Assembly (NCBI RefSeq): GCF_000019965.1 | Contig: NC_010571.1 | Coordinates: 248,001 to 312,000, forward strand | Source: Opitutus terrae PB90-1 | Lineage (GTDB): Bacteria > Verrucomicrobiota > Verrucomicrobiia > Opitutales > Opitutaceae | DNA length: 64,000 nucleotides | Direction of reading: 5' to 3' | Shown here: positions 1 to 64,000 of the stretch, in pieces | Numbering within the stretch: the stretch's first letter is position 1 | How the letters are laid out: each line of letters opens with the position of its first letter | The notes under the pieces: model-generated | Told to the model about the DNA's origin: nothing | Databases searched by the model: none | Seen by the model: the letters and a program-made list of their open reading frames with translations, nothing else | Made by a program: the position numbers and the translations under genes

Positions 1-302
1 CCAGGTCTGATCTGGGCGATGTAAAACTCGACCGGGCCTTTGCCTTGGCCTTGGCGGACTTCCGCGGGCTTCTTGGTGATCGGCTTGTGCGGGAAGACGC
101 GGATCCAGAGTTTGCCCTTGCGCTTCAGGTGGCGCGAGATGGTGACACGGGCGGCTTCGATCTGCTGACCGGTCATAGGGCCGCGCGTAAGCGACTGCAG
201 GCCGAATTCGCCAAAAGCGAGCGTGTTGCCGCGCTTGGCATTGCCGGCGCGGGAGCCCTTCTGGGATTTGCGGTATTTGGTGCGGGCGGGTGCGAGAGCC
301 AT
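1..302 (-). CDS. rplP: 50S ribosomal protein L16 (partial, C-terminus off the left edge)
   Basis: Large-subunit protein uL16, which binds 23S rRNA near the A-site side of the peptidyl transferase region. About 100 N-terminal residues are visible: the start [16 protein letters not shown], then [14 protein letters not shown] and [16 protein letters not shown], all diagnostic of L16. The ATG at 302 follows rpsC by about 50 nt, the normal S10-operon order, so rpmC, rpsQ and further genes are expected beyond the edge. The sequence upstream of the ATG is pyrimidine-rich and has no Shine-Dalgarno match. The short spacer carries quasi-repeats of the form agcttagagcctag. Identification is certain; only the C-terminus is missing. 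Confidence 0.96.
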
Positions 303-353
303 GGGAAGAGGAGCTTAGAGCCTAGAGCTTAGCGCTTAGGGCCGTGAGCTGGT

Positions 354-986
354 TCAGTTGTTGTCGGACTCCTTTTTGCAGATCCAGCACTTGACGCCGA
401 TCTTGCCGTAAACGGTGTGGGCTTCGGAGAAGCCGTAATCGATGTTCTCGCGCAGGGTGTGCAGCGGCACGCGGCCCTTGCGCTGCCATTCACGGCGGGC
501 GATATCCGCGCCACCGAGACGGCCGGAGCACTGGATGCGGATGCCCTCGGCGCCGAGCGTCATGGCCATTTCGACGGCCTTCTTCATGGCGCGGCGGAAA
601 GCGATGCGGCGCTCGAGCTGCAGCGCGACGTTCTCGGCGACGAGCTGCGCCTCGATCTCGGGCTTCTTCACCTCCTGGATGTCGAGGAGGATCTCCTTGC
701 CGGTGAGCTTCGCGAGCTCCTCCTTGATCTTCTCGATTTCCTGGCCCTTGCGGCCGATGACGATGCCGGGGCGCGCGGTGTAGATCTTGACGCGGACGCG
801 GTTGGAGGCGCGCTCGATGAAGATGCGCGGCACGGAGGCCTGCTTCAGCTTCTCCATGAGCTTCTCACGGATGATCTGGTCCTCCTCGAGGAGCTTCGGG
901 AAATCTTTCTTCGTCGCGTACCAGCGGGACTGCCAGTTGCGGCGGACGGCGAGGCGGAAGCCGGTGGGATTGGTCTTTTGGCCCAT
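354..986 (-). CDS. rpsC: 30S ribosomal protein S3
   Basis: Small-subunit protein uS3 at the mRNA entry channel, with helicase-like activity in the ribosome. The 210 residues start [15 protein letters not shown] type II KH domain follows, with its GxxG loop visible in [12 protein letters not shown], and the C-terminal domain has [13 protein letters not shown] and GVKCWICK. Family members are usually 210-235 residues, so it is full length. It lies 9 nt downstream of rplV in the S10 operon. No Shine-Dalgarno sequence precedes the ATG (upstream bases aacttaccacc). Nothing suggests truncation. Confidence 0.98.
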
Positions 987-995
987 GGTGGTAAG

Positions 996-1337
996 TTAGT
1001 TCGAGTTGCCGTCGGTGAGCACGATGCGGATGTGCGCCATTTTCTTGCGGCGGGGCATCGCGGAACCACGCGCGCCGGCCTTGAAGCGCTTCAGCACGGG
1101 GCCGTTCTCGATCAGCGCGAGCTTCACGGTGAGCGCGTCGGCCGAGAGATTGTTGTTGTTCTCGGCGTTGGCGATGGCGCTGCGCAGCGTCTTCGCGATC
1201 AGCCGCGCGGACTTGCGCGGAATGAGCGCGAGGTAGTCGGCGGCTTCCGCGGCCTTGCGGCCTTGGATGATCCGCGAAATGTCGCGCATCTTTTTGGGCG
1301 ACATCCGCGCGTAACGAGTGAGGGCTTGAACTTCCAT
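996..1337 (-). CDS. rplV: 50S ribosomal protein L22
   Basis: Large-subunit protein uL22, whose extended loop lines the nascent-peptide exit tunnel. The 113-residue protein starts MEVQALTRYARMSPKK, where L22 homologues begin. An in-frame extension to 1388 adds 17 residues with no L22 character and runs into the spacer, so the ATG at 1337 was chosen. Conserved parts include RYARMSPKKMRDI, the SAIANAENN segment and the C-terminal RGSAMPRRKKMAHIRI tunnel-loop region. It sits between rpsS and rpsC in the usual order. No Shine-Dalgarno motif is present upstream. Confidence 0.97.
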   Translation of the reverse strand: MEVQALTRYARMSPKKMRDISRIIQGRKAAEAADYLALIPRKSARLIAKTLRSAIANAENNNNLSADALTVKLALIENGPVLKRFKAGARGSAMPRRKKMAHIRIVLTDGNSN

Positions 1338-1401
1338 GGTTGTCGGGAGGATTCCGGCCAGCAATCCGACAGGAGGTCGGACCGGCACCGGCGATAGCAG
1401 C

Positions 1402-1415
1402 CCCGCGGACGCGGG
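1402..1415. repeat. Small palindrome in the rpsS-rplV spacer
   Basis: CCCGC, a GGAC loop and GCGGG form a short hairpin in the 120-nt spacer between rpsS and rplV. The same stem-loop core (CCCGCGGACGCGGG) recurs at 4287-4304 in the rpsJ-rplC spacer, where the stem is 7 bp. It could be an mRNA processing or stability element, or a copy of a small dispersed repeat. There is no U-tract, so it does not look like a terminator. Confidence 0.45.
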
Positions 1416-1457
1416 ACCCTACCCTTTGGGTTGCTTGGTGGGTTGAAAAACGACGGG

Positions 1458-1733
1458 TTAGATTTCCTTGCGCGTCATGCCGCCGTGCGCCTTGAAGATG
1501 CGCGTCAGCGCGAACTCGCCGAGCTTGTGGCCGACCATGTTCTCGGTGACGTAGACGGCGATGAAGGCCTTGCCGTTGTGCACGCTGAAGGTGTGCCCGA
1601 CGAAATCAGGCGTGATCGTCGAGCGACGGGACCAGGTCTGGATGGGCTTCTTGGCGCCGGCCTTGTTCGCCTTCTCGATCTTCTCGAGCAGGTGGTAGTC
1701 GACGAAGAAGCCTTTCTTGATGGAACGTGACAT
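1458..1733 (-). CDS. rpsS: 30S ribosomal protein S19
   Basis: Small-subunit head protein uS19, which contacts S13 and the A-site finger region. The 91 residues start [18 protein letters not shown]. Also present are [32 protein letters not shown] and [11 protein letters not shown], all typical, and the length matches the family (about 92). It follows rplB by 12 nt in the S10 operon. A 120-nt spacer with a GC hairpin separates it from rplV. Confidence 0.98.
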
Positions 1734-1745
1734 GGGGCGGGTGGA

Positions 1746-2612
1746 TTACTTTTTGCCGCGCGGCTTGCGGCCGTTGTGATGGACGATGATCTGCGCGTTC
1801 GACTGCTTCGAACGGCGGCGGGTCGGGAAGCCCTTCGCGAGCTGGCCCCACGGGGACACCAGCTGCTGACGACCGCCACCACCCTTGGACTTGCCCTGAC
1901 CACCACCGTTGGGGTGATCGACGGGGTTCATCACCATACCGCGGACGGTGGGGCGAACGCCGAGCCAGCGACGACGGCCGGCCTTGCCCAGCGACTGGTT
2001 GTTGTGGTCGCCGTTGCCGACTTCACCGATGGTGGCACGACACTTCGCATTCACGAGCCGGAGCTCGCCGGACGGCATCTTCAGCGTCGCCCGGTCACCC
2101 TCGACGGCGACCAGCTCGAGGCCGGTGCCGGCGGCACGGGCGATCTTGGCCCCGCGGCCGGGGACGAGTTCCACGGCGTGGACTCGCGTCGACGGCGGGA
2201 TCAGGTGAAGCGGAAAATTGTTGCCGACGTTGTAATCGTTCGTGGTCGCCTTGTTGGAGGCGAAGATCTTCGCGCCGACCTGCAGACCTTCGGGCGCGAG
2301 AATGTATTTCTTCTCGCCGTTGGCGTAGACCACGAGCGCCAGATTCGACGTGCGGTTCGGATCATATTCCAGCGCCTCGACCGTCGCGGGCATGTCGAGG
2401 ATGTCGCGTTTGAAGTCGATGATCCGGTAGAGCTGCTTGTGCCCTCCGCCGATGTGGCGGGTGGTGATGCGGCCATAGACGTTGCGGCCGCCAGTCTTGG
2501 GCTTGGGCTCGGTGAGCGCCTTCTGCGGCCGCTTCTTGGATAGGCCCTCGCGCTTGTTCAGCGAGGTGAACCGGCCGGCGGGCGTGAGCGGACGAAAAGA
2601 GTGAATTGCCAT
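1746..2612 (-). CDS. rplB: 50S ribosomal protein L2
   Basis: Large-subunit protein uL2, which supports the peptidyl transferase centre and subunit association. It is 288 residues (family usually 273-280). The OB-fold and SH3-like halves are visible, with RRDILDMPATVEALEYDPNR-like sequence in the middle and the MNPVDHPNGGGQGKSKGG active loop near the C-terminus. The loop reads DHPNGGG where many bacteria have DHPHGGG; loop position 2 of the pair is variable between phyla. A GGAGAAA Shine-Dalgarno lies upstream of the ATG. It follows rplW by 32 nt in the S10 operon. Confidence 0.98.
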   Translation of the reverse strand: MAIHSFRPLTPAGRFTSLNKREGLSKKRPQKALTEPKPKTGGRNVYGRITTRHIGGGHKQLYRIIDFKRDILDMPATVEALEYDPNRTSNLALVVYANGEKKYILAPEGLQVGAKIFASNKATTNDYNVGNNFPLHLIPPSTRVHAVELVPGRGAKIARAAGTGLELVAVEGDRATLKMPSGELRLVNAKCRATIGEVGNGDHNNQSLGKAGRRRWLGVRPTVRGMVMNPVDHPNGGGQGKSKGGGGRQQLVSPWGQLAKGFPTRRRSKQSNAQIIVHHNGRKPRGKK

Positions 2613-2644
2613 GATGGGATTTCTCCGGGTTGGGCGGACTCGCC

Positions 2645-2926
2645 TTAGACGAGTTCGATCTTGTCGCCGGCTTTAAGCGTCACGATTGCCTTCTTGTAGT
2701 CGGAACCGACGCTCGGGCGGCCGGTGCGGCTTTTTTTGTTTTTGCCGCGGTAATTCTGCACGTTCACGCGCTTGACCGTGACCTTGAAGGTCTGCTCCAC
2801 GGCCTCGGCGATCTGGTGCTTGTTCGTGCCCTTGAACACCTCGAAGGTGTATTGGCCGAGCTCGGACGAAAGCTTGTTGGACTTCTCCGAGAGGCGGACG
2901 AGTTTGAGAACCTGGTCGGCTTGCAT
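2645..2926 (-). CDS. rplW: 50S ribosomal protein L23
   Basis: Large-subunit protein uL23 at the exit-tunnel rim, the docking site for trigger factor and SRP. The 93 residues carry the L23 signatures LVRLSEKSNKLSSELGQYTFEV, split here between residues 8 and 29, and the NVQNYRGKNKKSR extended loop. Its ATG shares one base with the rplD stop (TAATG), which indicates translational coupling. A GGAGGGA Shine-Dalgarno lies inside the end of rplD. It is full length. Confidence 0.97.
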   Translation of the reverse strand: MQADQVLKLVRLSEKSNKLSSELGQYTFEVFKGTNKHQIAEAVEQTFKVTVKRVNVQNYRGKNKKSRTGRPSVGSDYKKAIVTLKAGDKIELV

Positions 2927-3558
2927 TAGTTCTTCCCTCCGTTGACGCGGGCGATGATCGCTTCGAGCGCCTTGCTGCTGACGATGATTTTCTGGTACTG
3001 CGCCAGATCGAGCGTGTTGAGCTTCGCGGCTTCCTGCAGCGTCACGCGCTCGAGGTTGCGCGAGGCGCGAGCGGCCTCCGCAGCGAACGGTGCGTCGACC
3101 AGGAGCACCTTGCCCTTGGGGGCGATGCGGCCGAGGATCTGGTTGAAGGCCTTGGTCTTCGTCGCCTTGCTGTCGAACGCCTCGATCACGGCGATTTCGC
3201 CGGCGGAGGCGCGGTCAAAGAGCGCGCGGCTGAACGCGAGCTGCTTCACCTTGGCGTTGATTTTTTTCGAGTAGTCGCGCGGCTTCGGGCCGAACACGAC
3301 GCCGCCCCCGCCCCACAGCGGGGAGCGGATCGAGCCGGCGCGGGCGCGGCCGGTGCCCTTCTGGCGCCACGGCTTCTTGCCGCCGCCGCGAACTTCGCCG
3401 CGGGTCTTGGTCGAGTGCGTGCCCTGGCGGTTGTTGGCGTTGATCGCGACGATCACTTCCTTGACGGCCTGGAGACCTTTGTCGCCCTCGAACGTCGGCA
3501 GGGTGAAATCCTGCTCGGTGCTCTTCGTGGCGTCGGGACTAAAAACGGTGAGTTTCAT
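2926..3558 (-). CDS. rplD: 50S ribosomal protein L4
   Basis: Large-subunit protein uL4, with a globular domain and a tunnel-lining loop. In some bacteria it also autoregulates the S10 operon; no leader structure supporting that is evident here. The 210 residues include the loop segment THSTKTRGEVRGGGKKPWRQ, then GTGRARAGSIRSPLWGGG and VFGPKPRDYSKK, which define L4. A GGAG Shine-Dalgarno precedes the ATG. It lies 18 nt downstream of rplC and overlaps rplW by one base. Confidence 0.98.
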   Translation of the reverse strand: MKLTVFSPDATKSTEQDFTLPTFEGDKGLQAVKEVIVAINANNRQGTHSTKTRGEVRGGGKKPWRQKGTGRARAGSIRSPLWGGGGVVFGPKPRDYSKKINAKVKQLAFSRALFDRASAGEIAVIEAFDSKATKTKAFNQILGRIAPKGKVLLVDAPFAAEAARASRNLERVTLQEAAKLNTLDLAQYQKIIVSSKALEAIIARVNGGKN

Positions 3559-3576
3559 GGCTGATTATCTCCGGGT

Positions 3577-4227
3577 TCAGGCTTGCGCCGGCTTCTGGCC
3601 CTTGATCGCGGAGCGGACGATGACGTCGTCGCCATTCGCGCCGGGGATCGCCCCCTTCACGAGGATGAGGTTTTTTTCCGGAATGATTTTCACCACACGG
3701 AGGTTCTGTACGGTCCGCTTCAGCTGGCCCATGTGGCCCGGCATGGCCTGGTTCTTCCAGGTGCGGCCCGGCGTCTGGCGCATGCCGATCGAGCCGATGC
3801 GGCGGTGGAACATCGAGCCATGCGAGGCGGGACCGCCCGCAACGCGGAAGCGCTTCACGACGCCCTGGAAGCCCTTGCCCTTGGTTACGCCGATGACGTC
3901 GACCAGCTGGCCCTCGGCGAAAGCGGTGACGTTGACCACGTCTCCAACTTTCAACGTCGGCGCGGCCTCGAGGCGCACTTCGCTCAGCACGCGCGGAGCG
4001 TCGGCGAGGCTGGCCTTGGCGGCGTGGTTCTTCTCGGCGAGCGAGGCGTTCTTCGCCTTTTTCTGCTCGAAGCCGATTTGGACCGCGTTGTATCCGTCGG
4101 TCTCGGTCGTCTTGACCTGCACGACCGCACAGGGGCCGGCTTCGACCACGGTGACGGGCACGAGCACATTCTGTGCGTCGTAGACCTGCGTCATCCCGAT
4201 CTTCTTACCTAAAAGTGATGAGATCAT
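3577..4227 (-). CDS. rplC: 50S ribosomal protein L3
   Basis: Large-subunit protein uL3, an early assembly protein reaching into the peptidyl transferase centre. The 216 residues start MISSLLGKKIGMTQVY and contain VTKGKGFQGVVKRF, GGPASHGSMFHRRIGSIG and PGRTWKNQAMPGHMG, the hallmark L3 motifs that include the glutamine-methylation region. The ATG lacks a clear Shine-Dalgarno. A 117-nt spacer holding a GC hairpin (4287-4304) separates it from rpsJ upstream. Confidence 0.98.
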   Translation of the reverse strand: MISSLLGKKIGMTQVYDAQNVLVPVTVVEAGPCAVVQVKTTETDGYNAVQIGFEQKKAKNASLAEKNHAAKASLADAPRVLSEVRLEAAPTLKVGDVVNVTAFAEGQLVDVIGVTKGKGFQGVVKRFRVAGGPASHGSMFHRRIGSIGMRQTPGRTWKNQAMPGHMGQLKRTVQNLRVVKIIPEKNLILVKGAIPGANGDDVIVRSAIKGQKPAQA

Positions 4228-4286
4228 AGGCTAAGTGGTAGGTGGAAGGTTCCGTTTGAGGACCTACGTTAGCGAGGGGCCTGGCG

Positions 4287-4304
4287 GTCCCGCGGACGCG
4301 GGAC
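4287..4304. repeat. Palindrome in the rpsJ-rplC spacer
   Basis: GTCCCGC, a GGAC loop and GCGGGAC form a perfect 7-bp stem in the rpsJ-rplC spacer. The core is shared with 1402-1415 in the rpsS-rplV spacer. Neither copy has a U-tract. A role in mRNA processing, or membership of a small repeat family, are the alternatives; the sequence alone does not decide. Confidence 0.45.
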
Positions 4305-4344
4305 ACAGGCAACTGCTACTGTAGAGTGAAAACCTGGGCGGAGG

Positions 4345-4653
4345 TTAAACGTTGATGGTGATATCCACGCCCGAAGGCAGGTTGAGTTTCTTGAGCTCGT
4401 CGACCGTCTGGGCGGTCGGCTCGATGATGTCGATGAGCCGCTTGTGCGTGCGGGTTTCGAACTGCTCCATCGATTTCTTGTCGACGTGCGGCGAACGATT
4501 GACCGAAAGTTTTTCCACCCGGGTCGGCAGCGGGATCGGGCCGGACACGCGGGCGCCGGAGCGCTTGGCGGTCTCGACGATCTCGAGCGCGGACTGATCG
4601 ATCACGCGATAGTCGAAGCCCTGGAGTTTGATGCGAATGCGTTGACCTTTCAT
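4345..4653 (-). CDS. rpsJ: 30S ribosomal protein S10
   Basis: Small-subunit protein uS10, which also partners NusB in transcription antitermination. The 102 residues start [39 protein letters not shown] and [17 protein letters not shown] are canonical. An in-frame TTG nine bases upstream is possible, but the ATG at 4653 matches where the family begins. It lies 19 nt downstream of fusA with no tuf gene between, because tuf is elsewhere in this cluster (19884-21074). This joins the str and S10 operons directly. Confidence 0.98.
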
Positions 4654-4672
4654 GGGAGGCAAAGAACGGGGT

Positions 4673-6862
4673 TTACGTGCGGGCCGGAGCTTTCGTGGAG
4701 GTTTCCACGATCTTCTGCAGAAGCGAATTGGGCACCTGCTCGAAGTGGGACGGTGTGATGGACGCGCTGGCGCGGCCCTTGGAAAGCGAACGAATGTCCG
4801 TGACGTAGCCGAACAGCGTCTCGAGCGGGATGTGCGCGTTGATGATGCACGCGCCCGCCTTGTTCTCGATGCCGCGGATCGTGCCGCGGCGACGATTGAT
4901 GTCGCCCATCAGGTCGCCCTGGTACTCTTCCGGGGTGGTGACCTCGACGCCCATGATGGGCTCGAGCAGGATCGGATGGGCCTTCTTCATCGCGTCCTTG
5001 AAGGCGAAGATGCCCGCCATCTTGAACGCGAGTTCGGACGAATCGACTTCGTGGAACGAACCATCGACGATCCGCACCTTGACGTCGACCACCGGATAGC
5101 CGGCAACCGCACCGTTGTTGGTGCCCTCGAGGATACCGTCCGTCGACGGCTTGATGAATTCCTTCGGGATGACGCCGCCGACGATCTCGTTGATCACCTC
5201 GACGCCCTTACCCTTTTCGTTCGGCTCGATCTTGACCACCACATGGCCGTATTGGCCCTTGCCGCCCGATTGGCGGATGAACTTGCCCTCGCCGTCCGCC
5301 AGCTTGGTGACGGTTTCGCGGTAGGCGATCTGCGGCTTGCCCGCAGTGGCCTCGACCTTGAACTCGCGCTTCATCCGATCGCGGATGATGTCGAGGTGGA
5401 GTTCGCCCATGCCGGCGAGAATGGTTTGGCCGGTGTCCGGGTCGGTCTTGACCTTCAGCGTCGGATCCTCCGCGACGAGCCGCTGCAGCGCGGTGCCCAT
5501 CTTCTCCTGGTCGCCCTTTGAGTTCGGCTCGATCGACATCGAGATGACGGGCTCGGGGAAGGACGGCGGTTCGAGGCGGATATCCACATCCTCGTCACAC
5601 AGCGTGTCACCGGTGATGACCTCCTTGACGCCGACCAGCGCGCAAATGTCGCCGGAATAGGCCTTGTCAATTTCCTCACGATCCATCGCGCGCATAAGCA
5701 CGAGGCGGGAGACGCGCTCGCTGCGGCGGGTGCGCGGATTGTAGAGCGACTGGCCCTTGTTGAGGATGCCGGTGTAAACGCGGTAGAAAACGATTTTGCC
5801 GACGAACGGGTCCGTCCAGAGCTTGAACGCCAGGCCCGCGACCTTCGCTTTGTCGTCGACGACGACATCGATGGTCTTGCCGTCGCTGTCCTGCCCCTGC
5901 ATGGGCGGAACGTCGATCGGGCTGGGCAGGTAGTTCACCACACAGTCCAGCAGCCGCTGGATGCCCTTCTTCTTGAAGGCCGAGCCTGGCACCACGCCGG
6001 TGAACTGCAGCGACACCGTCGCCTTGCGGATCGCGAGCATGAACTCGGCTACCGAAATCTCTTCGCCGCCCAGATACTTCTCGGCGATGACGTCGTCGAA
6101 ATCGGACACCGCTTCGAGCAGCTTGTCGCGATACTCCTTGGCCTGGTCCATCAAATCGGCCGGGATCGCGGACGTCACCGGGTTGAGTCCCAGCGCATCG
6201 GTCTCGTCGAACAGGTAGGCCACCTGCTGCACGAGATCGACCACGCCCTGGAAGTTCTCCTCCTTGCCGATCGGAATAAATAGCGGGTGCGCGTTGGCCT
6301 TGAGCTTCTCGCGCATTTCCTTGACCGCGCGGAAGAAGTCGGCGCCGGTGCGGTCCATCTTGTTGATGAACGCGATCCGCGGCACCTTGTATTTGTTGGC
6401 CTGACGCCAGACGGTCTCGGACTGCGGCTGCACGCCCGCGACCGCGCAGAATACCGCGACGGCGCCGTCGAGCACGCGGAGCGAGCGCTCCACCTCAGCG
6501 GTGAAGTCGACGTGTCCGGGAGTGTCGATGATGTTGATCCGTTGCTTGATCCCCTTCCAGGGGCCCACGGAGGCATTCCAGGCGCAGGAAATGGCGGCGG
6601 CGGTGATCGTGATCCCGCGCTCACGCTCCTGCTCCATCCAGTCGGTCACCGTGGTGCCTTCATGGACCTCGCCCATCTTGTGGACCGCGCCGGAATAAAA
6701 GAGGATGCGTTCGGTCGTGGTCGTCTTGCCGGCATCGATGTGCGCGGCAATACCGATGTTGCGCGTCCATTCCAACGGAAACGGACGCTCCTTGGCGTTG
6801 ACCGGGGAAACCTTGGCCTTGTCAGTGACGACAGTAATAGCAGGTGCGGCAGTAGCAGACAT
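4673..6862 (-). CDS. fusA: Translation elongation factor G
   Basis: GTPase that drives ribosomal translocation and, with RRF, ribosome recycling. The protein is 729 residues. The G domain has Walker [13 protein letters not shown] near residue 40, DTPGHVDFT and [10 protein letters not shown]. Domains II-V follow, with the C-terminal RRRGTIRG region. The first 30 residues ([17 protein letters not shown] onward) extend beyond typical EF-G starts, making it about 30 residues longer than the usual 690-700. The ATG at 6862 is preferred because further upstream starts would overlap rpsG. It lies 22 nt after rpsG in the str operon, with no visible Shine-Dalgarno. Confidence 0.97.
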
Positions 6863-6884
6863 GTGCAGCGTAGGGCTGGACTGG

Positions 6885-7358
6885 TTACCAGCGGAGGTGG
6901 GCAAAGGCACGATTGGCCTGAGCCATCTTGTGAGTGTCTTCCTTCTTTTTGACGACGTTGCCCGTGTTGTTGTAGGCGTCGATGATCTCGGCGGCCAGGG
7001 CTTCTTTCATCGGGATGCCTTTGCGGCCGCTGGCGGCGTCAACGATCCAGCGGAGCGCGAGGCTCTCCTGGCGTTCGAAGGAAATTTCGATCGGAACCTG
7101 GTAGGTGGCGCCGCCGACGCGGCGGCTCTTCACTTCGAGCCGCGGGCGGGCGTTCTCAAGCGCACCGAGGAGCAGGTCGACCGGATCGCCCTTCTCGAGT
7201 TTCTCGGAGACCTTTTCGAACGCGCCGTAAACGATGCGCTGGGCAAGGTTCTTCTTGCCGCTCTTCATGATGACATTGACGAGGTGCGCGACGAGCGGGC
7301 TCTTGTAACGGATATCCGGCTCGACCTGACGTTTGACGGCTCTGTGACGGCGTGACAT
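6885..7358 (-). CDS. rpsG: 30S ribosomal protein S7
   Basis: Small-subunit protein uS7, primary binder of the 16S 3' major domain near the E site. The 157 residues start [54 protein letters not shown] and the C-terminal [16 protein letters not shown] confirm S7. It lies 24 nt downstream of rpsL and 22 nt upstream of fusA. In other bacteria S7 represses the str operon; no recognisable S7 target structure was identified here. The ATG has no Shine-Dalgarno. Confidence 0.98.
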
Positions 7359-7382
7359 GACGAGATTGGGTTGGGTGGAAAG

Positions 7383-7763
7383 TTACTTGGCGGCCTTCGG
7401 ACGCTTGACGCCGTATTTCGAGCGGGACCGGCGACGCTTCTCGACGCCGGTGGCGTCGAGCGTGCCGCGCACGATATGATAACGGACGCCGGGGAGATCC
7501 TTCACGCGGCCGCCGCGCACGAGCACGATCGAGTGCTCCTGCAGGTTGTGACCTTCGTCCGGAATATAGGAGATCACCTCGTTGCCATTGGTCAGCCGGA
7601 CCTTCGCGACCTTACGAATGGCCGAATTCGGCTTTTTCGGGGTGCGGGTCATGACCTGCACGCACACGCCACGGCGGAACGGATTGCCGTCCAACGCGGG
7701 CGATTTGGACTTGGTGCGCACTTTCCGGCGGCCTTTGCGCACGAGCTGATTGATGGTCGGCAT
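7383..7763 (-). CDS. rpsL: 30S ribosomal protein S12
   Basis: Small-subunit protein uS12, which guards decoding accuracy. The 126 residues start [32 protein letters not shown] carries the streptomycin-resistance lysine position, and [17 protein letters not shown] holds the second. The residues at these sites appear to be the ordinary sensitive-type lysines. An in-frame extension to 7829 has no S12 similarity and was excluded. This is the first gene of the str/S10 unit, with a 246-nt leader between it and the terminator at 8010-8040. Confidence 0.98.
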
Positions 7764-8009
7764 ACGAGTGGTGAAGAGTGAAAATTGGAGAAAAGGGGAA
7801 AACGCTAGGATAGCCCAAAAGCGCGGCAAGCACTTTTTGGCGAAAACTAGGTGTCTTCGCGGCGGCCCGGGATTCAGCCCCGGCGCGCGAGTGACAAAAG
7901 CGTTCTTCGGAGAAGCCCGAAAACGCGCAGACGAGAAGTGGGACGTTCGAAAATTGCGACCCGCCTGCTGAACACAAGAACAATTTCCCCGTCGGGAGGG
8001 TCCGGGCCG

Positions 8010-8040
8010 AAAAAAATCGCCCGGCTTTTGGCCGGGCGAT
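8010..8040 (-). terminator. Intrinsic terminator in the rpoC-rpsL interval
   Basis: On the minus strand a perfect 10-bp stem (ATCGCCCGGC and GCCGGGCGAT) with a five-base loop is followed by a run of seven T. It lies about 190 nt beyond the rpoC terminator at 8228-8258, so it closes a separate short transcript or acts as an attenuator ahead of rpsL. No coding sequence ends at it. Confidence 0.8.
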
Positions 8041-8227
8041 AAACCTCGTGGAGCTAGGCTCTACACGAAGTTTTGGCGGGAGGGATCGGGAGGCTCGGAG
8101 AAAGCACCGTAACTGACAAGCGTTTTTTGACGGATATTTTGCACCCCGCGGAGCCGGCTCGAGTGACCGCGGCGACGGGGTCTCTCCGTCTGCTCTGAGC
8201 CGCTCTCCTCCCCGATCTGCGGAGCCC
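8041..8227 (-). other. Non-coding interval between two terminators; possible small RNA
   Basis: The 187 nt carry no credible reading frame. On the minus strand they end in an imperfect hairpin (CTTCGTG...CACGAGG, about 8046-8071) directly in front of the terminator at 8010-8040. Upstream is a TTGTCA hexamer (about 8114-8119), but no good -10 follows at 17 nt. The arrangement fits either an independent small RNA or a leader transcript of the str operon. I do not recognise a known RNA family. Expression is an inference from structure alone. Confidence 0.3.
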
Positions 8228-8258
8228 AAAAAAGCCGCGGACGGTGAGTCCGCGGCTT
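8228..8258 (-). terminator. Intrinsic terminator downstream of rpoC
   Basis: On the minus strand an 11-bp perfect stem (AAGCCGCGGAC and GTCCGCGGCTT) with a five-base loop runs into six T. It begins about 21 nt after the rpoC stop codon, so it ends the secE-nusG-L11-L10-rpoBC transcription unit. Confidence 0.88.
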
Positions 8259-8279
8259 GAAAGAATCGATCCGAGGTCG

Positions 8280-12434
<4,155 letters not shown>

Positions 12435-12484
12435 TAGTGGCTCCCTGTGTTTTGTGAAAGGAATGGACGCAGTTCAGCCGGCAC

Positions 12485-16264
<3,780 letters not shown>

Positions 16265-16354
16265 GGGATTCCCGGGTCAATAAATCGGACGGGGCGCGCG
16301 CGCGAGCTGCGGATGGAACGCGGGCGCGAAAAGACAAACAAAAGAACGAATGTG

Positions 16355-16397
16355 GAAAAAGGCAAAGGACAGGCCGTAGGAGACCACGGCCTGTCCC
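16355..16397 (-). terminator. Attenuator-like terminator between rplL and rpoB
   Basis: On the minus strand an 11-bp perfect stem (GGACAGGCCGT and ACGGCCTGTCC) is followed by TTTGCCTTTTT. The U-tract is interrupted, so read-through is likely. A partial terminator at this position is well known in E. coli, where it makes ribosomal protein levels exceed RNA polymerase levels. The same role is inferred here. Confidence 0.65.
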
Positions 16398-16437
16398 GAT
16401 GAAATCGGAAGATGTGCGTTCAGAAACGCCAACAAGC

Positions 16438-16827
16438 TTACTTGAGTTCGACCTTCGCGCCGGCCGCCTCGAGCTTCTTCTTGATCTCCTCGGCTTCGGC
16501 CTTCGCGACGTTCTCCTTGACCGGCTTCGGCGCGCCTTCGACGAGGTCCTTCGCTTCCTTCAGGCCGAGGCCCGTGATCGCGCGGACTTCCTTGATGACG
16601 CCGATCTTGTTCGCGCCGGCTTCCTTCAGCACGACGGTGAACTCGGTCTGCTCGATCGCAGCGGCGGCGCCGGCACCGGCGCCAGCCGCGGGAGCGGCGG
16701 CCACGGCAGCGGCAGCGGACACGCCCCACTTGCCTTCGAGGTCTTTAACGAGGGCGGCGAGATCGAGAACCGTCTGCGCGGACAGCCACTCAATGACTTG
16801 TTCTTTGGTGATAGCAGTTGTGCTCAT
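16438..16827 (-). CDS. rplL: 50S ribosomal protein L7/L12
   Basis: Stalk protein bL12 that recruits translational GTPases. At 129 residues it shows the N-terminal dimerisation domain ([17 protein letters not shown]), an Ala-rich hinge at about residues 38-60, and the C-terminal domain with [20 protein letters not shown] and [17 protein letters not shown]. An AGGAG Shine-Dalgarno precedes the ATG. It follows rplJ after a 150-nt spacer and precedes the attenuator and rpoB. It is complete. Confidence 0.98.
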
Positions 16828-16977
16828 GGTAATCTCCTGCTCCGGACTAGCGACGGCAGAAAGGCCGTGCGTTTAAGAGACGTATCTCCTAGGGCGAAGC
16901 GGTTGATGTTGGGTTTCCCCGGCTCGCGCCGGGTGAAATAGGTTTAAGTGCTGAGTTTAAGTTGAAGAACCGGTCGT

Positions 16978-17472
16978 TCAGGCGGCAGCAGCAGGCTGCT
17001 CCTTCTTGACCTTGGCATCGAGCACGCGGACGAAGGCCGCGGCGTTGCTGGTGAGCAGCCCGAGGAACTGCGCCCGGAGCGCGTTGAACGGCGGCAGATC
17101 CGCGATCTGCGAAAGGACCTCGGCGGTGACGAGCTTCTTCTCCATCACGCCCACCTTCACCTCGAGCTTCTGCTTGTCCTTGAAGAACTGCTTCAGGATC
17201 TTCGCGACGCCCGCGGAGTTCTTGCCTCCAACGATGACGGCAGTCGGGCCGGCCAAGGCGCTCTCGAACTCGGGCAGGCCGAGCGACTTCGCGGCAACGC
17301 GAAGCGAGCTGTTCTTCACCACGTGGAACTCGGCGTTCTCCGCGGCGAGCTTGCTGCGGAGGTCAGCCACATCGGCCACCGTGACCTTCGTGAAGTTCGC
17401 TAGAATGACGTAGTCGGACTTCTTGAGGTGAGTCTCGACCTCGGAAATCAGGTATTGTTTTTCGGCTCTCAT
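16978..17472 (-). CDS. rplJ: 50S ribosomal protein L10
   Basis: Stalk base protein uL10, which anchors the L7/L12 dimers. The 164 residues begin MRAEKQYLISEVETHLKK. The N-terminal rRNA-binding domain includes VIVGGKNSAGVAKIL, and a C-terminal helix binds L12. It starts with an AAGGAG Shine-Dalgarno only 12 nt after rplA, so it is cotranscribed. No long rplJ leader for L10 autoregulation is present, because the intergenic space is too short. Confidence 0.97.
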   Translation of the reverse strand: MRAEKQYLISEVETHLKKSDYVILANFTKVTVADVADLRSKLAAENAEFHVVKNSSLRVAAKSLGLPEFESALAGPTAVIVGGKNSAGVAKILKQFFKDKQKLEVKVGVMEKKLVTAEVLSQIADLPPFNALRAQFLGLLTSNAAAFVRVLDAKVKKEQPAAAA

Positions 17473-17484
17473 GGTCGGGACTCC

Positions 17485-18183
17485 TTAGTATTTACTGAAC
17501 TCGGTGGAGGCGATCTTCACGGCCGGGCTCATGCTCGAGGAGATCGTGATGCTCCGAATGAAGTTGTGGCCCTTGAACGTGTTCGGCTTCGCCTTGCCTA
17601 CGGCCTCGATCACCGCTTGGGCGTTCTCAATAATCTGCTGCGACGTGAAGGAGCGCTTGCCGACGCCCAGACCGATGTTCGCGGTCTTGTCCATCTTGAA
17701 CTCCACGCGGCCCGCCTTGACGGCCTTGATGCCCGCGACGATGTCGTCGGTCACGGTGCCAGACTTCGGGTTCGGCATCAGCCCCTTGGGACCGAGCACG
17801 CGAGCGAGTGTGCGGACCTTCTTCATCGCCTCGGTCGTCGCAATCGCGACGTCGAAGTCGAGCCAGCCGCCTTGAATCTTCGCCATCATCTCGTCGAGAC
17901 CGGCGAAATCGGCGCCGGCCGCCATCGCCGCATCGGCGTTGTCGGTGAAGACAAGGACGCGGACCTTCTTGCCCGAGCCATTTGGCAGCGGCGTGGTGCC
18001 GCGGACGTTCTGCTCGCCGGACGTCGCGTCGACGCCGAGCCGGAACGAAAGCTCGACGGTCTCGTCGAACTTGGCTTTCGGGAATTTCGCGAGCACCTCG
18101 ATGGCTTCCGCCAGAGGATACTCCTTGGTCAGGTCAGCGACTTTGACGCCGCTGTTGTATCGTTTGCTGTGCTTTTTCGGCAT
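17485..18183 (-). CDS. rplA: 50S ribosomal protein L1
   Basis: Protein uL1 of the mobile L1 stalk, which handles E-site tRNA release and in many bacteria represses its own operon. It is 232 residues. The two-domain L1 fold shows in AKFDETVELSFRLGVDA, LPNGSGKKVRVLVFT, VLGPKGLMPNPKSGTV and GRVEFKMDKTANIGLGVGK. An AAGGAG Shine-Dalgarno lies 8 nt from the ATG. A long imperfect hairpin (18251-18329) fills the spacer to rplK upstream. Confidence 0.98.
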   Translation of the reverse strand: MPKKHSKRYNSGVKVADLTKEYPLAEAIEVLAKFPKAKFDETVELSFRLGVDATSGEQNVRGTTPLPNGSGKKVRVLVFTDNADAAMAAGADFAGLDEMMAKIQGGWLDFDVAIATTEAMKKVRTLARVLGPKGLMPNPKSGTVTDDIVAGIKAVKAGRVEFKMDKTANIGLGVGKRSFTSQQIIENAQAVIEAVGKAKPNTFKGHNFIRSITISSSMSPAVKIASTEFSKY

Positions 18184-18250
18184 TGTGTCTCCTTGCGGTG
18201 CGAACGTCCCGGGTGGGACTCCCGCGATGAGGTTGGGATGAAAAGTCTAA

Positions 18251-18329
18251 AGCTGAGAGTTCAGAGCTGAGAGCCGGAAGCCCCAGATGTCCGCGGCCGG
18301 GTTCGGCTCTGGACTCTGAGCTCTCAGCT
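18251..18329. repeat. Long imperfect inverted repeat in the rplK-rplA spacer
   Basis: Arms at 18251-18275 and 18305-18329 pair at 21 of 25 positions, built from reiterated GAGCTCTCAGCTCT-like units. The loop is 29 nt. Similar unit sequences occur at about 61672-61730 upstream of murA, and looser relatives at 309-346 and 47660-47695. It looks like a dispersed extragenic palindrome. An mRNA stability role in this spacer is possible. Confidence 0.6.
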
Positions 18330-18348
18330 CTCAGCTCTCGGCTGCGAC

Positions 18349-18774
18349 TCAGTCGACGACCTCGATGCCCATCTGACGGGCGGTGCCGGCGATCGTCTTG
18401 ATGCCCGCGGCCTCGTCTTTGGCGTTCATGTCCGCCTTCTTGAGCTTCCAGATCTCGGCGCACTGTTTCTTGGTCACCTTGCCGACGCGATCCTGGTTCG
18501 GCTTGCCCGAGCCCGTCGCGATGTTGGCCGCCTTTTTGAGGAGAACGGAGGCCGGCGGGGACTTGAGGATGAAGGTGAAGCTCTTGTCGGTGTAGACGGT
18601 GATCACGACCGGCAGAATCATGCCGTTCTGATCCTTGGTCCGGGCGTTAAAGTCTTTGCAGAACGCCATGATGTTGACGCCCTGCGCACCGAGCGCGGGA
18701 CCAACCGGGGGCGCGGGATTGGCCGCGCCGGCTGGAAGTTGGAGGCGAATGTAGCCTTGGATTTTCTTGGCCAT
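18349..18774 (-). CDS. rplK: 50S ribosomal protein L11
   Basis: Protein uL11 of the GTPase-associated centre, the thiostrepton-binding region and stringent-response sensor with RelA. The 141 residues start [35 protein letters not shown] and [19 protein letters not shown] are canonical, and the C-terminal RNA-binding domain ends [12 protein letters not shown]. It lies downstream of nusG after a 136-nt spacer occupied by an inverted repeat. No Shine-Dalgarno is visible before the ATG. Confidence 0.98.
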
Positions 18775-18783
18775 GCTAAGTTA

Positions 18784-18888
18784 TTTTGGATTTTCGATGT
18801 TGCGGATGTCGGCCGGCGAACGGCCTCTGCTACTTTCGATTTGGGGACTCCGACCGGCCTGAGGCTGGCTGAAATCGAAAATCCAAAA
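18784..18888. repeat. Perfect inverted repeat in the nusG-rplK spacer
   Basis: TTTTGGATTTTCGAT at 18784-18798 is the exact reverse complement of 18874-18888, a 15-bp perfect pair separated by about 75 nt. The right arm continues with a further AATCGAAA unit. The same A/T-rich element type flanks the murA-ruvB gap at 63037-63123. It is strikingly AT-rich against the local base composition, which suggests a dispersed repeat. Confidence 0.65.
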
Positions 18889-18910
18889 TCGAAACGGAAA
18901 TTCAGTTCGA

Positions 18911-19489
18911 TTACTCGGTGTTGCGCTGCACCTGCCAGTATTCGAGTTCGACCGGCGTGAACCGGCCGAAGATTGAGACGGAGACCTTGAGCTTGCCGCG
19001 CTCCGGATCGATCTCGTCGATCCGGCCGGTGAGCGACGCGAACGCGCCGTCGGTGATCTTCACCTCTTCGCCCACGCTGTATTGCACCTTCGGCACTTCC
19101 TTGCCGTTGGCCGCCTCGATCCGCGCGCGGATCTCGTCGATCTCGGACTGCCGCAACGCCGCCGGGCGATCACCGCCGACGAACCCGATCACGCCGGCCA
19201 CTTCCTTCACGAAATACCACGGCTTGTTGATGACCTTCTTGTCCTCGCCGTAGAGCCGCATCTGGATGAACACATACCCCGGATACAGCTTGCGGACCTT
19301 CGTCGATTTCTTGCCGCCCTTGACCTCCGACACGATCTCGGTGGGCAGCAGCACCTCGAAGATGGAGTCGTCCAGCTCCTCGGCCTTCTTGAACTTGTCG
19401 ATGTAGGCCTTCACCTTGTTCTCCTGCCCCGAAAGGGTGTGCAGGGCGAACCACTGGGCGTCGGCGGGCGCGGTCGTTTGGGCGGACAT
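18911..19489 (-). CDS. nusG: Transcription termination/antitermination protein NusG
   Basis: Processivity factor that binds RNA polymerase beta' through its NGN domain and links to Rho or S10 through its KOW domain. It is 192 residues from the ATG at 19489; a TTG five codons upstream is less likely. The NGN domain starts QWFALHTLSGQENKVKAYID and includes KLYPGYVFIQM. The KOW domain follows, with VGEEVKITDGAFASLTGRIDEID-type sequence near residue 140. It is 22 nt from secE, the usual pairing. Confidence 0.97.
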   Translation of the reverse strand: MSAQTTAPADAQWFALHTLSGQENKVKAYIDKFKKAEELDDSIFEVLLPTEIVSEVKGGKKSTKVRKLYPGYVFIQMRLYGEDKKVINKPWYFVKEVAGVIGFVGGDRPAALRQSEIDEIRARIEAANGKEVPKVQYSVGEEVKITDGAFASLTGRIDEIDPERGKLKVSVSIFGRFTPVELEYWQVQRNTE

Positions 19490-19511
19490 GACGGACGGGG
19501 ACAAAAGAACG

Positions 19512-19715
19512 TTAGCTGACCATCTTCGTGAACAGGTCCACGAACTGGTAGAGGGAGAAATCGCTGATGCTCGTGAACACGCCCAGGATCAGGGAGGCCG
19601 TGACGACCACGACCGTCGAGTCACGCAGCTCCGGCATCGTCGGCCAGGTGCACTTTTTGAGCTCCTCGACGGTTTCGAGCGTGAAGATGCGGACGGAGCT
19701 GAACGGGTTTTTCAT
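19512..19715 (-). CDS. secE: Preprotein translocase subunit SecE
   Basis: Single-span SecE that clamps SecY in the Sec translocon. The 67-residue protein starts MKNPFSSVRIFTLETVEELKK. The conserved CTWPTMPELRDSTVVV amphipathic-helix motif follows (consensus VTWPSRKE), then one C-terminal membrane helix from about residue 37. An upstream in-frame start would read through the tRNA-Trp gene, so the ATG at 19715 was chosen. It lies immediately downstream of tRNA-Trp and upstream of nusG. Confidence 0.95.
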   Translation of the reverse strand: MKNPFSSVRIFTLETVEELKKCTWPTMPELRDSTVVVVTASLILGVFTSISDFSLYQFVDLFTKMVS

Positions 19716-19727
19716 GGGCGAAAGTGA

Positions 19728-19803
19728 TGGCAGGCGCGGAGGGACTCGAACCCCCAACCGACGGTTTTGGAGACCGCTACTCTACCAATTGAGCTACACG
19801 CCT
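19728..19803 (-). tRNA. tRNA-Trp (anticodon CCA)
   Basis: On the minus strand, AGGCGTG pairs with CGCGCCT in the acceptor stem, allowing one G-T pair. The D-arm TAGCTCAATTGGTAGAG, the anticodon loop CTCCAAA giving CCA, and the T-loop GGTTCGAGTCC are all present. The 3' CCA is encoded. It sits between tuf and secE, a common bacterial position. Confidence 0.97.
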
Positions 19804-19830
19804 GTGCGAAAGTCTTTCTTAGACGACGCA

Positions 19831-19857
19831 GCCGAGGCCCCGTTGCGAGGCCTCGGC
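19831..19857 (-). other. Strong hairpin downstream of tuf
   Basis: GCCGAGGCC and GGCCTCGGC form a 9-bp perfect GC stem 27-53 nt after the tuf stop. No U-tract follows, so it is not a standard intrinsic terminator. It may protect the tuf mRNA 3' end or guide tRNA-Trp processing. Confidence 0.45.
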
Positions 19858-19883
19858 AAGGTCGGAAGTTGAAATAAGCAGCC

Positions 19884-21074
19884 TTATTCGACGATCTCCG
19901 TGATACGACCGGCACCGATGGTGCGGCCGCCTTCACGGATGGCGAAGCGCTGCGTCTTCTCCATCGCGATCGCCGAGATCAGCTCGATGTCGACCGAGAT
20001 GTTGTCACCCGGCATGATCATCTCCACGCCCTGCGGCAGGTTGACGACGCCGGTCACGTCCGTCGTCCGGAAGTAGAACTGCGGACGATAGCCGTTGAAG
20101 AACGGGGTGTGGCGGCCGCCCTCGTCCTTCGAGAGAACGTAAATCTCGGCCTTGGCCTTCTTGTGCGGGGTGATCGACTTCGGAGCGGCGATAACCTGAC
20201 CGCGCTCGATGCCGTCCTTGTCCACGCCACGGAGGAGCAGACCGACGTTGTCACCTGCCTGGCCGCGATCGAGCAGCTTGCGGAACATTTCGATGCCGGT
20301 CACGACGGTGGAGCTGGTGTCGCGCAGGCCGACGATCTCGACCGTGTCGTTCAGCTTGACCACGCCGCGCTCGATACGGCCGGTGGCAACGGTGCCGCGG
20401 CCCGTGATCGAAAAGACGTCTTCGACGGACATCAGGAACGGCTTGTCCATCTCGCGCGCCGGCTCCGGAATCTCGGTGTCGATCGCGTTCATCAGTTCCT
20501 GGATCGCCGCTTCGCCCTCGGGCTTGCCCTCGATCGCCGCCGTGGCCGAGCCACGAACGATCTTCGCGTTCTTGCCGTCAAACTGGTACTTGGTCAGCAG
20601 GTCGCGGATTTCCTCTTCGACGAGGTCGAGGAGGTCCTTGTCGTCGATCAGGTCGACCTTGTTGAGGAACACCACGATCTTCGGCACGCCGACTTGGCGG
20701 GCGAGGAGGATGTGCTCACGGGTCTGCGGCATCGGGCCGTCCGCGGCCGACACGACGAGAATCGCGCCGTCCATCTGCGCGGCGCCGGTGATCATGTTCT
20801 TGACGAAGTCGGCGTGCCCCGGGCAGTCGACGTGCGCGTAGTGGCGCTTGTCCGACTCGTACTCCACGTGCGAAACCGCAATCGTGACGGTCTTGGTGGC
20901 GTCACGCACGGTGCCGCCCTTCGCAATGTCCGCGTAGGATTTGATTTCGGCAAGGCCCTTGCGCGACTGGACCGCGAGGATCGATGCGGTCAGCGTCGTC
21001 TTGCCGTGATCGATGTGGCCGATCGTGCCGACGTTCACGTGCGGTTTGGTGCGTTGGAATGCAGCTTTAGCCAT
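19884..21074 (-). CDS. tuf: Translation elongation factor Tu
   Basis: GTPase that delivers aminoacyl-tRNA to the ribosome. The 396 residues start [20 protein letters not shown]. Walker [26 protein letters not shown] and [12 protein letters not shown] are intact, and domains II and III end [15 protein letters not shown]. It lies between tRNA-Thr and tRNA-Trp at the head of the secE-rpoBC cluster, as in many bacteria that have a tuf copy outside the str operon. Only this copy is in the window. Confidence 0.99.
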
Positions 21075-21154
21075 GGGAGTTGGGAGACGTTAGCGGTTAG
21101 ATTATGAAGTTTGACCTCTGTGATTAACGTCGCGGAAGTCGCACGACGTTTGAC

Positions 21155-21231
21155 CTGGAGCCCAGAAACGGATTTGAACCGTCGACCTCCCCCTTACCAA
21201 GGGGGTGCTCTGCCAACTGAGCTATCTGGGC
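21155..21231 (-). tRNA. tRNA-Thr (anticodon GGU)
   Basis: On the minus strand, GCCCAGA pairs with TCTGGGC in the acceptor stem. TAGCTCAGTTGGCAGAG forms the D-arm, TTGGTAA gives anticodon GGT, and GGTTCAAATCC forms the T-arm. The 3' CCA is encoded. It precedes tuf by about 80 nt and is probably cotranscribed with it, the tRNA-Thr-tuf order known from many bacteria. Confidence 0.97.
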
Positions 21232-21268
21232 AGACCGAAGAGAGGATCAAAAAACGAAAAGAGGAGAG

Positions 21269-21297
21269 AAAGTGCGGGCCGTGAATTTTCAGGTCAA
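21269..21297 (-). promoter_or_regulatory. Putative sigma-70 promoter for the tRNA-Thr-tuf unit
   Basis: On the minus strand, TTGACC (21292-21297) is separated by exactly 17 nt from CACTTT (21269-21274). This places a start site roughly 30 nt upstream of tRNA-Thr. The -35 is good and the -10 is poor. Position supports the call better than sequence does. Confidence 0.35.
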
Positions 21298-21325
21298 CAG
21301 CAAACTTCCACTTTCTTGCCCAACT

Positions 21326-22045
21326 TCACGGGCCGATCGAAACTCGGTAGAATCCAGGCGGTAAGCGTTCGCCCAAGTGGAACCCTTGGCTCAAGTATTC
21401 CTGAAAGAAGCCGTCCACCGCCAGCACCCGCGAACTCTCGATCAGCACCGCGGGGCGAATCAAGCCTGCTCGATCCACCGCGGCCAGAAATTCCAATGGC
21501 TGCCAGACGGGTTCGCCCGGCGGCCTGGCGTCCACTGACCGTGCCAACACCACCTGGCCGTCCGCCGCCGAACTGACCCGGATAAAGGCGCCCCGGGCGG
21601 GCAGCGGCGCCACCTCTCGGTCGCTCCGCCCGAGCCCGATCAACGGCTGCTCCGCCCGATCCGCGGTGATGGCATCAGCTAATCGCGTTGGCGCGGCCAC
21701 CGCCGGCGGCAGATGCAAACGCAGTTCCGATTCGGTGAACTTCCACGCCGGGGCAAAATCCTGGAACGCACTTCCCGGCTGCGGCCGCGCCGCGGCCGGC
21801 AGCGCGTTCTCCGATGCGTTCCAACGAGTTGGCAGGAAAAGCGGCGTCGGGTCGCGCAGCATGGCCTCCTCGGTCGCCAGCGGATCCGACTCCGGCGCCA
21901 CCGTCACGGCCGGTGCCCGTTCCGCCCGGCCACTTTCGATCCTCGGTTCGGGCGCCCGGTACAAGGTCAGCCCACCCGCCACGATCGCCAGGGCCAAACC
22001 GACCGCCAGCAACCACCGGCTCCAATCCGCACGCGGGAGTCTCAC
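21326..22045 (-). CDS. Unknown membrane-anchored protein at the end of the ExbB/ExbD operon
   Basis: 239 residues from a GTG two bases after the exbD-like stop (TGACGTG). One N-terminal membrane helix (WLLAVGLALAIVAGGLTLY, about residues 9-28) is followed by a roughly 210-residue presumably periplasmic part. That part has Pro/Ala-rich stretches and a C-terminal module ending FHLGERLPPGFYRVSIGP. The topology and gene position recall TonB or TolA, which also follow ExbBD/TolQR. There is no long Pro-rich linker and no recognisable TonB C-terminal box. I do not recognise the family; a partner of the ExbBD motor is inferred from position only. Confidence 0.75.
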   Translation of the reverse strand: MRLPRADWSRWLLAVGLALAIVAGGLTLYRAPEPRIESGRAERAPAVTVAPESDPLATEEAMLRDPTPLFLPTRWNASENALPAAARPQPGSAFQDFAPAWKFTESELRLHLPPAVAAPTRLADAITADRAEQPLIGLGRSDREVAPLPARGAFIRVSSAADGQVVLARSVDARPPGEPVWQPLEFLAAVDRAGLIRPAVLIESSRVLAVDGFFQEYLSQGFHLGERLPPGFYRVSIGP

Positions 22046-22046
22046 G

Positions 22047-22496
22047 TCACCGCCCTCCGCCCGGGCTCGTCGGCGGCTCCTCGGCGCCCCAGACCACCTT
22101 GGTGAAGCCCGCCTCGTAAGCCGCCCCGACGATTTCCGCCAGCCGCGCCACGCGCACATCTTCCCGCGCCCGAATGAGCAGCGACGGCTCCTTCAGCTTG
22201 CGCGCCTCCACTTTCAGCCATTCGCGCAGCTGCGGCATGTTCATGAGTCCCGGATCGGCGAAGATTTGGCCCGACGGCAGCACGCTGATCACCCGCTGCG
22301 TCGGCGCCGCCCCCGCGAGGGCGCCCCGGAGCTCCGGCATCCGGAAATCGAGCCCCAGTCCCGGCGCGAGCACGAACCGCGAGCCGAACACCATGAAAAA
22401 CAGCCCGATCAGCCCGACGTTGACGTAGAACAGCACGTCGAAACTCCGCGGCTCGGACCGCAGCTTCGAGGCGAGATCCAGCGGACGCGTGATCAC
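22047..22496 (-). CDS. ExbD/TolR-family protein
   Basis: Small partner of the ExbB/TolQ proton channel, coupling proton flow to work in the envelope. The 149 residues have a short cytoplasmic N-terminus and one membrane helix (about 20-43) that begins with Asp20 in FDVLFYVNV, the position of the proton-carrying aspartate in ExbD. A periplasmic domain follows, with ISVLPSGQIFADPG and SLLIRAREDVRVARLAEIV, matching the ExbD C-terminal fold. It starts with GTG overlapping the exbB stop in a 4-base GTGA, a sign of translational coupling. Whether it serves TonB-, Tol- or another system is open. Confidence 0.85.
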   Translation of the reverse strand: MITRPLDLASKLRSEPRSFDVLFYVNVGLIGLFFMVFGSRFVLAPGLGLDFRMPELRGALAGAAPTQRVISVLPSGQIFADPGLMNMPQLREWLKVEARKLKEPSLLIRAREDVRVARLAEIVGAAYEAGFTKVVWGAEEPPTSPGGGR

Positions 22497-23149
22497 GACT
22501 TTGCCTCCTCGATCCGCTCACCCGGCTGGACGCCACGGTATTCGGTGAGCAAATATCGCATGATCTCGTTGCCCGCCCATTCCACGTCCCGCACGATCGC
22601 GCGGATCCGCCCCGTCAGGAAATGGTGCGCGAGGTGCGCCGGGATCGCGAGCATCAGGCTGGCCGCCGTCGCGAGCAACGCCTGCCACATGCCCGCGGCC
22701 AGCACGCTCGCGGTGGCGTAGTCCTTCTGAAACCCGGTGAACGTGGTCACCATGCCCAGCACCGTGCCGAGCAGGCCGACCAGCGGAGCCACCTGCGCGA
22801 TGGCCGCGATCGCGCCGACCCGGCGTTCGAGCGCCGGCAGTTCGACCACCGCCGCCTCCTGCACGTAAAAGCGCATCGTGTCCGCATCCTCGTCGGCGTG
22901 CAGCAACGCCGCCTTGACCACCGCCGCGACCGGCCCGGGCGTCTCCTCGCAGACGGTCAGCGCTTCCACCAGCCGGCGCTTGGCCAGGATGTTTTTGATG
23001 CCGTTGATGAACGCCGTCGACCGGATCTGCCCCCGATGCAGGAACAGCACGCGCTCGACGAAGAGCACGAGACCGATGAGCGCGATCACGAGCAGCACCC
23101 ACATCATGGGACCGCCTTGGGCGAAGAGACTCAGGTCGAGAGCGGACAT
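22493..23149 (-). CDS. MotA/TolQ/ExbB proton-channel family protein
   Basis: Inner-membrane channel of the ExbB/TolQ/MotA family. The 218 residues show three predicted membrane helices (about 14-34, 110-136 and 150-177) and the diagnostic VGLLGTVLGMVTTFTGF segment between residues 120 and 140. A cytoplasmic loop of about 75 residues separates helices 1 and 2, as in ExbB. Upstream is a large exported TPR protein and downstream are ExbD and an anchored unknown protein. All four run in one direction with overlaps or short gaps, indicating one operon. Confidence 0.9.
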   Translation of the reverse strand: MSALDLSLFAQGGPMMWVLLVIALIGLVLFVERVLFLHRGQIRSTAFINGIKNILAKRRLVEALTVCEETPGPVAAVVKAALLHADEDADTMRFYVQEAAVVELPALERRVGAIAAIAQVAPLVGLLGTVLGMVTTFTGFQKDYATASVLAAGMWQALLATAASLMLAIPAHLAHHFLTGRIRAIVRDVEWAGNEIMRYLLTEYRGVQPGERIEEAKS

Positions 23150-23238
23150 CGTGGAACGGAGTTAGACCGGGTTGCCCGGCCGGCGTAAATCGGAAATCGG
23201 CGGTGTCGCTCCGCTCGCGGCGAATCTCCCGCGACGCG

Positions 23239-25923
23239 TCACGGTGTCACCTCCGCCAGGTTGAAGCGCGCGAGCCGCGCCTTCGCCAGGGCTTCGCCAT
23301 AACCCAGCTTGGATTTCAGGATCAGCAGCCAGGCTTCCTTCGCCTGCTCGAGTTTCTCCTGCTGCTCGAAGAGTCCGCCGAGTTCCAGGAGCGTGCGCGC
23401 CATCCAGAACCGGCCCTTGTCGCCGAGCTGCCGGGCCAGCGGCTCGTCGAGCAGAAACTTGTTCACGACTTCGGCCCACCAGCTCTCCTGCGCTTTGGCG
23501 AGTTCGCCCCGCCGCGCGAGCATGAAGCCGATGTTGAACCCCGCCTCCACGCGCGCGTCGACCGGCGCATCGGCCATGTCGCGCACGTGCTCGAACCGCA
23601 CCAGCGCGCTCTCCGCCAGCGCCGGCTCGTCCGCCGCCTGCGCGTTCAGCGTCTCCGCCAGCGCGAGTTGCGCGAGCACGACGTCGCGCCGCATCGAATA
23701 ATTGTTAACCAGGTTCTCATAGGCCCGCTGCGCCGAGGGAAAATCGTTCCGCTTCCGGAAAATGTCACCCTGCTTGAGCCGCGCCGCGAACGCGAGCTGC
23801 TCGCTCTCGGGATGCGGATACTTCGCCACCAGCGCCAGCAGGTCCTCGATCAGTTGGTTGGCTTCCTTGAGATTCTCCTCCTGTCCCCGCCGCTCGGCCT
23901 GGAGCGCCGCCTGGAACAACGCGAACGGCGCGTAGGGATCGCTCGGAAACTCGTCCGCCAGCTTCGTCAGCAGCCGCTGCGCATCGGCCGTCCGGTCCTG
24001 CTTGGCCGCGTGCTCCGCCTCGAGGAAATAGGAATACACCGCGGACGACGATTGCGGATAATCGGCGCGCAGCTGTTCGAGAATCTTCAGCGCCGCCGCG
24101 TCGCGTCCCAGCGCGAAGTTCGACTCCGACCGCAGCAGCTGACTCGAACTTTCGATTTCCGTCTTCAACTCCGCCGACGCGCCCCCGATCTGTCCGGCGA
24201 GGGCGTCGATCAGCTGGAGGGTTCGCTCTGGCTCACCGACCGCGGACGACAGCCGCGCCTGCAGCCAGGCCATCCGCGCGCGCAACTCAACCGGAAGCTG
24301 CGCCGCCGCCGCTCCGCCCGTGGCCAGCAGCCGGTTGACCCGCGCATAGGCCGCGCTCGTCTGTCCCCGTGTCTGCAGCGCGCGCGAGAGATTCCACTCC
24401 GCCCGCCAGCGGTTCACCGTGTCGAAAGCCGGGTTCTTGGCCAGCTCGTCGAGCAGCGCCGCCGCGTCGTCGGCCGTGCCCGCTTGGATTTCGGTCAGCA
24501 CGCGCTGAAACATCAGCTCGCCCGGCGACACGCCCGCCGGCGGCTCGCGCAGGACGGCCTGATACGCATCCGCCGCGTTGCGGAAATCCGCCGTGCCATT
24601 GCTGCCTGAGGCGTCGGCCTTCAGCCCCGCGCGGAACCACGCTTCGGCGATGAGCAATCCCAGCCGCGCCCGCGCCTCGGCCGTGCCGGGCGTGACCGGC
24701 AGTTGCTCCCGCGCCTTCGCCGCGTTGTCTGCCGCCGTGCGGTATCGGTTTTGTTCCCACGCCGCGTCGGTGAGGACGAGATAAGCGTGCGCCTTGAGCG
24801 GCGAGCCGGGGAAACGTTCCAGCAGCGTCCGCACGTCGTCTTCGGCTTGGGCATAGCCGTCCGGCTGGGAGCCGGTGCGCGCCTCCGCCAGCGCCAGCTC
24901 GGCGCGATACAACAGCAGATCCTCGAGAATCGGATGCGGCTGCGGCGCGGCCACCAGCGTGTCCAGCAGCCGCCGCAAGCTCGTGCGCTGCGCCGGTCGC
25001 GTCGAGGCACTGGCCAACAGCTGCAAGGCGAGCCGCTGCTTCTCGCGATCGGTACCACGCTCCAGCAGCCGTTCGAGGGCGTTGCGCCCCACGCCTTCCG
25101 CCGCGCCGCCGATCATGCCGAGCAGCAAGCGAGTCTCGTCGATTTCCGCCTTCTCCTCCGCTGGCAACGCGACGAGTTGCCGCTGCAACAAGGCCATCGC
25201 CTCGCTCTTCCGGCCCAGCCCGTCGAGCATCACCGCATAGGCCCGCGCGAACCCATAGCCGAGCTGCCGGCCTTGATACTGTTCGAAATTCCGCCGCATC
25301 GCCTGCGCCCGCTCCTCGGTCACCTGCTCGCCGCTGCGCAGCCGGGCCTGCTCGCGTTTCAGCAGGAACTGCCCACGCGCCATCGTGGAGTTCGCCGCTT
25401 CGATCGCCTGATTGAACAACGCGGTCGCCTTATCCGGCTCGTTCTCCGCCGTCGCAATCATCCCCTGGAGAAACAAGTGCCACCCGCGATCCGCCGGCGA
25501 GAGCTCCGACACGCGCGACGCATCGCGCTCGTCCTTCGCGGTGCCGGTCTGGTTTTGCTGCGCAGCCGCGAGGCCCTTGCGCAGGTGCCACGCGGCGGTG
25601 TGCGGCTCCGGCATTGCGACCAGCACCTTCTCCGCCTCAGCTGGCTTGCCCTCCGCCAGCCACACGGTCGCCAGACCGAGCGCCGCCGCGCTGTGATCCG
25701 CGTCCGGTCGCTGCAACAATTCCTGGTAGAGCGCGACTGCAATCGAGGAAAAGCCCATCTCCTGCGCGCGCTGCGCTGCTTCCAATTGCACGACCGCCTC
25801 CGTCGGCGAGCTCCCCGCGGTGTCGCGCGCCACCAGCGGTGCCGGCGGGTTCAGCGGAGCCGGCGCGCCCAGCGCCGCCAGGCCGGTCACGAGCCCAAGA
25901 ACAAGGAGAATTCGCACACGCAT
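23239..25923 (-). CDS. Large exported TPR-repeat protein
   Basis: 894 residues from the ATG at 25923. A signal peptide (MRVRILLVLGLVTGLAALG, cleavage near residue 22) is followed by tandem helical repeats across nearly the whole chain. The repeats are rich in A/L/E/Y with TPR-like spacing, for example AALGLATVWLAEGKPAEAEK and FPSDPYAPFALFQAALQAER. It is predicted to be periplasmic or outer-membrane associated, acting as a protein-protein scaffold. It heads the operon with ExbB, ExbD and an anchored protein, so it probably binds that motor complex, much as CpoB (YbgF) accompanies Tol-Pal. A start 12 codons upstream is possible but would bury the signal peptide. Confidence 0.88.
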   Translation of the reverse strand: MRVRILLVLGLVTGLAALGAPAPLNPPAPLVARDTAGSSPTEAVVQLEAAQRAQEMGFSSIAVALYQELLQRPDADHSAAALGLATVWLAEGKPAEAEKVLVAMPEPHTAAWHLRKGLAAAQQNQTGTAKDERDASRVSELSPADRGWHLFLQGMIATAENEPDKATALFNQAIEAANSTMARGQFLLKREQARLRSGEQVTEERAQAMRRNFEQYQGRQLGYGFARAYAVMLDGLGRKSEAMALLQRQLVALPAEEKAEIDETRLLLGMIGGAAEGVGRNALERLLERGTDREKQRLALQLLASASTRPAQRTSLRRLLDTLVAAPQPHPILEDLLLYRAELALAEARTGSQPDGYAQAEDDVRTLLERFPGSPLKAHAYLVLTDAAWEQNRYRTAADNAAKAREQLPVTPGTAEARARLGLLIAEAWFRAGLKADASGSNGTADFRNAADAYQAVLREPPAGVSPGELMFQRVLTEIQAGTADDAAALLDELAKNPAFDTVNRWRAEWNLSRALQTRGQTSAAYARVNRLLATGGAAAAQLPVELRARMAWLQARLSSAVGEPERTLQLIDALAGQIGGASAELKTEIESSSQLLRSESNFALGRDAAALKILEQLRADYPQSSSAVYSYFLEAEHAAKQDRTADAQRLLTKLADEFPSDPYAPFALFQAALQAERRGQEENLKEANQLIEDLLALVAKYPHPESEQLAFAARLKQGDIFRKRNDFPSAQRAYENLVNNYSMRRDVVLAQLALAETLNAQAADEPALAESALVRFEHVRDMADAPVDARVEAGFNIGFMLARRGELAKAQESWWAEVVNKFLLDEPLARQLGDKGRFWMARTLLELGGLFEQQEKLEQAKEAWLLILKSKLGYGEALAKARLARFNLAEVTP

Positions 25924-26037
25924 CACGCGCCGCGAAATTGCTCGCGCCGCTGGAAACAATCAACCGTGTTGTAACAACTTCGCTCTGGCCCCGTTGGCCG
26001 CGCCCGGCACACTCGGGACCGTTTTTTACCTAATCCC

Positions 26038-26637
26038 ATGATTGCTCTCATCGTTCTGGGCGCCCTCCTCGCCCTCGTTCTTATCGTCGGTCTGTGGATC
26101 GTCGGGATCTACAACACCCTCGTCGCGCTCCGCAATCGGTTCAAGAACGCGTTCGCGCAAATCGATGTTCAGCTCAAGCGCCGCTACGACCTGATTCCCA
26201 ACCTCGTCGAAACGGCCAAGGGTTATCTCAAGCACGAACGCGAAACGCTCGAGGCCGTCATCAAGGCCCGCAACATCGCGCTCGGCGCCGCCCAGACCGC
26301 CGCGGCCAACCCGGCCGACGCCAATGCCGTGCGCAACCTCGGTGCCGCCGAAACCGGTCTGACCGGCGCGCTCTCGCGGCTCATGGTCGTCGCCGAGCAG
26401 TATCCGGATCTCAAGGCCAACCAGAACATGATGCAGCTCACCGAGGAGCTGACCTCGACCGAGAACAAAATCGCGTTCGCCCGGCAGGCTTACAACGACA
26501 GCGTGATGACCTACAATACGAGCCGGGAAACCTTCCCGAACGTGATTTTCGCCGGGATGTTCGGCTTCCTCCCCGCGGAACTCTTCAAGATCGACGACGC
26601 CACCGAGCGCAACGCGCCGAAGGTTTCGTTCACCTGA
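26038..26637 (+). CDS. LemA family protein
   Basis: Membrane-anchored helical protein of the LemA family. The 199 residues have an N-terminal helix (about 3-24) and then the family core NTLVALRNRFKNAFAQIDVQLKRRYDLIPNLVETAKGYLKHE, read here across residues 27-67. The C-terminus contains TSTENKIAFARQAYND and the closing FPNVIFAGMFGF, also typical. LemA genes are very often next to an M48-type protease, as here (26725). Its biochemical role is not settled in the family. It is divergent from the TPR-ExbBD operon. Confidence 0.93.
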   Translation: MIALIVLGALLALVLIVGLWIVGIYNTLVALRNRFKNAFAQIDVQLKRRYDLIPNLVETAKGYLKHERETLEAVIKARNIALGAAQTAAANPADANAVRNLGAAETGLTGALSRLMVVAEQYPDLKANQNMMQLTEELTSTENKIAFARQAYNDSVMTYNTSRETFPNVIFAGMFGFLPAELFKIDDATERNAPKVSFT

Positions 26638-26656
26638 TCCGGCTGTAAGCACTAAG

Positions 26657-26696
26657 CGGTAGGCCGTAGGCGCAGATCGGTTTCGCCGCCTACGGC
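26657..26696. repeat. Inverted repeat between lemA and the M48 gene
   Basis: GCCGTAGGCG and CGCCTACGGC form a perfect 10-bp stem around a 14-nt loop in the 87-nt gap. The left arm is part of a GGTAGGCCGTAGGCG run that has a close relative at about 47661-47680 after pcm. It has no U-tract. Confidence 0.45.
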
Positions 26697-26724
26697 CGGA
26701 AGCTCACCGCCGATCGCTCTCTCC

Positions 26725-28692
26725 ATGGACTTCTTCGAAGCCCAGGCTCGCGCGAAGAAACGCACCTCGCGGCTCGTCGTGCTGTTCATCCTCGCGGTGC
26801 TCGGCACGATTCTCGCGAGCTACATCGCCGCCGTCATCGGACTGCGTTCGGCCATGGAGCAGCGGGAGCACCGCTACGATCGCGATGGCTATCTCGAGAC
26901 CGTCAGCTCGATGCCGTGGTGGCAGCCGAAACTGTTCTTCGGCGTCAGCAGCGGCGTGCTCGCCATCGTCGGCATCGCCTCGCTGGCGAAATGGAGCGAG
27001 TTCTCGGCCGGCGGCTCCGCCGTCGCGGAAAGCGTCGGCGGTCGCCGGATCGCGCCGCAAACCACCGATCTGCGCGAGCGCCGGCTGCTCAACGTCGTCG
27101 AGGAAATGGCGATCGCCTCGGGCCTGCCCGTGCCCGCGGTCTACGTGCTCGAGGACGAACCCGGCATCAACGCCTTCGCCGCCGGGCTCACCACCAACGA
27201 CGCCGTGGTCGCGGTGACGCGCGGGACGCTGGATAAACTCAATCGCGACGAGTTGCAGGGCGTCGTCGGCCACGAATTCAGCCACATCCTCAATGGCGAC
27301 ATGCGGCTCAATCTCCGGCTCACCGCGCTGCTGTTCGGGATTCTCGTGCTCGGCCTCGCCGGCCGCGGCATTCTCTGGAGCATGCGCTACGCCGCCGCCG
27401 GGCGCTCGCGTCGGGACAAGAACGCCGGCGGCATCGTCGTCGTCATCCTGTTCGTCGGGCTCGCGCTGCTGATCATCGGCTACGTCGGCTATTTCTTCGG
27501 CCGGCTGATCCAAGCCGCCGTGTCGCGGCAGCGGGAATTTCTCGCCGACGCTTCCGCGGTGCAGTTCACCCGCAACCCCGGCGGGTTGACCGGCGCCCTG
27601 AAGAAGATCGGCGGCTACGCGCTCGGCTCGAAGCTCCAGACGAGCAAGGCCGCCGCCATCGGGCATTTCTTTTTCGCGCAGAGCTTCCGCTCGGGGTTCA
27701 CCGGATTGTGGTCAACGCATCCGCCGTTGGCAGAGCGGATCAAGGCGATCGAGCCGCAGTTCGACGGGACGATGTTCACGCCGCCCGAAAAGGTCGATGT
27801 CGAGCAGGAGTCGTTTGTTTCCGCCGGTCTCCATCCCGCCAAGCCGCAGCCGTCGCCCGCCAAGCTCGAGGCGTTCTCCGCTGCCGCAGCCATCGCCACC
27901 ATCGGCGCGTTGTCGGCGGAACAGGTGAGCAACGCCGGGACGCTGCTCACGGCGGTGCCGCCGCGGCTGCGCGAAGCCACCCGCTCGGTCGCCGAAGCGC
28001 CCATTCTGCTCTGCGGCGTGCTGCTCGACTCCGATCCCGCGGTGCGGCAACAGCAGCGCGCGCTCGTGGCCCAGCATGCCGGCCCCGACGCGCTCGCCGC
28101 GCTTGACCAGCTCACGCCCGATCTGCGCGCGCTGGGCGCGGAGCACAAGCTGCCGTTGGTGCAGCTTACCCTGCCCACGCTCCGTCAGCTCCCGCCCGCC
28201 GAGTTGTCGGCGTTTTTAGGAACCCTCGATGAACTGGTGCACGCCGACGAGCGTGTGTCGCCATTCGAGTTTGCGCTGCAGAAGCTGCTCACCCGCGGTC
28301 TCTCGCTCGAACGCTCGCCGAAATCGGCCGTCGTCCAGTTCTATTCGTTTCGCGCGCTGAGTGCGGAGATCGCCACGGTGCTGTCCGCGCTTGCGCACTG
28401 CGCCACGGAAAACCCCGACGAAGCCCGCGACGCCTTCGCGACGGGCGCCGGACAACTCAAGCTGCTCGAAGGTCCGCTTTCGTTCGTCGCCACCTCGCCC
28501 GACTATGCGGCGCTCGATGCCGCGCTCGAAAAACTCGCCGCCGCCAGTCTGCCGATCAAGCAGCGCACGCTGCTGGCCTGTGCGCACGTGGTGAGCGCCA
28601 ACGGCTCGGTCTCCGTGGCCGAAGCCGAGTTGCTCCGCGCCTTCGCCGCCACCCTCGACTGCCCGATGCCGCCACTGGCTGCGCCACGCTAG
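26725..28692 (+). CDS. M48 family metalloprotease with long C-terminal extension
   Basis: Membrane zinc endopeptidase related to HtpX. The 655 residues have two N-terminal membrane helices (about 15-37 and 68-90). The HEFSH zinc-binding motif has ligands His183 and His187 and catalytic Glu184, and Glu271 in RQREFLADA is the third ligand. Two more membrane helices lie between (about 205-225 and 240-262). HtpX proteins are near 290 residues. Here about 300 residues follow the catalytic part, including acidic helical segments (VHADERVSPFEFALQKLL and ANGSVSVAEAELLRAFA) reminiscent of TerB-like repeats. It is paired with lemA immediately upstream. Confidence 0.92.
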   Translation: MDFFEAQARAKKRTSRLVVLFILAVLGTILASYIAAVIGLRSAMEQREHRYDRDGYLETVSSMPWWQPKLFFGVSSGVLAIVGIASLAKWSEFSAGGSAVAESVGGRRIAPQTTDLRERRLLNVVEEMAIASGLPVPAVYVLEDEPGINAFAAGLTTNDAVVAVTRGTLDKLNRDELQGVVGHEFSHILNGDMRLNLRLTALLFGILVLGLAGRGILWSMRYAAAGRSRRDKNAGGIVVVILFVGLALLIIGYVGYFFGRLIQAAVSRQREFLADASAVQFTRNPGGLTGALKKIGGYALGSKLQTSKAAAIGHFFFAQSFRSGFTGLWSTHPPLAERIKAIEPQFDGTMFTPPEKVDVEQESFVSAGLHPAKPQPSPAKLEAFSAAAAIATIGALSAEQVSNAGTLLTAVPPRLREATRSVAEAPILLCGVLLDSDPAVRQQQRALVAQHAGPDALAALDQLTPDLRALGAEHKLPLVQLTLPTLRQLPPAELSAFLGTLDELVHADERVSPFEFALQKLLTRGLSLERSPKSAVVQFYSFRALSAEIATVLSALAHCATENPDEARDAFATGAGQLKLLEGPLSFVATSPDYAALDAALEKLAAASLPIKQRTLLACAHVVSANGSVSVAEAELLRAFAATLDCPMPPLAAPR

Positions 28693-28760
28693 GACGGAGC
28701 GCGCCGTCGCCGTCGGGGTTTCGCGTGCAGCGATCAAACCTGCCCGTCCGGCGTCCTGTC

Positions 28761-29150
28761 TTATCGGAGCGGCGAGTTCGTTCGGATTGGCGTCGGCTCG
28801 TGCGACGCCGGCTTCGGCTCCGGCGCCAGGCTCGCGATCAGGATAACCGCAACGATCGACCCGATCACCAGCCCCCGTGCCCACCATAGCCGTTTCCGCG
28901 CATCCGGAATCCACTCCTGCTCTTTTTTCGCGAGCGCCGATACGAGCACGATCGGGGCGAGCAGCCATACATACCAGGGCGCGTCGATCCGATCGAGCAG
29001 CCCGCGAAACTCGCTGAACACCGACAAGCCCAGCAAGCTGCAGGCAAACAGCGCCGCGAAGGTCACACTGTGGCCGCGCAGCGCGCGCCATAGCCACGAG
29101 CTTGCCGAAATCGGGTTCACGCCTCCCAGCCAAGGCGCATTCGCCGGCAC
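28761..29150 (-). CDS. Small hypothetical membrane protein
   Basis: 129 residues, unrecognised. Three hydrophobic segments are visible: VTFAALFACSLLGLSVF (about 29-45), WYVWLLAPIVLVSALA (about 58-73) and ARGLVIGSIVAVILIASLA (about 91-109). A Pro-rich tail ends EPTPIRTNSPLR. It lies 34 nt downstream of the GT-C-like gene on the same strand and may share its transcript. No motif suggests a function. Confidence 0.6.
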   Translation of the reverse strand: MPANAPWLGGVNPISASSWLWRALRGHSVTFAALFACSLLGLSVFSEFRGLLDRIDAPWYVWLLAPIVLVSALAKKEQEWIPDARKRLWWARGLVIGSIVAVILIASLAPEPKPASHEPTPIRTNSPLR

Positions 29151-29184
29151 GCGTCAAAGCGTTTGCCGCCGGCTCGCGTGCCGT

Positions 29185-30660
29185 TCACCGGCAGACCGCG
29201 CGAAGTCGCTGCAGCGCCGGTCGCCAGCACCACACGTAGTGACCGACCTGCGGCTCCGCGTTTGCGAGCGGGGATCCCGGCGCGACGCTCAGCTGCGTGC
29301 CCGCCGTCCGCGTTCCGAGCAGCAGTTGCAGGTCCGACGACACATAAGGCACCAGGTATTCCGAGTATTCCACCAGCGCCCGGCCGTCGACCCGCAGCTC
29401 GGCGACGTTTTCCGCCGACGCATTGGGAAACCGGATCAGCAGCGGACGCTCCGCGGGCATTCGCCAGCCTGCCTCGGTACGTTCTACCCGCAAAGGATTC
29501 TCCTCGAGCCGAAGGCCGATCGCGAGCACTCCCAGCGCGACCGCCGCCGCACCGCCCGCCCGCACCCACCAATCTCGCCACCCGTGACGACACGCCGCCA
29601 CGGCGAGGAGAAACAGCAGCGGGAAGCCCCAGGCGAGATAGTGGATCAGCGTGAATCGGTAAACGTCCGACGGCAGGAGGTCGTTGTAGTTCACATAAAA
29701 CAGCCAGTTCAGTCCGAGCGCCGCCGCTCCCGCCGCGCCCGCCAATCCCTCCCGTCGCACCCAGAAGATCACCCCGGGCAGGGCCAGCACGAGCCACGGA
29801 TAACGGAACAGCAACGCCGGCTCGACTTCGCCGAAAAACGTCCCGCCGTCCACGAACAGCCAGTAGAGCTTGTAAGAAATCGGATACGAGAAGAAGCCGA
29901 CCGCCTGCGCCGAAACCACTTCATACGGCGACCGCCACGCGTCGAACACGCCATGATTGATCAGCCCGGCACCGATCACGGCCATCGCGATCACCGCGCC
30001 GCCACCGATTCCGTGGGTGAGCCGCGCCCGCCAATCATCCAGCCGCATCACGGCGAACACGAGCAGCGGCGTAAACGCCACCGCATCGATCGGGCGCACG
30101 AGATATGACGACGACGCCAGTCCGGCGAGCGTCCAGAGCCGTCGCGGCCCTGTTTGCGCGATCGCCAACCACACGCCGACCAGCAGCGCCGCCTGCGTGG
30201 CGAGCGTGTTCCACGGCACGATTTGCGTGTAGACGATCAGCCAGCGATGCGTGGCGATGAACGCGAGTCCCACCGCCAGCGCTTCGCCTCGCGATAGCCA
30301 TCGTTGCGCCAGTCGCCACCACGCGAACGACGCCGCCAGCACGAGCAGCAGGTCCGGAATAAAGAATGGGTTCGCGGGCAACCACGAACAGAACAACGCG
30401 CCGAGTGCCGGATAACCGATCGGATAATGAAATGTCGCCGCGTCCAGCCTGGCCTCCGCGATCGCCGTCGCTTCGGCCAGGTAGCGCTGCTGGTCCGTCC
30501 AAGTCCACCAGCCACGCGTCAGCGCCGGCTCGCCCGTGCCGGGAAACAGCGGGTGATTCAAATAGGCGCAGGCATACACCAGCCCCAGCGCCGCCACCAA
30601 CGACGGCCCGACCCGGCGGTGGTACAGCGCCGCGTTCAACCGTGCAAGGAGGGTCGCCAT
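29185..30660 (-). CDS. Polytopic membrane protein, GT-C glycosyltransferase-like
   Basis: 491 residues with roughly ten hydrophobic segments in the first 370 residues and a soluble C-terminal domain of about 115 residues. Early in the chain WTDQQRYLAEATAIAE is followed by FHYPIGYPALGALF. An acidic residue in the first loop plus a YPxGYP motif is the pattern of GT-C type polyprenyl-phosphate-dependent glycosyltransferases (ArnT/PMT-like). A role in transferring sugars to lipids or exported proteins is inferred. The exact substrate cannot be told, and a non-enzymatic membrane protein remains possible. Confidence 0.75.
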   Translation of the reverse strand: MATLLARLNAALYHRRVGPSLVAALGLVYACAYLNHPLFPGTGEPALTRGWWTWTDQQRYLAEATAIAEARLDAATFHYPIGYPALGALFCSWLPANPFFIPDLLLVLAASFAWWRLAQRWLSRGEALAVGLAFIATHRWLIVYTQIVPWNTLATQAALLVGVWLAIAQTGPRRLWTLAGLASSSYLVRPIDAVAFTPLLVFAVMRLDDWRARLTHGIGGGAVIAMAVIGAGLINHGVFDAWRSPYEVVSAQAVGFFSYPISYKLYWLFVDGGTFFGEVEPALLFRYPWLVLALPGVIFWVRREGLAGAAGAAALGLNWLFYVNYNDLLPSDVYRFTLIHYLAWGFPLLFLLAVAACRHGWRDWWVRAGGAAAVALGVLAIGLRLEENPLRVERTEAGWRMPAERPLLIRFPNASAENVAELRVDGRALVEYSEYLVPYVSSDLQLLLGTRTAGTQLSVAPGSPLANAEPQVGHYVWCWRPALQRLRAVCR

Positions 30661-30755
30661 CGGCGCTCAGCCCACCGGCAAATCCGTTCGGCGACAAGCG
30701 CGCAACACGCGCGTCATCCACGCCAGCTGCGACCCGACTCGGGCACGCTGAGCCG

Positions 30756-31202
30756 TTACGGTCCGAGCAGCTTCTGGTTCTCCGCGTCGGAGCCGGTGTC
30801 TTCGGGTTCCAACATGGCTTCGGTCGCCTCGACGAACCGCAGCCCGCGCTCGAACTCCCACAGCCAGCACGCGCCGTCGCGACGGTCGTGGATCAGCATG
30901 TAATCCGGCACACGATCACGCGCCGAGCTCACGATGCTGTAGATTCCCTGCGTCACGTATTCCAACACCTCAGGCAGCTGCGAAATTGGTGGCTGCAACT
31001 CCAGGGTCACAGTCCAGTTGCCGCTCACCGCCATGGGCACGTTGCCGCGAAAATAATAACCATAAAAACGCGCCGGGACATAATGCCCGGTGGCCCGCAG
31101 CCGCTGCAGATGCTCGTTCACCGCCGCGATGAACCGCACCCGCCACGGGAAGTCAGTGGGCAGGGTGAAACCGGGAAGGGAGATGAGAGCCTCGTCGGAC
31201 AT
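30756..31202 (-). CDS. Hypothetical protein
   Basis: 148 residues from the ATG at 31202, start MSDEALISLPGFTLP. No signal peptide or membrane segment is present. It is rich in aromatic residues (ARFYGYYFRGNVPMAV; CWLWEFERGLRFVEATEA) and ends in an acidic tail. It looks like a compact soluble alpha/beta protein. I do not recognise it. It is divergently arranged from the SufE-like gene at 31281, leaving a 78-nt shared upstream region. Confidence 0.65.
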   Translation of the reverse strand: MSDEALISLPGFTLPTDFPWRVRFIAAVNEHLQRLRATGHYVPARFYGYYFRGNVPMAVSGNWTVTLELQPPISQLPEVLEYVTQGIYSIVSSARDRVPDYMLIHDRRDGACWLWEFERGLRFVEATEAMLEPEDTGSDAENQKLLGP

Positions 31203-31280
31203 GAGAGTCGCGCTTTGCCTCCTAATAACGGCCATCTTCCTCTGGATTTAAGTCTGCTTTTCGACAGAATCGTTTCTGCC

Positions 31281-31718
31281 ATGCGTTTGGCCGCACGCGC
31301 AAATTCGCTCACCGAAGAACTGCTGCACCTACCCGATCCGCAGGAGCGGCTCGCGGCCGCCGTGGATCGCGCGCGGCGCGCCCCGAAACTGCCGCCGGAG
31401 GATCGCCTGCCCGCCGCGCGCGTGCCCGGCTGTTCGTCCAGCGTCTGGTTGCGCGGCGAACTGCGCGATGGCCGCTGCTATTTCCGCGCCGATGCCGACT
31501 CACCCGTCGTGCGCGGGCTCGCCAGCTTGCTGGCCGATTTCTTCGACGGGGCCCGGCCTTCCGAAATCGTCGCGAGTCAGGCGGATCCGCTCGAGCTCCT
31601 GGACCTGAAACGCTCGCTCACGCCTACGCGCCGCCACGGCCTCGCTGCCGTGCGCGCGGCCATTCAGGAGTTCGCGCGCACCAGTCTGATCAACGCCGAT
31701 GACGCCGCGCCGTCGTGA
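31281..31718 (+). CDS. SufE/CsdE-family sulfur acceptor protein
   Basis: Sulfur-transfer protein that accepts persulfide from a cysteine desulfurase. The 145 residues show the SufE fold signatures: the LHLPDPQERLAAAVDRAR helix region, then RVPGCSSSVWL with the acceptor Cys51, and FFDGARPSEI plus LDLKRSLTPTRRHGL in the C-terminal half. It lies near TcdA (32655-33452), whose E. coli counterpart (CsdL) is encoded with CsdA-CsdE, so a CsdE-like role in tRNA ct6A formation is plausible. No desulfurase gene is in the window. Confidence 0.9.
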   Translation: MRLAARANSLTEELLHLPDPQERLAAAVDRARRAPKLPPEDRLPAARVPGCSSSVWLRGELRDGRCYFRADADSPVVRGLASLLADFFDGARPSEIVASQADPLELLDLKRSLTPTRRHGLAAVRAAIQEFARTSLINADDAAPS

Positions 31719-31754
31719 AATTTCTCACCTGCTGGGAAGGTTGGTAAACAAACT

Positions 31755-32645
31755 GTGATTTCTCTTTTCGACGCGCACAACCACCTCCAGGACGCATGGC
31801 TCGCGCCGCATCGCGATCGCGTGCTCGCCGACCTGCCACCGGCTGGCGTAGCCGCCTGCGTGGTCAACGGCACCAGCGAAGCCGATTGGCCCGACGTGGC
31901 TCAACTCTGCGCGTCCGCCACGGCTCTGCTCACGCTGCTGCCGAGCTACGGTCTGCATCCGTGGAACGTCGGCAACGCCGCACCCGGTTGGCGCGAGCAA
32001 CTCCTCCGTCATCTCGATTCCGGCGTGCCCACCGGAGCCTTGGCGGCGGTCGGCGAAATCGGCCTCGATCGCTGGATCCTCGACCGCGCCCGGCCCGACG
32101 ACTCCCGGCTCGCCGGTCTGCGGCGCGCGCCGCTCGAAGAGCAGATCATCGCTTTCACCTGGCAGCTCGAACTCGCCGCCGAGCGCGATCTCCCCGCGAC
32201 GATCCACTGCCTCGATGCGTGGGGCGCGCTCCACGAAGTGCTCCGGCGCACGCGGCTACCGGCGCGCGGCTTTCTGCTCCACGCCTACGGCGGCTCCGCC
32301 GAACTCGCGCGTGAGTTCGCGGCTCTTGGCGCTTACTTTTCCTTCAACGGCTACTTTCTCGGCGAACGCCAGGCCGCCAGGCGCGCCATCTTCAAAACTC
32401 TTCCGCTGGATCGCCTGCTCGTGGAAACCGACGCACCGGCGATGCCGCTCCCGGCGAGCCATCGCACGCACGAACTTCCCGGCCTCGCCGATGGCAATCC
32501 GATCAATCATCCCGCCAATCTCGGCGCCGTCTACGCCGGCCTCGCTGAGCTGCGCGGCATGCCGCTCGAGGAACTCGCCCCGCAAATTGAAAAAAACTTC
32601 CGGCGACTGTTCGGCGCGCCCACGCCCGCGCCCGCTTCAACCTAA
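31755..32645 (+). CDS. TatD family metal-dependent hydrolase
   Basis: TIM-barrel metallohydrolase of the TatD nuclease family (3'-5' DNase/RNase activity is known for E. coli TatD). It is 296 residues from a GTG start. The metal ligands are in place: His8 and His10 in DAHNHLQ, Glu101 in GEIGLD, His151 in ATIHCLD, His175 in LLHAYGG and Asp226 in ETDAPAMP. It starts 36 nt after the SufE-like gene and is convergent with tcdA. Substrate specificity (DNA or another phosphoester) is not visible from sequence. Confidence 0.92.
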   Translation: MISLFDAHNHLQDAWLAPHRDRVLADLPPAGVAACVVNGTSEADWPDVAQLCASATALLTLLPSYGLHPWNVGNAAPGWREQLLRHLDSGVPTGALAAVGEIGLDRWILDRARPDDSRLAGLRRAPLEEQIIAFTWQLELAAERDLPATIHCLDAWGALHEVLRRTRLPARGFLLHAYGGSAELAREFAALGAYFSFNGYFLGERQAARRAIFKTLPLDRLLVETDAPAMPLPASHRTHELPGLADGNPINHPANLGAVYAGLAELRGMPLEELAPQIEKNFRRLFGAPTPAPAST

Positions 32646-32654
32646 ACTTCCAAC

Positions 32655-33452
32655 TCAATCTTCAACTTTGTCCGCGTGCGCCAGCGCGCGGACCACTTCG
32701 CCCGCCGCCGCCAGTCCGAACGCGCCGGTCACGAACACGCCCGTGCCAAAACCCGCCTCGCAATCGAGCTGAAGCTCCGAACCCGGCTCGCGCTCGCGCG
32801 CACAGTTGCCATCCGCCCATGGGAAAACCTGCGGCTCGCTCGACCACACGCAGCGAACCTCCCACCGCATTTTTCCGGTTTGCTCGCCGTGCGCGAACCC
32901 GTGATCGCGTCGCAGCTTCTTCCGCACCTGCCGAAGCAGTTCGTCACCCCCGGCATCACCCAGATCGCCCGTGCAGATCTGGGTCGGATCCCGCCGTCCG
33001 CCCGCTCCACCGACCGTGAGCACCCGCCAGCCGCGCTGTCGCGCCTCCGCAATCAGCAGCGCCTTCTTCGACATCTTGTCGATCGCATCGATCACGAAAT
33101 CGAACGGCCCGGTCAGCAGTGCCTCTGCCGACGCTTCCGTGAAAAACTCCGGCCGCGCCGTGACGCGGCACTCCGGGTTGATATCGCGCACGCGCTCCGC
33201 CAGCACCTCGACCTTCGGCCGGCCCACGGTCGAGGCGAGCGCCGGCATTTGCCGGTTGGTGTTCGTGACGCACACGTCGTCCAGATCGATCAGCGTCAAC
33301 GCGCCCACGCCGCTCCGTGCGAGTCCTTCCACCGCCCACGAACCGACGCCGCCCACGCCCACCACGCACACGTGCGCCACCCGCAGCCGCTCGAGTCCGG
33401 CTTTGCCAACGAGCCGGGCCACTCCGCTGAATCGTTCTTCGAATTCCGCCAT
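32655..33452 (-). CDS. tcdA: tRNA threonylcarbamoyladenosine dehydratase (TcdA/CsdL)
   Basis: E1-like enzyme that uses ATP to cyclise t6A37 in tRNA to ct6A. The 265 residues carry the ThiF/MoeB-type nucleotide-binding motif VVGVGGVGSWAVEGLARSG near residue 30, then TLIDLDDVCVTNTNRQ, FDFVIDAIDKMSKKALLI, and GGAGGRRDPTQI. These segments match TcdA rather than MoeB, and the CxxC zinc pairs of MoeB are absent. It converges with tatD (9-nt gap). The neighbouring SufE/CsdE-like gene echoes the csdA-csdE-csdL cluster of E. coli. Confidence 0.92.
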   Translation of the reverse strand: MAEFEERFSGVARLVGKAGLERLRVAHVCVVGVGGVGSWAVEGLARSGVGALTLIDLDDVCVTNTNRQMPALASTVGRPKVEVLAERVRDINPECRVTARPEFFTEASAEALLTGPFDFVIDAIDKMSKKALLIAEARQRGWRVLTVGGAGGRRDPTQICTGDLGDAGGDELLRQVRKKLRRDHGFAHGEQTGKMRWEVRCVWSSEPQVFPWADGNCAREREPGSELQLDCEAGFGTGVFVTGAFGLAAAGEVVRALAHADKVED

Positions 33453-33583
33453 CGCCGCCCGATGTAACGCTCCTCCGCGCGAGGTCCAGTCTCTCCTGGA
33501 AGCGCGAACGTCTCGCCGGCAGGTTCGTAATTCGTCCTAAGCGGGAGAAACTCCCGCGCTCCCTGGACCATCCGCTCCAAACC

Positions 33584-33611
33584 ATTTCGTGTTTTTCGTG
33601 TGTTTCGCGGC
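33584..33611. repeat. 9-nt periodic repeat (TTTCGTGNN) upstream of the monooxygenase gene
   Basis: Three consecutive 9-nt units, TTTCGTGTT, TTTCGTGTG and TTTCGCGGC, occupy the spacer before the ABM gene. A second triplet of the same period lies at 33990-34017 on the other side of that gene, and a reverse-oriented degenerate form (CCACGAATTTCACC) lies at 41589-41610. The units are not part of any gene. Confidence 0.55.
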
Positions 33612-33647
33612 AATTCCGCTTTCCTCATTCCCACCTCCGTTCCCCCC

Positions 33648-33953
33648 ATGCTCGTCGTCCACGTCCACGTTCACGTCCAACCCGACTGCGTCGAAGCCTT
33701 CAAAGTCGCTTCCCTCGACAACGCCCGCGCCAGCGTGCAGGAACCCGGCGTCGCCCGCTTCGACGTCATGCAACAGGCCGAAGATCCCACCCGCTTCGTG
33801 TTGGTCGAGGCCTATCGCACGCCGACCGCTCCCGCCGCCCACAAGGAAACCGCGCACTACGCGAAATGGCGCGACACCGTGGCCCCGATGATGGCCGAGC
33901 CGCGCACAAGCGTGAAGTACGCGAACGTGTTTCCCGGCGACGCGGAACTTTAG
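33648..33953 (+). CDS. Antibiotic biosynthesis monooxygenase (ABM) domain protein
   Basis: 101-residue ferredoxin-like ABM-fold protein of the YgiN/LsrG type (quinol monooxygenase or small-molecule isomerase activity in characterised members). It reads [18 protein letters not shown], then [35 protein letters not shown] and [12 protein letters not shown], a very typical ABM pattern. Forms of this gene are commonly beside an iron-type alcohol dehydrogenase, as here (34036), which suggests joint action on a quinone or aldehyde substrate. The substrate is unknown. A longer in-frame start at 33600 lies within repeats and was rejected. Confidence 0.88.
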
Positions 33954-33989
33954 CCTCACCGGGGCGCAGCCCGCTGCGCTCTTTTCCTT

Positions 33990-34017
33990 TTTCGTGTCTT
34001 TCGTGTAGTTCGTGGTG
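33990..34017. repeat. 9-nt periodic repeat (TTCGTGTNN) upstream of the alcohol dehydrogenase gene
   Basis: TTCGTGTCT, TTCGTGTAG and TTCGTGGTG stand in tandem in the 80-nt gap between the ABM gene and the dehydrogenase. The period and orientation match 33584-33611, so the ABM gene is bracketed by two copies. Confidence 0.55.
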
Positions 34018-34035
34018 ATCTCCGACTGATCTCCA

Positions 34036-35190
34036 ATGCGTTTCGAATTCGCCACCGCCAACCGCATCCTTTTCGGCGCCGGCGTGCTCGCCGAGTTGCC
34101 CGCCGCCGCCCGCGCGCTCGGCCGCCGCGCGCTCGTCGTCACCGGCCGCAACCCCGCCCGCGCGCAGCCGGTGCTCGATCTCCTCGCTTCCACCGGTCTC
34201 GCCACGACCACGTTCGCGGTCGCCGGCGAACCGACGACGGACGACGCTGCGTACGGCGCCGAGCAGGCCCGCGCAGCCGGCTGCGATTTCGTGATCGGCT
34301 TCGGCGGCGGCAGCGCACTCGACGCGGCAAAGGCGATCGCAGCGTTGATCACCAACCACGGCGATCTGCTGGACTACCTTGAGGTCATCGGTCGCGCGCA
34401 GCCGCTGGCCCATCCCGCCGCCCCGGTGATCGCGATTCCCACCACCGCCGGCACCGGCGCCGAGGTGACGCGCAACGCTGTCCTCGCCTCGCCCGCCCAC
34501 CGCGTGAAAGTCAGCCTGCGCAGCCCGCACATGCTGCCGCGCGTCGCGCTGGTCGATCCCACGCTCACCCACGCCCTTTCGCCCGAACTCACGGCCACGA
34601 CCGGACTCGACGCGCTCACCCAGCTGATCGAGCCCTACCTTTCCTGCCGCGCCAATCCGATGACCGATGCGCTCTGCGTCGAAGGCCTGCGACGCGCTGC
34701 GACCTCGCTCTGGGCCGCCGTTGACGAGGGCAGCAATACGCTCGCGCGTGAAAACATGGCGATCGCGAGCTTGTTTGGCGGACTCGCGCTCGCCAACGCC
34801 GGACTCGGCGCCGTGCACGGTTTTGCCGGTCCGATCGGCGGCATGTTCCCGGCGCCGCACGGTGCAGTCTGCGCGGCGCTGTTGCCGCATGTGATGAGGG
34901 CCAATCTTACCGCGCTGCGATTGCGCGCGCCCGAGTCCGAGAGCCTGCGCCGCTTCGACGACCTCGCCCGGTTGCTCACGGGTCGACCGCACGCGACCGC
35001 CGAGGAAGCGCTCCGCTGGATCCATGATCTCGTCGCCACGCTACACATTCCGCGCCTGTCGGCGTATGGTTTGTCAGCCGGCGACGCGCCCGCCGTGGTC
35101 GCCGCCGCCGCGAAAGCGAGCAGCATGAAAGCCAACCCGCTGCCCCTCACCGACGACGAACTCCACGCGATCTATACCCGGGCACTTTGA
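34036..35190 (+). CDS. Iron-containing alcohol dehydrogenase
   Basis: NAD(P)-dependent group III dehydrogenase, 384 residues. Cofactor-binding GFGGGSALDAAKAIA lies near residue 95 and PTTAGTGAEVTRNAVL near residue 138. The metal region has TGLDALTQLIEPYLS, GAVHGFAGPIGGMFPAPHG with the two C-terminal histidines, and the Asp of DALTQ. The first of the three usual histidines (DALTH in FucO) is Gln here, a substitution also seen in a subgroup of the family; zinc or another metal may be used. It is cotranscribed with the ABM gene upstream. The substrate is unknown; maleylacetate reductase is an alternative annotation. Confidence 0.88.
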   Translation: MRFEFATANRILFGAGVLAELPAAARALGRRALVVTGRNPARAQPVLDLLASTGLATTTFAVAGEPTTDDAAYGAEQARAAGCDFVIGFGGGSALDAAKAIAALITNHGDLLDYLEVIGRAQPLAHPAAPVIAIPTTAGTGAEVTRNAVLASPAHRVKVSLRSPHMLPRVALVDPTLTHALSPELTATTGLDALTQLIEPYLSCRANPMTDALCVEGLRRAATSLWAAVDEGSNTLARENMAIASLFGGLALANAGLGAVHGFAGPIGGMFPAPHGAVCAALLPHVMRANLTALRLRAPESESLRRFDDLARLLTGRPHATAEEALRWIHDLVATLHIPRLSAYGLSAGDAPAVVAAAAKASSMKANPLPLTDDELHAIYTRAL

Positions 35191-35227
35191 CTGGCGTGCT
35201 GCGCCTTGGCCTCGATTTCGCTGATGC

Positions 35228-35618
35228 TTAAGGCGCCTTCGGAAACTGGCGTCGAAGGACCGCTGCAAGAGCCTGCTTGTCCATGCGGTGTTCCGCGATG
35301 GCGATCATCGCGCTATAGAGGACGGAATCATCCGAACAATCGTCGCAGCCGTTGCACATCAAGAACGTGATCGCGCACGCCACGGCAGTCCGCTTGTTGC
35401 CGTCGAGGAAACCTTGGTTCTGTGCAAGATGGTAAGTATAGGCTGCTGCTATCTCGTGCAGGTCGCCTCTCCCGTATATGAAGGCGTTCTCTCCAGCCGC
35501 CAAAGCCGACTCTACGATTCCACGATCACGCAGTCCTTCGATTCCACCGAAGCATTCGATGGATTTTCGGTGTAACGCCGCGACGATTTTCCCAACTCAG
35601 GAATTCGGGCGCTTCCAT
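35228..35618 (-). pseudogene. Doc/Fic-type death-on-curing toxin, frameshifted
   Basis: The Doc fold is split across two frames. From an ATG at 35618 (three nt after the antitoxin stop) the first frame reads MEAPEFLSWEN. The second frame then gives KIVAALHRKSIECFGG, IEGLRDRGIVESALAAGENA, the AAAYTYHLAQNQ helix and the Fic motif GFLDGNKRTAV. Adding one A to the AAAA run near 35588-35591 would join them into a normal protein of about 130 residues. The later frame has no ATG upstream of its first TTG (35503), so it cannot express a full toxin. The Fic histidine is Gln here, a common variant in Doc-like proteins. An inactive toxin or a sequencing error is possible. Confidence 0.8.
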
Positions 35619-35621
35619 GAC

Positions 35622-35864
35622 CTACTGGGCCAGTTTTCGAAATAGCTCCGAATGCTGGTCGAAAACCTGCGCAGCAACTCTTTCCGCCTTCACGAGTGGA
35701 ATGCGGCCGTGATCCATCTTGGCTCCAGCGGCCGCATACGCGGAGCGCGAGTCTTCAACCTTCAGCGCTGGATTTCCGAGTTCCGCCCTGACGAAAGCGG
35801 CCACCTCCGCCTGCTCTTTGGGCGGCAGTTTTCTGATCAATTCAATGATCCCCGCGGCATTCAC
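35622..35864 (-). CDS. Putative antitoxin of the Doc-type toxin
   Basis: 80 residues from GTG at 35864, just after the nadR-like stop. It reads VNAAGIIELIRKLPPKEQ, then EVAAFVRAELGN and LVKAERVAAQVFDQHSELF. It is a small, charged, helical protein. Its stop lies three nt before the toxin's ATG, which is the usual antitoxin-then-toxin order. The family is not recognised with certainty; assignment rests on its position and on the leucine/lysine-rich helical composition. Confidence 0.7.
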   Translation of the reverse strand: MNAAGIIELIRKLPPKEQAEVAAFVRAELGNPALKVEDSRSAYAAAGAKMDHGRIPLVKAERVAAQVFDQHSELFRKLAQ

Positions 35865-35883
35865 CTGAGCCCAGCCTAGCCGC

Positions 35884-36447
35884 TCAAACAGTGCGCGCAA
35901 GCACCTGCTCCACCGCCGCGATCGCCGCCTGCTCGCGCTCAGCCCAGGTGCCGCGGATGTCCACGAACGGCAGTTGCCGTCGCTCGAGCGCGCCGCGCCA
36001 CACCCGCGCGGCCTTCGCGCGGTCCGCCGGATCTGGAAAACATCGCGCTGGATCCGGCGCGAACGGCACGTCGGCATCCAGCAGCAGATAGAGCGCATAG
36101 TTCCGGCAGCGCCGCTCCACCACCCGCCGCAACTCCTCCGGGCACGTGCCATACAGCAGATCGCTCCACAGCATCGTCGTCAGCGCGTCGGTGTCACAGA
36201 TCACGAACCGTCGCTCCGCCGCGCTCTCGGCCGCTTGCCGCTGCACTGCTTCGTCTTCGCGCCGCCATTGTTCCCGCGCGATCGGCAGCATGTCCTCCAG
36301 CGTGATCACGCCCTGCTGATCCCAGAATTCGCGCGCATATTCCGGCACGCACGGAACGCCAAAGCACCGCGCCAGCATCTCGGCGAGCTGCGTTTTGCCG
36401 GTCGACTCGGTCCCGTAGACCGCGATGCGCTTCACGTCAGTTGGCAT
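35884..36447 (-). CDS. NadR-kinase-like ATPase (ribosylnicotinamide kinase)
   Basis: 187-residue P-loop kinase of the NadR C-terminal type. Walker A GTESTGKTQLAEMLA is at residues 12-26 and is the NadR GTESTGK signature. VPEYAREFWDQQG and RRFVICDTDALTTMLW follow, then YALYLLLDADVPFAPDPAR. It is about half the length of E. coli NadR and lacks the NMN adenylyltransferase and DNA-binding domains, so it should only phosphorylate nicotinamide riboside. Upstream in the same direction is pnuC (36603), the matching transporter, which supports this role. It is followed by the toxin-antitoxin pair. Confidence 0.88.
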   Translation of the reverse strand: MPTDVKRIAVYGTESTGKTQLAEMLARCFGVPCVPEYAREFWDQQGVITLEDMLPIAREQWRREDEAVQRQAAESAAERRFVICDTDALTTMLWSDLLYGTCPEELRRVVERRCRNYALYLLLDADVPFAPDPARCFPDPADRAKAARVWRGALERRQLPFVDIRGTWAEREQAAIAAVEQVLARTV

Positions 36448-36478
36448 GCGTCACGATACCGCGCCAGATGCGGGCAGA

Positions 36479-36586
36479 AACCACAGATAAACACGAATGG
36501 ACACAGATACGGGCAGACGGTCTTAGCAAGGGACGCTGAGCTCGGGCATTCCCGCATCTGTGTTCATTCGTGTCCATCTGTGGTTC
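36479..36586. repeat. Long near-perfect inverted repeat (AACCACAGAT type)
   Basis: Arms at about 36479-36513 and 36551-36586 pair with only four mismatches over about 33 positions, with CACAGAT and CACGAAT units spaced about 10 nt apart. The 37-nt loop holds no gene. It lies between pnuC and the nadR-like gene. The same unit family occurs at 50344-50404, and the two share AACCACAGAT and ACACAG blocks. Confidence 0.7.
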
Positions 36587-36602
36587 AAATCCTGACCCGG
36601 TT

Positions 36603-37196
36603 TCAATGACCAAGGGATGTCGCAAGGCTTCGCCGCCACGCAACATGTCCGGCCACCGCCATCCCGAAAAACACGAGATACAGTCCTGCCGTCAGTCGCA
36701 GATCCTTCGCCCAATAAACGCCAATCGCGACGACGTTGACGATCATCCAGCCGGCCCAGCATTCGAGCCGCTTCCGTGCCTGCAACCATTGCGCGATCAG
36801 GCTGAACACGAGGATGAACGCGTCCCAGTGTGGTAGTGCCGCATCGGTCGTCCGCCGCATCAGCTCACCCCACGTCGCGGTGGCAATCGCGCCCGCGCCA
36901 ATCCAGCCCAGCACGCCGCGCCAGCGCAGTTGCGTCACTGGCAGCGCTGCGGGTTGTGTTCGCGTCACGCCGCCCTCGTCCTTTTCGCCCCGCAGCCAAT
37001 GCCACCAGCCATACGCCTGAATCGCAAAAAAGAAGAGTTGCAGCAACGCGTCCGAGTAGAGGCGGGCCTCATAAAAAACCCACGCGTAGAGCGCCACCTG
37101 CACGATCCCGACCGGCCAGCCCCAGACGTTCTGCCGGATCATCAGCCAGACGCCAACAATGCCGAGCACGGTGCCGAGGATTTCGTAAATGGACAT
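36603..37196 (-). CDS. pnuC: Nicotinamide riboside transporter PnuC
   Basis: Inner-membrane transporter for nicotinamide riboside, used to salvage NAD. It is 197 residues from ATG at 37196 (MSIYEILGTVLGIVGVWLMI). Seven hydrophobic helices and the conserved WGWPVGIVQVALYAWVFY, ARLYSDALLQLFFFAIQAYGWW and VNVVAIGVYWAKDLRLTAGLY segments are PnuC hallmarks. The neighbouring NadR-like kinase would trap the imported riboside by phosphorylation. A hairpin repeat separates the two genes. Confidence 0.92.
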   Translation of the reverse strand: MSIYEILGTVLGIVGVWLMIRQNVWGWPVGIVQVALYAWVFYEARLYSDALLQLFFFAIQAYGWWHWLRGEKDEGGVTRTQPAALPVTQLRWRGVLGWIGAGAIATATWGELMRRTTDAALPHWDAFILVFSLIAQWLQARKRLECWAGWMIVNVVAIGVYWAKDLRLTAGLYLVFFGMAVAGHVAWRRSLATSLGH

Positions 37197-37397
37197 GCGC
37201 TGAAAAGGTGGCGCGCGTTGACTCAACGCGCGAAGCGACGCATCCCCGCAAACAACCGAGTCGAGGTCAATCTACGCCCGCGTAGCTCGTCGTGGCACAG
37301 ACGTCCCGCCCGTGCATGGTTGGCGGCGTGCCGCGATCGGTGATAACTGCTCACGCTTCACCGGCGAGACGCCCGTGCCAGTGATCGCCGCGCCGCC

Positions 37398-38201
37398 TCA
37401 CCGCGGCCGCACCATGAACGCTTCCAGCGCCTCCCGCGTGATCGAGTAGCGCGCCCCGCAGCGCGGGCACCGGATCTCGATCTTCTCCTCGTCGCCAAAC
37501 AGTCCTTCCGGATCCTGCTTCATCGCCGGCGCCAGCACCTCGAGCATCCGCTCCTGATTGCAGCCGCAATGCCACCGATACACCCGCTGCTCCATCGGCA
37601 CCAGTGTCTCCGTCCGATCGAGTTCCCGCACGCCGTCCACCGTCAGCCCCCGCATCCACGGCGCATCCACATCCGGGTGCTCCGTGATCAACGCAAACTC
37701 CTCCTCACCGAGCTGGAAATACCGCGCCGCCCGCTGCTCGCTTTGGGAGTAAAACTTCTCCGCCGCGGTGATCGGATCCGCGCCGGCGAAGCTCACCGCG
37801 CTCCGCCGCATCGGATGCCCGACGCGCACCGTGTCCGCATAGAACAGGTTCTCCGGCATCTCCTTCACGTTTTCCTCGAACGCCCGCCCCGCCACCGCAC
37901 CCGTCTCATTGTCGCCGGTCAGGAACAGGTTCACCATCGGCGACTGGAAGTTGATCGTCCACGCCGTCAGCTCGTTGCGCGGCCGTGACGCACAGTGCAG
38001 CACGAACGCCGCGAGCGCGCGCTTGAACATCGCGTCCACCGGCTGGCTCGGATGAATCTGATGCTGGCCGAGGTGCAGGTAGTAGTCGACGAACAGATCG
38101 CCAAAATCCGCGCGCGCCATCAGCACATTCCGGCTGCGCACGAACGACGTCGTTACCTGCAATCCTGGATCGGCGAGATTCGGCGGTGTGGTTTCAGGCA
38201 T
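37398..38201 (-). CDS. hslO: Hsp33-family redox-regulated chaperone
   Basis: 267-residue Hsp33, activated by oxidation of a zinc centre to protect unfolding proteins. The C-terminal zinc module is intact: HCGCNQERMLEVLAPA and IEIRCPRCGARYSITREA give the CxC and CxxC cysteines. The N-terminal chaperone domain is recognisable by ARADFGDLFVDYYLHLGQH and the DVRVGHPM-like stretch. The ATG at 38201 was preferred over one three codons upstream. It is alone on the minus strand and divergent from the porin gene; no operator was recognised. Confidence 0.9.
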   Translation of the reverse strand: MPETTPPNLADPGLQVTTSFVRSRNVLMARADFGDLFVDYYLHLGQHQIHPSQPVDAMFKRALAAFVLHCASRPRNELTAWTINFQSPMVNLFLTGDNETGAVAGRAFEENVKEMPENLFYADTVRVGHPMRRSAVSFAGADPITAAEKFYSQSEQRAARYFQLGEEEFALITEHPDVDAPWMRGLTVDGVRELDRTETLVPMEQRVYRWHCGCNQERMLEVLAPAMKQDPEGLFGDEEKIEIRCPRCGARYSITREALEAFMVRPR

Positions 38202-38210
38202 CGCCGCCAA

Positions 38211-38538
38211 CGTTGCGGCCCGCGCCTCTTTGTCGAGCGGTCGCCCCAGAATCGTGCCGCTGCGAGGACGGGCCCGACTTAAACCCGCGTCGCGAGCGAT
38301 GTTCCGGTCTTCCGGCGGATTTTCGACGGCGCCGGTATCACGGCTGACGAGCGGTCGTCGTGTCCTAAATTCTTACGCAACCGGTCGCGCGGCGATTTCC
38401 GGCAATCCGCCCCGCAAAGGCGCTCGTTCGTCCCCGTCCGATTGCAGCCGATCGGAAAACGCCTGCTCTCGCGCCCGAGCCTCGTGCTCCGCGGCCTTCC
38501 CCCGGGCCGGCGTGAACCTGTTCCCCAGCCACCCACAC
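38211..38538. other. Non-coding interval between hslO and the porin gene
   Basis: About 330 nt without a convincing gene. The plus-strand frame is open through this stretch, but the signal peptide of the porin begins only at the ATG at 38539 and the upstream part is high in Arg and Ser, as expected of GC-rich non-coding sequence. It must hold the divergent promoters of hslO and the porin; no strong -10/-35 pair stands out. Confidence 0.5.
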
Positions 38539-39699
38539 ATGATCCCCGCAACGGCTTCGCCCGTCTTGCCTTCCTCGCGCGCGTCCCGCACCTGGTCCGC
38601 CGCCGCTCTCGGCCTGCTGCTCGGCTGCGCGCCGCTGGCCTCCGCGTTCACCGCCGCGCCCAATCTCACGATCAACGGCGACCTCCGCCTTCGCTACGAA
38701 TCCGACTGGGACTCCCACACCACCTCCGGCACGCTCCGCCCCGATCGCGAGCGCGGCCGCTTCCGGCTCCGTGCCACCGCCGCGTACAAGTTTTCCGATA
38801 CGTGGTCTTTCGGCGCGCGCCTGCGCAGCGGCAACCATCAGAGCCAGCAGTCGCCGCATCTCACCTTTACCGCCGACGACGGCCCAAGCGACGACCTCGA
38901 GTTCGCCCTCGACCGCTACTTCATCCAGTTCAAGCAGGCCAACGTCACCGCCTGGGCTGGCCGCAACAGCTCGCCGTTCTGGCAGCAGAACGAGATGTTC
39001 TGGGACGAGGACATCACGCCCACCGGCGCCGCCGCCAGCTTCGACACCAAACACGGCGAGGCCACGCTCACGACGACCGTCGGCGCCTTCGCGCTCCCCG
39101 ACGGCGTCAACCGTCTCAACGGGCAGCTCTTCGCCGGGCAGCTCAAATATAGCCTCCCGCTCAAACCCGCCCAGTTCATTCTCGCGGCCGGCCTCCACGC
39201 CTTCAGCGGCGAGTCCGGTGCCCGCTACCTCATCAACCGCAATGGCGCGCGCGATTACCTCGTCGGCGTCCTCAGCGCGCAATGGTCTGTGCCGGTGCAG
39301 ACGGTTCCGTTCGCCCTCGGCGTCGACCTTCTGAAAAACTTCGAAGACTACAGCGCCGCCGATGTCGCTCCGTTTCCCGCCGCTTCTGCGGACGAGACCT
39401 CCGGCTACGTGCTCTCCGCGCAGCTCGGTCAGCTCAAAAACCCCCGCGACTGGTTCGTCGGCTATTACTACGCGCACATCGAGGCTTTCGCCACGAATGC
39501 AGCCTACGCGCAGGACGACTGGGTGCGGTTCGGCAACGGCCCGCAGACCGAAGGCACCAACATCAAAGGCCACGAGTTCCGCGTCGCCTACGCGCTCACG
39601 AAAAACCTCAACCTCATGGCCCGGCTCTTCCTCGTCGACGCGATCACCACCGTCCAGGACGGCAAGCGCTTCCGGCTCGACCTGAACTGGAAATGGTAG
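38539..39699 (+). CDS. Outer-membrane beta-barrel protein (porin-like)
   Basis: 386 residues. Residues 1-34 form a signal peptide (SRTWSAAALGLLLGCAPLASA) after a short charged stretch. The mature protein has alternating strands throughout (NLTINGDLRLRYESDW, LRATAAYKFSDTWSFGARLR, FRVAYALTKNLNLMARLFLV) and ends in a C-terminal aromatic residue (LDLNWKW), the pattern recognised by the BAM complex. Putative-porin families in this phylum look like this. Substrate or pore selectivity cannot be told. It is followed by a transglutaminase-fold gene 64 nt away in the same direction. Confidence 0.85.
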   Translation: MIPATASPVLPSSRASRTWSAAALGLLLGCAPLASAFTAAPNLTINGDLRLRYESDWDSHTTSGTLRPDRERGRFRLRATAAYKFSDTWSFGARLRSGNHQSQQSPHLTFTADDGPSDDLEFALDRYFIQFKQANVTAWAGRNSSPFWQQNEMFWDEDITPTGAAASFDTKHGEATLTTTVGAFALPDGVNRLNGQLFAGQLKYSLPLKPAQFILAAGLHAFSGESGARYLINRNGARDYLVGVLSAQWSVPVQTVPFALGVDLLKNFEDYSAADVAPFPAASADETSGYVLSAQLGQLKNPRDWFVGYYYAHIEAFATNAAYAQDDWVRFGNGPQTEGTNIKGHEFRVAYALTKNLNLMARLFLVDAITTVQDGKRFRLDLNWKW

Positions 39700-39763
39700 G
39701 GCGCGTTATCCCTAACGCGCCGCCCGCTCCACCCGCACTCTCCGCCTGAGTCACCCCACACCC

Positions 39764-40816
39764 ATGAAACTCCCCCTCCTCCTCGCCGCGCTCACGCTCG
39801 CGCCGCACGTCCGCGCCGACTTCCCCAACGAAGCCACGCGCACCTACCGCGTCCAGCAAACCGTCACCCTCTCCGGCATCCCCGACGGCGCGAAATCGGT
39901 TAAATGGTGGATTGCCATTCCCGACGACGAACGCTTCCAGGAAGTCCTCGATTTCGCCGTCACCTCCGCACCCGGCCCGTGGCGCATCGTTACCGAGCCC
40001 GATCATGGCAACCGCTTCATGCTCGTCGAAGTGGCCCACCCCGCCGCCTCCTCGCTGTCGTCGAAAGTCGAATTCACCGTTCGCCGCCGCCCCGTGTTCG
40101 TCGATCTCGTTCCCGCGCAGGCCGGTGCGATCACCGACACCCACCGCCGCCTTTTCGTCGACGAGCTCCGCACCGACGCGCCGCACATGAAGGTCACGCC
40201 CCGCATCGCCAAACTCGCCAACGACTCCTGCGGAGCCGAAACCAACATCGCCAAACAAGCCCAGCTCCTCCTCACCGCGGTCGCTGACTACGCCGATCAC
40301 TATTCGAAGGATCCGACCAAACCCAAATGCAGCCTCGGCGACGCCGAGGACTGCATGACCAACGCCGGCGGCTGCTGCACCGATCTCCACTCGATGTTCA
40401 TCGCGCTCGCGCGCGCTCGCGGCATTCCCGCCCGCCTCCAAATGGGCTACCGGCTACGCGAGGCCAACGAGGGCAAGGAAACCGATCCCGGCTATCGCTG
40501 CTGGGCCGAATATTTTGTGCCGAACTACGGCTGGATCCCGGCCGATATCGTCGAAGCCGACGATCCGAAAGGGCTCGGCCGCGCCCGCTGGTTCACCGGT
40601 CTCACCGAGCGCCGGCTGTGGCTAAACGAGGGCCGTGAGTTCGACCTCGCCGGCCGCGCCGTCACTGCAAAGCGCGTCAACACCATGGTCATTGGCTACG
40701 CCGAAATCGACGGCGTCGAAGCCCGCGTGATCCCCGACGGCGATCTCCCCGCCCAGCTCTCGCGCACGGTCTTCTACACCGAACAAAAACCCGCCGGCGC
40801 CGTCGCCGCCCGGTAG
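39764..40816 (+). CDS. Transglutaminase-fold exported protein, catalytic His replaced by Arg
   Basis: 350 residues with an N-terminal signal peptide (MKLPLLLAALTLAPHVRA) and a beta-rich N-terminal domain. The transglutaminase/protease core has NAGGCCTDLHSMFIALARA with the nucleophile near Cys205 and RCWAEYFVPNYGWIPADIVEAD with the Asp near 261. The usual HxW motif reads Arg245-Cys-Trp, so the catalytic histidine is absent although the fold is kept. A non-enzymatic or altered role is possible; such substitutions occur in other members of the fold. It may be cotranscribed with the porin-like gene. Confidence 0.85.
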   Translation: MKLPLLLAALTLAPHVRADFPNEATRTYRVQQTVTLSGIPDGAKSVKWWIAIPDDERFQEVLDFAVTSAPGPWRIVTEPDHGNRFMLVEVAHPAASSLSSKVEFTVRRRPVFVDLVPAQAGAITDTHRRLFVDELRTDAPHMKVTPRIAKLANDSCGAETNIAKQAQLLLTAVADYADHYSKDPTKPKCSLGDAEDCMTNAGGCCTDLHSMFIALARARGIPARLQMGYRLREANEGKETDPGYRCWAEYFVPNYGWIPADIVEADDPKGLGRARWFTGLTERRLWLNEGREFDLAGRAVTAKRVNTMVIGYAEIDGVEARVIPDGDLPAQLSRTVFYTEQKPAGAVAAR

Positions 40817-40855
40817 CGCGAAGCCCGGGCGGCCGCTCCGGCCACACGTGCCCGC

Positions 40856-41575
40856 TCACGGACCCGCGGTATCTGGACCGCGGGTCTCCGCCCACGGCGG
40901 CACCTCGATTACGACGCCCATCTCACGATTCACCGCGCGCGTCGCCGCGGCCGCAATGCACTCCAGCAGCGCCGCGCGTGTTTCGAGCTTTGCCTCCGCC
41001 CACACCGGCTTGCGCGCAAGCTCCAGCTCTTCGCCGCGCCGCACCAGCAGGCCCCACCCCGCCGGGATCTCCGCTTCAGCGAAGATTCCCTCCTCGCTGA
41101 CAAGGTAGAAAAAATCCGCCGCCCGCCAGCGGAACAGCTTTGCGAACTTCGTCCCACGCAGCACCCGTCCCTGCCACGTGCCCAATTGCTCGAGCACCCG
41201 CCGATGCGTCGCGTGTTCGATGCCCGAAAAGTCCCACGCGTCGAACTCCGCAAACAGCGCCTCGCCCTTCCGCAAATCCGGCCGGTGCTCGCCGATCAGC
41301 TCTTCCAGTTTTCGCACGCGCGCCCTCAATTCCTCCACCTTCCGCCGCGCCTCCCGCTCGTCCGTAGCGTCCTTCAGCAAGTCGGCTCGCGCCTGCTTGC
41401 ACTCGAAGACCGCCGTCCGCCGCCCCTCGCCGCGCGAACACGCCGCGACGTCCGCGCGATACCCGCACTTCGGCACGCGCACCTCGCACGCGCAGATCGC
41501 AAACCCATTCGTCTGCGCCCACCCGAGCGCCAGCCGTTTCAATTCCCGATGCGCCTCCGTCTCCGCTTTCGCCAC
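40856..41575 (-). CDS. PD-(D/E)XK nuclease-like protein (MmcB-like)
   Basis: 239 residues. The N-terminal 60 residues contain GYRADVAACSRGEGRRTAVFECKQ, with Asp42 and Glu58-Cys-Lys60 matching the D...ExK active site of the PD-(D/E)XK superfamily, as in MmcB-like DNA repair proteins and restriction-type nucleases. A charged coiled-coil-like helix (EARRKVEELRARVRKLEEL) follows, then a mixed domain ending in IEVPPWAET. The role in DNA metabolism is inferred from the motif only. It is convergent with the transglutaminase gene. Confidence 0.75.
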   Translation of the reverse strand: MAKAETEAHRELKRLALGWAQTNGFAICACEVRVPKCGYRADVAACSRGEGRRTAVFECKQARADLLKDATDEREARRKVEELRARVRKLEELIGEHRPDLRKGEALFAEFDAWDFSGIEHATHRRVLEQLGTWQGRVLRGTKFAKLFRWRAADFFYLVSEEGIFAEAEIPAGWGLLVRRGEELELARKPVWAEAKLETRAALLECIAAAATRAVNREMGVVIEVPPWAETRGPDTAGP

Positions 41576-41638
41576 GCTGCAAATTCAACCACGAATTTCA
41601 CCGATGACCACGGGGAATTCCGACCAAAAAACTCCCGC

Positions 41639-42292
41639 CTACCGTCCGAGAAACCTGACCGCCGCCTCCGTGCGCGACCGCACCCGCCACTTCGCATAGA
41701 TGTTCGCCAGGTGGTTTTTGATCGTCGACAGCGCCGTGCCAAATTCCGCCGCGATCTCTTTGTCGCTCCGCCCGGCGGCCACGCGCGCGAGCACTTCCTC
41801 CTCGCGGGCCGTCAGCGCGGCGAGTTTCCCCTCGGCCACTTTCGCCATGGTCGTTGGCGCCGCTCGCAGCAATCCGAGCACGCGCCTGGCAATCGATGGC
41901 GACATCGGCGCGCCACCGGCCAGCGCGTCGTCGACCGCGCCAAGCACCGCTTCCGACGAAGCCCCTTTCAAGAGATAGCCGCACGCACCTGACTTGATCG
42001 ATTCGATCACGGGCTCCTCTGCATCGAGCGCGGTTAGCATGATCACGAGAAGGTCCGGCTGGACGGTCAGAAATTTTTGCACCGCCGCCCCTCCGGAAAT
42101 TCCGGGTAACCGCAGGTCGAGCAACAGCACATTCACGTGCGCCTCGGCGATGCGCGCCAAGCCTTCTTCCGCGGACCCAACGGCAAACGCCACGCGCCGC
42201 TCACCCGTCGACTCCAGCAGGGCCGTCACATAGGCGCGGTAAGGCGCATCGTCCTCGACCAGCCCGACGGCGACATTCGGCGCAGCCTTCAT
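41639..42292 (-). CDS. LuxR-type two-component response regulator
   Basis: 217-residue NarL/FixJ-type regulator. The receiver domain has acidic residues Glu13-Asp14-Asp15, phosphoacceptor Asp59 in VLLLDLRLPG, Thr87 in MLTALD and Lys109 in YLLKGAS. The C-terminal helix-turn-helix (LTAREEEVLARVAAGRSDKEIA, split at residue 152) ends near NHLANIYAKWRVRSRTEA. ATG at 42292 was chosen over a longer frame. It is 92 nt downstream of the histidine kinase gene, so the two form a cognate pair. Targets are unknown. Confidence 0.92.
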   Translation of the reverse strand: MKAAPNVAVGLVEDDAPYRAYVTALLESTGERRVAFAVGSAEEGLARIAEAHVNVLLLDLRLPGISGGAAVQKFLTVQPDLLVIMLTALDAEEPVIESIKSGACGYLLKGASSEAVLGAVDDALAGGAPMSPSIARRVLGLLRAAPTTMAKVAEGKLAALTAREEEVLARVAAGRSDKEIAAEFGTALSTIKNHLANIYAKWRVRSRTEAAVRFLGR

Positions 42293-42384
42293 GTGACCCG
42301 GCCGAGCAGACCGCACTCGACCACATCGATCGATGCTAAACAGCTCGTGTGACACGAACGAACGGCCGGGCAAACGCCCTCTCT

Positions 42385-43890
42385 TCACTCTTCGGTCGAA
42401 TTTGCCGTCGCTTGCTCCACCGCCGGCAGCTCGATCCAGAACCTCGCGCCGCGCTCCGTCTCCCCCGGCCGGCGCCCCGTCACTGGACTCTCGCAGCCGA
42501 CCTGTCCACCCATCGCGTGAGCCAGCCGCTTCGCGAGCGCGAGTCCGAGCCCGTGACTGGCTTCGCCATCGGTTGGCCGCGCGCTCGTCCGGCCGAATTT
42601 TTGAAACAAGCCCGCTTGCTCGTCAGCCGGAATTCCCGGTCCCGTATCAATCACGGCGAGCGACGCGACGTCGCCGCGTCGCCCGACTTCGAGCCGGATC
42701 GACGCGCCGCGCGGGCTGAACTTCAACGCATTCGAGATGAAGTTGTCCGTCACCTGCGCGAGCAGCCCAGGATCTGCGCAGACCCACACCGGCGACGCCC
42801 CGTTTGGCCCGGAGATCAATTGCTGCTTTCCCGCCGCCGTCAGCTCGTGCCGTTCGCACGCCGCGCACGCCTCCGCGGCAAGATCGATCCGCTCAGACCG
42901 CACCGGCACGGTCCCACTCTCCGCCGCGTGCGCGCCGAGATAATCGGTCACGAGCCCGAGCATCCGCGTCGCCTGGGCATGGATTTCATGCACGGCCGTC
43001 ACACGTTTTTCCTCCTCGCCCAGTCGCCCGTCGCGCAGCAGCTCGGCAAAACCCCGCACCGTCGCCAGCGGCGCGCGCAGGTCGTGCGCGGCGATCGCCA
43101 TGAACTCGTTCTTCTCGGCATTGAGCCGCGCCAGCTCCGCATTCGCCGCCGCGAGTTCCTCGGCCAGCCGCCGCGCATGCTCGCGTTGCGCGAACATCCG
43201 CCGGTCCGCCGCCTCGCGAAACCAGCCACCGATCAGGATCAGCACGGCCACCAGCGGAAGCGAGAAGCTCGCATTGGCCAGATTCGTCGCATGCACCGGC
43301 TCCCCACCCAGCATCGCATGGGAAAACCCCAGCGTCCCGCCCAGCGAGAGCGCCACCACGCCGACCAGAGCACGAAACCGCATCGGCAACATCAAGAGCG
43401 CGACGATCAGCACGAGGAGCGTCGAGCCCGTGAGCATGTTCGTGAGGTTTCGTTCGGGCAGCGCCCGCAGCACCTCCCACGCGATGATGCTGTGCCCCCA
43501 GCAGCTCAGCACGGTCACGACCGCGTTGGCGATTCCGGCCCACCGGGGAAAGCCCCGCCAGAAGGTCGCCAAGCAGAGCGCGACCCACAGCGGGATCACC
43601 GCATAGAACCGCACCGCGTGCACGGTCATCATCAGACCGGGAAACTCATAGAGGCCGTGCGAGAGATGCGCCTCCAGCAGGCCAAAGGCCGCGCTGGTCA
43701 GCGCGCACGCCGCCATCGTGACCCGCTCCCGCACCATTCCCGAAACGAATCGGTCCTCATCATAGCGCGCCTCCGTCGCCGTATCGGAAAACCGAAGCCA
43801 GCGCGCCTGGCGCAGCAGATCTTCCAGGGAAGCGTTCACGGAGCGTTGAGAGCGGGGCCGATGACCGTGACGGCACCGGGCATCCGCCAT
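42385..43890 (-). CDS. Membrane sensor histidine kinase
   Basis: 501 residues. About six membrane helices lie between residues 58 and 222 with no large extracytoplasmic loop, so the signal is sensed in or near the membrane. A coiled-coil linker follows (AEELAAANAELARLNAEKNE), then the HisKA H-box FMAIAAHDLRAPLATVRG with His269. The HATPase domain carries the N-box TDNFISNALKFSP, G1 DTGPGIP and G2 GLGLALAKRLAHAMGG. A GTG start at 43839 is also possible and would drop 17 weakly conserved residues. It lies upstream of its response regulator at 41639. Confidence 0.92.
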   Translation of the reverse strand: MADARCRHGHRPRSQRSVNASLEDLLRQARWLRFSDTATEARYDEDRFVSGMVRERVTMAACALTSAAFGLLEAHLSHGLYEFPGLMMTVHAVRFYAVIPLWVALCLATFWRGFPRWAGIANAVVTVLSCWGHSIIAWEVLRALPERNLTNMLTGSTLLVLIVALLMLPMRFRALVGVVALSLGGTLGFSHAMLGGEPVHATNLANASFSLPLVAVLILIGGWFREAADRRMFAQREHARRLAEELAAANAELARLNAEKNEFMAIAAHDLRAPLATVRGFAELLRDGRLGEEEKRVTAVHEIHAQATRMLGLVTDYLGAHAAESGTVPVRSERIDLAAEACAACERHELTAAGKQQLISGPNGASPVWVCADPGLLAQVTDNFISNALKFSPRGASIRLEVGRRGDVASLAVIDTGPGIPADEQAGLFQKFGRTSARPTDGEASHGLGLALAKRLAHAMGGQVGCESPVTGRRPGETERGARFWIELPAVEQATANSTEE

Positions 43891-44204
43891 GTCGTCGAGC
43901 CGATAGTGCGTCAGCCGGTCTTGTAGTGGAGGTGCTCCGCCGGCTCGACTACCAGATCAGGCGCGACCACACCGCATCGGTCACGGCCGGTGGCAACGGC
44001 TCACGATGCCACGTGCGTCTTCGTCCGCGCGATCTATTCGCGCCACGACGCGTGCGAACTCACGCACCTTGCCACGGCCCGATCGCCCTCCCTCCGACTT
44101 CTCTCAACCCTCGATCTTCCTCTCTCAACTCTTGCGGGTAGTTCCTCCGCACTAGTTCTTCCGCTGAATCGCGTCCGATCGGTATCTCGAAAATCTCCGC
44201 CGGC
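43891..44204. other. Intergenic region before the PEP-CTERM protein gene
   Basis: 314 nt, divergently flanked by the histidine kinase and the repeat protein. No gene is supported. The right half is rich in short CTCTCAACTCT-like runs (about 44098-44135), resembling the GAGCTCTCAGCTCT repeats seen elsewhere. It must contain the promoters of the two flanking genes; none is clear. Confidence 0.5.
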
Positions 44205-46787
44205 ATGAAGTATTGGTGCTTCCCGCTTGCGTGGTTCGCCGCGGCGTGCCTCGCCCCGTCGGCCGTCGCCCAGACGAGAATCTGGAACGCGGGCGTCACC
44301 GGCGACTGGTCGCTCGCCTCCAACTGGAACCTCGGCCTGCCCATCGCCGGACAGGGATTTCAAATCAACAACGGCACCGCGGAACTTTCCTCCGTCTTCG
44401 CTCCCGTCCCCGCCTTCGGCTGGACCGCCCCCGCCGCCGGCCAGAACGGCACGCTCGTCATCACGGGAAGCGGCGCTCTCACCACGCCCATATTCTATGG
44501 CGGATACGCGGGCACCGGCACATTGACGATCTCCAATGGCGGCGACTTCACGAGCCCCACTACTTACCTGGGCTATAACACAGGCGCGGCCGGACACGCG
44601 ATCGTTGAGGATACGGGCTCCACCTGGACCGTCCTCTCCCTGTTCGAGATCGGCCGCGGCGGCACGGGCACGCTCACCGTCAGCAACGGTGGCGCCGTCA
44701 GCGCCAAGACCACCACCCTTGGCGCGCAGGGAGGTTCGACCGGCAGCATCACCGTCACCGGCAACGACTCCACCCTGACCCAAACCCAAAACCTCAACAT
44801 CGGCAGCCTCGGCAATGCCTCCCTGATGATTTCCAACGGCGGTTTTGTCTCCAATACCTCCGCCACCATCAGCACTGGAGCCAGCTCCACCGCGAGCGCG
44901 ACCGTCACCGGCGAGAACTCGCGGTGGACCAACTCGGACACGCTCAACGTCGGTTATCGGCACCAGGGTACGCTCACCATTTCCGATGGCGGCCTCGTTT
45001 CGAACACGGCCGGTATGATCGGCGGCAGCGAAACCGGCGACGGAACCGTCACCGTGACCGGCTCGAATTCCACCTGGACCAACACGGGCGGTCTCGTCGT
45101 GGGTACGTCCGGCCAGGGAACGCTGGCCGTTTCCGCCGGCGGCACGGTCACCAATCAGAACGGCCAGATCGGATGGGCAGCCGGCAGCAGCGGTGCCGTC
45201 ACCATCACGAACGGCAACTCCCGCTGGACCAACGCAGCCACGCTAGCCGTCGGCATTTCGGGGACGGGTTCGCTGACGATCGAAGCCGGTGGCGAAGTGT
45301 CCAACACCGCGTCCTACATCGGCCAGTTGTCCGGAAGCAGCGGCACGGTCGCCGTCCGCGGAACCGACTCCCTGTGGGCCAGCAGCGGCGCCCTGCAGGT
45401 GGGCGCCGCCGGCGTCGGCGCACTGACGGTCGAAAATTCCGGCACAGTCACGGCCACCTCCGCCGCTCTCGGCGTATCGGCGGGAAGCACTGGCTCGTTG
45501 ACGGTGCAGGACGAAGGCTCGCTCGCCCTCACGAGCAGCCTGCTCGTGGGTTCGAACGGTGATGGCACGCTGGCGGTTTTTGGAGGCGGTGTCCTCGCCA
45601 ACACCGAGGCCTACATTGCCACGGGCGGCGCCTCGATCTCGTCCGCCACCGTTACCGGCAACGGCTCCTCCTGGACCAACTCCTCGCGACTCGAGATCGG
45701 CTACGCCGGCAATGGAAGCCTGTCGATTGCCGACGGCGGCCAGGTGAGCAACACGATCGGCCTCATCGCCCAAACCGCTGACAGCGCGGGCACGGTCACC
45801 GTCATCGGAAGCAACTCGACCTGGACAAACACGACCTCGCTCGAAATCGCGCGGGCCGGCACGGGCACGCTCACGATCGCAAACGGCGGTGTCGTGAGTG
45901 CGCCCTACGTGGCGATGTCGGGCAACGGCGACGGCACATTGCATCTCAACTCCGGAGGCCGACTCGATGTCGGCAGCTTCGGCCTCTTCAAGGGCAGCGG
46001 CACCGGCACTGCGACGGTCAATTTCGCCGGCGGCACCCTGCGCGCCACGGCCAGCTTCTCCACCAGCCTGCCGGCGGCGCTCTCCAACACGTCCACATTC
46101 GATACCAACGGTTTCTCCATCACCGCGGCCGGCATCCTCTCCGGTGCCGGGAGCCTCACGAAGACCGGCGCCGGCGTGCTCACGCTCTCTGCCACGAACG
46201 CTTACACGGGAGCGACGACGATCAATGCCGGCACGCTTCACCTCACCGGCTCCGCCGCAAACAGCGCGTTCACCGTCAACAGCGGTGGCACGCTCGGCGG
46301 CACCGGTGCTACAGGCGCGCTCACGGTGAACGCGGGCGGCATCTTAGCGCCGGGTGCCAGCCCGGGATTGTTCACCGTCAACGGCAACCTCTCGCTGCTC
46401 GGCACCACGCTGATCGAGCTCGCCGCCGCCGGCTCGCGCGGCACCGATTTCGACGCGATCGACGTCAATGGTGCGATCTCGTTCGGCGGTGTGCTGACCG
46501 TCTCGTTGCTCAACGACTTCAATCCCGCCACTGGCACGAGTTTCGATCTGTTCAATTGGACGGGCGCATCCAGCGGCACGTTCACCACCATCAATCTCCC
46601 GACGCTGGCCGGCGGCTTGAGTTGGAATACGAGCACGCTCTACACGAATGGCGCCCTGAGCGTCCAGACGAGCGCCATCCCCGAACCCTCCACCTACGCC
46701 GCCCTCTTCGGCGCCGCAGCACTCGCATTCGCCGCCTGGCGCCGGCGGCTTCGCACCGCCTCGAACCATGCCTCACGCGCACCTTAG
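44205..46787 (+). CDS. Exported PEP-CTERM protein with T5SS/PEP-CTERM-type repeats
   Basis: 860 residues with a signal peptide (MKYWCFPLAWFAAACLAPSAVA). About ten tandem repeats of roughly 48 residues follow, each containing a block like GTLTISNGGxVSNT and a block like VTVTGSNSTWTN, predicted to form a beta-helix. After about residue 640 there is an autotransporter-type strand repeat (LTKTGAGVLTLSATNAYTGA). The C-terminus has IPEPSTYAALFGAAALAFAAWRRR, a PEP-CTERM sorting signal for exosortase-dependent anchoring, followed by 11 extra residues. A secreted, surface-linked matrix or adhesion protein is inferred. The repeat-rich sequence is the likeliest place for local assembly error. Confidence 0.9.
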   Translation: MKYWCFPLAWFAAACLAPSAVAQTRIWNAGVTGDWSLASNWNLGLPIAGQGFQINNGTAELSSVFAPVPAFGWTAPAAGQNGTLVITGSGALTTPIFYGGYAGTGTLTISNGGDFTSPTTYLGYNTGAAGHAIVEDTGSTWTVLSLFEIGRGGTGTLTVSNGGAVSAKTTTLGAQGGSTGSITVTGNDSTLTQTQNLNIGSLGNASLMISNGGFVSNTSATISTGASSTASATVTGENSRWTNSDTLNVGYRHQGTLTISDGGLVSNTAGMIGGSETGDGTVTVTGSNSTWTNTGGLVVGTSGQGTLAVSAGGTVTNQNGQIGWAAGSSGAVTITNGNSRWTNAATLAVGISGTGSLTIEAGGEVSNTASYIGQLSGSSGTVAVRGTDSLWASSGALQVGAAGVGALTVENSGTVTATSAALGVSAGSTGSLTVQDEGSLALTSSLLVGSNGDGTLAVFGGGVLANTEAYIATGGASISSATVTGNGSSWTNSSRLEIGYAGNGSLSIADGGQVSNTIGLIAQTADSAGTVTVIGSNSTWTNTTSLEIARAGTGTLTIANGGVVSAPYVAMSGNGDGTLHLNSGGRLDVGSFGLFKGSGTGTATVNFAGGTLRATASFSTSLPAALSNTSTFDTNGFSITAAGILSGAGSLTKTGAGVLTLSATNAYTGATTINAGTLHLTGSAANSAFTVNSGGTLGGTGATGALTVNAGGILAPGASPGLFTVNGNLSLLGTTLIELAAAGSRGTDFDAIDVNGAISFGGVLTVSLLNDFNPATGTSFDLFNWTGASSGTFTTINLPTLAGGLSWNTSTLYTNGALSVQTSAIPEPSTYAALFGAAALAFAAWRRRLRTASNHASRAP

Positions 46788-46961
46788 GAAGTCACGTCTT
46801 TCGACGTAGCCAGGTCGCACCCTACGATTGAGGCCTATCTCGTCTCTTCTTGGCGCAAGCCTCAATCGGTTACATCGGGCCGGGCGCAGCAGGAGCTCCC
46901 CGTCGCGCGTTATCCAGGCCGGCCCACTTGCACCCGAGGCCGCGACACGTTAACAGTCACC

Positions 46962-47663
46962 ATGCGCGCAAGGCTGTCCCTGCTCGCTCTGCTGCTGATC
47001 GTGGGCACCGCCCACGCAGCTTACGAACGCGCCCGGACCAACGAACGCGAGCACATGGTCGAAGAGCAACTCATCAGCCGCGACATCACCGACGAAGCCA
47101 CGCTCGCCGCGATGCGCACCGTGCCGCGCCATCGGTTCGTGCCGGAGGACGTCCGCCGCTCCGCCTATGACGACAATCCGCTCCCAATCGGTCACGGCCA
47201 AACGATTTCCCAGCCCTACATCGTCGCCTATATGACGCAGGCCGCGCGGCTGAAGCGCGACAGCCGCGTGCTCGAGATCGGCACCGGCTCGGGCTATCAA
47301 GCCGCGGTCCTCGCCGAGCTGTGCGATGAGGTTTATTCGATCGAGATCGTCGAGCCGCTCGCGCATCAGGCGGCGGCGACGTTGAAGGAAACAGGCTACG
47401 AGCGCGTGCACCTGCGGATCGGCGACGGCTACAACGGCTGGCCCGAGGCGGCACCGTTCGACGCGATCCTTGTTACCGCTGGCGCCGAGGACGTGCCGCC
47501 GAAGCTCTTCGAACAGCTGAAAGAAGGCGGCCGGCTCGTCATTCCCGTCGGCCCCGCGCACAGCACGCAGTTTCTCAAGCTCGTCACCAAGCGCAACGGC
47601 AAGCCCCACCTCCATACATTGATGCCCGTGCGCTTTGTCCCATTCACGCGCGAAAAGCCGTAG
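46962..47663 (+). CDS. pcm: Exported protein-L-isoaspartate O-methyltransferase
   Basis: Repairs isoaspartyl residues in damaged proteins using S-adenosylmethionine. The 233 residues contain RTVPRHRFVPEDVRRSAYDD, IGHGQTISQPYIVAYMTQ, the SAM motif VLEIGTGSGYQAAVLAEL and GDGYNGWPEAAPFDAILVTA, all PIMT hallmarks. An N-terminal signal peptide (MRARLSLLALLLIVGTAHA, residues 1-19) means it is exported; most Pcm proteins are cytoplasmic. Methyl donor supply outside the cytoplasm is then a question. It follows the PEP-CTERM gene by about 175 nt on the same strand. Confidence 0.92.
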   Translation: MRARLSLLALLLIVGTAHAAYERARTNEREHMVEEQLISRDITDEATLAAMRTVPRHRFVPEDVRRSAYDDNPLPIGHGQTISQPYIVAYMTQAARLKRDSRVLEIGTGSGYQAAVLAELCDEVYSIEIVEPLAHQAAATLKETGYERVHLRIGDGYNGWPEAAPFDAILVTAGAEDVPPKLFEQLKEGGRLVIPVGPAHSTQFLKLVTKRNGKPHLHTLMPVRFVPFTREKP

Positions 47664-47986
47664 GCGGTAGGCGCTCGGCTCTAGGCCACAGGCGCCCCCA
47701 GCGTGCCTGGTTGGATCGTGCGAGCCGCCTCTCAACTTTCATCCCTCTACTCTCGACTGTTCCGGCTTCTCCGCTCCCAGCCCTCCGTAGTTCCGCATCC
47801 GCGGGACGAAGGAGGGTCGGCTCTGGAGGCTATCCGAAAATTTGTCATGGCAGCCGATTGCCCCGTAGGGCCGGTGCTCGCCGCCGGCCGCGAACACGTT
47901 TGGCACGTGTTGTCGTTTCCGGCCGCCGGCAAGCGGCAGCCCTACAATGCTCAGCGGGCGGTTTTCAGATAGCCTTCAGATTCACC
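47664..47986. other. Intergenic region after pcm
   Basis: 323 nt without a supported gene. It opens with a GTAGGCGGTAGGCGCTCGGC run resembling the repeat after lemA. An 89-codon open frame (47703-47972) lacks a recognisable start context or conserved motif and is judged spurious. The right part contains CCGGCCGCCGGCAA-type short palindromes. Confidence 0.5.
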
Positions 47987-49012
47987 TCACGCACACATCA
48001 GAAAATCCCGACCTTCCACATAGCCGTGAGCACACAGCACGGCGCGGTCATAGTCTCGCGCGCCGCGCGTGCCGACGTAGCCGAGCACGAACACGTCATT
48101 TAGCGCTGGCAACTCCTCAGGCGTGATCACCGGCCGACCTGTGCCACCCAGCGCCGCGGTTATCTTCGTCGCATCCACGTCGATGTAGCCCCCGATCGCC
48201 ACGCCGTGTTGTTCCAGCCAAGCAGCGCGCTTGCGCGTCGGCCGACCGGCGCCCCAGACCCAAACGTCTTTCCCGCCGCCCACCCGCTGCACTTCCCGCG
48301 CGATCCACTCCGCCTTCATGCGGAAAAATGCCTCCGCCGAGTAGCGCGAATCCGTCCGTGACAACCGGCCCGGCGAATCCGCCCAGCGCAACAGCACGCG
48401 CGGCACCTTCGCCACCCGCACGCCCGCATCCATCCAGCGCAGCAATAGCTCGTAATCCTCCGGAAACGCCCCGTCGCGATACGCGCCGAGCCGCTCCACC
48501 AGCTCGCAACGAAACAGCACGCTTGGATGTGCCAGCGGCGATTCGATGAACCGGTTCAGCGCGACCTGCTCCGGCGTGACGAGTGAGTTGATCCACGCGA
48601 CGTGCCGCGCGTAGCCCTCATTTGCCCGTCCGTCGCCGCCGAACTCCACCAGGCAACTCACCAATCCAACGGCGGCGTTGGCGGGCGCGCGGAGAAAGCC
48701 CACCTGTTCGGCGAGCCGTTCGGGAAGGCATTCGTCGTCCGCGTCCATCCGCGCGATGAACTCCCCGCGTGCAGCCGCAAGCCCCGCATTCAACGCCGGC
48801 ACCAGCCCTTCGTGGCGGCGCTCGATGACGCGCACACGTGGCTCAGCCGCAGCGCACGTACGCAGCACTTCGCCAGTGCCGTCGGTCGAGCCATCGTCCA
48901 CCACGATCAACTCCCAATCCCCGAACGTCTGTGCCCGCACGCTCGCAACTGCCCGTGCCACGGTCGCGGCCGCGTTGAAAACAGGCAGGACAACCGAAAC
49001 GTGAGGGGCCAT
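47987..49012 (-). CDS. Family 2 glycosyltransferase
   Basis: 341-residue GT-A fold enzyme. The N-terminus VSVVLPVFNAAATVARAVAS with WELIVVDDGSTDGT and ARGEFIARMDADDECLPERL shows the nucleotide-sugar site and DxD-like DAD metal motif. RFIESPLAHPSVLFR and FPEDYELLLRWM, typical of GT2 enzymes, follow. The C-terminal 80 residues contain VWVWGAGRPTRKRAAWLEQHG, a nucleotide-binding-like segment after the transferase domain. A cell-surface polysaccharide or glycoprotein target is inferred; the acceptor is unknown. Confidence 0.9.
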   Translation of the reverse strand: MAPHVSVVLPVFNAAATVARAVASVRAQTFGDWELIVVDDGSTDGTGEVLRTCAAAEPRVRVIERRHEGLVPALNAGLAAARGEFIARMDADDECLPERLAEQVGFLRAPANAAVGLVSCLVEFGGDGRANEGYARHVAWINSLVTPEQVALNRFIESPLAHPSVLFRCELVERLGAYRDGAFPEDYELLLRWMDAGVRVAKVPRVLLRWADSPGRLSRTDSRYSAEAFFRMKAEWIAREVQRVGGGKDVWVWGAGRPTRKRAAWLEQHGVAIGGYIDVDATKITAALGGTGRPVITPEELPALNDVFVLGYVGTRGARDYDRAVLCAHGYVEGRDFLMCA

Positions 49013-49104
49013 GAGGAACGAACGCGGTTATCGCGCGATCGCCCCGTCACGTAAAGCCGCAGCTCGACTCGCCGCCGGCCGGCGACGCTGATCCTCGGCC
49101 CCGC

Positions 49105-49698
49105 TTATTTTCCGGCCGCGCTGACCTGCTTCTGCAGCTTGCGGATCTTCGGTGCGATCACCAGCGCACAATACCCCTGGTTCGGGTTCTTGCGGAAATA
49201 GTCCTGGTGATAATCCTCCGCCACCCAGAATTTCTCCAACGGCACGATCTCGGTCGTGATCGGATCGCGAAACTCCTCCGCCGCCTTCGCCTTCGATTTT
49301 TCGGCCGCGGTCTTCTGCGCTTCGTTCGCGTAGAGAATGATCGAGCGATACTGCGGTCCCCTGTCGTTTCCCTGCCCGCCTACCTGCGTCGGATTGTGCA
49401 CGTGCCAGAAATAATCGAGCACCTCGTCGAGCGACACCTGCGCCGGATCGTAGTCGATCTTGATCACCTCCGCGTGCCCCGTGCCGTGCCCGCACACCTG
49501 CTCGTAGTTGGGATTCGGCTGGTGCCCGCCGGCATAGCCGCTGACGACGTTCTTCACGCCCGGCAGCAATTCGTAGGCGGCTTCCGTGCACCAGAAGCAG
49601 CCACCACCCAGCACAATGGATTCCGTTTTCGTTTCAGCAGCGTGAGCCATGGGAAAAACCAGCCCGGCGAGTGCGAGCAGAGTGAACAGACGTTTCAT
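49105..49698 (-). CDS. msrA: Exported peptide methionine sulfoxide reductase A
   Basis: Reduces methionine-S-sulfoxide in proteins. The 197 residues start with a signal peptide (MKRLFTLLALAGLVFPMAHA), so the enzyme works outside the cytoplasm. The catalytic motif GGGCFWCTEAAYELLPG has Cys34 as nucleophile and Cys37. VSGYAGGHQPNPNYEQVCGHGTGHAE and YFWHVHNPTQVGGQGNDRGPQYRSI complete the MsrA signature. The C-terminus extends to VSAAGK. It lies near the exported Pcm, making two envelope-located protein-repair enzymes within 2.2 kb. Confidence 0.95.
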   Translation of the reverse strand: MKRLFTLLALAGLVFPMAHAAETKTESIVLGGGCFWCTEAAYELLPGVKNVVSGYAGGHQPNPNYEQVCGHGTGHAEVIKIDYDPAQVSLDEVLDYFWHVHNPTQVGGQGNDRGPQYRSIILYANEAQKTAAEKSKAKAAEEFRDPITTEIVPLEKFWVAEDYHQDYFRKNPNQGYCALVIAPKIRKLQKQVSAAGK

Positions 49699-49726
49699 TT
49701 TCGGTGAGAGCGCACGCTGCGCAGGT

Positions 49727-50281
<555 letters not shown>

Positions 50282-50343
50282 CGTCGCAGGTGTTCACTAC
50301 CGCCGAACTCTGGCCAGCACGGGCGTCTAGCAAAAAGAAACAA

Positions 50344-50404
50344 AACCACAGATCGACACAGATGAACCCCGACGAGCTGGCCGCAGCTGTGTTCATCTGT
50401 GGTT
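50344..50404. repeat. Inverted repeat (AACCACAGAT type) after the ABC-F gene
   Basis: Arms 50344-50361 and 50387-50404 pair at 16 of 18 positions. The left arm reads AACCACAGATCGACACAG. The same family occurs at 36479-36586. It is between ettA and the macrodomain gene, with no U-tract. Confidence 0.65.
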
Positions 50405-50464
50405 CCCCCGTTTCTGCGTGCGCTCGTTCGAGCCGTAGTGATGGCACGCCGCGCCGCGAGGCTA

Positions 50465-52150
50465 TCATCCATGCGTCAGCTTCCGGTATTTGATCCGGTG
50501 CGGCTGGTCGGCGTCCTTCCCCTTTCGGCGATGCAGATCCTCGATGTAGCTCGAGTAGTTGCCGTTGAACCAGTGCACGTAACTCTCGCCCTCGAACGCG
50601 AGGATGTGCGTCGCCACGCGATCGAGGAACCACCGGTCGTGCGACACCACCACCGCACAGCCCGCGAAGTTCTCCAAACCTTCCTCCAGCGCACGGATCG
50701 AGTTCACGTCCAGGTCGTTCGTCGGCTCGTCGAGCAGGATCAGGTTCGCGCCGCTCTTCAGCAGCCGCGCGAGATGCACGCGGTTGCGCTCGCCGCCCGA
50801 GAGCACGCCGACCTTTTTCTGCTGATCGGCTCCGGTGAAGCCAAACTGCGCGCAATACGCGCGGCTGTTCACCTCGCGATTGGCGAGCTTCAGGATCTCC
50901 TCGCCGCCGCTGATCGCCTCCCAGATCGTCGCCTTGTCCGGCAGCGACTCGCGCGACTGGTCGACGTGCGCGATCTTCACCGTATCGCCGACGCGCAGCG
51001 TGCCGCCGTCCGGCTGCTCCGCGCCCGTGATGAGCTTGAACATCGTCGTCTTGCCGGCGCCGTTCGGGCCGATCACACCGACGATCCCGCCAGGCGGCAG
51101 CGCGAAGTTCACGTTCTCGAACAGCACGTTCTCGCCGTAGCTCTTGGTGAGTTTCTGCGCCTCAACCACGAGATTGCCCAGCCGCGGACCGGGCGGGATC
51201 AAGATTTCGAACTCCCGCTCCTTCTCGGCCACGTTTTCCTTGAGCATCGCCTCATAAGCGCTAATGCGCGCCTGCGATTTCGCCACCCGCGCCTTGGCCG
51301 ATTTGCGGATCCACTCCAGTTCGCGCGCCATCGCCTTCTGCCGGCGATCCTCCGTGCGCTGCTCCACCGCCATCCGCCGCTGCTTTTGCTCGAGCCACGA
51401 GGAGTAATTGCCCTTCCATGGAATTCCGTGGCCGAACGACAGCTCGAGGATCCACTGCGCGACATTGTCCAAAAAATAGCGATCGTGCGTCACCGCGATC
51501 ACCGTTCCCTCGTAGCGGGCCAGGTGCTGCTCGAGCCACTGCACGCTTTCGGCATCGAGGTGATTGGTGGGTTCGTCGAGCAACAGGATCGACGGTTTCT
51601 GCAACAGCAGTCGTGCCAGCGCCACCCGCCGCCTCTCGCCGCCCGACAACGTGTCGACGATCTGCTCCCCCGACGGACAGCGCAGCGCGTCCATCGCCAT
51701 TTCCACCTGCGGCGCCACGTCCCACGCGTTGAGCGCGTCGATCTTCTCCTGCAGTTCGCCCTGTTTCGCCATGATCGCGTCCTTCGCCGCATCGTCCGGC
51801 GCTGCATCGAGTTCATCCCAGGTGTCATCGTACGCCGCCGCGAGATCCGTCAGGTGCTTCACGCCCTCCTCGACACACGCGCGCACGGTCGCACCGGCGG
51901 TGAGCTGCGGCTCCTGCTCGAGCAGCCCGATGGTATAACCCGGCTCGAAATGCACCGCGCCCTCGATCTCCTTGTCGCGGCCGGCGAGGATCCGCAGCAG
52001 CGAGGACTTGCCCGAGCCGTTCAGCCCGAGCACGCCGATCTTCGCGCCGTAGAAGAACGACAGCGAGACGTCGCGGAGGATTTCCTTGCGCTCGATCTTC
52101 TTCGAGACGCCAAGCATGGAGAAGATGATGGTCGGTGCTTCCTCGGGCAT
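50465..52150 (-). CDS. ettA: Energy-dependent translational throttle protein EttA (ABC-F)
   Basis: Soluble ABC-F ATPase that binds the ribosomal E site and gates early elongation in response to ATP/ADP. The 561 residues carry two nucleotide-binding domains: GLNGSGKSSLLRILAG, LSGGERRRVALARLLL and LLLDEPTNHLD, then GPNGAGKTTMFKLITG, LSGGERNRVHLARLL and LLDEPTNDLD. The EttA arm and linker between them and the length (EttA of E. coli is 555) fit EttA rather than Uup. The ATG at 52150 was chosen; upstream in-frame sequence contains two palindromes and is not conserved-looking. Confidence 0.94.
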   Translation of the reverse strand: MPEEAPTIIFSMLGVSKKIERKEILRDVSLSFFYGAKIGVLGLNGSGKSSLLRILAGRDKEIEGAVHFEPGYTIGLLEQEPQLTAGATVRACVEEGVKHLTDLAAAYDDTWDELDAAPDDAAKDAIMAKQGELQEKIDALNAWDVAPQVEMAMDALRCPSGEQIVDTLSGGERRRVALARLLLQKPSILLLDEPTNHLDAESVQWLEQHLARYEGTVIAVTHDRYFLDNVAQWILELSFGHGIPWKGNYSSWLEQKQRRMAVEQRTEDRRQKAMARELEWIRKSAKARVAKSQARISAYEAMLKENVAEKEREFEILIPPGPRLGNLVVEAQKLTKSYGENVLFENVNFALPPGGIVGVIGPNGAGKTTMFKLITGAEQPDGGTLRVGDTVKIAHVDQSRESLPDKATIWEAISGGEEILKLANREVNSRAYCAQFGFTGADQQKKVGVLSGGERNRVHLARLLKSGANLILLDEPTNDLDVNSIRALEEGLENFAGCAVVVSHDRWFLDRVATHILAFEGESYVHWFNGNYSSYIEDLHRRKGKDADQPHRIKYRKLTHG

Positions 52151-52225
52151 AGCCGGCCAACTTGCGGCCTCGCCCGCCCCGGCGCAAGAACGCGTCCTCC
52201 CCGCTCCGCTACTCCCCCCGAAGGC

Positions 52226-52250
52226 CATTTTCACGTAATACGTGAAAATG
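52226..52250. promoter_or_regulatory. Palindromic site TTTCACG-N5-CGTGAAA (copy 1)
   Basis: A perfect palindrome with 12-bp arms around a single centre base, with half-site TTTCACG at 52229-52235 and CGTGAAA at 52241-52247. It lies 76 bp upstream of ettA and about 300 bp upstream of the GH3 gene. Copy 2 is at 52340-52362 and a variant is at 61443-61461. An operator-like site for a dimeric regulator, or a small dispersed palindrome, are the alternatives. Confidence 0.5.
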
Positions 52251-52339
52251 ATTTCGCTGCATTTCCTCTTCGCGCTTACCGCGCACTCGCCGGAGGCCCA
52301 GCGACCGCCACCTCGATGCGGCGGAGCGTGCCTGAGGCA

Positions 52340-52362
52340 ATTTTCACGTATTACGTGAAAAT
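52340..52362. promoter_or_regulatory. Palindromic site TTTCACG-N5-CGTGAAA (copy 2)
   Basis: Copy of the palindrome at 52226-52250, present as the exact reverse complement over 23 bp, with half-sites at 52342-52348 and 52354-52360. Centre-to-centre distance is 113 bp. The pair brackets 89 bp of GC-rich sequence between the divergent ettA and GH3 genes. Two equal sites in one divergent intergenic region fit looping by a repressor or a paired repeat element. Confidence 0.5.
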
Positions 52363-52553
52363 GGCTCGGCGCGGCACGGATCGAATTCTGGGCAGGTTCG
52401 GGAGCCCGAAATATCCGGAGCCGGCTTCGGGCGCTATTCGGCACTCGTCAGCGGGGCGCGCATCCAAGATACCGCTCGTCCGTCCTAGCCGCTTCGCAAA
52501 TCGTCCCACTCTCGCCGCTTCGTCCTCACTTCTGCAGTTCTGGTCTCCCCTTC

Positions 52554-54611
52554 ATGCTCCTCCCCACCACCATCACCCTCGCCGAGCCGTCCTTTAAAAC
52601 GCCCGTCAGTTCCGATGTCGCCGAGCAACGCGCGAACGCGCTGCTCGCCCGCCTGACCGTGGCGCAGAAGCTCCAGCTGATCAGCGGCCACAATTCCTTT
52701 TTCATCAAAGGCTACCCGGAGCTCGGCATTCCCGAGCTCTACATGTCCGACGCCACCGGCGGCGTGAACATTCGCCGCAACCTCAGTACCGCGCTTGAGA
52801 AATCCACGGCGTTTCCTAATCCGCTCGCGCTCGCCGCCACGTGGAATCCCGCGCTTGCCTACCGCTACGCCCACAGCATCGGTGAGGAATGCCGCGCCGG
52901 CGGCATCGCGTTCCTCCTCGGCCCGGGGATGAACCTGTATCGCCACGCCCAAGCTGGCCGGAACTTCGAGTATTTCGGCGAAGATCCACTCCTCTCCGCG
53001 AAAATGATCGAGCGTTACGTCGCCGGCGTGCTCGACACCGGCACGATCCCGACGCTGAAGCATTTCCTCGCCAACGAAACCGATCACTACCGCCGCACCT
53101 CCAACTCCATCGTCGACGAGCGCACGTTGCACGAGATCTACCTGCCGCCGTTCCGCGCTGGCATCGAGGCGGGCGCGATGGCGGTGATGACCTCCTACAA
53201 CCTCCTCAACGGCGAGTGGTGTGGCCAGAGCCGCAGCGTGATCACCGAGCTGCTGCGCGAACAGCTCGGTTATAAATGGCTCGTGATGACCGACTGGTGG
53301 TCGGTGTGGGACGCCCAGAAGATCATTGAGTCCGGCCAGGACCTCGAAATGCCCGGCGAGAAGTTCATCAAGGCCGACGCCGACCGGCTGCTCAAGGCCG
53401 GCAAGGTCACCGAGGTGCAGATCGATAGGATGGCGCGCAGCATCCTGCGCACGTGCATCGCGATGGGCCTGCACGACCGGCCCGTGCAGGACACCTACTT
53501 CCTCGAAAAATTCCCCGAGCACGAGCAGGTCGCGCTACAGACCGCTCGCGAGGGCATCGTGCTGTTGAAGAACGATGGCGTGCTGCCGGTCCGCCGCGAG
53601 TCCGGCCAAAACATCCTCTTCACCGGCCGCTACGCACAGCACCTGCCGCGCGGGCTCGGGGCCGCCGAGGTGCAGGGCTACGACCCGGTGCCGCTCTTGC
53701 AAGAGTTGCAGGACACCTACGGCGCGCAGCTGCACTTTGTCGCGGCTCCGACCGACGAGGAGATTCGCGCCGCGGACATCGTGTTCCTCAGCACGGGCAC
53801 CGAGGACAGCGAAGGCTGGGACCGCCCGTTCGCTCTGCCCGACGCCGAAGAGCAGCGGATTCAGCGGATCGTCGGGCTCAACCCGCGGACCGTCGTCATT
53901 GTGAACACCGGCAGCGGGATTCAGATGACCGGCTGGAACGATCGCGCCGCCGCCGTTGTGTGGGCCTGGTATCCGGGCCAGATCGGCAACCGCGCGCTCG
54001 CCGAGATCCTGTGCGGGGAGACGAATCCCAGCGGCAAGCTCCCGATCACGATCGAGCGGCGGTTCGAGGACTCGCCCGGCTTCGGTTATCTTCCTGCCGG
54101 CGAGTCGCTGTATGTCGGTTGGGATCAGGACAACAACATGTCCCACCCCGTTACACGGGTCGTCTACCAGGAAGGCGTTTTCATCGGCTATCGCTGGTAT
54201 GAGCAGAAGCAGATCGCACCCCTCTATGCGTTCGGCCACGGACTTTCCTACACCACGTTCGCGTATTCGGATCTCAAGCTCAGCGAATTCGTCATGCCGC
54301 TCGAAGGCCGCGTCAGCGTCGAGTTCACGGTGACCAACACCGGCCTGATCGCAGGCACCGAAATCGCGCAGCTTTACGTTCGCGACACGCACGCACCGCT
54401 ACCGCGTCCGCCGAAGGAGCTGAAGGCGTTCAGCCGCGTTTCGTTGCAGCCGGGAGAAAGCCGCGTCGTCCGCTTTCGGCTCACCGCAAAGGAATTCGCC
54501 TATTGGGACGTGGCTGCGCACGCCTGGCGCGCCGATCCGCGCGACTATACCCTCCTCGTCGGCGGCGCGTCGGACCGGATCGCGCTCGAAGCCAAGCTCA
54601 CGCTGCAGTGA
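52554..54611 (+). CDS. Glycoside hydrolase family 3 beta-glucosidase-like enzyme
   Basis: 685 residues. The GH3 N-terminal barrel has LYMSDATGGVNIRR, LLGPGMNLYRHAQAGRNFEYFGED and the nucleophile region LVMTDWWSVWDAQ with Asp247. The C-terminal alpha/beta sandwich has LLKNDGVLPVRRESG and FLSTGTEDSEGWDR, and a fibronectin-III-like domain closes it (GTEIAQLYVRDTHAPLPRPPKELKAF). No export signal is obvious in the first 20 residues, so it may be cytoplasmic or use a non-classical route. It should cleave beta-linked glucose or a related sugar; exact linkage is not shown. Two palindromic sites lie upstream. Confidence 0.92.
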   Translation: MLLPTTITLAEPSFKTPVSSDVAEQRANALLARLTVAQKLQLISGHNSFFIKGYPELGIPELYMSDATGGVNIRRNLSTALEKSTAFPNPLALAATWNPALAYRYAHSIGEECRAGGIAFLLGPGMNLYRHAQAGRNFEYFGEDPLLSAKMIERYVAGVLDTGTIPTLKHFLANETDHYRRTSNSIVDERTLHEIYLPPFRAGIEAGAMAVMTSYNLLNGEWCGQSRSVITELLREQLGYKWLVMTDWWSVWDAQKIIESGQDLEMPGEKFIKADADRLLKAGKVTEVQIDRMARSILRTCIAMGLHDRPVQDTYFLEKFPEHEQVALQTAREGIVLLKNDGVLPVRRESGQNILFTGRYAQHLPRGLGAAEVQGYDPVPLLQELQDTYGAQLHFVAAPTDEEIRAADIVFLSTGTEDSEGWDRPFALPDAEEQRIQRIVGLNPRTVVIVNTGSGIQMTGWNDRAAAVVWAWYPGQIGNRALAEILCGETNPSGKLPITIERRFEDSPGFGYLPAGESLYVGWDQDNNMSHPVTRVVYQEGVFIGYRWYEQKQIAPLYAFGHGLSYTTFAYSDLKLSEFVMPLEGRVSVEFTVTNTGLIAGTEIAQLYVRDTHAPLPRPPKELKAFSRVSLQPGESRVVRFRLTAKEFAYWDVAAHAWRADPRDYTLLVGGASDRIALEAKLTLQ

Positions 54612-54660
54612 GCCATCGGATGTAGGGCGGATCAGGAGTTCCCGTCCTACCCCCGCAGTT

Positions 54661-55152
54661 TCACGCCACCTTCAGCTCGCGCACGAAATCCGCCAATGCG
54701 GCGAGATCCGTGTCCTTCAAGGCCGCCGCTTTGAAACTGGCATCCATCCGGCAGGCGCGCGTGAGATGGGCTTTGGCGGCGGTCATCTCGCCGAGCAGAC
54801 ACGTGTAGCACGCAAGGTTGTAGTGGATCACCGCGTGCTGGTTGCCGTGCAGCCGCTCGGCTTCGAGCAGCACCTGCTTCGCGGCGGCGACATTTTCAAC
54901 GCGCCGCACCGCGCAGCCGAGTGAGATCCACGCGGCGACGTTGTTCCGATCCCGCTCGAGCAGCCGCCGCGCGTAGTCGACCACGCGAGCCCATTCGTGA
55001 GCCGCCATGAAGAGGTCCATTCGCGCCGCCATCACTTCCGGCGCGAACTGATCCGCCTCGACGACCGCATCCAGTTCGTGCGCTGCCTCGGCGAGCAAGC
55101 CGAGTCCGAGATAGCCGTAGGCGTATTGGACGCGTCGCGCGGTCGGAATCAT
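54661..55152 (-). CDS. TPR-repeat protein
   Basis: 163 residues from ATG at 55152. Three to four TPR-like helical pairs are visible (YGYLGLGLLAEAAHELDAVV, WARVVDYARRLLERDRNNVA, AVIHYNLACYTCLLGEMTAA). No signal peptide is present, so it is likely cytoplasmic. It lies between the GH3 gene (convergent) and the YkgJ-like gene. Frame extension to 55374 is not supported by conserved-looking sequence. A protein-interaction role is inferred. Confidence 0.75.
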   Translation of the reverse strand: MIPTARRVQYAYGYLGLGLLAEAAHELDAVVEADQFAPEVMAARMDLFMAAHEWARVVDYARRLLERDRNNVAAWISLGCAVRRVENVAAAKQVLLEAERLHGNQHAVIHYNLACYTCLLGEMTAAKAHLTRACRMDASFKAAALKDTDLAALADFVRELKVA

Positions 55153-55303
55153 CACGTCGCCCAATAGCCGGATGCACCGACCCCAGCAAGATCCGCCTGC
55201 CGTTTCACGACCTCGCGCACGGTGTTTCGCTCGGTAGCGGCGCAGCTGGGTGCGCCCTCCGCAGCACTCACGACACTTCCTCGCATCGGCCAACCTCGAG
55301 AGT

Positions 55304-55585
55304 TCACCCCGCTGGCCGCGTCGCGAGTTCCAGCGCCGCGAGGTGCCGCAACGCTTCGTCTCGACTGCCGCCACACATTTCCTGGCTCGGCCGCAAGCTC
55401 ACGCACACCGCCGGCCGCTCCGGTTTGCCGAACAGCGCGCAGCGCATGTCCGGCAGCAGCTGCACGCACGGAATCCCGGCCGGTTTTCCTCCGCTCATCC
55501 CGGGAATCGGCGACGAGATCGAAGGCGCGATGCAGCACGCCCCACAACCCGAGCGGCAGCCAAATGTGTCAGCGAGTGCGGACAT
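55304..55585 (-). CDS. YkgJ-family cysteine-cluster protein
   Basis: 93 residues from ATG at 55585 (MSALADTFGCRSGCGACCIA). The arrangement CRSGCGACC, then a spaced Cys in IPCVQL, RCALFGKPERPAVC and a final MCGG matches the YkgJ zinc or iron-sulfur cysteine-cluster family. The function of the family is not known for certain. An in-frame start 13 codons upstream is less likely. It is oriented like the DUF748 gene, 170 nt from its end. Confidence 0.82.
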   Translation of the reverse strand: MSALADTFGCRSGCGACCIAPSISSPIPGMSGGKPAGIPCVQLLPDMRCALFGKPERPAVCVSLRPSQEMCGGSRDEALRHLAALELATRPAG

Positions 55586-55755
55586 CCTCAGCCGCAGGAA
55601 GGCACAGACTGCGTTGAGAGCCAATCCACCAGTGCAGCACCAACCGCATCACTTCAATCTCACACCGGACGCTATGCGAACGGATTGTTTTGCGCTTCTT
55701 GTGCCTTTTTGCGGCCGTCGCGAGATTCTACACAGCCCCGTCCACGAGTCCGCAC

Positions 55756-58700
55756 TCAATCCAAGTGCAACGTCACGCGCGGGCCTTTCGCGACGCTCGC
55801 GTCGTCTTTGATCTTCGCGATCTGTACGCGGTCCGGCGCCACGCGTCCTTCCTTCGTCAGAAGTTCCTTCACCCGCTCCGCGCGCGCTTCCGCGAGCTGC
55901 GTCAGGTCCTTCGCGCCGACATCGAGGGTATCGATCAACCGCTGCTCCATTTCGCTGAGCGGCACATCGAGCGGGGCGGGCGATGGCGCGGCCGGCGGCG
56001 CCTGAACGGGCGCAGGGGGTGGTGTCTGTGCGACTTGCGGCTGCGGAGGCTGGACGACCGGCGCGGGCGGCGGCTCGGGTCGCCGTGCGACCGGCACGGG
56101 CTTTTCGTCCTCGCCCCACCACCGGTCGCGGAGTCCTTTCAATGTGGCCATGTTCCAGGCCCGGCGAATCAGCCCCGGTTTTTCGTGTTGTTCCCGCTGC
56201 GCCTCGGCTGGCGCAGCCTGCGTCTCCGGGAACGCGGGCGTCCCGTCCGCAACGGGTTCGGCCGGTGCCGGTTCGTCGACCACGGGCGCAGTTCGTGCCG
56301 CCGCCGCGCTCGCTTCGGGCGGTGAGATCGCGGTCGCGCCAACCGGTGGTGGTACGACCGGTTCCGGTCGCACCGCGCGCGGCCGGCCGAACCGCTCGTC
56401 GAACATTTGCGTGATCGCATCCGCGCGGTTGCTCGACGAGATTAGCAGTTCCTCGATCGGGGGGACCGTGGCATCGGCCGCCCGCAGCTTTTCCCACACC
56501 CGCCGCCGGATCTGCTCCTCGAGCGTCCGGCGTTTCAACTCATAGAGTTCGCCCGGATCGTAGCTCGGTTCGAGCCGCAACCGGAGCTCCGGCCGCTCGG
56601 CCATCGCACGCTGCAAAACCGCCAGCCGTTTCAGGCTCGCCGCCGTCGGCGTGGCTTCACCGGGTGCGAAATCCTGATACTGCAGTTCCTCGCCGCCGCC
56701 GCCGAACATCGAGCCGATCAATGAAAACGGCGACGTCGCCGCCTTCGCCAGTACGCCCGTGAGGACCTGTCCCACCACGCGGCCCACTTGAAACTGCGGA
56801 TCCGCCAGGCTGCCCTGCACCGGCACGTCGAGCACGATCCTGCCGTTTGCGTCCTTCAACAGCGCCACGCCCAGCCGCACCGGCAGCTTCACCGCGTCCG
56901 GACTCGGCGTCGGTCGGCCCAGCGTGAACTGCTCCAGCGTAACCTTGTTGCGGATATCGAGTCGCTGTTCCACGAGCTTGGCCTGCGTTTCGAGAAACAG
57001 TGCCCCGCGCTCGAGTTCGTAGCCGGCATACTTCGCGACGTATGGGCTCACCGGCGATAGATCGATCGATTTCGCCTCCACCGCGAGATCGGCGAACGGA
57101 CTCGCCGCGAAGGGATTGAACCGGCCCCGCACCACAACCGGCCCCTCGCCACCGACGAACGCTCGCAGATCAGCCTCGCCGCGCGCCGGATTGCGCGAGG
57201 AGACGTTCTGCACCGACCCGCCGATTTGGCTGATCACCATCTCGACCGCTGGCTGGAGCGAGTTGTCGCTGAACGTCAGCTCGCCGCCGTCGATCGTAAG
57301 CTGGCCGACGGTGAGATCCAGCGGTGCCGTGCCTGGCGCCGGCTTCGCGCGCGGCATTGCCACCACCGCCGCGCCGGGCTCCCGCGCTCCCGTGAGCTGC
57401 GCAAAATTGAGTTGCCCGTTCTGGTCCACGGCCAACCGGGTGTATGGCGCGCTCACATTCACCGCGCCCATCGTCACGCTCACCCGGGGATGGCTCGACA
57501 CGGTCACGTCATTTGCCGCCAGGTTGGCGAATCCGCCCAGCTCCTCCTCGCGCAGCGCACTCGCGAACACCACCTCCTCGAGTCGACCGCCGCCCGTGAA
57601 GCTCACGTCGGGTCCCGCCGGTCCCGGCGCGACGGCCACGCGGCCTTTCAGCGACGCCGTGCCGCGCGCGAGCCGCACCGGCAGTGCTCGTTCCATGTAT
57701 CCGCTGAACGGTGGCAGCGGCATCCACGCCAGCTCGAGGTCCAGGTTGAGCCGGAACGGCGCCAGCGCCACGTTACCGCTCGCCCGCGCCGTCCCCTGCG
57801 GGTTCAGCCCGAAGGTTGCCTCAACCGGCAACGTTGCGCCCCGCGTGGACGTGACGTCCTTCACCGTCGCGTTGACGCCGGTCAGCTCGATATCGACCGG
57901 CCGCGGGGTCGTTCCGTCGTGCCATTGCACCACGAAATCCCGCACGCCGAATTCCGTCGCGGTCACTTCGATCGGCTGGTCGTGAGCCGGCTCCGTCGCG
58001 TCGCCGGCGGACGACCCCGCTGACCGCGGCGCCAGCACCGATGCGAGATTCAAAGCCCCGTCGGCATCCCGGCGCACGGCGAGCCGGCCGCCACTGAGCC
58101 GCAGCGTGCCGAGTGCGACGCGCCGCTGCAGCCCGTCGACGCTGAAGCCGCGCAGTTCCGCCGTCGGCAGTTCCAGCAACGGCTGGCCCGTCGCCCGCTC
58201 GACCAGTTTCAGATTGGTCAACTGCGCGGCGCCCTCGGTGACCTGCAGCCGGCGATCGTCCGGCAGAAAACTCACATCGTAGCGGCCGCTCAGCGTCAGC
58301 TTGCCCGCGGTCAGCAGCAGATTCATCTGCTCGTCGAGATACGGCGCGTATTTCGAGAGCAGCACGTTCTCCAGCCGCCACTCGCCGGTCGAGGTGAGCG
58401 GGCGCGCGCTCAGCGAACCGGTCCACGTCAACTTCTCGCCGGACTCCGAGCGCGCCTCGAAGCGGTACGGCGCGCCGTGTCCGCCCGCGGTGCGAAATTC
58501 CACCAGCGTGAAGTTCACCGGCCCGAGCAGCGTACGAAACACTTCGCTCCGCGAGCGATCGACAAAATCAACCTGCGCACCCGCCACCGTGAGCCGCGAA
58601 ATCCGCCACGGCCGGCTGCGCTGCCGCGGCTCCGCCGGACGGGCCGCGTCCGGTTCGCGCGTTTTTCCAAAGCGATCGAGCAGGTCGGAAAAACTCGGCG

Positions 58701-59052
58701 TGCCGTGCTCGTCGATCTCCACGCCGCCGCGGAAATCCTCGAGCGTGATTTCGCCCAGCACCCACTCGCCGCGCAGCGAGGCGAGCGGATCGAAGTTCAC
58801 GGACAGCCGCCGCCAGCCCGCGAATGGTTCGGCACCGCTCGCGTTCATGATCTGCACCCGTTCGAGCGCGATGGAGAAGGCGAACGGGTCGATCTTCACC
58901 GCGCCGATGCTCACCGTGCGACCGAGCTGCGCCGCCATCCGTTTCTGCAACTCCGTCCGCGCGATCGGGGGCAGCACAAAATATCCGAGCACCGCATAAA
59001 CTCCGACCAAAACGAGCAGGATCCAAAACCGGCGGCGACCTCGGGAAATCAT
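55756..59052 (-). CDS. Large DUF748/AsmA-like envelope protein
   Basis: 1098 residues from ATG at 59052. An N-terminal membrane anchor (FWILLVLVGVYAVLGYFVLP, about 9-28) is followed by AsmA/DUF748-type repeats such as AAQLGRTVSIGAVKIDPFAFSI and GTASLKGRVAVAPGP. A Pro/Ala/Gln-rich segment (about 930-1030) precedes an OmpA-like C-terminus (LTQLAEARAERVKELLTKEG). DUF748 proteins are related to AsmA-like lipid-transport or envelope-stability proteins; the precise role here is not known. Upstream frame to 59178 lacks support. It is divergent from the thioesterase-like gene. Confidence 0.88.
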   Translation of the reverse strand: MISRGRRRFWILLVLVGVYAVLGYFVLPPIARTELQKRMAAQLGRTVSIGAVKIDPFAFSIALERVQIMNASGAEPFAGWRRLSVNFDPLASLRGEWVLGEITLEDFRGGVEIDEHGTPSFSDLLDRFGKTREPDAARPAEPRQRSRPWRISRLTVAGAQVDFVDRSRSEVFRTLLGPVNFTLVEFRTAGGHGAPYRFEARSESGEKLTWTGSLSARPLTSTGEWRLENVLLSKYAPYLDEQMNLLLTAGKLTLSGRYDVSFLPDDRRLQVTEGAAQLTNLKLVERATGQPLLELPTAELRGFSVDGLQRRVALGTLRLSGGRLAVRRDADGALNLASVLAPRSAGSSAGDATEPAHDQPIEVTATEFGVRDFVVQWHDGTTPRPVDIELTGVNATVKDVTSTRGATLPVEATFGLNPQGTARASGNVALAPFRLNLDLELAWMPLPPFSGYMERALPVRLARGTASLKGRVAVAPGPAGPDVSFTGGGRLEEVVFASALREEELGGFANLAANDVTVSSHPRVSVTMGAVNVSAPYTRLAVDQNGQLNFAQLTGAREPGAAVVAMPRAKPAPGTAPLDLTVGQLTIDGGELTFSDNSLQPAVEMVISQIGGSVQNVSSRNPARGEADLRAFVGGEGPVVVRGRFNPFAASPFADLAVEAKSIDLSPVSPYVAKYAGYELERGALFLETQAKLVEQRLDIRNKVTLEQFTLGRPTPSPDAVKLPVRLGVALLKDANGRIVLDVPVQGSLADPQFQVGRVVGQVLTGVLAKAATSPFSLIGSMFGGGGEELQYQDFAPGEATPTAASLKRLAVLQRAMAERPELRLRLEPSYDPGELYELKRRTLEEQIRRRVWEKLRAADATVPPIEELLISSSNRADAITQMFDERFGRPRAVRPEPVVPPPVGATAISPPEASAAAARTAPVVDEPAPAEPVADGTPAFPETQAAPAEAQREQHEKPGLIRRAWNMATLKGLRDRWWGEDEKPVPVARRPEPPPAPVVQPPQPQVAQTPPPAPVQAPPAAPSPAPLDVPLSEMEQRLIDTLDVGAKDLTQLAEARAERVKELLTKEGRVAPDRVQIAKIKDDASVAKGPRVTLHLD

Positions 59053-59301
59053 GAGCGCGGTTTGGACAACGAAACCGCAGCCGCGCTCCACGTCGTTTCC
59101 CACCGCGCCACATCGGCGCAGCCCGCGATCAACGCGCCATCGGGGAATCCTCCAGCCGCGGCGGGAGACTCTGCTCAAGCCGCTGGAGCCATGCAGCTTG
59201 CGCTTTTGGCCAACGACGAGCCCTAATACCCTGCGCGCGGCGGCTCATCAGTGCCGCGCCGGCTTTGACGTGCGCGGGTTTTTCCTCCAACGTCCGCCCG
59301 A

Positions 59302-59763
59302 ATGAAATCGGTGAAGGTGCCAGCGCTGGAGCTTTTTCTCCACGAGATGATCCCGCTCGCGAAAGCGATGGGTGTGGGCGTGGAGGTAAGCGACGCCAAG
59401 GCGCTCGTGCTGACCGCACCGAAGGAGCAGAACCGAAATTCGCTGAACACCGCGTTTGGCGGCAGCCTCGTCTCGCTCGCCACGCTCGCCGGCTACGGCG
59501 TCGTGTGGGAGTTGATGAAGGAGGAAAATGCCGCAGCAAAAAGCGAGTGGCGCATCGTCGTGAAGGAAAGCCGCGCCGCGTATCGCCGGCCCGTGCTCGG
59601 CGACCTCCGCGCAATCTGCGAGCGACCCGCGCAGGCGGCGATCGCCGAGTTCAAGGATGCCCTCGCGCGCTACGGCCAGGCCAAGCTCAAGCTCAAGGCG
59701 GCCGTGGTCGAGAACGGCGTGACCGCGGTCGATGTGACCGCGGCATTCGTCGTCATCCGCTGA
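59302..59763 (+). CDS. YiiD-C-like hotdog thioesterase
   Basis: 153 residues. ALELFLHEMIPLAKAMGVGVE, LVLTAPKEQNRNSLNTAFGGSL and VSLATLAGYGVVWELMKE match the YiiD C-terminal putative thioesterase domain, in which the acetyltransferase half found in E. coli YiiD is missing. A catalytic Asn/Gly-rich stretch (NTAFGGS) lies at the hotdog helix start. The acyl-CoA substrate is unknown. It is divergent from DUF748 and followed by about 465 nt without a gene. Confidence 0.85.
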   Translation: MKSVKVPALELFLHEMIPLAKAMGVGVEVSDAKALVLTAPKEQNRNSLNTAFGGSLVSLATLAGYGVVWELMKEENAAAKSEWRIVVKESRAAYRRPVLGDLRAICERPAQAAIAEFKDALARYGQAKLKLKAAVVENGVTAVDVTAAFVVIR

Positions 59764-60228
59764 ACAGCGCAACGGCTGGCGGCGCGCGCAGTCGGAAGGT
59801 GGCGCATCGCGAAAACGCGTGCGTGGGCGCGCGGCCGTCCTCGCTCGCACAGATCGATTCCGAACGCAGCAAGCCATGCGCTGTCTCCGGCCCTTGCGCG
59901 GCGTCGTTGACGCCTTGCGACGGAGCTGCATTTCCGCCCAGACGAAGGCAGAAACGGCCCGATTCGCGCAAAATTCTCGAATCGCCCCTGTCGGAGGACG
60001 GACGCCAGCGCGTGGCAACTCTTTCATCCATGAGGCGCTTGCAGTTCCGCGCGCGTATCCAGCCATCCTCCGCCATGCCGGAATTTGCAGTTGCTCCCCG
60101 GAGGCACATGAACGAGCGTCAGGCCTTCACGCATGCGTCGAGCCGCATCCCCTGCGCTCCGCATGCCTTCCTAAAACACGGCCGTTCCCCCGTTTCCGGG
60201 TTGAGCGCCAGCAACATAAAGAACCCAC
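59764..60228. other. Gene-poor interval between the thioesterase and RGG-rich genes
   Basis: 465 nt. Open frames on both strands are GC-rich shadows rich in Arg and Ser; none has a recognisable domain or start context. A 118-codon minus-strand frame (59753-60109) was considered and not accepted. The region probably holds the promoter of the RGG-rich gene, but no clear hexamers stand out. No hairpin repeat of the families seen elsewhere was noticed. Confidence 0.5.
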
Positions 60229-61332
60229 ATGTCAGATCAACCAACGTCCGGTGAGCCGCTTCCGGCTCCCGCGACCGCCGCCGGAGAGGCTCCTACTGCC
60301 GCTCCCGCTGGCGATGCCAGGCCGATCGGCGCGTTCGGCACCGCGAAGGGCTCCGGCCTTTCCCGCGGCAAACGCGCCAACCCACCGGCCGCTCCGACCG
60401 CCGCCGAAACTGCCAGCCCAGGTGCTTACAAGCCCACCTCCGTCGAGGTGATCACGCCTCCGCGCGAATATACGCACCCGTTTGCCAGTGAACAGCCCGC
60501 CCCGGCGCCTGTCGCCGAGTCCGCCGCAGTCTCCCCGGCAGTCCCCGCCCCCGCCGAAGCCCCCGCGCCCGTCTCTTTGGCCGCCAACGGCCCGGTGACC
60601 AGCGCGAGCGAGCCTCCCGCCGTCACGGCGCCCGCCGCCGGCGAGCCGGTCGGCGCTCCCGCCGAAATCATCCAGCCCTCGGTGGAAAAAGCCGAGATCC
60701 GGATCCTCCCGCCTTCCGAGGCGAAGCGTCCCGCCGTCAGCTGGGGTGAACCCGGCAACACGGACGACACGCGGCCGCAGCGCGAACCGCGCGGCACATT
60801 CCAGCCGGACCGCCGTGAGCGGAAATTCGAGCCGCGCGAACCGCGTCAACCGCGTGAGCCGCGTTCCTTCGAGCCGCGCGAACCGCGACGCGATCCCTCC
60901 TTCGAGCAACGCGGCCCGCTGCCTGGTCCCGCCAACAAGGCGCCGCAGCGCGACGAGCCGCAGCCCGCTTCCGGCGGCTTCGTCGGCTGGCTGAAAGGTC
61001 TCTTTGGCGCCAAGCCCGCCGAATCGGCTCCCGCGACCGAACGCCGCGAGGGTGAGCAGCGCGACGGCGAATTTCACCGCCGGCGTCATCGCGGCGGCCG
61101 CGGTCGCGGCGGCTATCGCGGTGACAACCGCGGAAATGAAAACCGCGGCGGACAGGGTGGCCAGGGCGGACAGCAACGCGATTTCTCGCAGGGCGGCGGC
61201 GGTCAGTCGCAGTCCGGCGAATTCCGGCAAGAAGGTGGCGGCGGTCGCCGCCGACGCCGCGGTGGTCGCAGTCGCTATCGTGGCGACGGCGGCCCGCGCC
61301 CCGAGGGCCAGCAGGGCGGCGGCGCGATCTAG
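60229..61332 (+). CDS. Low-complexity, RGG-rich basic protein
   Basis: 367 residues, start MSDQPTSGEPLPAPATAAGE. The first 150 residues are Ala/Pro-rich, the middle has repeated EPREPRQPREPRSFEPREPR-like units (about residues 203-222), and the C-terminus is Gly/Arg-rich with RGGRGRGGYRGDN and GGGRRRRRGGRSRYRGDGG. A short FVGWLKGLFG-type hydrophobic patch lies near residue 250. RGG boxes bind RNA in many proteins, so RNA binding or condensate formation is inferred. I do not recognise a named family. Its stop codon TAG lies inside the inverted-repeat element starting at 61329. Confidence 0.8.
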   Translation: MSDQPTSGEPLPAPATAAGEAPTAAPAGDARPIGAFGTAKGSGLSRGKRANPPAAPTAAETASPGAYKPTSVEVITPPREYTHPFASEQPAPAPVAESAAVSPAVPAPAEAPAPVSLAANGPVTSASEPPAVTAPAAGEPVGAPAEIIQPSVEKAEIRILPPSEAKRPAVSWGEPGNTDDTRPQREPRGTFQPDRRERKFEPREPRQPREPRSFEPREPRRDPSFEQRGPLPGPANKAPQRDEPQPASGGFVGWLKGLFGAKPAESAPATERREGEQRDGEFHRRRHRGGRGRGGYRGDNRGNENRGGQGGQGGQQRDFSQGGGGQSQSGEFRQEGGGGRRRRRGGRSRYRGDGGPRPEGQQGGGAI

Positions 61333-61473
61333 CCCGGAAATTTCATGAACGAGAGTATTCATGTGCTCGAAATTTCCGTCCGCCTGCGGCGGAGCGACTT
61401 TGTCGCGGCTAGCCCCGACAAAGTCGGCCCGAAGGGCGGATCTTTCACGAAGTTCGTGAAAGATCCGGGCTAG
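61329..61473. repeat. Compound palindromic element with 10-bp terminal inverted repeats
   Basis: CTAGCCCGGA (61329-61338) and TCCGGGCTAG (61464-61473) are exact inverted ends. Inside are GGAAATTTC/GAAATTTCC (61336-61377), CGACTTTGTCG/CGACAAAGTCG (61395-61426) and a 29-nt near-perfect palindrome at 61438-61466 with TTTCACG-N5-CGTGAAA at its core. The left end contains the stop codon of the RGG-rich gene. The organisation resembles a small mobile or REP-type element of about 145 bp; it encodes no protein. Confidence 0.65.
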
Positions 61474-61507
61474 GTTGCGCCAGCCCGCGTGCGCGTGAGC
61501 GCTTTCC

Positions 61508-61545
61508 AGGCGCCCGTTCGAAAGGACGGGCGCCTTTTACTTTTC
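61508..61545 (+). terminator. Intrinsic terminator after the RGG-rich gene
   Basis: AGGCGCCCGT and ACGGGCGCCT make a 10-bp perfect stem with an 8-nt loop, followed by TTTACTTTT. It lies 176 nt after the RGG-rich stop and 190 nt before murA. Confidence 0.82.
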
Positions 61546-61734
61546 GTTGAGCGTTCGAGGTCGCCCGCCGCGTTGACGTTCACGCACCGCCGGCATTAAG
61601 CAATTCGCCGCCAGCGGTCAGCCGATCGTTCGCGTCCTGCTCCTCCGCCGCTCGCCGCGGCCCACTCTCAACACTCCACGCTCAGCTCCGAGCTTTGACT
61701 CTCAACTCTCAACTCTGAGCTCTCCGCTCCCCTC

Positions 61735-63021
61735 ATGGATCTCATCGTCAACGGCGGCTCGCCGCTCTCCGGCACGATCACCCCGTCCGGCAACAAGAAT
61801 TCGGTGCTGCCGATCCTCTGCGCATCGCTGCTGACCAACGCGCCCGTGCGGCTGCTCAACGTCCCCGCAATCACCGACGTCGAGAAACTGGTCTCGTTCT
61901 TCACTGAGCAGGGCTCGCGCATCACGTGGGACCGCGCCGCCGGAGCGATGACGATCGACCATGGCTCGTTCGATGCGGACCGGCTGCAGGGCGAGTTGCC
62001 CACCGGCATGCGCTCGGCCGTGCTGCTGTTCGCGCCGCTGCTGCACCGGATGCAGAAGCTGACCATCCCCGCGAAGGCGGAGGGTTGCTCGCTGGGCATT
62101 CGCGAGCTCGACCCGCATCTGGAGATCCTGGAGAAACTGGGCGCGAAGGTTTCCTCAAACGGCACGCTCACGCTCAGCCTGAAAAACGGCTTCGTCGGCG
62201 CCCGACACTGGCCCGACTACATGTCGGTGACCGCGACAGAAAACTTTGTGATGGCCGCGGTGCTCGCCGACGGCGAGTCGACGCTGATCAACGCCGCCAG
62301 CGAGCCGCACGTGCAGGATCTCTGCGAGGTGCTCGTCGCGATGGGTGCGAAGATCTCCGGCATCGGCACGAGCAAGCTCACTGTCACCGGCGGGAAACGG
62401 CTGCGCGGCGGCACGTTCACGATCAACACGGACTACCACGAAGTCGTCACCTTCCTAGCCCTTGGCGCGATCACCGGCGGCGAGGTGAAAGTGCGCCAGT
62501 CGTTGCCGCACCATTTCGACCTGATCGCACGCGCGTTCGCGAAGCTCGGCGTGAAGGTCGAGCACGACGGCGATACGGCCATCGTGCGCCGTAAGCAGAA
62601 GCTCGTCGTCGAGGAGCCGTTCACCACCAACCTGCTGCCGAAGATCGAGGCGGCGCCGTGGCCGTATTTCCCGGTCGACCTGCTGCCGTGCATGATCGCG
62701 CTGGCGGTGCGCGCGAAGGGCGCGATGCAATTCTGGAACAAGGTTTACGAGGGCGGCTTCACCTGGATCCCGGAGCTCTCCAAGTTCGGCGCGCACGTCG
62801 TCGTGAGCGATCCGCATCGGATCATCGTGTTTGGCGATCGCCCGCTGCGCGCCGCGACCGTCGATGCGCCCTACATCATCCGCGCGGCGGTCGGGCTCTA
62901 CATGGTCGCGGCGAGCATTCCCGGCCGTTCGGTGGTGAAGAACGCCGACACGATCCGGCGCGCGCATCCGAACTTCGTCGAGAACCTCCGCAGCCTCGGG
63001 GCCGACGTGGAGTGGAAATGA
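61735..63021 (+). CDS. murA: UDP-N-acetylglucosamine 1-carboxyvinyltransferase (MurA-like)
   Basis: First committed enzyme of peptidoglycan synthesis, transferring enolpyruvate from PEP to UDP-GlcNAc; it is the target of fosfomycin. The 428 residues have GNKNSVLPILCASLL near the start, the catalytic loop AEGCSLGIRELDPH with Cys118 (matching Cys115 of E. coli), and late segments RAAVGLYMVAASIPG and ENLRSLGADVEW. Loop and core sequences are more divergent than usual (GGCxIGxR reads EGCSLGIR), yet the catalytic cysteine is kept. It precedes ruvB by about 100 nt with an inverted repeat between. Confidence 0.9.
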   Translation: MDLIVNGGSPLSGTITPSGNKNSVLPILCASLLTNAPVRLLNVPAITDVEKLVSFFTEQGSRITWDRAAGAMTIDHGSFDADRLQGELPTGMRSAVLLFAPLLHRMQKLTIPAKAEGCSLGIRELDPHLEILEKLGAKVSSNGTLTLSLKNGFVGARHWPDYMSVTATENFVMAAVLADGESTLINAASEPHVQDLCEVLVAMGAKISGIGTSKLTVTGGKRLRGGTFTINTDYHEVVTFLALGAITGGEVKVRQSLPHHFDLIARAFAKLGVKVEHDGDTAIVRRKQKLVVEEPFTTNLLPKIEAAPWPYFPVDLLPCMIALAVRAKGAMQFWNKVYEGGFTWIPELSKFGAHVVVSDPHRIIVFGDRPLRAATVDAPYIIRAAVGLYMVAASIPGRSVVKNADTIRRAHPNFVENLRSLGADVEWK

Positions 63022-63036
63022 ACGAATTTTCGATCC

Positions 63037-63123
63037 TCGATTTTTGATTTTCGATTGCTGAAGCTGGCTGCCTCGCCGCGCTCCCTCCCGTGCCCGAATC
63101 GAAATTCGAAAACCAAAAATCGA
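63037..63123. repeat. Inverted repeat (ATCGAAAA type) between murA and ruvB
   Basis: Arms 63037-63054 and 63106-63123 pair at 17 of 18 positions, with TCGATTTTTGATTTTCGA on the left. It belongs to the family at 18784-18888. The right arm ends two nt before the ruvB ATG, so pairing would mask the translation start; no Shine-Dalgarno is present there. Confidence 0.65.
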
Positions 63124-63125
63124 AA

Positions 63126-64000
63126 ATGCCGCCGCCCGCGGCGACGGGTCTCGGCTACATCACCAACGCGCTCGCCGCGCCCGTGTCCCCGGCCGAGGCT
63201 GCGCTCCGGCCGCTGACGTTCGCGGATTTCACCGGCCAGCCGAAAACCGTCGAACGCCTGCAGGTGATGGTCGGCGCCGCCAAGCAGCGTGGCGAGGCCC
63301 TGAATCACATCCTGCTCTCCGGCCCGCCCGGACTCGGCAAGACGACGCTCGCGTTCATTCTCGGCCACGAGCTCGGCAAGAATGTCCGGGTGACCTCCGG
63401 CCCCGTCGTGGAAAAGGCTGGCGACCTCGCCGGGCTGCTCACGAATCTCGAGGAGGGCGACATCCTGTTCATCGACGAGATTCACCGGATTCCGAAAACA
63501 GTGGAGGAGTATCTCTACTCCGCGATGGAGGACTTCCGGCTCGACATCATGATCGACCAGGGACCGAACGCCCGCAGCGTCCGGCTCTCGCTGCCCCGTT
63601 TCACGCTCGTCGGCGCGACCACCCGCGCCGGACTGCTCACCGCACCATTGCGCTCGCGGTTCACGCTCCAGACCCGGCTCGACTACTACGATCATGCGAC
63701 GCTCGAGAGCATCGTGCGCCGCAGCTGCGGGCTGCTGAAAGTGCCGGTCGACCAGGGCGGCGCGCACGAGATCGCGACCCGCTCCCGCGGCACGCCACGC
63801 GTGGCCAACAATTTGATCAATTTCGTCCGCGACTTCGCCCAGCAACGGGCCAACGGCAAGATTACGCAGCCCGTTGCCGCCGCCGCGCTCGAGCTGCTCG
63901 AGATCGACGCCGCCGGGCTCGACGAGATGGACAAGCGCATGCTCCGCGTGATGGCCGAGAATTACGGCGGCCGCCCGGTAGGCATCAGCACCATCGCCGT
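63126..64000 (+). CDS. ruvB: Holliday junction branch-migration helicase RuvB (partial, 3' end off the right edge)
   Basis: Hexameric AAA+ motor that drives branch migration with RuvA. Visible: Walker [10 protein letters not shown] (near residue 66), Walker [10 protein letters not shown] (near residue 115), sensor segment [19 protein letters not shown] with the arginine finger, and [18 protein letters not shown]. 291 residues are in the window; the family is about 330-350, so the C-terminal winged domain is cut off. The start at 63126 has a weak ribosome site and gives a 20-residue non-conserved lead. Its partner ruvA is not in the window. Confidence 0.95.

Follow-up and report, generated by a model that had tools for sequence, protein, structure and literature searches.

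A dispersed palindromic repeat in Opitutus terrae and its probable helix-turn-helix partner gene

Described systems and the palindromes of the window

The closest described systems are the REP and REPIN repeats with their RAYT partners. One study describes repeat-flanked RAYT genes and, in O. terrae, GTAG repeats (PMC3733652). GTAG repeats of the kind reported there were not seen among the frequent 12-mers and 16-mers of 406 kb, a count made independently of that paper's consensus. The repeat analyzed here, family A, resembles REP/REPIN sequences in several respects: its short palindromes recur many times in intergenic regions, commonly as doublets, with copies flanking a dedicated gene, and their distribution among relatives is patchy. 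It differs in that the putative partner is a small helix-turn-helix (HTH) protein with no recognized transposase domain, that the palindromes are odd with a constant TAWTA centre, and that they have no GTAG end (GTAG or CTAC lies within 12 nt in 1 of 37 copies). The O. terrae genome has four Y1_Tnp hits, three of them over the cut-off, and the nearest family A copy is 5.3 kb from any of them. With no family A copy near any of these four loci, a RAYT partner is ruled out.

Autoregulated repressors of the Cro/C1 (XRE) type, including YdaS-like and phage repressors, share with the putative partner a predicted HTH fold, palindromic sites and a palindrome near the start codon. Unlike them, the O. 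terrae protein falls below the Pfam cut-off, has palindromes on both sides of its gene and is accompanied by dozens of intergenic copies with no visible regulon theme. MatP/matS, Noc and SlmA are systems in which a DNA-binding protein has many dispersed palindromic sites, unevenly distributed along the chromosome. Family A likewise offers many dispersed and unevenly distributed palindromes to one putative binder, but the HTH protein has no similarity to these proteins in the scans made, and both sites and specificity differ between sister species. In PRDM9, the DNA-reading residues and the genomic sites turn over jointly. HTH residues and palindromes also change jointly here, an analogy only, the present protein being a bacterial HTH protein with no recombination role shown. 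The half-site of parS resembles that of family A; parS itself was ruled out, as its canonical 16-bp consensus has no match in the O. terrae genome with up to one mismatch.

The window is the whole stretch of DNA analyzed, 64,000 nucleotides of the genome of O. terrae PB90-1. A pattern search of it matched TTTCACG-N5-CGTGAAA exactly three times, at the positions given in the original prediction (Table 1). Sites 1 and 2 are, as had been described, mutual reverse complements; 113 bp separate them, and they lie where an ettA-like gene and a GH3 gene diverge. The third site is also an exact match, with a differing centre, but it is part of a longer repeat, family B, and unrelated to the other two. 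Placing all three in one palindrome family was therefore mistaken: 12 copies in the genome, the third site included, belong to this other repeat. The three palindromes of the window are two different things, a family A doublet (sites 1 and 2) and family B (site 3). We interpret the doublet as probably belonging to a dispersed, mostly intergenic REP/REPIN-like repeat that has a dedicated Cro/C1-type HTH partner and not a RAYT transposase.

Table 1. Features around the three palindromes, in window coordinates
Feature	Position	Strand	Description
ettA-like ABC-F gene, left of doublet	50465–52150	-	ABC_tran 6.4e-51
Family A palindrome, doublet copy 1	52226–52250		25-bp perfect odd palindrome; 19-bp core 52229–52247, centre TAATA
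Doublet spacer	52251–52339		By eye unlike the spacers of other own-genome doublets
Family A palindrome, doublet copy 2, inverted relative to the first	52340–52362		23-bp perfect palindrome; core 52342–52360, centre TATTA
Glycoside hydrolase family 3 (GH3) gene, right of doublet	52554–54611	+	Glyco_hydro_3 1.8e-35
Family B repeat, containing the third site	61329–61473	+	About 145 bp; ends CTAGCCCGGA...TCCGGGCTAG; outside the HTH-linked family
Third palindrome, the family B terminal hairpin	61443–61461		Centre AAGTT

Searching the whole genome (5,957,605 bases), as had been proposed, returned 50 exact copies of the pattern and none of the reversed-pattern control. These copies split into 36 with centre TAWTA, 12 in the longer family B repeat and 2 with other centres, at 2130136 and 5565045 (one TACTA, one TGACA).

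Family B has several hairpins and inverted ends. In the own-genome DNA examined there are 13 distinct copies, 12 with exact half-sites and one variant (L114). Together with the doublets of about 82 bp found in genus g30, it looks like the short non-coding repeats with inverted ends known as MITE-type; unlike those, neither has an identified parent transposase. BLAST with family B as the query gave no match at the four Y1_Tnp loci. The RGG-rich ORF that precedes family B in the window (60229–61332) has no Pfam match at 1e-5.

The family A repeat and the gene it brackets

The family A core, TTTCACGTAWTACGTGAAA, occurs in 36 copies in the 5.96-Mb genome, mainly as doublets (control 0). With the TACTA copy added, the 37 copies form 21 clusters: 15 hold two or three copies and 6 a single copy. 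Copies within clusters are spaced 66–270 bp apart, except for one cluster at 535 bp. The core is identical in the 36 copies; the outer arms, often complementary, fall into few types and differ between copies. The spacers of the own-genome doublets look unrelated by eye. Ten of 15 doublets are inverted, judged from the centre base in an orientation list compiled by hand. Beyond O. terrae, 42 stretches carry the core, 40 of them in Opitutae MAGs and 2 in Bacillaceae. The exact matches in Bacillaceae (L081 3170–3188 and L100 1057–1075) apparently lie in the coding sequence of an amidase-like protein, judged by reading.

The cluster with 535-bp spacing encloses a gene for a 119-aa HTH protein (genome 1431138–1431494), which lies outside the window and about 1.13 Mb from its doublet. 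The original prediction had offered, as one possibility, a family of repeats without a link to any gene; family A is indeed a dispersed intergenic repeat, but these two copies bracket the HTH gene. The arms of the upstream palindrome (L021 1587–1637) reach 25 nt with one mismatch. This palindrome stops 2 nt ahead of the HTH start codon and covers the probable ribosome-binding site. Two MAG loci with the same palindrome contain a homologous ORF, in one case between two copies (L070) and in the other next to a single copy where the stretch ends, with the N-terminal part unreadable (L067).

Using the single protein as query, HTH matches were found in 17 of 57 genomes, O. terrae included. Of 252 genomes in the bacterial family, 130 contain a relative by a 24-row alignment query at E 1e-8, and the other 122 gave no match. 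In a sample of the phylum, 18 of 387 genomes matched, 17 within the family and one marginally outside it (E 3.5e-9). No relative of the protein was found in viral contigs (pattern-based scan), phages or plasmids, and carriage by any of the three was rejected on that basis. The HTH set studied comprises 129 loci with 130 domain hits (one gene gave two), mostly the best-scoring of a longer match list.

The O. terrae protein is under the Pfam cut-off (YdaS, 14.3 bits versus 30) and has no NCBIfam match. Among 24 HTH members, weak hits to YdaS (21 of 24) and HTH_3 (8 of 24) were obtained. Its AlphaFold2 model (mean pLDDT 86) resembles lambda-repressor and POU domains, with a best Z of 7.9, a moderate value for which the tool issues a warning, and a Foldseek E of 0.22; the predicted fold is of the Cro/C1 (XRE) type. 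Domain scans of the 24 members found no transposase family above cut-off. Sub-threshold hits were one to an IS3 transposase (E 0.05) and one to an invertase (E 0.058), and no transposase gene was seen between the bracketing palindromes of O. terrae. No description of the HTH/palindrome pair was found in the literature searched, mainly openly available journal articles.

To describe bracketing across relatives we took the 124 HTH genes whose two flanks each extend to 300 bp or more, and counted palindromes with a TAWTA-like centre within 350 bp. A palindrome lies near the gene in 93 of the 124; the other 31 have none within this distance. In 58 of 124 genes the same half-site is found on both flanks. 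None of 209 mock windows passed this both-flanks test, and 20 shuffles averaged 0; the mock-window control covers that test only, and single palindromes averaged 0.15 per shuffle. Start codons have the nearest palindrome centre within 30 nt in 42 of 84 cases, stop codons in 43 of 77. Genes with exactly one palindrome per side carry the two inverted in 24 cases and direct in 9 (p 0.007); inverted orientation across the gene is only a preference, not a strict rule. Three HTH genes (L128, L224 and L243) carry two palindromes per side. The doublets of about 82 bp (L070 5915–6003 and the genus g30 loci) are alike over their whole length, and one is directly upstream of an HTH gene.

Recognition helix, half-site and change between relatives

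The original prediction saw conserved half-sites with changing centres. In family A this is reversed: the centre TAWTA is near-constant, while the half-site varies between species. Between genes, the half-site tracks seven residues where the recognition helix begins. PPQR is found with TTTCAC, PRQR mostly with TGTCAC or TGTAAC, and PKQR with RGTAAC or GGTCAC. Of 101 half-site rows, 94 were parsed and 7 dropped. Across these 94, an Arg or Lys at helix position 2 corresponds to G at site position 2 (76 of 76), Pro at helix position 2 to T at the same site position (10 of 12), and Glu at helix position 7 to G at site position 7 (24 of 26). Summed mutual information over 68 de-duplicated combinations is 14.0, versus a permutation mean of 7.3 and a maximum of 10.9.

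The covariation goes beyond overall relatedness, because half-site sharing tracks the helix among proteins of similar divergence: at identity 0.40–0.50 outside the helix, the half-site is equal in 60 of 111 same-helix pairs versus 94 of 1817 different-helix pairs. Forty-seven disjoint sister pairs divide into 10 with the same helix and site, 6 with only the same helix, 5 with only the same site and 26 differing in both (Fisher p 0.002). A few rows with a misparsed helix add noise to the covariation, identity-band and synteny sets. In the AlphaFold2 model the code residues fall in the turn and the start of helix 83–92, the predicted recognition helix. We infer from the covariation of half-site and recognition helix across the family that the HTH protein binds the palindromes.

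The HTH gene often stays in place, since 48 of 129 genes have both flanks in common with a gene of another genome (12 groups). The O. terrae gene has the same two flanking genes as its counterpart in G001, a genome of the same genus, with PPQRVHE/TTTCACGTA in O. terrae and APGRVHE/GAACCGTA in G001, where a palindrome was found upstream only. A syntenic pair in genus g30 has PPQRVHE/TTTCACGTA versus SPQRVHL/TTTCATCTA, with palindromes on both flanks. In a syntenic group of 17, Lys replacing Arg accompanies a changed first site base, and His goes with C at site 4 in L187, L247 and L256, a rule broken by L189. The other syntenic groups show no change of helix or palindrome. Some syntenic HTH genes have thus switched helix and palindrome jointly.

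Orthologous gaps also differ in whether they hold a palindrome. In the sister species G001, the gap between ettA and GH3 is about 206 bp long and has none. In genus g30, G106 has one doublet that G030 lacks and G030 another that G106 lacks, and the doublets of this genus are similar to each other over about 82 bp. No target-site duplication was recognized at the two empty g30 sites; a duplication is not definable there because the flanks are too diverged.

A general palindrome pattern matched 19 of 57 genomes (control 0) and had no match in 18 of 37 family genomes. Within the family, palindrome counts are greater in HTH-positive genomes (Mann-Whitney p 0.0006). Presence and absence alone are weakly associated (Fisher p 0.049): 5 of 17 HTH-positive genomes have no pattern match, and 7 of 20 HTH-negative family genomes have one to five.

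Alternative readings and the proposed repeat–protein pair

The doublets could instead belong to a mobile element, with palindrome-HTH-palindrome as the transposable unit and the doublets as short non-autonomous derivatives served in trans by an unknown transposase. We consider this unlikely, though it accounts for several observations. The genus g30 doublets are similar over their full length and come and go at orthologous gaps, and the palindromes flanking HTH genes are preferably inverted. On the other hand, the HTH proteins match transposase and invertase families only below cut-off, more than a third of the genes (48 of 129) sit at a position common to another genome, the spacers of the O. 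terrae doublets look unrelated by eye, and a target-site duplication was not recognized.

An ordinary regulon is improbable. Here the HTH protein would control transcription, and its targets, the ettA-like and GH3 genes included, would carry the doublets as looping operators. Nineteen of the 21 clusters are intergenic, compared to a noncoding share of the genome of 0.169, and they occupy 9 divergent, 5 convergent and 5 tandem gaps (context chi-square p 0.007). The divergent gaps exceed the expectation from their share of base pairs, which favors operators, as do the identity of the core in 36 copies and the covariation of helix and half-site, the expected trace of a regulator. The contexts rest on gene calls from a home-made hexamer score. 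Since this caller missed the HTH gene itself, the cluster at that locus (L021) is called divergent from the two genes outside it. Two clusters (L028 and L035) overlap gene calls; the L035 doublet (1548–1653) sits within a long call (651–3500) and may therefore be in coding sequence.

The convergent gaps count against a regulon. So do the promoter-facing neighbors: the 22 of 24 that were scanned, ettA and GH3 among them, are mixed enzymes, transporters and unknowns, with no common functional theme seen by reading. In addition, the ettA-GH3 gap of the sister species (one locus) has no doublet, and palindromes follow the HTH genes as well as preceding them. The operator family of a dimeric regulator put forward in the original prediction survives in part: the covariation suits sites of a dimeric HTH protein, but the convergent gaps, the mixed neighbors and the empty orthologous gap (one tested) do not fit target operators.

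Less probable still is a role in chromosome organization, in which the HTH protein would bridge palindromes or mark a chromosome region in a MatP/matS- or Noc-like manner. The spacing of doublets at 66–270 bp is compatible with bridging. No family A cluster occurs across 2.13 Mb (genome 2.54–4.66 Mb; P 0.003), and this region contains the probable terminus near 4.35 Mb, with the origin near 1.1 Mb by coarse GC skew. However, the gap is asymmetric about the probable terminus, which rules out terminus exclusion as its explanation. Were this a core chromosome function, it would also be surprising that 122 of 252 family genomes have no HTH match and 18 of 37 no pattern match. That the sites are due to chance, or are an unrelated hairpin of the terminator or RNA-structure kind, is hardly credible: perfect palindromes can form hairpins and some lie in convergent gaps, but a 19-bp core identical in 36 copies with differing outer arms, together with helix covariation, is unexpected of terminators, and Rfam has no match above the gathering score at 51000–62500 of the window.

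A dispersed repeat with a dedicated HTH partner remains the preferred reading. Computation established that the repeat exists and brackets HTH genes, that the pairing is lineage-restricted, that helix and half-site covary and change jointly at some syntenic loci, and that orthologous gaps can be empty. On this basis, the HTH protein would bind each palindrome as a dimer, with the turn and first residues of helix 83–92 reading the half-site and the centre TAWTA kept constant. A palindrome beside the start codon would make the HTH gene autoregulated, and close doublets may let two dimers bridge or loop the DNA. The palindromes would be gained and lost as a REP/REPIN-like population; the HTH gene would often occupy a fixed locus, its specificity shifting jointly with its palindromes. 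Points against this reading are the 31 HTH genes with no palindrome nearby, the exceptions among genomes, sister pairs and syntenic genes, an orientation that is only preferential, and the moderate fold scores. The reading also gives no account of how the palindromes spread, as no transposase gene was seen between those that bracket the O. terrae gene and no target-site duplication was recognized.

More tentatively, but as a serious possibility, family A may be a repeat system that works without a transposase. The HTH protein and its own palindromes would be a pair that maintains itself, with copies bracketing the gene in cis and others scattered in trans, and protein residues and dozens of sites would turn over jointly. 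The result would be a natural code with many independent specificities in one family. Two predictions follow from the pairing. The HTH protein should prefer the TTTCAC site over a control site, TGTCACGTAWTACGTGACA, and by the recognition code a change of Pro83 to Arg would shift the site from TTTCAC towards TGTCAC.

If this reading is true, dispersed palindromic repeats need no transposase-like partner, and a new system becomes available for testing how they persist. The numerous helix and half-site combinations found in nature would also serve as a data set on how HTH specificity changes, with syntenic loci as before-and-after cases.
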